Shown in pieces: positions 1 to 33,196 of a DNA stretch of 33,196 nucleotides. The notes beneath the pieces were generated by a model. That model made no database searches, was not told where the DNA came from, and worked only from the letters and a program-made list of their open reading frames with translations. The position numbers were made by a program, and so were the translations under genes. The stretch spans positions 1 to 33,196 of the forward strand of contig CACVAP010000046.1 in NCBI GenBank assembly GCA_902727895.1, written 5' to 3'. Source of the DNA: an uncultured Sulfurovum sp. (GTDB lineage: Bacteria; Campylobacterota; Campylobacteria; Campylobacterales; Sulfurovaceae). Within the stretch, counting starts at the first letter, position 1. Each line of letters opens with the position of its first letter.

Positions 1-126
1 ATGAAGTTTATTTTCAATCTGTGAATAATCCCAACTCAAAAGGAGAGTATAAGTTACCAAAGGTATCGTACTGAGGTGATATTAAATAATCTTCTTTACT
101 GGTATGAAAAAAAGGGAGCATTATAA
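1..126 (+). pseudogene. C-terminal fragment of a + strand gene, apparently frameshifted
   Basis: Two overlapping frames look protein-like. The frame starting at base 3 is open from the window edge and encodes a tail ending LPKVSY, with TGA at 72-74. The frame starting at base 1 then continues as EVILNNLLYWYEKKGAL and stops at TAA 124-126. Dropping one base near position 70 joins them into one tail, so I read this as the 3' end of a gene with a one-base frameshift. The stop abuts the convergent stop of the next gene in the palindrome TTATAA (121-126). The family is not recognised. It could instead be chance open frames, because only about 40 codons are visible. Confidence 0.35.
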
Positions 127-1578
127 AGACTCACTCATACAACTATATTTAGAAAGTTCTCCCTGTATCATCTCAATCAGAATATCTTCATTATTTTTAG
201 ACTTTAAATTTCCAATTACATCACATCTATCCTTATTATTAGAAATTCCATCAACAGCTAATTCATCTATTTTTTTTAAAATCCTCTCTTTATCTATCTC
301 CCCATAATTTACAACTAGTACTTTTGCATTGCCTCGTCCATTTGAATAATCAATTAAAGCTCTTGCAAAATTATCTGTACTTTGTTTTTTATATTGTTTA
401 CATTCAATCTCTAAAATTGAGGATTCAGTATCTGTTATGGGTTCTCTATAAAAAGAATAATCTGGTTGAATATTTTTTGTTCTACTCTTTCCCACTGGAT
501 TACTTAATTCAGTTCTCTTTTCAGAAAAAATTAATATATTTTCCATCTTACAAGATATTGTTGCAAGATGTGTCTCTTTAAAAGGAAAACTTAACTTATT
601 ATTTACCGTATATACGGTTAACCCATATTCTTTTGTTGCTTTATAAATAAGAGTAAATACCCATACAGAATAGAGTTCATATCTTTTATCCCAAAAAGGT
701 AGTTTTAGAAATTCTTCAAATTTTTCAACTCTCTCTTCTACCTTTATTTTGATAACTGGCATATCACTAAAAAAAGCTTCAAGTTTGTTAGCTATTTCAT
801 TTTTAATTTCCTCGTTACAATCAACTAGACTATATATATAGTCTATAATCATTGGAATCCATTCATTATTATCTAATCTTTGAACAATTTCACTATTATT
901 ATCGATATATCTTGATTTTCCTGGAACTTCTCCATAAGATTTTATTTCTTCTACAACTTGTTTCCAAATATAAAAAACTTTTTCAATTTGACTGTCTAGT
1001 AATACATTTCCTGTTTTCTCAATTTCTGGATAATTCTCAAACCAACCTTTGTTAGCGTATTCAGAATAATATTTTTCTCCAAAACCTTTTAATCCTCTAT
1101 TTAAATTGTCTTTATTTCTGAGGTAGTCTAAAATATTTGGTAACTCCCATAATTTTTCAATATCTAAATTAGGTATTTCAAATTCTTTATTGATTTCTAC
1201 AAAAAATGATGCATACTCCTTGAATTCATCGAGATTTACAGTAGTAGGACTTTTTCCTTTATCAAAATCAAATTCTATATCTAAATTTTTATCAGTTTGT
1301 TTTACAGATATTTCTTCAAACATATTTAATAAATCAGTCATCATGTTTGAAAAAGATTCCATAGATTCAAAAAATACTTTGATAAACTCTTCTAATTCAA
1401 CAGGTTCTAGTTTTTTTTCTTTTGATTTTAGTCCTACAAGTATACTTCTCCCCCTCAATAAACCCAATTTATTTTTTATATAATTTGTAGCATCTAAGTC
1501 ATAACCCTTTTCATCAAAATTTCTTTTATTAATAATATTTTCCCAAAACTCAATACTTGTCTCTATTCTTTTACTCAT
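121..1578 (-). CDS. Protein with C-terminal PD-(D/E)xK nuclease-like motif
   Basis: 485 aa, no signal peptide or membrane segment. Most of the protein (about 1-300) is charged, probably helical, and not recognised. The C-terminal third carries the layout of a PD-(D/E)xK nuclease: PD at 372-373, then a hydrophobic strand and ECK at 392-394, followed by a helix and a second strand (VLVVNYG). This D-x18-ExK spacing is usual for restriction-like nucleases and for proteins that cut or bind DNA. Function is inferred from the motif only. There is no methyltransferase or helicase beside it: its other neighbours are the frayed + strand gene fragment and a housekeeping ABC-F gene. A defence or restriction role is possible but unproven. 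Start ATG at 1578. Confidence 0.6.
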   Translation of the reverse strand: MSKRIETSIEFWENIINKRNFDEKGYDLDATNYIKNKLGLLRGRSILVGLKSKEKKLEPVELEEFIKVFFESMESFSNMMTDLLNMFEEISVKQTDKNLDIEFDFDKGKSPTTVNLDEFKEYASFFVEINKEFEIPNLDIEKLWELPNILDYLRNKDNLNRGLKGFGEKYYSEYANKGWFENYPEIEKTGNVLLDSQIEKVFYIWKQVVEEIKSYGEVPGKSRYIDNNSEIVQRLDNNEWIPMIIDYIYSLVDCNEEIKNEIANKLEAFFSDMPVIKIKVEERVEKFEEFLKLPFWDKRYELYSVWVFTLIYKATKEYGLTVYTVNNKLSFPFKETHLATISCKMENILIFSEKRTELSNPVGKSRTKNIQPDYSFYREPITDTESSILEIECKQYKKQSTDNFARALIDYSNGRGNAKVLVVNYGEIDKERILKKIDELAVDGISNNKDRCDVIGNLKSKNNEDILIEMIQGELSKYSCMSESL

Positions 1579-1788
1579 TTTCTAACCCTTTTCTTATAAA
1601 TTCAACTATTCCATCAAACCCCTCACCATATGGATAGCCTTTTTCCTAATATACTATAGGCTTTCATATAAAAAAATAATAAAGTCCAACATATTCAAGG
1701 CTATTCATAACAAAGAAGGTAAGAAAGATTTGTGTAGCGTAAGAATTTAAACGGTATATAACTTGCTATGTGAGAAAGGAGGAGAGAT

Positions 1789-1814
1789 GTCCTATAGCTT
1801 AAAGACTATAGGAC
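1789..1814. other. Hairpin in the gap before the ABC-F gene end
   Basis: Perfect 9-bp inverted repeat (GTCCTATAG / CTATAGGAC) with an 8-nt loop, 27 nt past the stop of the ABC-F gene. Neither side has a clear T-run, so it is at best a weak intrinsic terminator. The rest of the 263-bp gap (1579-1841) shows no gene. Confidence 0.45.
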
Positions 1815-1841
1815 AGTTGAAGGTTTTGATATGATTAAATA

Positions 1842-3437
1842 TTAACCGTTATGAACTTCAATGAACTCTTCGTAAGTACCTTCAAAATCAATAATGCTTC
1901 CATCTGGATTGATTTTAATAATACGACTTGCGAATGCGTCAATTAACTCTCTATCGTGAGAAACACAAATAACTCCACCTTTGTAGTTATGTAATGCTTC
2001 ACCAAGAGAAACAATAGCTTCTAAGTCTAAGTGGTTGTTTGGCTCATCCATTACTAAGTAATTTGCATCATCCATCATCATTTTAGATAACATAACTCTG
2101 TGTTTTTCTCCACCAGAACAAGCATCAACTTCTTTACTTTGTTCTTCACCAGAAAATAGCATACGACCTAGACATTGTCTAATCTCATCAATATGCCATT
2201 TAGGATCATGACCTTGAATCCAGTCATACAATGTCTCTGTCCCTGTAACCATGTCTGTTGAGTTTTGAGGAAAGTATGAAGCAGTAACTGTCTGACCCCA
2301 TTTAAATGTACCATTGTCAGCTTTTAATTTTTCCATAATGATTTCTAAAAGTGTCGATTTCCCAACACCATTTCCACCAATAATAGCTATCTTCTCTGTT
2401 GAATCAACTTTAAATGAAATATCTGAAAATACTTCTAAGTCATCATAAGATTTTCCAACATTTTTAACTTCTAAGATTTCATTTCCAAGATCTCTATGAG
2501 GCTTAAACATAATAGAAGGGTCACGTCTCGATGAAAGCTTAATGGCTTCAATGTCTAGTTTGTCCAATTGCTTTTGACGTGAAGTTGCTTGTTTTGCTTT
2601 TGAAGCATTCGCTGAGAATCGAGTAATAAACTTTTCAAGCTCTTCTTTTTCTTTAGAAGCTTTAGCGTGGTCTGTTTCTGCTTGTTTTGCAATAAGGTTT
2701 GCAGCAATATACCACTCATCGTAGTTACCTGTAAACTCTCTAATATTTTGAAAGTCAAGGTCAAGAATATGTGTTACAACATTATTAATAAAGTGTCTAT
2801 CATGAGAAATAACAACCATTACCCCTTCATGACGCTTAAGTTCACGCTCTAACCATGCAATAGTTTCAATATCTAGTGAGTTGGTAGGCTCATCGAGTAA
2901 TAAAACATCTGGCTGTAAGAATAGTACTTGTGCTAGTAAAACCTTAACTTTGTCACCACCTGTAAGTGAAGACATTAGGTCACCATGAACTGAACTCTCA
3001 AAACCAAGCGCTTCAAGAAGTTTTTCAATTTTGACATCAGATTCATAAGTAGGATCTTCATCAGCACAAATCATTTCAAGTTCACCAAGACGGTCGTTTA
3101 CTTTGTCATCTTCAAAGTCACCTTCCATGTAAAGCTTTTCTTTCTCTTTTTGTGCGTCATAAAGCTTTTTGTTTCCATAAAGAACAGCATCACGAAGCGA
3201 AAAGTCTTCAAAAGCATAATGATCTTGTCCTAAAACACCCATTTTAAGACCAGGTTGCATTTGAACTGTTCCATCAGTTTGCTCTATTTGACCAGCTAAA
3301 ATCTTTAAAAATGTAGATTTTCCTGCTCCATTTGCCCCAATAAGACCATATCTTTTTCCACCATCAAGTGTAATGCTGATTTTGTCAAAAAGTACTCTTT
3401 TACCATAACGCTGAACTATATTTACTGTGCTTAACAT
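1842..3437 (-). CDS. ybiT: ABC-F family ATPase, YbiT type
   Basis: 531 aa with two complete ABC nucleotide-binding domains in one chain and no membrane segment, as in ribosome-associated ABC-F translation factors. The first Walker A is GANGAGKST near residue 35 and its Walker B ends LLLDEPTNSLD. A charged linker follows (SRFSANASKAKQATSRQKQ), then a second domain with GGNGVGKST, signature SGGEKHRVML and LVMDEPNNHLD. Start (MLSTVNIVQRYGK), linker and length match E. coli YbiT better than EttA or Uup. Family members act at the ribosomal E site and relieve stalling; the exact role here is inferred. It appears to be transcribed alone, though the preceding gene on the same strand ends only 65 bp upstream. 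Confidence 0.88.
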   Translation of the reverse strand: MLSTVNIVQRYGKRVLFDKISITLDGGKRYGLIGANGAGKSTFLKILAGQIEQTDGTVQMQPGLKMGVLGQDHYAFEDFSLRDAVLYGNKKLYDAQKEKEKLYMEGDFEDDKVNDRLGELEMICADEDPTYESDVKIEKLLEALGFESSVHGDLMSSLTGGDKVKVLLAQVLFLQPDVLLLDEPTNSLDIETIAWLERELKRHEGVMVVISHDRHFINNVVTHILDLDFQNIREFTGNYDEWYIAANLIAKQAETDHAKASKEKEELEKFITRFSANASKAKQATSRQKQLDKLDIEAIKLSSRRDPSIMFKPHRDLGNEILEVKNVGKSYDDLEVFSDISFKVDSTEKIAIIGGNGVGKSTLLEIIMEKLKADNGTFKWGQTVTASYFPQNSTDMVTGTETLYDWIQGHDPKWHIDEIRQCLGRMLFSGEEQSKEVDACSGGEKHRVMLSKMMMDDANYLVMDEPNNHLDLEAIVSLGEALHNYKGGVICVSHDRELIDAFASRIIKINPDGSIIDFEGTYEEFIEVHNG

Positions 3438-3502
3438 GTTATAACTTACCTACTTATATTAAATAATTTCGGCATTTTATCATAATGTCTTAAAAAGTGA
3501 AT

Positions 3503-4030
3503 TTACTTAGCCAATATTTCGGCTAAAGCTTCCTTAAATTCTTTAGGACTTCTCATTCCAGGGTACTGATTAATAATATTTTCATCTTGATCTACAAAAA
3601 TAAAATTGGGAGTCATTCCTTCTTGTAACGCTAAGGGTAAAGATTCTAAGTCTTGATTGTAATGTAATGTAATAAAGTCTGCGTCTAAAGCACTTTTTAC
3701 ACTGGGTTCACTTAGTGTTTCTTTCTCCATCTCATCACAATAGTGACAATGTGTTGCTCTAATTGCTAATAAAATTACTTTACCTGTCTTCTGAGCTTCT
3801 TTTAAAGCAACCAAATATTCTGAAAGCTCTTTAGTTTCTTCTTTTTCGACAGTAACATCTTCCATCGTACTGTTTTCTTCAATAATATCAGTTTCAACAA
3901 TTTCAAAAGATTCATTTACATCCATGTAAGAAATAGCTTCCTCATAATATTCATTAGTAATATACTCATCTGCAAGAACAAAAGAGTTTGAAGTTAGAAA
4001 CACAAGTAATAAAAAAGTTCGCTTATTCAT
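3503..4030 (-). CDS. Exported thioredoxin-fold protein (CHYC)
   Basis: 175 aa when started at the ATG of MNKRTFLLLVF, which has an AAAGGA ribosome-binding site just upstream; a start 24 bases earlier (MFIIKRND) has no such site and would bury the signal peptide. Residues 1-20 form a signal peptide ending in VLA. An acidic stretch (about 30-65) is followed by a thioredoxin-like domain with C95-H-Y-C98 and a cis-Pro region (EGMTPNFIFVDQ). It resembles SoxW/DUF255-like periplasmic thioredoxins that reduce or isomerise disulfides; the substrate is unknown. It lies 27 bp after thiI on the same strand, probably in one transcript, although the two products would sit in different compartments. Confidence 0.75.
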   Translation of the reverse strand: MNKRTFLLLVFLTSNSFVLADEYITNEYYEEAISYMDVNESFEIVETDIIEENSTMEDVTVEKEETKELSEYLVALKEAQKTGKVILLAIRATHCHYCDEMEKETLSEPSVKSALDADFITLHYNQDLESLPLALQEGMTPNFIFVDQDENIINQYPGMRSPKEFKEALAEILAK

Positions 4031-4057
4031 ATCATTCCTTTTTATAATAAACATCCT

Positions 4058-5503
4058 TTATGGTCTATACACCCTAACATTTTCACGAGATTCAGCATCA
4101 CGCAGGTATTGTGCGTGAAGTTGACTCATGACCCCTTTGTCGCAGTATAGCAGATATTCCTTGTCTTGTGGAAGTTTTTTAAACTCAGTTTTAAGCTGAT
4201 GAAAGGGAATATTAAGACTTTCACAAGATGTTTCTATGGTCTCTTTCTCGCCTCTAATATCAATCACAACGTACTCAGAGTTCTCTAGTTTTTCTATAAC
4301 TTCTATGGGCGCATTATTCGTTACATCATCTATCACTTCATCAACGTAAATACTTTTTGCATCTTCTACAGCTTTGTCTAATACATCATAATTAAAACGC
4401 TGTGCTTCTTTTGCCATACGTTTATAAGAACCATGCGTAATAGGGTTTTTAGAGATAACACCACAATACTCAGGCATATTTTCTGCAAAACTTCGTGTTC
4501 CTATTTTAGTTGCAATGTCAATAATCTCTGGTTTATTCATGGTAGCCAAGGGGCGTATAACCAACATGTCAGTAGCTTGGTCAATCAGTGCTAGATTCCG
4601 TAATGTTTGGCTAGAAACCTGAGCTATAGACTCACCTGTAACCAAGGCATCTATGTCCATTTCTCTTGCTATCTTTTCAGAAGCCATAAGCATGAGTCTT
4701 TTTAGTGTTACACCCATGTAAGTCTCAGGTGTTGAACGGAAAATTTCTGTTAAAACATCATCGAAAGGAACTGAGATTATTTTTACTCTATGAGAAGCGC
4801 CAAATTTATTCCACAGATAAAAAGAAACTTGTTTAACACCAATTTCATGGGCAATCCCACCAAGATTAAAGAAAATGAAATGCGTTTTTAATCCACGCTT
4901 CATCGTAAGGTAAGAAGCCACTGTAGAGTCAAAACCACCTGACATAAGTGACAAAATATCACCTTGAGTTCCTATAGGGTAACCACCCAATGCAAAGTGT
5001 TTGTCTGTAATAATATTTAGTTGATTATTAATAAGCTCAAGACGAACTGTTTTCTCAGGATTCTGCAAGTCAACCTTTTTAGCTTTTGAACGTGCCAGTA
5101 TGTATCCACCAACGGTTCGTTCTATTTCAGAAGAGTTAAATTCATGTTTTCCTGAGCGTTTAGTACGAACCACAAAAGTTTTACCTTCTAATTCGTCTCC
5201 TACTATTTCAAAAACTTTCTCTTTTATCTCATCTAAGGTATTGATGTCATCAAACTGTAGGGCTTCGAGTATCTGCTCTATTCCTGGTGTGTTTAAAAGG
5301 CATTGTCTTACTTTAGCTACTACTTCAATGGGTGTAACTACTTCTATCTTGTCTGAAAACTTTCTAACTTGTATCTCTTTGTTTATGTCTTCTAAGAGTT
5401 TAATAAGGTTGTTGTAAAGTTGTCCAACCATTTGTTTTTTGGCCGAAGACCCTTTAACCATAATTTCAGGGAAAAATTTTAAAATGAACTTTTGAGTAGT
5501 CAC
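4058..5503 (-). CDS. thiI: tRNA 4-thiouridine synthase / thiazole sulfur carrier ThiI
   Basis: 481 aa. The domain order is THUMP-type N-terminal RNA-binding region (about 1-165), PP-loop adenylating domain with SGGFDS at 188-193, and a C-terminal rhodanese domain (about 390-481) with the persulfide cysteine C454 in LLYCDKGVMS. A second cysteine in MPEYCGVI (about 345) matches the one that forms the catalytic disulfide in E. coli ThiI. The enzyme adenylates U8 of tRNA and transfers sulfur to give s4U; forms with the rhodanese domain can also donate sulfur for the thiamine thiazole. The start is GTG (5503), with AAGG about 9 nt upstream. Length matches the rhodanese-bearing form (482 aa in E. 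coli). Confidence 0.95.
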   Translation of the reverse strand: MTTQKFILKFFPEIMVKGSSAKKQMVGQLYNNLIKLLEDINKEIQVRKFSDKIEVVTPIEVVAKVRQCLLNTPGIEQILEALQFDDINTLDEIKEKVFEIVGDELEGKTFVVRTKRSGKHEFNSSEIERTVGGYILARSKAKKVDLQNPEKTVRLELINNQLNIITDKHFALGGYPIGTQGDILSLMSGGFDSTVASYLTMKRGLKTHFIFFNLGGIAHEIGVKQVSFYLWNKFGASHRVKIISVPFDDVLTEIFRSTPETYMGVTLKRLMLMASEKIAREMDIDALVTGESIAQVSSQTLRNLALIDQATDMLVIRPLATMNKPEIIDIATKIGTRSFAENMPEYCGVISKNPITHGSYKRMAKEAQRFNYDVLDKAVEDAKSIYVDEVIDDVTNNAPIEVIEKLENSEYVVIDIRGEKETIETSCESLNIPFHQLKTEFKKLPQDKEYLLYCDKGVMSQLHAQYLRDAESRENVRVYRP

Positions 5504-5589
5504 GGAGGTTTACCTTATGCATTGATATATAAAACAGAATTATAGCTAATCTTTGATATAAAGAGCTATTAAAAAATAAGAGGTCAATC

Positions 5590-6126
5590 ATGGCAAAACA
5601 AGAAATAATTTTAGGTGGAGGATGTTTTTGGTGTCTCGAAGCATCATTTCAAATTTTAAAAGGCGTAGAACAAGTTGTCTCAGGCTATGCTAATGGTTCA
5701 CTTCCTAATCCAACATACAAAGATATTTGTACAGGTACTTCAGGACATGCAGAGGTTGTAAAAGTAATATTTGATGATGACATTATTCAATATGATGATA
5801 TTTTAAACGTTTATTTTACCATTCATGACCCTACAACACTTGACCGTCAAGGTAATGATGTTGGTACACAGTATCGTTCTACCATTCTCTTTCAAAATGA
5901 AGAGGAAGAAGAGTTATATTATGAAATTATAGATGAAAAACAAGAAGATTATATTGACGAGATAGTTACTGTAGTAGAAGAATTAGATTATTTTTACACG
6001 GCTGAAAATTATCATCAAGATTATCTTAGAAAGAATCCAACGCAAGGTTATTGTAAAATGATTGTTGCACCTAAAGTTACTAAAGTACAACAATCATTTC
6101 CAGAGATGATTAGCGACACTTATTAA
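5590..6126 (+). CDS. msrA: Peptide methionine (S)-S-oxide reductase MsrA
   Basis: 178 aa. The GCFWC active-site motif has the catalytic cysteine at position 12 and the second at 15, and is followed by conserved GVEQVVSGYANG and GHAEVVKV. The tail includes the expected AENYHQDY. It reduces methionine-S-sulfoxide in proteins, using thioredoxin as donor. No MsrB domain is fused, as it is in some relatives, and there is no signal peptide, so it is cytoplasmic. It is preceded by AAGAGGTCAATC ahead of the ATG. It converges on ribBA, and the two stop codons overlap by 4 bp. Confidence 0.95.
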   Translation: MAKQEIILGGGCFWCLEASFQILKGVEQVVSGYANGSLPNPTYKDICTGTSGHAEVVKVIFDDDIIQYDDILNVYFTIHDPTTLDRQGNDVGTQYRSTILFQNEEEEELYYEIIDEKQEDYIDEIVTVVEELDYFYTAENYHQDYLRKNPTQGYCKMIVAPKVTKVQQSFPEMISDTY

Positions 6127-7157
6127 AGTGTCTCTATCTTTTCCACTACATTAAGTCCAAAACCTGCAAGCCCTACAAACTCTGTATCTTTATTAGAGGT
6201 AAGTAGCTTAATGTTCTCAATTCCTAAATCTTTAAGAATTTGAGCACCCACACCATATTCTTTTGCTTGTTCTTTAGAGATGGTCATGGTATCTAAGAAA
6301 ATACATACCCCACCATTTAACTTTAAGTACTCTAAAGAAGAAGTAATTGAATCAAAACGTTTTTGGTTTAAAAGTAAATCTACATCTTTACCAATATTAT
6401 AAAACTTTACATTTTCTGTGTCATGCGTTGTATAAAACTGAACAACTTTATGTATACGTCCTAAGTGGTCTTCATAAGAAATCTGTTTTACTTTTGTATT
6501 TAAAATTTCTATCTCTTCTTCTGAGATTCTTTTTATAAGTTGTTCATTTGCTAAACGATACTCAACTAAATCTGAAATATAGACAATCGGCATATTATGT
6601 TTTTCTGAAAAAATTTCTAAATCATCATGACGTGCCATTGTTCCGTCATCTTTAATAATCTCACAAATAACACCGATGGGTGCAAGACCTGCTAATTTAC
6701 AAATATCAACTGAACCTTCGGTATGACCTGTACGTACTAAAACCCCACCATCTTTAGCAATAAGAGGGAAAATATGACCAGGACGTACAAAGTCAGATGC
6801 TTTAGTTAAAGGATTTGCAAGTTTAGAAATACAGTCATCACGCTCAGCAGAAGAAATTCCTGTTTCAGCAATGGTAGAGTCGATTGAAACTGTAAATGCT
6901 GTTTCATGATTAGAGATATTATTAGACACCATTGGTATTAATTCTAAACGTTGAGCTAACTCTTTAGGTAAAGGCGTACAAATTAACCCTCTGGCCTCTT
7001 TAGCCATAAAGTTAACCATGTCTGGTGTTGAATGTGTCGCAGCATAAACTAGATCACCTTCATTTTCTCTGTCTTCATCATCCATCATGATGACCATACG
7101 ACCTTTTTTAATCTCTTTTATTGCTATTTCTACTCTTTTTAATGCTTCTGCTGACAT
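6123..7157 (-). CDS. ribBA: RibBA: DHBP synthase with degenerate GTP cyclohydrolase II domain
   Basis: 344 aa. Residues 1-205 are a complete 3,4-dihydroxy-2-butanone-4-phosphate synthase: MMDDEDRENEGD acidic loop (metal and substrate binding) and RTGHTEGSVD. It makes the four-carbon riboflavin precursor from ribulose 5-phosphate. The C-terminal part (about 205-344) aligns in layout with GTP cyclohydrolase II (HDTENVKFY, ILKDLGIENIKLLTSN) but lacks the zinc-binding Cys cluster and the GDxF...CDC segment, so that activity is almost certainly lost. The same arrangement is known in other Campylobacterota, which carry a separate ribA. No FMN riboswitch is recognisable in the 147 bp upstream of its ATG. 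Confidence 0.92.
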   Translation of the reverse strand: MSAEALKRVEIAIKEIKKGRMVIMMDDEDRENEGDLVYAATHSTPDMVNFMAKEARGLICTPLPKELAQRLELIPMVSNNISNHETAFTVSIDSTIAETGISSAERDDCISKLANPLTKASDFVRPGHIFPLIAKDGGVLVRTGHTEGSVDICKLAGLAPIGVICEIIKDDGTMARHDDLEIFSEKHNMPIVYISDLVEYRLANEQLIKRISEEEIEILNTKVKQISYEDHLGRIHKVVQFYTTHDTENVKFYNIGKDVDLLLNQKRFDSITSSLEYLKLNGGVCIFLDTMTISKEQAKEYGVGAQILKDLGIENIKLLTSNKDTEFVGLAGFGLNVVEKIETL

Positions 7158-7304
7158 TAGAATACTTCCTTTTATTTATATACATTGTTTTAAAATATTT
7201 TATCACGAATTATGCCATATATATTTAATAATATAGGTTCTATTTTGTAGAAGATTTTAATTATAATTGATGAGAGGAGTTTGATTTATATGTAGTAGTA
7301 AAAG

Positions 7305-7380
7305 TGGAGCGGGAAACGAGATTCGAACTCGCGACATCCTGCTTGGAAGGCAGGGGCTCTAGCCACTGAGCTATTCCCGC
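7305..7380 (-). tRNA. tRNA-Gly(TCC)
   Basis: 76 nt including an encoded CCA. The acceptor stem GCGGGAA/TTCCCGC pairs fully, the T-arm has GTTCGAATC, and the anticodon loop CTTCCAA gives TCC. It is the last gene of the six-tRNA operon. No clear terminator hairpin follows. Confidence 0.97.
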
Positions 7381-7438
7381 AACGATGAAAGTATAACCTT
7401 TTATAAAAAGATTTAGCTTAAATATTCCGCTTCACTTA

Positions 7439-7513
7439 TGGATGGGGTAGAGGGATTCGAACCCCCGAATGTCAGTACCAAAAACTGATGCCTTACCGCT
7501 TGGCCATACCCCA
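7439..7513 (-). tRNA. tRNA-Gln(TTG), copy 1
   Basis: 75 nt with encoded CCA. The acceptor is TGGGGTA/TACCCCA and the anticodon loop TTTTGGT gives TTG. It is identical in sequence to the second copy at the promoter-proximal end of the operon. Confidence 0.97.
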
Positions 7514-7568
7514 GTAAATTATTAAATCATATAGGTTAAGTATATTAAAAAAATTATATGATTGTTGT

Positions 7569-7645
<77 letters not shown>

Positions 7646-7693
7646 ACATTTATATTTTACTTACTTTTTTAACTAATATACTTTTATTCTAAC

Positions 7694-7770
<77 letters not shown>

Positions 7771-7808
7771 ACATTTAAATTGACTTATTTTAACTAAATA
7801 TTTATAAT

Positions 7809-7885
<77 letters not shown>

Positions 7886-7929
7886 ATCTATTGAACGCAT
7901 TTTTTATAAATATTCATAACACATTTTGA

Positions 7930-8004
7930 TGGATGGGGTAGAGGGATTCGAACCCCCGAATGTCAGTACCAAAAACTGATGCCTTACCGCTTGGCCATAC
8001 CCCA
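7930..8004 (-). tRNA. tRNA-Gln(TTG), copy 2 (promoter-proximal)
   Basis: 75 nt with encoded CCA, identical to copy 1, anticodon TTG. First gene of the operon; its 5' end lies about 25 nt from the predicted transcription start. Confidence 0.97.
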
Positions 8005-8035
8005 AAACATGTTACACTTTGTTTGTGTGGACGGC

Positions 8036-8064
8036 ATTATAGAGTATCTAGCAATGAATGTCAA
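8036..8064 (-). promoter_or_regulatory. Consensus sigma70 promoter of the tRNA operon
   Basis: On the minus strand: -35 TTGACA (8064-8059), exactly 17 bp, then -10 TATAAT (8041-8036). Both hexamers are perfect. The bases after the -10 (GCCGTCC) form a GC-rich discriminator of the kind that confers stringent and growth-rate control on stable-RNA promoters. A full -35 is unusual in this DNA, where other promoters show only a -10. Confidence 0.9.
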
Positions 8065-8098
8065 GCTTTTATCTAAACTTTTATTGTAAAATGTTTTT

Positions 8099-9055
8099 AT
8101 GATAAAATTTGTTGACTTGTTCTCTGGTATTGGTGGTTTTAGATTGGCCTTTGAGTCTACTGGAGCTAAATGTGTTTTTTCAGCTGAAATAGACAAACAT
8201 GCTTGTGAGACTTATCAAAAGAACTTTGGAGATTATCCCTTTTGTGATGTCTCAACGTTAAGTACTTCTGACATTCCAGACTTTGACATACTCTGTGCTG
8301 GTTTCCCCTGTCAGCCCTTTTCTTTAGCTGGAAAAAGAAAAGGTTTTGAAGACACAAGAGGAACACTCTTCTTTGACATAGAAAGAATCATCCATGCCAA
8401 GCAACCAAAAGCATTCATATTAGAAAATGTAAAGGGCTTAGTCAATCATGACAAAGGTAAAACTTTAAAAGTCATCTTAGAGACTTTAGAAAAGAAACTG
8501 AACTATAAAGTCTTTTACCAAGTACTTAATTCAAAAGATTATTCTGTCCCTCAAAATAGAGAGCGTATATACATTATAGGATTTAAGAACCATGACATTA
8601 ACTTTCAGTTTCCAGAGAAAGAAGAACTTCAAACAGACTTGTCTACTATAAGAGATACAAATATAATGAGTATAGAAAATACAGACATCTCAGATCTTGC
8701 CAAGTCACACATAATGACCCATCTTAAAAATCATAAGAAATACCATGACATCAAAGAGAACAAACTACTCTTAGCCTACGAAGTACGAAAGTCAAGATGT
8801 GCCTTTCGTTTCGACAACATATCCCCTACTCTTACAGCCAAAATGGGTACAGGAGGAAATAATGTTCCCATATTTGTAAATGAACTACGAAAATTTAGTA
8901 CCAGAGAATGCCTAAGAATCTAAGGTTTCCCAGAAACATATACCATAACACCTAACACAGCTCAAAGTTATAAGCAGATTGGAAACTCTGTTTCAGTTCC
9001 TGTTATTAGCGTATTGTCAAAAATCATGCTAAAAGATATTAAATCTTGTTTATAA
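8099..9055 (+). pseudogene. DNA cytosine-C5 methyltransferase, HhaI-like, interrupted by a nonsense codon
   Basis: Motifs in order: I DLFSGIGG (6-13), IV GFPCQPF with catalytic C71, VI ENV (109-111), VIII QNRERIYIIGF. A short target-recognition region leads to RECLRI at 8903-8920. The reading then stops at TAA (8921-8923), but the same frame continues at once with GFPETY and motif X (QIGNSVSVPV) to a natural stop at 9053-9055. The stop stands where many family members have Gln (RIQGFP), so CAA to TAA is the simplest cause. Overall similarity is closest to M.HhaI (about 327 aa), but the recognition site cannot be read from sequence. Without motif X the protein is probably inactive, unless the stop is read through. 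No partner endonuclease is adjacent. Confidence 0.9.
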
Positions 9056-9131
9056 ATTTTAAAATCTAATTTTAATTATCCCTTTCATGCCCACAATTTA
9101 GTCATTTAAGTAATTATTTTTGTAATAAAAA

Positions 9132-9140
9132 TGCTATACT
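9132..9140 (+). promoter_or_regulatory. Extended -10 promoter for the small membrane protein
   Basis: TGCTATACT: an extended -10 (TGn plus TATACT), about 30 nt upstream of the start codon. No good -35 is present at the right spacing, but the region is T-rich, as is usual in Campylobacterota. Confidence 0.6.
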
Positions 9141-9170
9141 ACAATAAAACAAAATATGAAAGAGGGAAAA

Positions 9171-9506
9171 ATGTTAGAAAAATTGGAAGAGTTTAGTATT
9201 GCTCTATGGCAACCACTAGGAGATGTATTTGATTATCTTTATACCAGTTCAAATATTTGGGTTCCTATCATTTTATTTTTTGTTATTAGTCTTCTCTCTG
9301 TCTACCTACTCCATAAGCTCATAAATCTTGTACTCAGTGTCAAAGTTACTTTTAAAACTCTTTTTTCTTTTTTTGTAAAAGCAATTGTTATTTTACTTAT
9401 AACTGGCGTTATATTTTCACTCGGATTCTACCTATTTTCTCAATATGAAGAGCATGAAAAAGAAGTTGTTAAAAAAGAATTAGATTTAGGGTACTTACTA
9501 AAATAA
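9171..9506 (+). CDS. Small two-helix membrane protein, unknown function
   Basis: 111 aa from the ATG at 9171 (MLEKLEEFSI), chosen because AGAGGG lies 5 nt upstream; an in-frame ATG at 9156 would overlap that site. Two strong membrane segments, about 29-53 (WVPIILFFVISLLSVYLL) and about 64-93 (FFVKAIVILLITGVIFSLGF), are followed by a charged C-terminal tail (EEHEKEVVKKE). No family is recognised. It lies alone, converging on crcB, with its own extended -10 promoter. Confidence 0.7.
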   Translation: MLEKLEEFSIALWQPLGDVFDYLYTSSNIWVPIILFFVISLLSVYLLHKLINLVLSVKVTFKTLFSFFVKAIVILLITGVIFSLGFYLFSQYEEHEKEVVKKELDLGYLLK

Positions 9507-9537
9507 GAACTAGAACAACTGTTTTACAACAAATACT

Positions 9538-9921
9538 TTACAAGTAAAGACGTTTAAAAATAATCATTCCTAATAAAGTAGCACCTATAGAGAGAGCCAC
9601 ATTTAAAAGTACATTTGAGAGTGCTTTAACATACAATTCTGCTTGCATAAGCAGTACTGTGTCTAGTGAGAAAGTAGAGAAAGTAGTCAATGCTCCAAGT
9701 AGCCCTGTGATGAGTAAAGACTTTTGATAAACCGAAAGGTTTACCTGTTGAAAGTATAAGAAAAGAAAGCCTATAACAAAGCTTCCTAAAACGTTTACAC
9801 ATAATGTTCCAAAAGGAAAGGAACTACTACTTAGACTGTTAACCCAGTTTGAAATGCTAAAGCGTAAAATAGCACCTACAAACCCACCGATACCAACGGC
9901 TAGTAGTAATCCCAGTTGCAT
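9538..9921 (-). CDS. crcB: Fluoride channel CrcB/FluC
   Basis: 127 aa, four membrane helices. Conserved family features are the GGFVGAILRF start, the pore Asn in NVLGSFVIG and the GALTTFSTFS segment that carries the phenylalanine-box and sodium-site residues. Dual-topology homodimers export fluoride. Its ATG overlaps the stop of the VWA gene by one base (TAATG), so the two are translationally coupled. No fluoride riboswitch is recognisable upstream of the pair; the link with a VWA protein is not explained by known biology. Confidence 0.93.
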   Translation of the reverse strand: MQLGLLLAVGIGGFVGAILRFSISNWVNSLSSSSFPFGTLCVNVLGSFVIGFLFLYFQQVNLSVYQKSLLITGLLGALTTFSTFSLDTVLLMQAELYVKALSNVLLNVALSIGATLLGMIIFKRLYL

Positions 9922-11726
9922 TAGTTTTTAAACTGCCAATCATCTATAGGTTTGCCAAGATCTTCATTCATACTCATAGAATTAACTTTATTGGTAAGTG
10001 TGTTTAAAATTTCTAACTCTTTGTTTAAACTTTCGTCATTTAAACTACTCATCTCTTTTTTATAACCTTTTTTAAATACTTGGAAAAGCTTGTTATAACC
10101 ATTGCTAACATTTAACTTACAAGATTTACGCTCCCATGTTGATACACGTGGATAAACAGGATGCATTGGTGGATAAATCATACAACGTTTTTGAATCTCT
10201 ATTGGTTGTTGTCTTGCCCAACGAACTTCATCATTACAAGCTGCACGCGCGTCAATAAGCCAATTTTTCATAACCGACACATAGTCAGATACTAAAACAG
10301 CTTTTCTAATACCTGTGTTGTCATAATAAGCACTTTTATTTTTAAAACTTACTTTTTGTTCATTTGAAAATGCTTTTCCATCTACATCAGTATAAGAGAC
10401 AGACAATGAAAGGTCACTGCTTCTAGCTGCTTGTTGGTTTTTCTTTAATTTTAAAAGAACTACCCCACCCTTGGTTGCTGTTCCATCATTATGAGAAGGA
10501 AACAATGTATTTACTTTCATAATCTGACCTGTTGCTAAGTTAGACTCTGGTGAACCATAAACAGCTTCGATGCTATACATGGAGTTAGAAAGCTTTAATT
10601 CTAAGTCATATACCAATGGTGTCACCATGTATTCAAACTCTTTGTCTAAGAGCTTAGAAAACTCTTTACTTGAATGAACAGAAAAGTAATTTGCACCTTT
10701 GGTTTTAGAGACATACTCAACTAAGTCATTGTTAAAGTCTACACCTACACCAATGAATGTCGTGTTGATTCCTTGTTTAGAAGCAGCCTTTGCCATTCCA
10801 AAAAGTTTACCTTTTTTAAGTTCACCTCTGTTTGGCATAGCATCTGTTAAGAACACTATTCTATTTTCATACTCTGAACTTAACTCAACCTCATCAAAAA
10901 GTGCTAAACCTTCTTTGTAACCAGCACTCCAATTTGTTCCACCACGAGACTTTAAGGCTAAAATATGCTCACGAATCGCAGCTTTATCTGTCTTACCTAC
11001 TAAACGCATTGGTTTTGCTTTGTACGCATTATGGTCAAAAAGAACAATTCCTACTTTGTCATCATCTTTCAACTGTCCAAGCATAGCAACCAAAGACTCA
11101 TTAGCAATTTCCATTTTTGTTTTATGTTCTTGTTCATCATTTTCAACTTTGTTTCCAACTTTATCATAATGATAAGAGTTAAACTTAGAACGCATAGAAC
11201 CAGAGATATCAAGGACAACTACCAAGTTTAGTTTCTTACGTTTAAAGTCACCCTCCTTAATGCCAGAATTTAGCCCTACTGACAAAAAGTATTCTTCTTC
11301 ATCTGAGAATTGGTTAAAACGTTTTGCAGAAGAGTATGAAGGACAGAAAAGGTCTTTACATTCACCAGCACCTATTCCTGTGTCAAAATAATGGTTGTAA
11401 AATTGACCTTCGTAAGTAATAGATTCTAGTTTTGGTAAGTATCCATTGTCAATGTTGGCTTTAAAGTTGTTAGTGTCTTTTGCACCACCTACAGACAAAC
11501 CAATGCTTTTTGGCGCTGGAGCAGACATTGTCATAGGCATAGAGCGTGTTGACTTCACGTTTCCTAGCGTACTTGAACGTCGTGAGCTATCTTCCATAAC
11601 AGAAGTAGCATTGTATTCCCAGTCATCTAACTGATCAGGCGACACCTTTGTGGTCATCGCCGATAAAGAAGTAAGGTTTACAATTAATAGAAAAAACAAT
11701 AGTCGTTTAATAAATGATCGCGTCAT
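9921..11726 (-). CDS. Exported von Willebrand factor A-domain protein
   Basis: 601 aa. Signal peptide at 1-23 (KRLLFFLLIVNLTSLSA). A low-complexity Ser/Met-rich linker (about 45-75) precedes a strand-rich region (100-160) and then a VWA domain starting near 167 with a full MIDAS DISGS (173-177), a TNWSAGY segment and FLTDAMPNRG. The C-terminal region (about 370-600) contains beta-rich sequence typical of YfbK-like VWA proteins, ending in an Arg/Lys-rich part with several cysteines. It probably binds partner proteins through a metal-dependent adhesion site in the periplasm. No MoxR ATPase is nearby, unlike many VWA operons. First gene of a two-gene unit with crcB. Confidence 0.85.
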   Translation of the reverse strand: MTRSFIKRLLFFLLIVNLTSLSAMTTKVSPDQLDDWEYNATSVMEDSSRRSSTLGNVKSTRSMPMTMSAPAPKSIGLSVGGAKDTNNFKANIDNGYLPKLESITYEGQFYNHYFDTGIGAGECKDLFCPSYSSAKRFNQFSDEEEYFLSVGLNSGIKEGDFKRKKLNLVVVLDISGSMRSKFNSYHYDKVGNKVENDEQEHKTKMEIANESLVAMLGQLKDDDKVGIVLFDHNAYKAKPMRLVGKTDKAAIREHILALKSRGGTNWSAGYKEGLALFDEVELSSEYENRIVFLTDAMPNRGELKKGKLFGMAKAASKQGINTTFIGVGVDFNNDLVEYVSKTKGANYFSVHSSKEFSKLLDKEFEYMVTPLVYDLELKLSNSMYSIEAVYGSPESNLATGQIMKVNTLFPSHNDGTATKGGVVLLKLKKNQQAARSSDLSLSVSYTDVDGKAFSNEQKVSFKNKSAYYDNTGIRKAVLVSDYVSVMKNWLIDARAACNDEVRWARQQPIEIQKRCMIYPPMHPVYPRVSTWERKSCKLNVSNGYNKLFQVFKKGYKKEMSSLNDESLNKELEILNTLTNKVNSMSMNEDLGKPIDDWQFKN

Positions 11727-11779
11727 GGAATAATCCTTAATATATAATGTTATTCCTTATTATACTATTTACTCTTTAA

Positions 11780-12538
11780 CTATGCAGTATAATTTTTGCA
11801 CCTAACTGACATTTGTTTACTCTCTTTATCTAAGTATAGGTCATATAAGTCCATAACCTTTAACAAAGTACTCAATTTTTTATATCCGTAGTTAATAGGT
11901 GAGAATGAAGACTTATTATTAATGTACGCACCCATGTCAGCTAAATTAGACCAACCGAACTCATCCATTGTTTGATTTAAAGCATTGTCTAAAAGTTTTC
12001 TAAGCCATTTATCATTTTTTAGTTCATCTGATGTCTTACGTACTTCTTTAACAACAACCGTACTACTTTTACCTGCACCAGTACTTGTAGGTGCTTCTGT
12101 ACTCATTAGCTTTTCTGTAAAGATAAACTGAGAACAAGCAGCCATAAATGCAGCAGGTGTTTTTTTCTCTCCAAATCCAAAGACTTTTATACCCTCTTGC
12201 TGTACACGCATAACCACAGGCGTAAAGTCAGAGTCAGAAGTAGCAAATGCAAATGAGTCTATGTCCTTAGTATGTAATAGGTCAATGGCATCTATGGTCA
12301 TTAAGATATCTGTTGCATTTTTATTTTTAGAATAGTCAAATTGCTGTATGGGCTTAATAGCAAACTCTAAAAGCTTTGCTTCCCAGTTCTTTAAGTTATC
12401 TTTAGTCCAGTTTCCATAAGCTTGGCGAATATTAACCACTCCATAGTTACTAAGCTCAGAGATAATTCCCTCTATGGCTTTATGTGAAATGTTGTCACAG
12501 TCTATAAACAGTGCGATGTGGTCTTTGTCATTTGCCAT
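11780..12538 (-). CDS. NYN (PIN-like) domain protein with C-terminal OST-HTH/LOTUS domain
   Basis: 252 aa. Residues 5-150 form a NYN domain of the LabA/DUF88 type with acidic residues expected for a metal-dependent RNase centre: D13 and D15 (FIDCDNIS), D77 (NATDILM), D102 and D104 (TSDSDFTP). A Ser/Thr-rich linker leads to a LOTUS/OST-HTH winged helix at about 170-245 (WLRKLLDNAL...LADMGAYIN...LSTLLKVMDLYDLY), a module that binds RNA, often G-quadruplex RNA. Together they suggest a cytoplasmic ribonuclease or RNA-binding factor, as in MARF1-like proteins. Its start overlaps the rsmD stop by one base, so it is coupled to an rRNA-modification gene. Confidence 0.88.
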   Translation of the reverse strand: MANDKDHIALFIDCDNISHKAIEGIISELSNYGVVNIRQAYGNWTKDNLKNWEAKLLEFAIKPIQQFDYSKNKNATDILMTIDAIDLLHTKDIDSFAFATSDSDFTPVVMRVQQEGIKVFGFGEKKTPAAFMAACSQFIFTEKLMSTEAPTSTGAGKSSTVVVKEVRKTSDELKNDKWLRKLLDNALNQTMDEFGWSNLADMGAYINNKSSFSPINYGYKKLSTLLKVMDLYDLYLDKESKQMSVRCKNYTA

Positions 12539-13140
12539 TAATAATCCTCTTTAGGTACATAGTAAGTCATGGTAGAACGTCCAAACTTCTTACGCTTATG
12601 TTTTGTTAGTCCACCTATGTCATCTGGCATATCTAATTGTGTCATATGCTCTACAACTACCATCATACATTTTGAAGCATCTATCTTCTCTATAAGTGCT
12701 AATGTCTTTTCATATACATCATCCATACCATCACGCGTAGCAAATGGTGGATCAAAATAGAAGTAAGTCTTCTCATCTCTCTTCTCTACCATAGACAAAA
12801 GCGTATCGAACTTCTCAAAGCTGTCTCCAAACATGTGTTGACATCTGCTAGGGTCTAGTTTTTGAATGTTCTCTTGTAGTACCTTATAGGCTACCTTGTT
12901 ATACTCTATAAAATAACACTGAGAAGCCCCACGACTTAATGCCTCAAGTCCAATAGATCCTGAACCTGAAAAAACTTCTACAAAGTTCTTGTCCATAATG
13001 TCAAACTGTAATGTATTAAACAGAGATTCTTTTAAAATCCCTTTTGAAGAACGTGTTGTAAAGATGTTAGGAATTTCTATTACTTTTCCTTTAAACTCTC
13101 CACCTATAATTTTTGTTGTAAAATTGTCTTGTTTTGCCAT
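12538..13140 (-). CDS. rsmD: 16S rRNA (guanine-N2) methyltransferase RsmD
   Basis: 200 aa. The N-terminal start IIGGEFKGKVIEIP and TTRSSKGILKESLFNTL are typical of RsmD. SAM motif I is EVFSGSGSIGLEALSRGA (55-72), and the catalytic DPPF at 130-133 marks an exocyclic amino methyltransferase. In E. coli it methylates G966 of 16S rRNA in assembled 30S subunits. First gene of the rsmD-NYN pair. Confidence 0.93.
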   Translation of the reverse strand: MAKQDNFTTKIIGGEFKGKVIEIPNIFTTRSSKGILKESLFNTLQFDIMDKNFVEVFSGSGSIGLEALSRGASQCYFIEYNKVAYKVLQENIQKLDPSRCQHMFGDSFEKFDTLLSMVEKRDEKTYFYFDPPFATRDGMDDVYEKTLALIEKIDASKCMMVVVEHMTQLDMPDDIGGLTKHKRKKFGRSTMTYYVPKEDY

Positions 13141-13206
13141 CTATCATATACCTTATTAAATAATATCATAGTATACACTATTCTATTTCTAAAAGCATCT
13201 TGTCTA

Positions 13207-13557
13207 TTAAGTTTTTGTTAATTCTATAACCATGAACCAATGCATCCTATAATTTTTTCCATAGCCATCAAATATTTTTTGAATATATTGAAGTAAATTT
13301 CTCGAACTCAAATAAGCAGAATAATCAATCCAAACATATTTCATAAACCTCCACAGAGTTTCAATAATAAATAAGAAGAAAGATTATAAAAGGGTTAAGC
13401 CTCTATTTGACCATCTAAGAAGATTGGCTTTGAACTTTTTACTCTTATGAAATGAGGCATTATCTAAAGTTTCTACAAATTCATCGAACACTTCAATAAC
13501 TTTATCGCTATTGACTCTTCCAACAGCAATAAATGATTTTAGTATTCCTTTTTTTGA
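13207..13557 (-). mobile_element. IS630-family transposase remnant
   Basis: Read on the minus strand, the gap before the AbiTii-like gene encodes pieces of an IS630 transposase C-terminus. The first is FIAVGRVNSDKVIEVFDEFVETL followed directly by DNASFHKSKKFKANLLRW (the strand before LDNA is deleted). After a stop and a frame change comes IIETLWRFMKYVWIDYSAY and a stop at 13207-13209. The DNASFHKS and ETLWRFMK blocks correspond to the second catalytic Asp and the terminal Glu of the DDE centre. The FLPPYSPELN segment between them is missing, so there are at least two deletions and no activity. No terminal inverted repeats were found. It accounts for most of the 447-bp gap 13141-13587. Confidence 0.8.
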
Positions 13558-13563
13558 TATAAT
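13558..13563 (+). promoter_or_regulatory. -10 box (TATAAT) of the AbiTii-like gene
   Basis: Perfect TATAAT 24 nt upstream of the start codon, preceded by a T7 tract and AT-rich DNA, the usual Campylobacterota promoter form. It sits exactly at the edge of the IS630 remnant, so the old insertion may have shaped this promoter. Confidence 0.55.
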
Positions 13564-13587
13564 TTAAAAAATTAAACAGGTTAATAA

Positions 13588-14766
13588 ATGCAAGAAAAAA
13601 AAGAAGCTCTAAGACTAATAGAAGAAACACTTAAAGAGTTAGAATCACTTAAAGGTTCTGTACTTATATCTGTCCAGAAGCTTAGTAGAGTAGCATCTAT
13701 TTTAGATAATCAAGATGTCTATATATGGTGTGAAATTCAATTAGGGAATCCTAAATATACGAATACCTTAAAACAGTATATAGACTGTGTACTTCAATAT
13801 CAAAAAGAAAAAACAGATGATTCTTTAAAAGCAACAAACAGAATAATAGATAAATTAATAGAATTAAATCTTAAATCAGAGATTCATTATACTAATGAAG
13901 AACTCAATATTAAAAAAGATATTAATGGTGGGGGATATGAAAATATTGGATTTGTTGAAGAAACATATAACGATTTACTTAGACTAAAAAAAGGAAATGA
14001 TGGTTCATTTTATAAGACCCATTTAAATACTCATATTAGTTATGTTAAGAACAAAGCTCACAAAATAGCTTCTCAACTTTTTAAACAATTAAAGTTCTCA
14101 GGAACAGTAAGTAACTCATTTGACATTCTCAAGAATGTTGTTGATGATCGTCTGTTAGATTTAGACCCTAAAATATCAGAACAATTAATGTTAGCTTTCA
14201 AGTCTGTATCATCAAATAGAAAGGAAGAATGGTCTCAAGCATTAACTAGTTGTAGACGCTTACTTGAAAGTTTGGCAGATAAATTATTACCAGCTTCAGA
14301 TGAAAAGATCAATGGACGTGTCTTAAAACAGGGACAATATGTTAATAGATTATGGGCATTCATGGATAGGTCTATTGAATCTGATACAAATAAAGCATTA
14401 GCCAAAACACATATAGATTTTCTTGGCTCATGGTTAGAAAAAGTAAATAAGTTAGCCAATAAAGGTGTGCATGCTGATTTAAATCAAATTGAGGCAGTGA
14501 AAGCAGTTTTTCATACTTATTTAGTTGTTGCAGATATTTTAGAATATGTAAATAAAAAGGAAGCAAAAACTACTAAACCTAATATTAATGAAGCTTCACT
14601 TGATGAACTTGAAGTTCATTTAGATATATCTCGTACTATTGCGAAAGAAATTTTTAGATTGCGTATAAAAGAAGAATATATTGATTTAAATATATTGTCT
14701 TCTATTAAAGGTATTGGAGAGAAAACTATTCAAAAAGCAAAAGAAAACTTTATAATAGAAGAATAA
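13588..14766 (+). CDS. AbiTii-like protein with C-terminal helix-hairpin-helix (candidate defence protein)
   Basis: 392 aa, no signal peptide. The N-terminal 60 residues (LISVQKLSRVASILDNQDVYIWCEIQLGNP) match the pattern of the AbiTii domain: a helix of alternating leucines, then Leu-x-Asn, and a W-x-E-x-x-L-G stretch. A central helical region (about 205-320) has CRRLLESLADKLLP and a conserved-looking NKLANKGVHADL, reminiscent of HEPN/abortive-infection modules but without a clean RxxxxH. Residues 333-388 form a ComEA-like double HhH (NINEASLDEL...LSSIKGIGEKTI), predicted to bind DNA without sequence specificity. AbiTii-containing genes occur in phage-defence contexts; the role is inferred. 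It is monocistronic and borders an IS630 remnant, which fits horizontal acquisition. Confidence 0.6.
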   Translation: MQEKKEALRLIEETLKELESLKGSVLISVQKLSRVASILDNQDVYIWCEIQLGNPKYTNTLKQYIDCVLQYQKEKTDDSLKATNRIIDKLIELNLKSEIHYTNEELNIKKDINGGGYENIGFVEETYNDLLRLKKGNDGSFYKTHLNTHISYVKNKAHKIASQLFKQLKFSGTVSNSFDILKNVVDDRLLDLDPKISEQLMLAFKSVSSNRKEEWSQALTSCRRLLESLADKLLPASDEKINGRVLKQGQYVNRLWAFMDRSIESDTNKALAKTHIDFLGSWLEKVNKLANKGVHADLNQIEAVKAVFHTYLVVADILEYVNKKEAKTTKPNINEASLDELEVHLDISRTIAKEIFRLRIKEEYIDLNILSSIKGIGEKTIQKAKENFIIEE

Positions 14767-14864
14767 TCTTATTTGGTAATTTAAATAAGAAAATAAACGA
14801 CCATCATCTCCAAGATAATGGGTTAGTTTAACGTTCTCAAAGTTTTAACGCTACGGTCTCTTCT

Positions 14865-15095
14865 TTAATTGAGGTAGGAAAATAAATGATTAAATCGGTC
14901 TTTATCCACACTACCATAACGCTCTTTGTCGCTGACAATTTGCAATTGGTTCAACTCTTTTAAAATCTGAAAACCAGCTTCTCTACAAATGTTATTTCTT
15001 TGGTTAATATCAGCTCTGTAAACTGAATAAGCAAAAGAAAAAATAGCGATTGCCATAATAAAAAATGAGAAATTAAAACTAAGCCATTTTTTCAT
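14865..15095 (-). CDS. Small single-pass membrane protein, unknown
   Basis: 76 aa. One N-terminal membrane anchor (about 7-25, FNFSFFIMAIAIFSFAY) and a soluble, charged tail (CREAGFQILKELNQLQIVSDKERYG...). It resembles other short anchored proteins of unknown role in sulfur-oxidising Campylobacterota, but no named family is recognised. It is the last gene of the DoxX transcript: its ATG lies 4 nt after the stop of the split gene upstream. Confidence 0.6.
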   Translation of the reverse strand: MKKWLSFNFSFFIMAIAIFSFAYSVYRADINQRNNICREAGFQILKELNQLQIVSDKERYGSVDKDRFNHLFSYLN

Positions 15096-15099
15096 TTTT

Positions 15100-15305
15100 T
15101 TATATTTTAAGTAAATCCTCTTGAGACAACTCCTTAAGCCTCTTCTTGCCCATAATCGCCAATAAAGAACGCATACCTTCTATCAAAGCATCATGATAGT
15201 TTGCAACGGTATGTGATTTTTTAGCAACCAAGAACTTAGAATGTTTAAAAAGTCAGCATCATACGCAAAAAGTTCGATGGCATCATCAGGCGTTAAATCA
15301 TGCAT
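15100..15305 (-). pseudogene. Small gene split by a -1 frameshift at a UUUAAAC heptamer
   Basis: Starts with ATG at 15305, 2 nt after the doxX stop, with AAAGGAG upstream inside doxX. The zero frame gives a 41-residue peptide (MHDLTPDDAIELFAYDADFL...). At 15249-15243 the minus strand reads T TTA AAC in frame, and the -1 frame continues from there as HSKFLVAKK, SHTVANYHDALIEGM and RSLLAIMGKKRLKEL to a stop at 15100, giving about 68 aa. The VANYH...LLAIMG part looks like the C-terminus of FMN-binding glutamate-synthase-family proteins. Either one T was lost from a T-run (pseudogene) or this is programmed frameshifting. The tight spacing on both sides (2 and 4 nt) shows it was an operon gene. 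Confidence 0.55.
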
Positions 15306-15307
15306 GA

Positions 15308-15745
15308 CTATTTCTCCTTTCCAAACATCAGATGGTCAAGAGAAAACTTCCCTGCACCATGGGCTGTAAACATAAACAAAAATAACAGATAATAAAGAGG
15401 AATCTCAAAACCGTTGTCTCCAGCTGAAAAACCATGTGCAAAGTGTACCGTAGCAATGGCAACAACCATCGTCACCATCAGTGGTATTGAAATAAGTCGG
15501 GTAAACAATCCTAACGTTAACAACAGTACGCCTAAAAGTTCCGTTGTGGCTACCATGTAAGCGTTAAGTGTGGGAAAAGGAATTCCCAATGAGCCAAACC
15601 ATGTAGCAATACCATCTATGTCTTGCCATTTCTTAACAGCAGGTTCATAAAAACCATACGCAATAATAAGCCGTGCAAGAAGTAATGAAAGCGATTGAAA
15701 ATTAACAAGAATATCTTTAATAAATTTATGAGTTGTGTGTAACAT
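15308..15745 (-). CDS. DoxX-family membrane protein
   Basis: 145 aa with four predicted membrane helices: about 18-36, 60-83, 85-107 and 114-133. The DoxX signature is visible: LLARLIIAYGFYEPAVKKW, then GIPFPTLNAYMVATTELLGVLLLTLGLFTR. DoxX proteins sit in the inner membrane and associate with thiol/oxidant handling and, in bufferin/HvfA-type operons, with copper-binding modified peptides. Here the Cys-rich HvfA-like peptide gene lies 143 bp upstream on the same strand. A separate promoter precedes doxX, so the two can be expressed independently. First gene of a three-gene transcript. Confidence 0.85.
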   Translation of the reverse strand: MLHTTHKFIKDILVNFQSLSLLLARLIIAYGFYEPAVKKWQDIDGIATWFGSLGIPFPTLNAYMVATTELLGVLLLTLGLFTRLISIPLMVTMVVAIATVHFAHGFSAGDNGFEIPLYYLLFLFMFTAHGAGKFSLDHLMFGKEK

Positions 15746-15777
15746 GTATGTTCCTTGATTTTAGAGATATGAAGACC

Positions 15778-15806
15778 ATTATAGTCTTTTAACTCTAGAC
15801 CATCAA
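15778..15806 (-). promoter_or_regulatory. Promoter of the doxX operon
   Basis: On the minus strand: -35 TTGATG (15806-15801), 17-bp spacer, -10 TATAAT (15783-15778). The predicted start site is about 26 nt before the doxX ATG, and an AAGGAA ribosome-binding site lies between them. Confidence 0.65.
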
Positions 15807-15888
15807 AAGAACATAATGATTAAGTATATTAAAAAGGGTAGAGATGTTGGAGAAAACAAGCTCTACTGTCGAAAGTTCTAGCTAATGG

Positions 15889-16101
15889 CTATTTACCACC
15901 ACACTTACCTGCACCACATTTTGCGTCTGGTTTTGGCTTGTCAGTACCACATTTTCCCTCACCACATTTTGACTCTGGTTTAGTTGGTTTTGATGTTCCA
16001 CATTTACCCTCACCACACTTAGCATCTTCTGCTGTTAATGTTGTTGTTCCAAAAGCTATCATTGCCAATACTGCTGCAAATCCTAGAGTAAGTTTTTTCA
16101 T
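15889..16101 (-). CDS. Exported Cys-rich peptide with KCGxGKCG repeats, HvfA-like RiPP precursor
   Basis: 70 aa. A signal peptide (1-24, AVLAMIAFGTTTLTA) is followed by three modules KCGEGKCG, KCGEGKCG and KCGAGKCG joined by Lys/Pro-rich linkers; all six cysteines lie in KCG triplets. EGKCG repeats behind a signal peptide are the hallmark of HvfA in Haemophilus, where a DUF692 (MNIO) enzyme with its partner converts these cysteines into copper-binding oxazolone/thioamide groups. No DUF692 or HvfC-like gene lies in this window, so the peptide would need a maturase encoded elsewhere or work unmodified as a periplasmic thiol metal ligand. ATG is preceded by AAGGA. Expression probably responds to the 11-bp inverted repeat upstream. 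Confidence 0.7.
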   Translation of the reverse strand: MKKLTLGFAAVLAMIAFGTTTLTAEDAKCGEGKCGTSKPTKPESKCGEGKCGTDKPKPDAKCGAGKCGGK

Positions 16102-16145
16102 TTTGTATCCTTAAAGTTTTGTTTAGAACCATCCAGTCTCGCTCG

Positions 16146-16184
16146 CTGAGCTTGTCGATCGGTCACTGAGCTTGTCGAAGTGAC
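16146..16184. repeat. Tandem CTGAGCTTGTCGA repeat with hairpin
   Basis: CTGAGCTTGTCGA occurs at 16146-16158 and again at 16166-16178 (20-bp period). The second copy is framed by GTCACT / AGTGAC (16162-16167 and 16179-16184), giving a hairpin. This GC-richer motif belongs to a short interspersed palindrome (CTTCGACAAGCTCAG on the other strand) seen scattered in many bacterial genomes. It falls in the predicted 5' leader of the Cys-rich peptide. Confidence 0.7.
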
Positions 16185-16212
16185 TTGTTCTAATAGCAGT
16201 ATATTAGAACAA
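16185..16212 (-). promoter_or_regulatory. Inverted-repeat operator and -10 of the Cys-rich peptide gene
   Basis: Perfect 11-bp inverted repeat TTGTTCTAATA / TATTAGAACAA with a 6-bp spacer. On the minus strand a -10-like TATACT (16203-16198) lies in its centre, so a dimeric regulator bound here would block the promoter. The regulator is unknown. The leader from here to the ATG would be about 90 nt and includes the tandem repeat. Confidence 0.6.
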
Positions 16213-16296
16213 CAAAAATGAACCATATACCTTTCATAAACAATTCATTAACAAGGGTATTTCTTAGAAAACATTATGAATCTATTTAAAAAAATC

Positions 16297-17619
16297 TTAT
16301 GCTAATAACCACTCCAAGATATTCTTAACCTCTACTCCACTATCTAAAACCTCAGAACTATCCTCACACAAAACAGTCATCTTCACCTCTTTTAGATTTA
16401 GCTCTTTTAGATTTAGCTCGTCTACTACTTTAGCGAAAGGAGCCAACTCTCTTTTACGTGTTTTTTCATCTTGTAAAGTTACCGTAACTTGTATCATCTC
16501 AACTATCTCTCTATTTTTCTCAACCACAAAATCACACTCCAAATCACCCTTAGTTTTGTAATAATAAACCTTATATCCTCGTCGTAACAACTCCAACAAA
16601 ACCACAGACTCCAAATCATGCCCTTTTGTTTTAACATTTGGAACTCGTAATAGATTAGACAAACCCAAATCTATAGAGTAATATTTTCGAGCATTGGCTT
16701 GTTGTTTTTTTAGCGAATAATCAAATTTATTGATAGCCAAAATCATATAAGCTTTTTCTAAATACTCCATATAGTCTCTAGCCATATCATAAGAGATAGC
16801 AAAAGAATTTTTGAGTTTATTAATGGTGTGGTAAGTTGCTGTATTAGAAAGTATAAAAGCAGATAAATCTTCTAAAGTTTTAAAGTTTTTGAGTTTAAAT
16901 CGTGCGACGATATCTTTAAGAAGTATAGAGTTAAAATAACCCTCTATCAGTTCTTTTTGCATTAGCTTATCTTTTGAATAGGCTATGCTTTTGGGAAATC
17001 CCCCCTCAGATATAAAAGCTGTGAACTCACGATTAAGCAAATGCTTTTGGCTAATTAGCTCTATTTTATTTTTTACTTCTATATCTTTAAACAACAAAAA
17101 CTCTTTGAAACTCAAAGGATAAACGTCCACACTTACATATCGACCACTTAAAGCTGTGCCTATCTCAGAACTTAACATCGAAGAGTTAGAACCTGTCACG
17201 TAGATGTGTGATTTTTTTAGTTCATACTCCGTATTTACCCACTTCTCCCAATACTCAATATTTTGTACCTCATCCAAAAAGATATAGGGCTTTCCTTGTG
17301 GATTAACAAACTCCATGTAGGTATCTTTAATAAGCCCCAAGAGTTCAATACCCAAATGACCGATAAGCCGAACATCTTCAAAGTTAACAAACAACAGTTG
17401 CTCTTTTTCTACCCCATTAGCCACAAGTCGCTTCATCTCATTAATAAGCAGTGTCGATTTACCACAACGCCGAACCCCTTTAATCACAAGTACTTCATCT
17501 GTTTGGCTCAACCGTTCTATCTGATTTACGTAGCTTTTTCTTGGAGTGGTTTTGGGAAATTCTCTGTTCCAGTAGTTCCAATCTAATAGAATTTCGAAGA
17601 GTTGATTTTTGGTTAGCAT
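16297..17619 (-). CDS. AAA ATPase with DUF4143 domain
   Basis: 440 aa. An N-terminal ATPase domain has Walker A GVRRCGKST (about 48-56) and Walker B YIFLDEVQ, followed by the sensor strand YVTGSNSSML. The C-terminal DUF4143 region (about 225-430) includes a restriction-like strand pattern (GYKVYYYKTKGDLECDFVVEK), in which D-x-ECDF resembles a nuclease-fold metal site. These are common, mobile-looking, often phage- or archaea-shared ATPases of uncertain role. A 15-nt tandem repeat (16389-16418) duplicates ELNLK near the C-terminus. Expression is probably controlled by the operator-like repeats just upstream. ATG at 17619 with AAGGAAA before it. Confidence 0.85.
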   Translation of the reverse strand: MLTKNQLFEILLDWNYWNREFPKTTPRKSYVNQIERLSQTDEVLVIKGVRRCGKSTLLINEMKRLVANGVEKEQLLFVNFEDVRLIGHLGIELLGLIKDTYMEFVNPQGKPYIFLDEVQNIEYWEKWVNTEYELKKSHIYVTGSNSSMLSSEIGTALSGRYVSVDVYPLSFKEFLLFKDIEVKNKIELISQKHLLNREFTAFISEGGFPKSIAYSKDKLMQKELIEGYFNSILLKDIVARFKLKNFKTLEDLSAFILSNTATYHTINKLKNSFAISYDMARDYMEYLEKAYMILAINKFDYSLKKQQANARKYYSIDLGLSNLLRVPNVKTKGHDLESVVLLELLRRGYKVYYYKTKGDLECDFVVEKNREIVEMIQVTVTLQDEKTRKRELAPFAKVVDELNLKELNLKEVKMTVLCEDSSEVLDSGVEVKNILEWLLA

Positions 17620-17630
17620 GGATTTCCTTT

Positions 17631-17685
17631 TTATGATATAAAATGTATTATATCATAAAATTACAGTTTATAAAATGTAATATAT
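17631..17685 (-). promoter_or_regulatory. Operator-like repeats upstream of the DUF4143 ATPase
   Basis: Perfect 11-bp inverted repeat TTATGATATAA / TTATATCATAA (17631-17641, 17648-17658) directly before the ribosome-binding site. The core ATAAAATGTATTATAT (17638-17653) recurs as ATAAAATGTAATATAT at 17670-17685, exactly 32 bp away, about three helical turns. Two equally oriented sites on one face of the DNA suggest cooperative binding of a repressor. Confidence 0.55.
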
Positions 17686-17770
17686 TATTTTTTAAAAGGA
17701 AGTAATTTAATACTTTCCTTTCTGTACCTTCTTAAGTCAAAAATTATATTTTTATGTATATAATCCTTTT

Positions 17771-17880
17771 GGTCTACATAGGGAATTTTTATGGGGAAGT
17801 TTCTTTTAGAAAAATGGCAAATGATTTATCTTTGATAAGTCTACAGGTTCGAGTCCTGTCCCCCCACTAGTAGACCACCA
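17771..17880 (+). other. tRNA 3'-end-like sequence, possible attachment site or tRNA relic
   Basis: 17842-17868 reads as a perfect T-arm (ACAGG TTCGAGT CCTGT) followed by CCCCCCAC, like the 3' end of a tRNA or tmRNA. The bases upstream (TGGGGAA at about 17792, then a weak hairpin ATTTATC/GATAAGT) pair only partly, so no intact tRNA forms. GGTCTAC (17771-17777) and GTAGACC (17870-17876) bracket the block as an inverted repeat. Integrated elements often leave such tRNA 3' ends, and the truncated HEPN-like gene begins at once after it. No integrase is in the window. 17686-17770 shows nothing recognisable. Confidence 0.4.
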
Positions 17881-18833
17881 CTTCCATATTAAATAGGATT
17901 CAAATTATTTTTAATAAACAAAGTAAAAATGTACAATATCTTAGAAAAGTAATTCTCAACTTAAAAAGAGATGTTGTTGAAGCCATAAAAAAGAATAGAC
18001 CTTTTGAAATTGAGATGAGAACAAAATTACTTGCATTGACATATAGTGCTTGGTCTGAAGCTCAATTTACACAAATTGTATATACTCCTAATACATTTAC
18101 AGATACACAAATAGCTAATATGCTAAAAGATTCGGGAATATTCAATAAATGGCAAATTCTCATCAACTATACATTTATACAAATTAAAACACACCATAAA
18201 GTCCAAAAAATAGAAAGAACAAATCAAATAAAAAATGATGCTGAAAATGGTTGGGAACAAAAACTTCAGGAGATAAATCAAGTTTACTGTGAGAAACAAA
18301 AAGAAATTGTATATCAAAAGACAACAATTAAAAATTATTTGGAAAATTATGTCGATAAACAATCTAAAGTTAGAAATAAAATTGCTCATGGACAATGGCT
18401 TACAGCATTACACCCAAATAACAAAATGAAATTTCCTGAAAAGTTAACCAATTTACAATGGTCAGAGATTGTAGTTAAATTAAATATAAAAGATTTTCAA
18501 TATCACTACTGTGAGTTTATTCAGAACTTTAAGATAAATTCCACTTTAACGAAAGAACTAGAAGAACTTAATGTTTTTTCAATAATGAAAGAATTTGAAG
18601 TTCATACTATATTAGGCGATATAATTCGACACTTAGTACAATCCCCCAATAAAGAATTTAATAATAATTATTATAAAAACATGGAGAAATTAGAAATATA
18701 TCTGAATAAGATATCTAATCGAAATTATGAATCTTTTAAGCAGGACTTAGAAATGAAAAAGCAGAGATTTAAAAAACAAGCTGTTACATTTTCATCAGTA
18801 AATCCAATCGTCTCAAAGACCTCATTGACATAA
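17874..18833 (+). pseudogene. HEPN-like protein gene, 5' end (start codon) missing
   Basis: The first ATG in frame is at 18015 and would give 272 aa. The frame is open and protein-like 47 codons further upstream (RIQIIFNKQSKNVQYLRKV, then LKRDVVEAIKKNRPFEIE), back to a stop at 17871-17873 inside the tRNA-like block, without a usual start codon. So the gene is probably 5'-truncated at that junction. R120-N-K-I-A-H125 (18015 numbering) is an Rx4H motif of the HEPN ribonuclease superfamily, set in the RNKIAHGQW context seen in abortive-infection-type HEPN proteins. The last ~18 codons run antisense into the NACHT fragment, so the 3' end is also probably altered. It could still make a shortened protein from 18015. 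Confidence 0.55.
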
Positions 18834-19711
18834 AAATCACTTTTTCTATACCCATAAGGTCGTGAAGTGATGATGTAGTTTTGAAGATTATACTTTTTTA
18901 TCGCACCATGCAAAAGAGAAGTTTCTGAAAGCTCATCATACCCATCAAACAGAAATAGCGTCTTGGATTGGTCTATCTCTATCGCTTCATTTTTGTGTCT
19001 CTCTTCAAAATAAATCTTTTTAATAATACTCTCTAAACCATCCTCTTTCCACTCTCTTAATGCAATATAAACAATATTGTCAAACTCATCATAAAGCTCT
19101 CCTTTTGCCCATATATAAGCGATATATTTACAAAAACTAGTCTTCCCAATTCCTGCTTTCCCATAGATAAGAGCTTTTGCAGAGTTATGTTTAGATGATT
19201 TTTCTATCAGCTCCTCAATGGCTATTGGCTCTTTTGGTTTGTATATCTCTTCATAAGAATTTATGATTTTATCTCGGTCTAAAAGCTTTGATTTGTCTTT
19301 TATATCCTCTTCTTTTTCCTCTCTAATAATGGCAAGATTGACATAAATATCATCTATTGGCTTTTTCTCATCTTCTATTAGTAGGGAGATGGTTTTGAAG
19401 TGGTTTAGATAATGCTCGGTACATGATTTTTTGAGTTCTTTTGCCCCTATATTGGGGCTTATTGGTTTGGGTGGTTGTGTGTATCTCCAAAATGATTATT
19501 TACTGTGCCACCTTTATTCTCTTGATGTTGAATACCTTGAATTGTACCTTTATTAATGTATTTACTTTTCTTAATATACTCTCTAAAAGCTTTTTCTTTC
19601 TCTTGATTATTTTCTATTTGTTTTATCTCATCAGGAGTTTCAAGAATAGTGACCTTTAGAAAAAACCTCCCATGCTACTCCACCTATGATGGCATCTGTT
19701 ATTACTGGCAT
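18725..19711 (-). pseudogene. NACHT-domain NTPase (bacterial NLR-like), frameshifted and 3'-truncated
   Basis: ATG at 19711 with AAAGGAAA upstream begins MPVITDAIIGGVAWEVFSK. One extra base at about 19653 shifts the frame to VTILETPDEIKQIENNQ...GGTVNNHFGDTHNHPNQ, and one missing base near 19460 shifts it again. The third frame is then open for about 240 codons with Walker A GKAGIGKTS (19162-19136), Walker B LFLFDGYDEL (18958-18929) and YIITSRPYG, the NACHT sensor. Homology stops after GFTDENVT near 18780; the remaining codons to 18725 are antisense to the HEPN-like gene. Everything C-terminal of the NACHT core, including the sensing repeats, is gone. Intact bNACHT proteins abort phage infection; this copy cannot. 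Confidence 0.8.
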
Positions 19712-19780
19712 ATTATTTCCTTTGATTTTGTATCTATTTTATCGAATAAAACTTTAATTAAATTTGTATGCGATGTGTAA

Positions 19781-21016
19781 CTATTTCTTACTAAACTCAA
19801 TCGAAAAACAATGCATCCCATCCATAAATCGGTAGGCAAAAGTATAGTCATGACGGTTCACAATACCATCGACAATGTAAAGTCCTAAGCCCATACCTTC
19901 TAAACTGTGTTGGGTCAAGTCCCGTTCATAGGCGTTCATGTATTTGGTGATGCCTTCTTTAAAAGGCGTTCCACTGTTTTTAATGCTTAGACGGTTGTTT
20001 GCAAAGCCAATGTAGACAGGTTTGGCATTTTTATATTTAAAAGCATTGTCCAAAAGGTTTTTAATAACATAGGTAAAAAGCTTAAAGTCCACCTCCACAC
20101 GTTCAACTCCCACACTAATCTCAAACTCATCACGATGAATGTCTAACATATCAATCGCCTGATCGACAAGGTCAATGACAGCATAGGTTTTTAAATCCAA
20201 CTCTAAACTCTTCTCACTCAAAGACTCCACCCGTGCAAAGTCATCCAAATGTCCTTGCATCTGGTCAAAAAGGTCTTCGAGTAAGCGTTTGTCTTTTGCT
20301 TCACCCTCGATAAAGTGCATGAGCATCTTTCCTTTAGAAATAGGGGTTTTAAGTTCATGCATGACATTTCGTAAAAACAAGGCTCTACTTTTTTCTAAAG
20401 CCTGAGTCCGTTTAACACTGGCATCAAAAGCATTGGCTACTTGTGCAACCTCATCCGTACCTGCTATTTGTATGTTAATGTCTTTTTCACCATTGGCAAA
20501 ACGTTGTATCTGTACATATAGCTCTTGTAAAGGGTTAATGGACGAAGAGATAAACCTAAACAGCATCAGCAGTAACACAAAAAGAAAAATAGCAATAATC
20601 CCAATATAAAGCTTATAAGGTGTCATAGGTTCATCACTACGATAATAATACATGCTGTCCATCTTATAAGCATAATAACAATGCATATCATAAACATAAA
20701 TGGCAATGTCACCCGACTGTAAGGTCTTACGAAACAACTCATCTTTGATAAAGAAAACCCCTTTCTCTTCAACCTCTTTCATTTTAGCACCACCCACAGG
20801 GGTGAGTTGATGTTTTTGGATGTACTTTTCAAAGTCATCTTTAGAAGGGTGTTTGGTAAACAGTAGGTCGTAGAGCATCACAGCCCGATAGACTTCATTT
20901 TTCTTATCAAGGTACACAGAGAGTTGCAAGGCTAAAAGTGTCGCCACAACAAGGAGTACCCCAGCAATAGCCCCTACCAAACGTGCAGAGAAAATAATAG
21001 ACTTAGTTTTCAACAA
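19781..21016 (-). CDS. Sensor histidine kinase, ArsS-like (Campylobacterota type)
   Basis: 411 aa. Two membrane helices (about 10-34 and 135-156) enclose a roughly 100-residue periplasmic sensor. It continues as HAMP (about 157-208), a dimerisation/phosphoacceptor helix with H220 in VMHELKTPISKGK, and a catalytic domain with N box NLLDNAFKYK and G2 GMGLGLYIVDG. H-E-L-K-T-P-I-S/T-K-G is typical of the ArsS family first described as the acid-responsive kinase of H. pylori; this ArsS is unrelated to arsenic despite the ars operon 2 kb away. The signal is unknown. It overlaps the response regulator gene by 14 bp and follows it in the transcript. Confidence 0.9.
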   Translation of the reverse strand: MLKTKSIIFSARLVGAIAGVLLVVATLLALQLSVYLDKKNEVYRAVMLYDLLFTKHPSKDDFEKYIQKHQLTPVGGAKMKEVEEKGVFFIKDELFRKTLQSGDIAIYVYDMHCYYAYKMDSMYYYRSDEPMTPYKLYIGIIAIFLFVLLLMLFRFISSSINPLQELYVQIQRFANGEKDINIQIAGTDEVAQVANAFDASVKRTQALEKSRALFLRNVMHELKTPISKGKMLMHFIEGEAKDKRLLEDLFDQMQGHLDDFARVESLSEKSLELDLKTYAVIDLVDQAIDMLDIHRDEFEISVGVERVEVDFKLFTYVIKNLLDNAFKYKNAKPVYIGFANNRLSIKNSGTPFKEGITKYMNAYERDLTQHSLEGMGLGLYIVDGIVNRHDYTFAYRFMDGMHCFSIEFSKK

Positions 21017-21680
21017 AACGATATCCTATTCCTCTAACTGTCTGTATGAAGGTATCAAATTTATTGGGGTCTAGCTTCTTACGTATGCGTCCTATGAGTA
21101 TGTTTATGCTTTCAACGCCTGAGTCAAAACGATGTGAGTCAATGCTATTGGCTATCTCTTCACGGCTAACGGTTTGTCCTGAGCGTTTAATAAGTAGTTT
21201 TAGTATCTCATATTCTGCAAGGGTTAGTTTTAAAACTTCCTTGTCAAAGCTTATTTGTGTTGACTCCTCATCTACATTAAAACGGCTATTTAAAACCTTC
21301 TCTGCTTTTACTGAACTGTCTCTTTTGAAAATACTCTTAATACGTGCTAAAAGTTCTCTAGGAGAATAAGGTTTTGGTAAATAGTCATCTGCTCCATTTT
21401 CAAAACCTATGAGCTTATCAGCCAAGTCAGAGCGTGCAGAAGAAATAATGATGTATATGTCTGTAATCTCTCGTATTTTAATACACAAGTCCAACCCATC
21501 CATCTCAGGCAAAGACAAATCTAAAATGATGAGGTCAAACTTCTCAAGCTCCAAAAGTGCAATAGCCTGAGAAGGTCGTGTAACATGTGAGACTTCTAGT
21601 TCTTGCTCTACTAAAAAACGCCGTAGTAGCTCAGCCATTTGTTCATCGTCTTCTATTAGTAGTATTTTTTTCTTTATCAT
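21003..21680 (-). CDS. OmpR/PhoB-family response regulator
   Basis: 225 aa. Receiver domain 1-120 with acidic pair E10/D11/D12, phosphoacceptor D54 (IILDLSLPEMDG), conserved Ser in IISSARS and Lys in KPYSPRELLARI. The winged-helix DNA-binding domain is at about 130-223 (LTLAEYEILKLLIKRSGQTVSREEI and VRGIGYRFV). ATG has a strong GGAGG site 5 nt upstream. Partner of the overlapping kinase. Divergent from the DUF1176 gene across a 119-bp gap that could hold its target sites. Confidence 0.93.
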   Translation of the reverse strand: MIKKKILLIEDDEQMAELLRRFLVEQELEVSHVTRPSQAIALLELEKFDLIILDLSLPEMDGLDLCIKIREITDIYIIISSARSDLADKLIGFENGADDYLPKPYSPRELLARIKSIFKRDSSVKAEKVLNSRFNVDEESTQISFDKEVLKLTLAEYEILKLLIKRSGQTVSREEIANSIDSHRFDSGVESINILIGRIRKKLDPNKFDTFIQTVRGIGYRFVEN

Positions 21681-21799
21681 ATTTACCTCCTTCTATAGAC
21701 GTTAGTATACTAAAATATGAAAAACAGTTCATAAACAGCTTTATAATGGATTAATCAATTAAAGCCTATAATAATTTATAACTAAAAAAAGGATTTTAT

Positions 21800-22840
21800 A
21801 TGTATATGAAAAAAATAATCTTTATGGGTCTACTCATAAGTACCCAACTTTTAACTGCCCTTTCATTTTCACACCATGACTGGGAAGTTACTTGTGACAA
21901 CAGTAATACTTGTCGTATGGTCGGGTATTCTGAGGAAGATTCAAAAAACCTACCTGTGACTGTTTTACTCATCAGTCGTGCTGGTCCAAACCAAGAAGTT
22001 ATGGGAAAAGTACAATTAGGCTACCTAGGAGATAAAGAATCAAAAGTATTCGCTACTTTTCCTAAAAAATTTCAACTTGAAATGAAAATCAACAACAAAA
22101 GCCTTGGTCTTGTGAGTATGAGTAAAAATGAGCTAATAGGTTCATTGTCAAAAAAACAGACTTATGCTTTACTCAATGCATTCAAAAACAAAAGTACCAT
22201 TGTTTGGAAAACAGGAAACTACTATTGGGAACTTTCAGACCAAGGTTCTTCGGCTGTACTGCTTAAAGTAGATGAGTTTCAAAAACGTCTTGGTACAACA
22301 GGCGCTCTGTATAAAAAAGGCACAAAAAGCGAACAAAATGTTTTACGCCCTAAAACCGTACCCACCATCTATGCTCCAGCTCTCTACTCAGACAAAGAGG
22401 TACGTATTAATTCTCAACAAATGAAACTACTGGAAAAAGCGTTGGTACTCAATGAAGAAGAGTGTTTTTCTGCTAATGCTGAAGACAATGAACTTAGCCT
22501 ATACAAACTCTCTTCAAACAAATTACTTGCAACAAAAGTCTGTTGGATGGCTGCGTATAACACTGGATCTGCCTATTGGGTTATTAATAACAAAGCACCT
22601 TTTGCACCCAAACTGATTACTACAGAGTCTAACGCGTATTCGATTGAAAATAAAATTGGAACCATCTCTGGACAGCACAAAGGACGAGGCATTGGAGACT
22701 GTATCTCTTATGAAAAGTTCGTTTGGAATGGCAAAAAATTTCAACAAACCAACAAAGGTAGCACAGGGGCTTGTAGACTCATGGCAGCAGGTGGTGCATG
22801 GAATCTACCAAGTTTTGTCTCAACCATTAAAAGAAAATAA
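21800..22840 (+). CDS. DUF1176-family exported protein
   Basis: 346 aa. Signal peptide 1-22 or so (KKIIFMGLLISTQLLTALSFS). The rest matches the DUF1176 pattern: WEVTCDNSNTCRMVGY near the N-terminus, a central LLKVDEFQKRLGTTGALYKKG, and a C-terminal half with ECFSANAEDNELSLYKLSSNKLLATKVCWMAAYNTG and TGACRLMAAGGAWNLPSFV. Conserved cysteines suggest periplasmic disulfides. Function of the family is not established. Start chosen at 21800, 6 nt after AAAGGA; the ATG at 21806 is too far from it. A TATAAT box lies at 21767-21772. Divergent from the two-component system. Confidence 0.85.
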   Translation: MYMKKIIFMGLLISTQLLTALSFSHHDWEVTCDNSNTCRMVGYSEEDSKNLPVTVLLISRAGPNQEVMGKVQLGYLGDKESKVFATFPKKFQLEMKINNKSLGLVSMSKNELIGSLSKKQTYALLNAFKNKSTIVWKTGNYYWELSDQGSSAVLLKVDEFQKRLGTTGALYKKGTKSEQNVLRPKTVPTIYAPALYSDKEVRINSQQMKLLEKALVLNEEECFSANAEDNELSLYKLSSNKLLATKVCWMAAYNTGSAYWVINNKAPFAPKLITTESNAYSIENKIGTISGQHKGRGIGDCISYEKFVWNGKKFQQTNKGSTGACRLMAAGGAWNLPSFVSTIKRK

Positions 22841-22860
22841 CCTCTAACTCTTCAAAAGAG

Positions 22861-22911
22861 AATACAATACATCAAGATATATTGATGTATTGTATTAAAA
22901 TCTGCTATACT
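22861..22911 (+). promoter_or_regulatory. ars operon operator and promoter
   Basis: Perfect 15-bp inverted repeat AATACAATACATCAA / TTGATGTATTGTATT (22861-22875, 22882-22896) with a 6-bp spacer. The right arm contains the -35 TTGATG (22882-22887). After 18 bp follows the extended -10 TGCTATACT (TATACT 22906-22911). ArsR/SmtB repressors bind such ATCAA...TTGAT repeats over the -35 and release DNA on arsenite binding. The ArsR encoded downstream is the likely ligand. Confidence 0.8.
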
Positions 22912-22941
22912 CCCAAAAACATTCAAGTAAAAGGTCAAATC

Positions 22942-23349
22942 ATGAGTAAAAAAGTACTGGTATTATGTACAGGAAACAGCTGTCGAAGTATTATCGCTGA
23001 GGCATTAATCAACAACCATTTAAAAGGTCTAGAGGCTTACAGTTCTGGTGTTAAACCCAGTGGTCGTGTAAACCCAAATGCTAAAAAAGTATTAGAATCG
23101 CACAATGAATGGGACGACAATTACCACTCTAAAACATTAGATACCCTAAGTCATTTAGACTTTGACTTGGTCGTAACTGTTTGTGACCATGCTCATGAAA
23201 CTTGTCCTATATTTGAAAAACCAACGCCTAAACTACATATCTCTTTTGAAGATCCAGATGGAAAAGAATATGACGCATTTGAAGCAACTTATACAGAAAT
23301 AAAAGAACTACTTCTGCCACAAGTACAAAAAGCTTTAGAAAATAACTAA
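22942..23349 (+). CDS. arsC: Arsenate reductase ArsC, thioredoxin-coupled (LMW-PTP fold)
   Basis: 135 aa from ATG 22942, chosen because AAAGG lies upstream and the family starts at MSKKVLVLC; an earlier in-frame ATG lies inside the operator. The P-loop C9-TGNSCR-S is a Cx5R phosphatase loop, and C81/C88 in VCDHAHETCP form the redox relay, giving the three-cysteine layout of S. aureus pI258-type ArsC. It reduces arsenate to arsenite for export. First gene of arsC-arsR-arsB; its stop overlaps the arsR start by one base. Confidence 0.95.
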   Translation: MSKKVLVLCTGNSCRSIIAEALINNHLKGLEAYSSGVKPSGRVNPNAKKVLESHNEWDDNYHSKTLDTLSHLDFDLVVTVCDHAHETCPIFEKPTPKLHISFEDPDGKEYDAFEATYTEIKELLLPQVQKALENN

Positions 23350-23669
23350 TGGATATTTTTCTAAAAACCATTGGCTCACTTAATGATGAAACCCGTATTC
23401 GCATTTTACACTTTATAGACCTACATGGTGAGGTCTGTGTCTGTGACATCGAAAGTTCATTTGAAATGATTCAGTCACGTATCTCTCGTCATCTAAAAAT
23501 CTTAAAAGAGGGAGGTTTTTTACGCGTTGAGCGTAAAGGGCGTTGGGCTTTTTACTCCATTCGCTCTCCTCTTGATGCTTTTCGTCAATCTATCTTAAAA
23601 GAGATTCAACACCTCCAACTCGAAATTCCACCTCTCAATAAAGGATGTAACAATGTTACTAGCAAGTAG
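23349..23669 (+). CDS. arsR: ArsR/SmtB-family arsenite-responsive repressor
   Basis: 106 aa. Winged-helix fold with recognition helix QSRISRHLKILKEGGFL and wing VERKGRWAFYSI. The EVCVCDI motif (C30, C32) at the start of the alpha-3 region is the arsenite-binding ELCVCDL-type site. It should repress this operon by binding the 15-bp inverted repeat before arsC. The TAATG overlap with arsC and the 17-bp overlap with arsB show tight translational coupling. Confidence 0.94.
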   Translation: MDIFLKTIGSLNDETRIRILHFIDLHGEVCVCDIESSFEMIQSRISRHLKILKEGGFLRVERKGRWAFYSIRSPLDAFRQSILKEIQHLQLEIPPLNKGCNNVTSK

Positions 23670-24906
23670 TATATTTTTAATCACGCTCATATTTGTCATT
23701 TGGCAACCCAAAGGCTTACAAATAGGAACAACAGCTGTCATCGGAGCCATTGTCGCTTACATTGCAGGAGTTGTTTCATACCCTGACCTTTTCACTGTTT
23801 GGGACATTGTTTGGGATGCTACTTTAGCCTTTATAGGAATTATTATTCTTTCTTTGGTACTGGATGAAATAGGCTTTTTTGAATGGGGAGCTTTAAAAAT
23901 GGCGAAGTTCTCTAAAGGTTCTGGAGTCAAGATGTTTATCTACTCCATTCTTTTGGGTGCTGTGGTTTCAGCCCTTTTTGCCAATGATGGTGCAGCTCTC
24001 ATTTTAACGCCTATTTTACTAGCGAAAATGCGTATATTAAAACTCAATGTTAAAACCATACTTGCCTTTTTACTTGCAGGTGGATTCATTGCAGATTCTG
24101 CTTCTTTACCATTTGTATTTTCAAACTTAACCAACATCGTAACAGCCAACTATTATAACATTGGTTTTAGTGAATATTTATCTAATATGTTCTTACCTTT
24201 TGTCGTGAGTGTTGCCATGTCCATTGCTGTTTTATACTTTTTCTTACGTAAAGACATTCCTAAAACCGTCGACATTGACCTACTAAAACCTGCTGACTCG
24301 GTTCTAAAAAGCAAAGAGCTTTTCTATTTGGCTTGGGGATTTTTAGGTTTACTTTTAGCTGGATACTTCATCGGTGACCACTACAACATTCCTATTTCTG
24401 TCTTTGCTTTGGGTGGGGGAATTATCTTCTTACTTATTGCCACAGCCTACAAAACAGTTGAGCCTGTAAAGATTATTAAAGATGCTCCTTGGCAAGTTGT
24501 TTGGTTCTCTTTGGGTCTTTACATTGTGGTTTACGGACTTAAAAATGCTGGACTAACTGACTACCTGACAACGGTTTTACACTCTCTAAATACACAGTCT
24601 GATGTTGTTGCCATTGTAGGAACAGGGTTTATCTCTGCCTTTTTATCAGCCATTATGAACAATATGCCCACCATTATGGTAATGGACATTGCCTTAAAAG
24701 ACATTGGGAATGATGCCATGGTTTACGCCAACATCATCGGTTGTAACTTAGGACCAAAAATGACCCCATTTGGAAGTTTAGCAACCCTACTTTGGTTACA
24801 TACTTTAGCTCAAAAAGATGTGAAAATTAGTTTTTGGGAATACAGTAAGTTTGGACTCATGGTTACCCCACCAGTGTTATTGGTGGTGCTTTTGACCTTG
24901 GTTTAA
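23653..24906 (+). CDS. arsB: Arsenite efflux permease ArsB
   Basis: 417 aa, about 11 membrane helices, ArsB/NhaD (ion transporter) superfamily. The start LLASSIFLITLIFVIWQPKGL, the FANDGAALILTPILLAKM loop and NNMPTIMVMDIAL/NLGPKMTPFGSLATLLW near the end are typical of ArsB. It exports arsenite (and antimonite) using the proton gradient; no ArsA ATPase is encoded here. Last gene of the operon, followed by a hairpin at 24918-24938. Confidence 0.93.
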   Translation: MLLASSIFLITLIFVIWQPKGLQIGTTAVIGAIVAYIAGVVSYPDLFTVWDIVWDATLAFIGIIILSLVLDEIGFFEWGALKMAKFSKGSGVKMFIYSILLGAVVSALFANDGAALILTPILLAKMRILKLNVKTILAFLLAGGFIADSASLPFVFSNLTNIVTANYYNIGFSEYLSNMFLPFVVSVAMSIAVLYFFLRKDIPKTVDIDLLKPADSVLKSKELFYLAWGFLGLLLAGYFIGDHYNIPISVFALGGGIIFLLIATAYKTVEPVKIIKDAPWQVVWFSLGLYIVVYGLKNAGLTDYLTTVLHSLNTQSDVVAIVGTGFISAFLSAIMNNMPTIMVMDIALKDIGNDAMVYANIIGCNLGPKMTPFGSLATLLWLHTLAQKDVKISFWEYSKFGLMVTPPVLLVVLLTLV

Positions 24907-24917
24907 GAATAGCAAGT

Positions 24918-24938
24918 GAGTTGAGTTTTACTCAACTC
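24918..24938. terminator. Bidirectional hairpin between arsB and the next gene
   Basis: 8-bp perfect stem GAGTTGAG / CTCAACTC with loop TTTTA, 12 nt after the arsB stop and 9 nt from the stop of the convergent gene. No long T-run follows, so termination strength is uncertain. Confidence 0.5.
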
Positions 24939-24946
24939 TGTAATGA

Positions 24947-25804
24947 TTAAGATTCTTTACTATTCTGTATGGTCTTAAAGAAAAATGCAAGCCCTACAAA
25001 CATCACTGTTGTTCCAATAATAAGATAAAAAGCATACAGCATATTCGTATAATCATCTAAGGTAATTTTAAACACCACCATCAGGGTCTCAATAGATAAT
25101 GCAATAACAATAGAAGAGAGAAATTTTCCTAAAACTTTATACTGATGTCCATCTTCATGTGAAAAATTACGAAATAAGACCTCATGCTCCATAATCTGTT
25201 TTGCTAAATCAAAAATTGCAATTCCCAAGGTCACAGCAATAATAGATTTAAATATAGAGTGAAAAAAATCACTCTCAGGATTCATAAAAAACAACTCCAC
25301 CAACCTATACCCTCCATACACAATTAGTGCAATTGCTACTATGGCTAAAATTGTTGCCCCTGTTGCATAAATTATACGTGTAACCTTATCATGTACACTA
25401 TTGTATTCAATTAATTTTAACTCTTCTAAAAGAAAAAGTAAATTACAATCAAATATATAGTAGTGATCATCAATTTTTCGAACAACCGTCAAACTAGCTT
25501 TACCTGTTCGATAATGTATGTACGGATTAGAGATATAAAATCCATCTTCATTAAGATCTAATTTCGAAAAATAATGACTCTTACTATTCCCTATATTAAG
25601 GGTCTCTCTTTTATCCTTACATATTATTGGACTCACTTGATTAAATGCTTCGTCAACACTGTAAATGAGTTGTATAAAATCATACTTCTTAAAAATACTT
25701 TCTGCATTCTCAATATAATTTATTGATGTATTTTTAATAGAGTTAATAATAAAATTATCAACTGTTGTTTTATGTTTCTTATAAGTATTAATAACTACCT
25801 TCAT
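24947..25804 (-). CDS. PDC/Cache-like sensor protein with four C-terminal membrane helices
   Basis: 285 aa. The N-terminal 140 residues are soluble and start without a signal peptide. YFSKLDLNEDGFYISNPYIHYRTGKASLTVVRKIDD has the pattern of the membrane-distal strands of a PDC/Cache sensor (SNPY...TGKPSLT...P). Four membrane helices follow at about 145-170, 186-205, 228-248 and 256-279, then a short tail. The odd order (sensor first, then helices, no output domain) is shared by uncharacterised Campylobacterota proteins. The ligand and partner are unknown. It may pass a signal through its helices to another protein. Confidence 0.6.
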   Translation of the reverse strand: MKVVINTYKKHKTTVDNFIINSIKNTSINYIENAESIFKKYDFIQLIYSVDEAFNQVSPIICKDKRETLNIGNSKSHYFSKLDLNEDGFYISNPYIHYRTGKASLTVVRKIDDHYYIFDCNLLFLLEELKLIEYNSVHDKVTRIIYATGATILAIVAIALIVYGGYRLVELFFMNPESDFFHSIFKSIIAVTLGIAIFDLAKQIMEHEVLFRNFSHEDGHQYKVLGKFLSSIVIALSIETLMVVFKITLDDYTNMLYAFYLIIGTTVMFVGLAFFFKTIQNSKES

Positions 25805-25899
25805 CTCTAATTTCTCCTAATATTTATTAATTATAACATATATCACTATCACGATAGTAAATCTTATTTGTTAGGTCTTGTATATCTACATATAAATAC

Positions 25900-26058
25900 A
25901 ACATTGCAACGTGCTGAAGCTCAATACGACACCTATCTACAAGAGGTTATTGATGATGCCTTCCAAACCACAAAAGCAGTGAGTTTTCACAAGCTATTAG
26001 TCAACTAAAAAACCATTCTAGTGAACGTGCTACTGCTGTTGAAAGTTATTTGGATTAA
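25900..26058 (+). pseudogene. Gene remnant (coiled-coil-like fragment)
   Basis: Between the Cache-like gene and selO, the + strand encodes TLQRAEAQYDTYLQEVIDDAF, then QTTKAV. After a frame change it continues as AISQLKNHSSERATAVESYLD with a stop at 26056-26058. No start codon or ribosome-binding site fits, so this looks like the tail of a lost, helical protein. The opening TTxCAACGTGCTGAAG is also found inside the mltB-like gene (28310 region), probably by chance. This is all that is visible in the 25805-26107 gap. Confidence 0.35.
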
Positions 26059-26107
26059 ACTTATACCCTAAATAGAGACTGGAAAGATTCTTTCACAGTC
26101 TCTGTGA

Positions 26108-27811
26108 TTACGATGAACAACTCACATGAGAAACACCTGCAATATCAAAGAGTTCAGCAGGTTTTTCTCTGTAATACTTGCTTTCTGTTTCTTCAGACTG
26201 TTCAGCATAAGGGTTGTTCATCACTTCTTGTAAGTCATGAATTAACGCATAGTCTCCATGATTTGCTTTTCGATAAGCAGGTACAAGTAACCACTCACGT
26301 AAAGTATATTTGGGGTTAACAGCTTTCATCTGTTCTGACAGTGATTTTCGCTCTTCAGGAGTAGAAACATCTACCAAAGACTGCCATCTTGTAAACCACT
26401 CTGACCATTTATCCATCAGTTTAGCATCAAGCACACTTTCACCATAAAAGCTCTTTGCAAGTACAGCCATATCCTCAGGAACAGAAGAGAGTTCACGAAA
26501 AAAGATGGTATAGTCTACGGAAGTCTCTATCATCAACCTCATCATGTCATTAAAAAGTGTTGTATCAAAGGTTTTTAACCCCAACTTAGAAGCCCACATT
26601 TTTAACATACGAGCTTGCATCACTTGAGGAAAATCATTTTTAATCTTCTCTAACATCTCTGCTGCCTCTTGATTTGAGGCTAACAGTGGTTTAAGTGCCA
26701 AACAAAACATTTGAAAGTTACGTTCGGCAGCTTTGGGTTGATTGAGAAAAGAGTAATGTACACCTCCACCTGTCCACGGCTGATATCTTGGGTCAAACAT
26801 GTCTATGAATCCAAAAGGGCCATAATCAATTGTATAACCCCCTACTGCACAGTTATCACTGTTGAAGTTTCCTTGACAGTAACCCACACGAATCCAATTT
26901 GCAATCAGTAAAGTCAAGCGTTTTCTAAATTCAATCGCCAATAAAAGTACTTTTTCATCCAGTGATAAACTCTCATCAATCACCTCAGAATATTCACGTT
27001 CTATAATATGCAACACCATTTGTTCAAGCTCTTTCATCGCAGTAGGATGTTCATTTTTTCTTGCACGACGACCAAAGAGTTCAAGTTGACCCACACGTAA
27101 AAATGAAGGTGCAACCCGTGTACTAATGGCAACAGCTTCATCTATCATCAGTTCAGGGTCTTTAGAATATGACCCCTTATGAAACCATGGACGACTCACT
27201 GTCTCTGTCTCCGAAGCATAAAGCGTCAAAGAACGTGATGTGGGTATGCCCAGTGCATGCATGTGTTCTTGAGCCAAAAACTCACGCACACTCGAACGCA
27301 ACACAGCACGTCCATCACCACCACGACAATAAGGTGTTCTCCCTCCACCCTTAAGTTGCATCTCCCAACGTTTTCCCTTTAGTACGCCCTCAAAAATTGA
27401 AACGGCACGACCATCACCATATCCATTCCCTGTACGAAATGGACACTGATCATAATATTCCGTTCCATAGATAGAAAGAGCATAACCCGTAGCCCAACCT
27501 GTCTTTCGCATTGACTCTGGTAGCTCTGAAGTATTTCCAGAAAACATTTTCATAAATGGCTCAGAGGTTGCCAAAGAGTCTGACAATCCAAATTCAGAAA
27601 AAAATCGCTTACTGTGGGCAACATATTTAGGGTTTTTAATGCGTGTAGGATTCACAGGAACAAAATGCCCAGAAAAGACTTGTCTTGGGTCATGGTCTAT
27701 ACCATCTTCTCTAGCATCAGGATCAATATTAAGTGTGTTTATAAGTGAATAATCTGCCAAAGGTGCAAGATCTTCAAGCGTTTCTACTGTGGTATTATCG
27801 GTTGTTTTCAT
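26108..27811 (-). CDS. selO: Protein adenylyltransferase SelO (YdiU family)
   Basis: 567 aa, longer than E. coli YdiU (478). Pseudokinase-fold signatures are present: [19 protein letters not shown] (nucleotide loop), [28 protein letters not shown] and [27 protein letters not shown]. The C-terminus ends VSCSS; the Cys occupies the position of selenocysteine in animal SelO and can form a redox-regulating disulfide. SelO transfers AMP to Ser/Thr/Tyr of metabolic and redox proteins. Apparently monocistronic, with its own start region 27812-27835. Confidence 0.94.
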
Positions 27812-27951
27812 AGGTTTTCCTTGTTATTAGGAGTTATTTTATCTGATTTTTCACACTATAGCAGATGAAACTAAATTCTTGTTTTCTATAATGATGGAAT
27901 TAAAAGGTCAGTCATCTTAAATCTATTTAACTTCTTCCTTTTAATATTCAT

Positions 27952-29007
27952 ATGATATTATTAAATATGAATTTAATAAAACTAATAAGCCTAACCCTAC
28001 TAACAACTTTTACGCTCCAAGCAGCTGAACCCAAAGAACCACTACCTCCCGTACCTTATGACTTTTTAGCCAAGAAAAAAGTCAAAAAATTTATTAATAT
28101 GATGGTCAATAAAAATAACTTCAAACGTAGCTATATGGAAGAGGTTTTGGGTAACGCAATGTTAGACCAAGAAACCCTTGACCGTTACGTGGGTAAGTAC
28201 AAAGCAGGAAGTACCAACGGAACATGGGAACGCTATAAGAAAAATGTCTTAAATGATGAAAGCATGGCACTTGCCCTAGAGTTTAAGAAAAATTATTACA
28301 CAACATTACAACGTGCTGAAGATGAGTACAACATTGACATGGATTATATAGTAGGTTTTTTAGGGGTAGAAAGTAAATATGGAACATTTACAGGTGACTT
28401 TAGAGTACTTGACTCTTTAGCAACTTTGGGTTTTCATAAAAACCGTATGCACAAATGGTTCAATGCTGAGTTAAAGAACCTTTTCTTACTCATGCGTGAA
28501 GAAAACCGAGACATCTACACCCAATATGGTTCATTTGCAGGAGCAATGGGCGCTGTACAACAGATGCCTTCCATCCAAAGACGTTTTGCAGTTGATTACA
28601 ATGGTGATGGGATAAAAGACCCATGGGACTTAGAAGATTCAATTGGGATTATTGCCAAGTTTATGCACAAAAAAGGTTGGGTAAAAGGTGCTGTGGTTGC
28701 AGCCTCTACTAACTTTTCAGGAACACGTTTTAAAAAGCTCAAAACTTCTCATAAAAAGAAATACACAATGAACTACTTAAATAAACATGGTATTAAAGCG
28801 ACTCAGCCATTTTATGAGTCAAAAGCCTACTTACTCAAAAACCGTAATGACAGCAACGATGACATTTGGTTAGGAGGAAGTAACTTTAGAGTACTTACTA
28901 GGTACAATAACTCAACCTCTTACGGTATGGCTATTCACCTTATTGCCGAGCATGTAAAAAACTTTACGCCTCAAAATGATAATACCTTTGTTACCTTTCA
29001 AGAATAA
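27952..29007 (+). CDS. mltB: MltB-type lytic murein transglycosylase
   Basis: 351 aa from ATG 27952 (an ATG five codons later, MNLIKLISL, is equally possible; neither has a clear ribosome-binding site). Signal peptide ends near AAEP; there is no lipobox Cys. The catalytic Glu is E140 in IVGFLGVESKYG. Other family blocks are RRAEDEYN-like LQRAEDEYNID, SFAGAMGAVQQMPSIQRRFAVDYNGDGIKDPWD and LTRYNNSTSYGMAI. It cleaves peptidoglycan with formation of 1,6-anhydro-muramic acid, in the periplasm. Monocistronic, with a strong terminator after it. Confidence 0.93.
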   Translation: MILLNMNLIKLISLTLLTTFTLQAAEPKEPLPPVPYDFLAKKKVKKFINMMVNKNNFKRSYMEEVLGNAMLDQETLDRYVGKYKAGSTNGTWERYKKNVLNDESMALALEFKKNYYTTLQRAEDEYNIDMDYIVGFLGVESKYGTFTGDFRVLDSLATLGFHKNRMHKWFNAELKNLFLLMREENRDIYTQYGSFAGAMGAVQQMPSIQRRFAVDYNGDGIKDPWDLEDSIGIIAKFMHKKGWVKGAVVAASTNFSGTRFKKLKTSHKKKYTMNYLNKHGIKATQPFYESKAYLLKNRNDSNDDIWLGGSNFRVLTRYNNSTSYGMAIHLIAEHVKNFTPQNDNTFVTFQE

Positions 29008-29027
29008 CATAATTCACTAATATTATT

Positions 29028-29059
29028 AAAGTCACTTCTTTTTTCTAAGAAGTGACTTT
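29028..29059. terminator. Bidirectional intrinsic terminator
   Basis: Perfect 13-bp stem AAAGTCACTTCTT / AAGAAGTGACTTT with a 6-nt loop TTTTCT. It lies between the stops of the mltB-like gene (+) and the SH3-like gene (-). The stem ends in AAA/TTT, so both transcripts get a short U-tract. Confidence 0.85.
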
Positions 29060-29074
29060 ATATCCCTCTACTAT

Positions 29075-29788
29075 TTAATCCCCTTCATACATCAAACAAC
29101 CAAGAGGCTTACCTTTTTCTTGCATATATCCAGAAGAAGAACGAACCCACCCCACCAAACCAAAAGAAGTTTGTACTAAATAATCTTTAGAATTATCAAT
29201 ATCAGACTTAGATACTGTAAATGCATTTAACAAAACTTTGACTTTTTTTCCTTTTGGTATGTTTGCAACAATATTTCCTTTGCCACCTTGTTCTGAATAA
29301 AGTGTGGCTAAAGCTGATGTTTCACATTCCATATTGACAGAAAGAAAAGCTTGTTTTAGTTCTTTAACACCATTTTTTGTAATTTTAAATTTTCTTTTTA
29401 CTTCATAGTTTTCATTAGTTCTATTAGAAATATAAATAGTTCCTGATTGAGAAATAAAAACGCTTTCACCTGCAATCATTGTCTCTTTACCATTATGTTT
29501 AAAAACAAAAGAAAAATCATCACTTGCTCCAGGGTCAATAGAGAGTTTAACTTCTTCACCCTTAATCGTTAAAAACATGGTTTTCACAGAAGCATGAGTA
29601 TTTTTATCTTTACTCTTTTTAATTTTCATACTTTTTATTAATTTAGGAGAAATAAATACCATCATATCATCAAGCGTATATTGCTTATAATCTTTAAATG
29701 ACGCTGGTTTCTTAAACTCATTTTCTCCAAAGAGTAATGTTGTAAAGAGCATAGCCAAAACTGATAATGTTATAATTGTTTTTTTCAT
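29075..29788 (-). CDS. Exported protein with C-terminal SH3-like domain
   Basis: 237 aa. Signal peptide 1-21 (MKKTIITLSVLAMLFTTLLFG). The middle is beta-rich and not recognised. Residues about 165-232 look like a bacterial SH3 domain: ATLYSEQGGKGNIVANIPKGKKVKVLLN...DYLVQTSFGLVGWVRSS, where the IPKGKKVKVL and GLVGWVRS strands are diagnostic. Such domains bind peptidoglycan or peptides at the cell envelope. Two cysteines (in MECETSA and PLGCLMYEGD) may form a disulfide. It follows the DUF3298 gene by 9 bp, so the two are one operon. Confidence 0.75.
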   Translation of the reverse strand: MKKTIITLSVLAMLFTTLLFGENEFKKPASFKDYKQYTLDDMMVFISPKLIKSMKIKKSKDKNTHASVKTMFLTIKGEEVKLSIDPGASDDFSFVFKHNGKETMIAGESVFISQSGTIYISNRTNENYEVKRKFKITKNGVKELKQAFLSVNMECETSALATLYSEQGGKGNIVANIPKGKKVKVLLNAFTVSKSDIDNSKDYLVQTSFGLVGWVRSSSGYMQEKGKPLGCLMYEGD

Positions 29789-29797
29789 GTTAATCCT

Positions 29798-31054
29798 TTA
29801 TCGAATTTCAACATCATAATTTTGAAATCCTTGTTGTCCTTGTGTTCCTTTGTAGGGAGTATTAAAAAATTGTTTTTCATTTTTAACTGTCATTCGGTAG
29901 CGTACTTTTAAGCTATCTATATTTTCAGGCATATTAAGTATTAACTCAATTTTTCGTTCTTTCTCATCTGTCCACTTTGTAACTTCACCTTCAACTAAAA
30001 GATACTCACTAACAATGTTCTTCTTTTGGCTAAGATTATAAATCTTATGTCCTTTTGGATAAAGCATCAACTTATCAATGTTTTGTGAAGACTTTGATAA
30101 TACCTCACTTTTACTAGAGAGCTGAGGAAAAGAAAGAGAGATGCTTCCTTTATTTGCTTTCATTCGATAATTATACGGGTCTTTACTCACTTGAAGAATT
30201 AATTTTAGTTTTGAACCAGAAATTCTTTCAGCACTTAAGTTCATGCTTGAAAGGGCATCGCTAAAACTATGCTGTACTTTACCTTCACTAAGCTTTTGAG
30301 CTTTTGCTAAAGGTGCTAAGTAGCCATTGGGTTTAATAATAGACTTTAATAAGGCATAAGGAACAATGATGTTAGTCGTTCCTGCTGCATAAGATTTAAT
30401 CTCATAAGCATTGTAGGCTAAATGAAGACCATCTTCACCAAAACCAATGGCTTCAGCTAAGACAAACTTATTGTCAAACCAATCTAATTTATCTTGGAGG
30501 TTATCATCTTCTTTAATGTGACTTTGAATACGGTATTCTTTTTCCACAATTTCTTTGAGTTTCTTTTTATAATTAGGAACAAAAACATCTTCAAGCGTAA
30601 TTTCTTTACCTGTTTTCGTATCATAATTTATAAAGATGGTATTCCCCATACCATGAGCGCCTCCAAGATAAGCATAAAATGAGCCTTCTAAAGTAAAAGT
30701 CTTATCTGTGGCAGAAAGAACTTTAAGGCTAAGGCTTGATTCATGTCCCATCGCAGAACCTACATTCCCTTCTTTAATCTCTTTTAACACGTGAGACTTT
30801 GGACTATTTTGTGCTTTCAGTTCTTTTTCAATGGCTTGTCGTAGGTGCTTTTCTAAGGTTTTATTAGTACTACTAACTTTTGGGTATTTTGTTTTAGTTT
30901 CCATACAGAAATCAACTTCTTTTTGACTCTCATCATTTAAAAGTGTGTTTTTACAAAATTTATGACTGCTTTTTTCAATAGTACTTGAAATATTACTTGC
31001 AACTAAAGTGTTTAAAGAGAAAAGAAGTACGAGGGGCAGGGTTTTAACGTTCAT
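29798..31054 (-). CDS. Exported DUF3298 (RsiV-like) domain protein
   Basis: 418 aa. Signal peptide 1-19 (KTLPLVLLFSLNTLVA). Residues about 50-240 match DUF4163/DUF3298: FTLEGSFYAYLGGAHGMGNTIFINYDTKTGKEITLEDVF, then GFGEDGLHLAYNAYEIKSYAAGTTNIIVPY. This is the extracellular, lysozyme-binding-type fold of RsiV and of many envelope proteins. The last 170 residues are beta-rich and unfamiliar (NMPENIDSLKVRYRMTVKNE). Cysteines C34 and about C49 may pair. A periplasmic binding or sensing role is inferred. First gene of a two-gene unit with the SH3-like protein. Confidence 0.8.
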   Translation of the reverse strand: MNVKTLPLVLLFSLNTLVASNISSTIEKSSHKFCKNTLLNDESQKEVDFCMETKTKYPKVSSTNKTLEKHLRQAIEKELKAQNSPKSHVLKEIKEGNVGSAMGHESSLSLKVLSATDKTFTLEGSFYAYLGGAHGMGNTIFINYDTKTGKEITLEDVFVPNYKKKLKEIVEKEYRIQSHIKEDDNLQDKLDWFDNKFVLAEAIGFGEDGLHLAYNAYEIKSYAAGTTNIIVPYALLKSIIKPNGYLAPLAKAQKLSEGKVQHSFSDALSSMNLSAERISGSKLKLILQVSKDPYNYRMKANKGSISLSFPQLSSKSEVLSKSSQNIDKLMLYPKGHKIYNLSQKKNIVSEYLLVEGEVTKWTDEKERKIELILNMPENIDSLKVRYRMTVKNEKQFFNTPYKGTQGQQGFQNYDVEIR

Positions 31055-31205
31055 AATGGTTCCTTGAGAATTAATGATATTAGCGTAGCACTATTTTACA
31101 AAATTGTAGAGAAAAAAAGTCAATAAATGTCATATTTTAAGTTTTAAAAAAGGCTCAGTATCAAGAGTGTTAAGATATTAGACTAATGTTGTTAATATTA
31201 CAGCT

Positions 31206-32093
31206 ATGAAAAAATTTACCAGCGAACCCTTATTAGAAATAACCACATGGATACAAGAAGCACTTAAAACTAGCACAAGCCTAAGTTTTATAGTGCCAGA
31301 TCCCGACCAAGAAAACAACCGAAGCTTTAAAGCATGGGTCAACCTAGCAGAACTACACTTTTGTAAACTACTTATACCTAAACCAATAGATGAGAACTTC
31401 ATACAACTTACTTTTCAAAAACTCAATCAAGAAAGTTCTTTTCATTCGGCAAGCGTCAAAAACAAAGAAGAGAAGTATGGAACTAACTCCATTTTTTTTG
31501 ATATCAATAAAAATGAAGAACCAACTTTTTTACATGCTTACAAAAAAGCTTTAGAAGCTGTCAAGGTCGAGAAACGAAAACATATTTTAAACCTTGGCAT
31601 TAACAAAGGTGATGAGTTCGAACTCATTCAACAACTTATAGAAACAGAAACCTTTGACAACATAAACTTCACTGGCATCGACCATTCTCAAACTGCTTTA
31701 AACCATGCCAAAAAACGTTTCCCAAAAGACAATGTACAATTCTTTCAACAGGATATCAATACCATTAAAGAACTCCAACTACAAAAGTCTGATCTTATTA
31801 TAAGCATTGGTACTCTACAAAGTCCTAGCATCAACTACAAGCCTTTTCTCATGTCTTTGGTACAAGAACACCTCACGTATGATGGTGCGTTTATATTGGG
31901 CTTCCCAAACTCACGCTGGATAGATGGCGAACTCATCTACGGAGCAAAAGCCCCTAACTACCCTTACTCAGAGATGTCATTGCTTTATAACGATGTTATT
32001 TTTGCTAAGAAGTATCTGCAACAGAAGAAGTTTAGAGTTACCATTACAGGTAGAGAATATATCTTTTTGACGGCTACGAGGATTGGACTATAA
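31206..32093 (+). CDS. Class I SAM-dependent methyltransferase
   Basis: 295 aa. A Rossmann-type methyltransferase fold occupies about 125-260: motif I HILNLGINKGDEFELI, acidic residue in FTGIDHSQTAL, motif II/III DNVQFFQQDIN, and LIISIGTLQSP. The first 120 residues are a family-specific extension (WIQEALKTSTSLSFIVPDP...). The substrate is not evident. Its 3' end converges with the exonuclease gene, overlapping by 20 bp. No ribosome-binding site stronger than a weak A-rich stretch is seen upstream. Confidence 0.75.
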   Translation: MKKFTSEPLLEITTWIQEALKTSTSLSFIVPDPDQENNRSFKAWVNLAELHFCKLLIPKPIDENFIQLTFQKLNQESSFHSASVKNKEEKYGTNSIFFDINKNEEPTFLHAYKKALEAVKVEKRKHILNLGINKGDEFELIQQLIETETFDNINFTGIDHSQTALNHAKKRFPKDNVQFFQQDINTIKELQLQKSDLIISIGTLQSPSINYKPFLMSLVQEHLTYDGAFILGFPNSRWIDGELIYGAKAPNYPYSEMSLLYNDVIFAKKYLQQKKFRVTITGREYIFLTATRIGL

Positions 32094-32628
32094 ACGGCAT
32101 CAACCGAGCCATATTACGTGCATCATCAATCCCACGATGATGTGTGCCTTCTAATTCCAATCCAACATGTGCTAACGCTCTGTCCAATCCACAAGGCTTA
32201 ATGTTTTGTTGTTTGGCAAATGCCTTTTTGATGTTAAGATGCTCTTCGTTAAATGGGTAGTCTAAATTATGCAGTTTAGCGTCCAATATAAATTGATTTT
32301 TATCATAATCACCCCAGGAACAAAAAAGATACTCTTCATACTGACTCGACCATGTTTTAAATGCTTCTATGGCTTCTTTATAGCCTATGGCATTGTCCAC
32401 ATCGTCTTGGGTAATGGTGGTGAGTGTTTTACAAAAGTCGGTTAAAGTCGGATTGAGTATGGGTTTTATAAACGTTGTGTATTCATCAACAACGTCCAAT
32501 GTCCCAGCATCGACAACAACAGCACCAATCTCTATGATTTCCATTGCTTCACGCGTGATGATTCTTTCTTTACAACAAGTGGCTTCTAGGTCGATGATGA
32601 GGTAGTTCTTATGGTTATTATTTGTCAT
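32074..32628 (-). CDS. DEDDh-family 3'-5' exonuclease (KapD/ERI1-like)
   Basis: 184 aa. The DEDDh motifs are in order: Exo I IIDLEATCC with D and E, Exo II around SWGDYDKNQF, and Exo III THHRGIDDARNMARL with the catalytic His and Asp. The Cys in DLEATC and the short length match the KapD/ERI-1/Snipper group, which trims RNA 3' ends or structured nucleic acid. Its start region overlaps the 3' end of the transposase fragment by 11 bp, so its own promoter may lie inside that relic. Confidence 0.87.
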   Translation of the reverse strand: MTNNNHKNYLIIDLEATCCKERIITREAMEIIEIGAVVVDAGTLDVVDEYTTFIKPILNPTLTDFCKTLTTITQDDVDNAIGYKEAIEAFKTWSSQYEEYLFCSWGDYDKNQFILDAKLHNLDYPFNEEHLNIKKAFAKQQNIKPCGLDRALAHVGLELEGTHHRGIDDARNMARLMPFIVQSS

Positions 32629-33068
32629 GAGTAATTTTATCGAAATTTCCGTAGGTCGGGCTGCCCCCTGCCCGACAATTGTTCCAATGACTAATATGTT
32701 TGTTTATTTTATGTTTTTCATGCCAATATTTATTTTCTATATTGTGCATTTTCTTTATGCTTGTTTTTGTCGGGCAGGGGGCAGCCCGACCTACGGTTTT
32801 TTTGTAAAATGATGAATATTCCCAATCATTTATATCTTCAACCAATCCATGTTTTATAGGATTATAGTGTATGTATTCTAAAGTTTTTAACCAATCTTTT
32901 TCATCTCTAATCGTATGTTCATAGAATCGTTCTTGCCATATACCTCCATGTCTTCTTCTATATTTAGCATCACTTATTTCCAGTTTAGCTTCTTTTTTTA
33001 CTGACTGCTCCAACCCATAGATAAACGTTCTTTTAATATAGGAAATAATTTTAGAATAATCTTTTGAA
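32618..33068 (-). pseudogene. REP-associated tyrosine transposase (RAYT), truncated at both ends
   Basis: The frame reads SKDYSKIISYIKRTFIYG, then RHGGIWQERFYEHTIRDEKD and WLKTLEYIHYNPIKHGLVED to YSSFYK, which is the C-terminal half of a RAYT (Y1 transposase superfamily). The N-terminal HUH part is absent: the frame meets a stop and the IS3 left end at about 33070. At the other end coding runs into the REP palindrome (VGRAAPCPT...CRAGGSPTYG is the translated REP pair) and stops at 32618. A start at TTG 33013 is formally possible, but no active enzyme would result. RAYTs mobilise REP sequences, which explains the palindromes beside it. Confidence 0.85.
32649..32796. repeat. Pair of inverted REP palindromes (BIME-like)
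   Basis: A 28-bp sequence at 32649-32676 is repeated perfectly in inverse orientation at 32769-32796, 92 bp apart. Each copy has a GTAGG head and an internal hairpin GTCGGGC (8-nt loop) GCCCGAC, the structure recognised by RAYT enzymes. They are strikingly GC-rich against the AT-rich background. The DNA between them is AT-rich and has no gene of its own. Confidence 0.9.
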
Positions 33069-33196
33069 TGTTATAATGCTCCCCAAAAACTAGACCAGCA
33101 AAACAAGATTTTTTATATCAATAAGATAGAATAAAGATTAAGAAATCAAGGAATAAAAAATGAGTAAGAAACGGAAAGTATATAGTGCAGAGTTCA
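33069..33196 (+). mobile_element. IS3-family insertion sequence, left end (continues beyond the window)
   Basis: Sequence changes at about 33069-33077, where the RAYT frame ends. TGCTCCCCAAAAACTAGACC (33078-33097) resembles the terminal inverted repeat of IS3-family elements with a CCCCAAAAACTAGAC core. A transposase gene follows within 90 bp. The exact first base and target duplication cannot be fixed without the right end. Confidence 0.75.
33160..33196 (+). CDS. IS3-family transposase OrfA, N-terminal 12 codons
   Basis: ATG at 33160 preceded by AAGGA (33148-33152), encoding MSKKRKVYSAEF before the window ends. This is the standard opening of IS3/IS911-group OrfA helix-turn-helix proteins (...YSAEFK). 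OrfB and the right end should lie downstream. Confidence 0.75.
   Translation, partial: MSKKRKVYSAEF

Follow-up and report, generated by a model that had tools for sequence, protein, structure and literature searches.

An MNIO-free KCG-peptide/DoxX gene pair in Sulfurovum and its counterparts in the Campylobacterales

Here, we analysed a 33,196-nucleotide stretch of DNA from an uncultured Sulfurovum sp. (the whole stretch is called the window below), in which the gene of a short, cysteine-containing KCG peptide is followed 143 bp downstream by a doxX gene. The features of the locus are collected in Table 1.

Table 1. Features of the peptide-doxX locus and its upstream neighbours (positions in the window)
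Feature	Position	Strand	Description
FMN glutamate-synthase-like gene remnant	15106..15297	-	two C-terminal stretches, frame broken
doxX, HvfX family	15308..15745	-	145 aa membrane protein; PF07681 74.2 bits, NF050144 127.4 bits
Promoter-like TTGATG-N17-TATAAT	15778..15806	-	candidate in the peptide-doxX gap; 10/12 consensus match
KCG peptide gene	15889..16101	-	70 aa; signal peptide and three KCGxGKCG modules; 6 Cys
Two GACAAGCTCAG repeat copies	16143..16180	-	between promoter and peptide start codon
11-bp perfect inverted repeat TTGTTCTAATA-N6-TATTAGAACAA	16185..16212	.	TATACT -10-like hexamer of the peptide gene at centre
AAA/DUF4143 ATPase gene and unannotated ORF	16297-18833		between ArsS-type kinase and peptide gene
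ArsS-family sensor histidine kinase	19781..21016	-	NF038389 307 bits, cut-off 250

The open reading frame and a module scan confirmed the peptide as it had been described in the initial annotation. Its translation starts with MKKLTLGFAAVLAMIAFGTTTLTAEDA and continues with KCGxGKCG modules at residues 28-35, 45-52 and 61-68, and 6/6 cysteines sit in KCG triplets. At least one such module arose in just 37 of 100,000 shuffles of the mature-peptide composition, and since the codons differ between the three modules, they are no fresh DNA repeat. The secretion signal was called by eye, from a lysine-rich start and a hydrophobic core; together with the repeated EGKCG/KCGxGKCG core it gives the peptide the precursor features of the oxazolin/captophorin class. 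The label HvfA-like was borne out by the NCBIfam profile NF050137 (KCGExKCG_twice), which the peptide passed with 54.6 bits against a cut-off of 19.5. The HvfA equivalog NF050188 gave 32.5 bits, below its cut-off of 95, and a Pfam search at E <= 1 returned zero matches to the peptide, Bufferin 1 (DUF2282) and metallothionein included.

The downstream gene was likewise verified as doxX by PF07681 and by NF050144, whose cut-off of 80 bits it clearly exceeds, which makes it a member of the HvfX family. The protein contains no cysteine and its predicted structure is all-helical (pLDDT 88.7). A sequence search found no relative with a solved structure, and Foldseek with the model returned nothing significant (the best match, at E 1.3, was a vitamin K carboxylase), thus the structure gives no mechanism.

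We also confirmed the inverted repeat which had been noted over the -10 region of the peptide gene, with the TATACT-like hexamer in its centre. It is the sole match in the whole genome with up to three mismatches allowed, and its role as a conserved operator was rejected because the palindrome is not retained at the equivalent site of the nearest relative, L041. The GACAAGCTCAG copies in the leader (0 expected by chance in the window) are absent from L041 and look like a small repetitive insertion. The doxX gene may have a promoter of its own in the intergenic gap, where the candidate is one of 5 promoter-like matches found in the region versus 3.2 expected, counted by consensus match alone. 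At four other loci (L036, L042, L052 and L073; 4/89 versus 0.04 expected) a CRP/FNR-like site, TGTAA-N6-TTACA, precedes the peptide gene by about 72 bp; the window contains no such site. A Crp-type regulator, a rubrerythrin and a ferritin-like gene lie immediately upstream of this site in L036.

The nearest relatives of the window DoxX come from Sulfurovum, which would place the window in or near this genus; the closest of them, L041 (90% identical), is collinear with the window. Its gene order is ArsS-type kinase, peptide, doxX1, doxX2 and FMN enzyme. The final ~40 nt of the window doxX match doxX2 of L041 and the remainder matches doxX1, while in the sequence after doxX the start of the next gene matches the FMN gene of L041; this chimaeric end and junction are as expected if two doxX copies recombined. 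The remnant next to doxX corresponds to residues 472-496 and 525-571 of the L041 protein at 76-85% identity (tblastn), and no intact close copy of the FMN gene exists elsewhere in the genome, the best other match being a 39% paralogue. Judging by these DNA junctions, the window copy is a peptide-doxX-doxX-FMN-enzyme operon shortened by deletions; a misassembly at the deletion point is possible. On the upstream side, the ArsS-family kinase adjoins the peptide gene in L041, and the segment which intervenes in the window is therefore probably an insertion. The system had been proposed to be a reduced one, and the locus has indeed been cut down, however the pieces lost here are a second doxX and an FMN glutamate-synthase-like gene.

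Such deletions, along with the upstream gene insertion and the leader repeats, could mean that the window pair is a decaying relic which no longer works after the loss of the second doxX and the FMN enzyme. We consider this improbable: both open reading frames and all KCG modules are intact, the peptide has three modules versus two in L041, and DoxX differs from its L041 counterpart with dN 0.049 and dS 0.364 (dN/dS ~0.14), although this is one pairwise value that may mainly date from before the deletions.

In the Haemophilus system, a peptide of this type is encoded with a modifying enzyme of the MNIO (DUF692) family, HvfB, and a DUF2063 partner, HvfC. The modification of HvfA, described in the initial annotation as an oxazolone/thioamide pair, is now assigned as 5-thiooxazole (PMC13419390, PMC13097082). 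We searched the window genome (2.96 Mb) with profiles for both proteins and found neither an MNIO (PF05114) nor a DUF2063 protein (PF09836). Hence two marks of the oxazolin/captophorin class, an MNIO in the operon or genome and a DUF2063 partner, are lacking, as would fit the proposal that no maturase is encoded nearby. Of the three options offered earlier, that of a maturase encoded at another genomic site is rejected by the same search, and also by the lack of PF05114 in 33 congeners (0/33) and in the genome of L041; a maturase lost or never needed still stands, the two alternatives being left together. PF05114 was also missing from 45 of the 50 genomes that hold related DoxX genes. An MNIO that was simply missed, in an assembly gap or through divergence, would leave the peptide a normal oxazolin-type RiPP. 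The genome is a draft (105 contigs, 96.2% complete) and the peptide keeps the canonical motif, yet the congeners and L041's genome have no MNIO either, the DUF2063 partner is absent as well, and 33 genomes of the order do give an MNIO in the identical search, which makes this explanation very hard to believe.

The MNIO-free state was then considered at the level of the order, in 349 Campylobacterales genomes, each at least 90% complete. PF05114 was present in 33 of them, HvfX above the cut-off in 78 and NF050137 in 46; when the lists were crossed by hand, 57/78 HvfX genomes and 27/46 KCG genomes had no MNIO. The count for NF050137, taken at E <= 0.001, is an underestimate because many Sulfurovum peptides read KCQ, KCD or KCS. 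MNIO was missing from 67 of the 2583 complete bacterial genomes with Buf_EGKCG that a published survey counted (PMC12452194, Table 3), and the peptides of these 67 were suggested to do without modification or to have stopped functioning (PMC12452194). The shares differ with a Fisher p = 4e-29, but as both samples and profiles differ, the contrast is to be read as an order of magnitude and not as a calibrated test. The state is scattered over the DoxX tree with 10 changes, in a tree of few columns, unrooted, in which gain and loss of MNIO are not separated. An MNIO-free KCG-peptide/DoxX unit is widespread in Campylobacterales, and the window pair, earlier called an orphan, is instead one member of this class. 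The MNIO-free state itself was already known and noted as rare; the literature searched contained no description of a lineage in which it is prevalent and has its own neighbourhood.

A KCG-type peptide gene lies on the DoxX strand, about 1 kb or less away, in the majority of the 80 named DoxX loci, and peptide genes are likewise close to DoxX and in its orientation in the majority of the order-wide set of 60 MNIO-free loci. An MNIO is present in just 1/80 named loci, and the comparison of synteny proposed earlier returned a recurrent peptide-DoxX pairing without MNIO. The order in MNIO loci is peptide-MNIO, followed in part of them by a DUF2063-like gene (in L244 it scores 25.0 bits, barely below the cut-off) and DoxX. 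The neighbours in MNIO-free loci are of two kinds, which may occur together: an FMN glutamate-synthase-like gene (PF01645), and genes for a Gluconate_2-dh3 subunit and a GMC oxidoreductase. The protein encoded by the first has a hydrophobic stretch at its N-terminus and three conserved cysteines fitting a 3Fe-4S site; the subunit has a Tat motif in 67/70 cases. At least one of these flavoenzyme-type genes is present in 62/79 and in 41/60 MNIO-free loci vs 2/33 MNIO loci; since the loci are related, the p of 3e-9 overstates this enrichment. A literature search found no papers tying DoxX, Sulfurimonas and GMC enzymes together.

This neighbourhood could be explained if MNIO had been replaced, so that either the FMN protein or the pair of GMC oxidoreductase and Tat-exported subunit matures or recharges the Campylobacterales KCG peptides together with DoxX. 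Apart from the enrichment, the GMC pair is also found in L009 and L022, loci fetched via the KCG domain and not via DoxX, and the window genome retains such a pair on another contig (C68), where no KCG peptide lies alongside. However, the two enzyme types that take each other's place are unrelated, the GMC pair has a predicted periplasmic location and would act after export, the FMN gene is dead in the window, a GLT gene is found in two MNIO loci too, and neighbours in related genomes are non-independent samples. We regard replacement as quite improbable; if true, it would be a second, MNIO-free route within a known metallophore family.

A further possibility is that the cysteines serve thiol or sulfane-sulfur handling, by carrying persulfides or cycling between thiol redox states while DoxX feeds electrons to quinones, with metal being secondary. 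DoxX is kin to subunits of thiosulfate:quinone oxidoreductase and passes the DoxD cut-off narrowly (23.8 vs 22.7 bits in a profile search), and the hosts are sulfur bacteria (Sulfurovum, Sulfurimonas). A gene for a ferredoxin-thioredoxin-reductase/rhodanese fusion (FTR-rhodanese) is located downstream in 27/135 loci, KCG modules are fused to cytochrome c in some proteins, and a rubrerythrin stands beside L036. Yet the FTR-rhodanese gene accompanies only some of the loci, within part of Sulfurovum, and is missing from the window; DoxX itself has no cysteine, and the synteny may reflect chance inheritance of neighbours. It seems to us an unlikely explanation, though one to be taken seriously.

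KCG motifs were also observed in other proteins. In the window genome (L003 985-1686, contig C20) a lipoprotein combines at least one KCG motif with a helical stretch rich in Ala and Lys and with a cytochrome c domain (PF00034) at its C-terminus, an architecture shared by L011, L017, L018 and L020, and reversed in L016 and L019, where cytochrome c comes first and the KCG tail last; all of these are from MNIO-free genomes. A secreted protein of 160 aa from the same genome has CTTKKCDKK-type repeats and, after them, KCGEGKCG motifs (L002 1159-1641, contig C74); the KCDKSKKCDYKK repeat protein of L027 resembles it. Another KCG lipoprotein family, built around an MFDGNAAL...DDPR domain (L181 1121-1522, L186 576-998, L085), occurs in or near Sulfurimonas, near the DoxX unit and not adjacent to it.

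The evolution of the peptides bears on whether the MNIO-free members function. Nine close pairs of MNIO-free peptides gave dN 0-0.13 and dS 0.31-0.93 (dN/dS about 0-0.19) with every cysteine retained, thus these peptides are not relics. Glycine follows cysteine in 98% of cases in MNIO-linked peptides (28 peptides) vs 61% and 56% in two MNIO-free sets (47 and 86 peptides), which were gathered with a KC-free filter; when cysteine content was the sole filter, non-coding frames overwhelmed the set. At the level of genus means, for which two KC were required, the share was 1.00 in 15/16 MNIO-linked genera and 0.33-1.00 in MNIO-free genera (p = 0.005). The characterised MNIO FonBC tolerates after cysteine only alanine besides glycine, in paired variants, and rejects charged residues (PMC13097082), so numerous MNIO-free peptides seem to have been freed from recognition by MNIO. 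It seems that selection for this recognition was relaxed in several MNIO-free genera and not in the window, whose peptide, with its nearest kin and the MNIO-free genera g23, g31, g41 and g58, has glycine after every cysteine. Its own sequence would therefore suit an MNIO and does not decide the matter. Lysine before cysteine was rejected as a mark of the MNIO-free state: it reached 90-92% vs 65% by cysteine count, but the genus-level p was 0.066.

The reading which we find best, and to which we give about an even chance, is that of an unmodified periplasmic thiolate peptide buffering soft metals together with DoxX. The peptide would be exported to the periplasm, where its six cysteines would most likely remain free thiols, since both MNIO and the DUF2063 partner are missing from the genome. 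The K-C-G-x-G-K-C-G modules could then act as paired thiolate sites for soft metals, probably Cu(I), in a metallothionein-like buffer, with the HvfX-type DoxX in the membrane presumably serving the same job. Several points count against it. Periplasmic free thiols are at risk of disulfide formation, the flavoenzymes encoded nearby could point to redox or some other chemistry, the glycine after every cysteine would suit an MNIO, and no copper gene families are prominent among the commonest neighbours.

The proposed buffer shares with the Haemophilus HvfA-HvfB-HvfC-HvfX oxazolin system (captophorin/bufferin class) the signal peptide, the repeated (E)GKCG modules, of which HvfA has three in the form AEGKCGEGKCG (PMC13419390), and a DoxX of the HvfX family, but it is without HvfB and HvfC and does not reach the HvfA equivalog. 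With bacterial metallothioneins it would have in common the principle of unmodified cysteine thiolates binding soft metals, whereas the window peptide is predicted to be exported, carries KCG modules and has no Pfam metallothionein match. In a like state are the MNIO-free Buf_EGKCG genomes (PMC12452194), which also combine an EGKCG peptide with the lack of MNIO; unlike in that description, Campylobacterales units have a conserved DoxX, flavoenzyme neighbours and purifying selection, and they form the majority among KCG-bearing genomes. The earlier interpretation is, overall, partly supported.

EGKCG peptides have been regarded as MNIO substrates, and a published survey described members without the enzyme as rare and perhaps dead (PMC12452194). 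In an order where the MNIO-free members are the majority and evolve under purifying selection, the function that the peptide and DoxX have on their own becomes open to testing. Such an order is also a warning that naming a peptide of this kind a modified RiPP metallophore from its profile only, as NF050137 does, overcalls.
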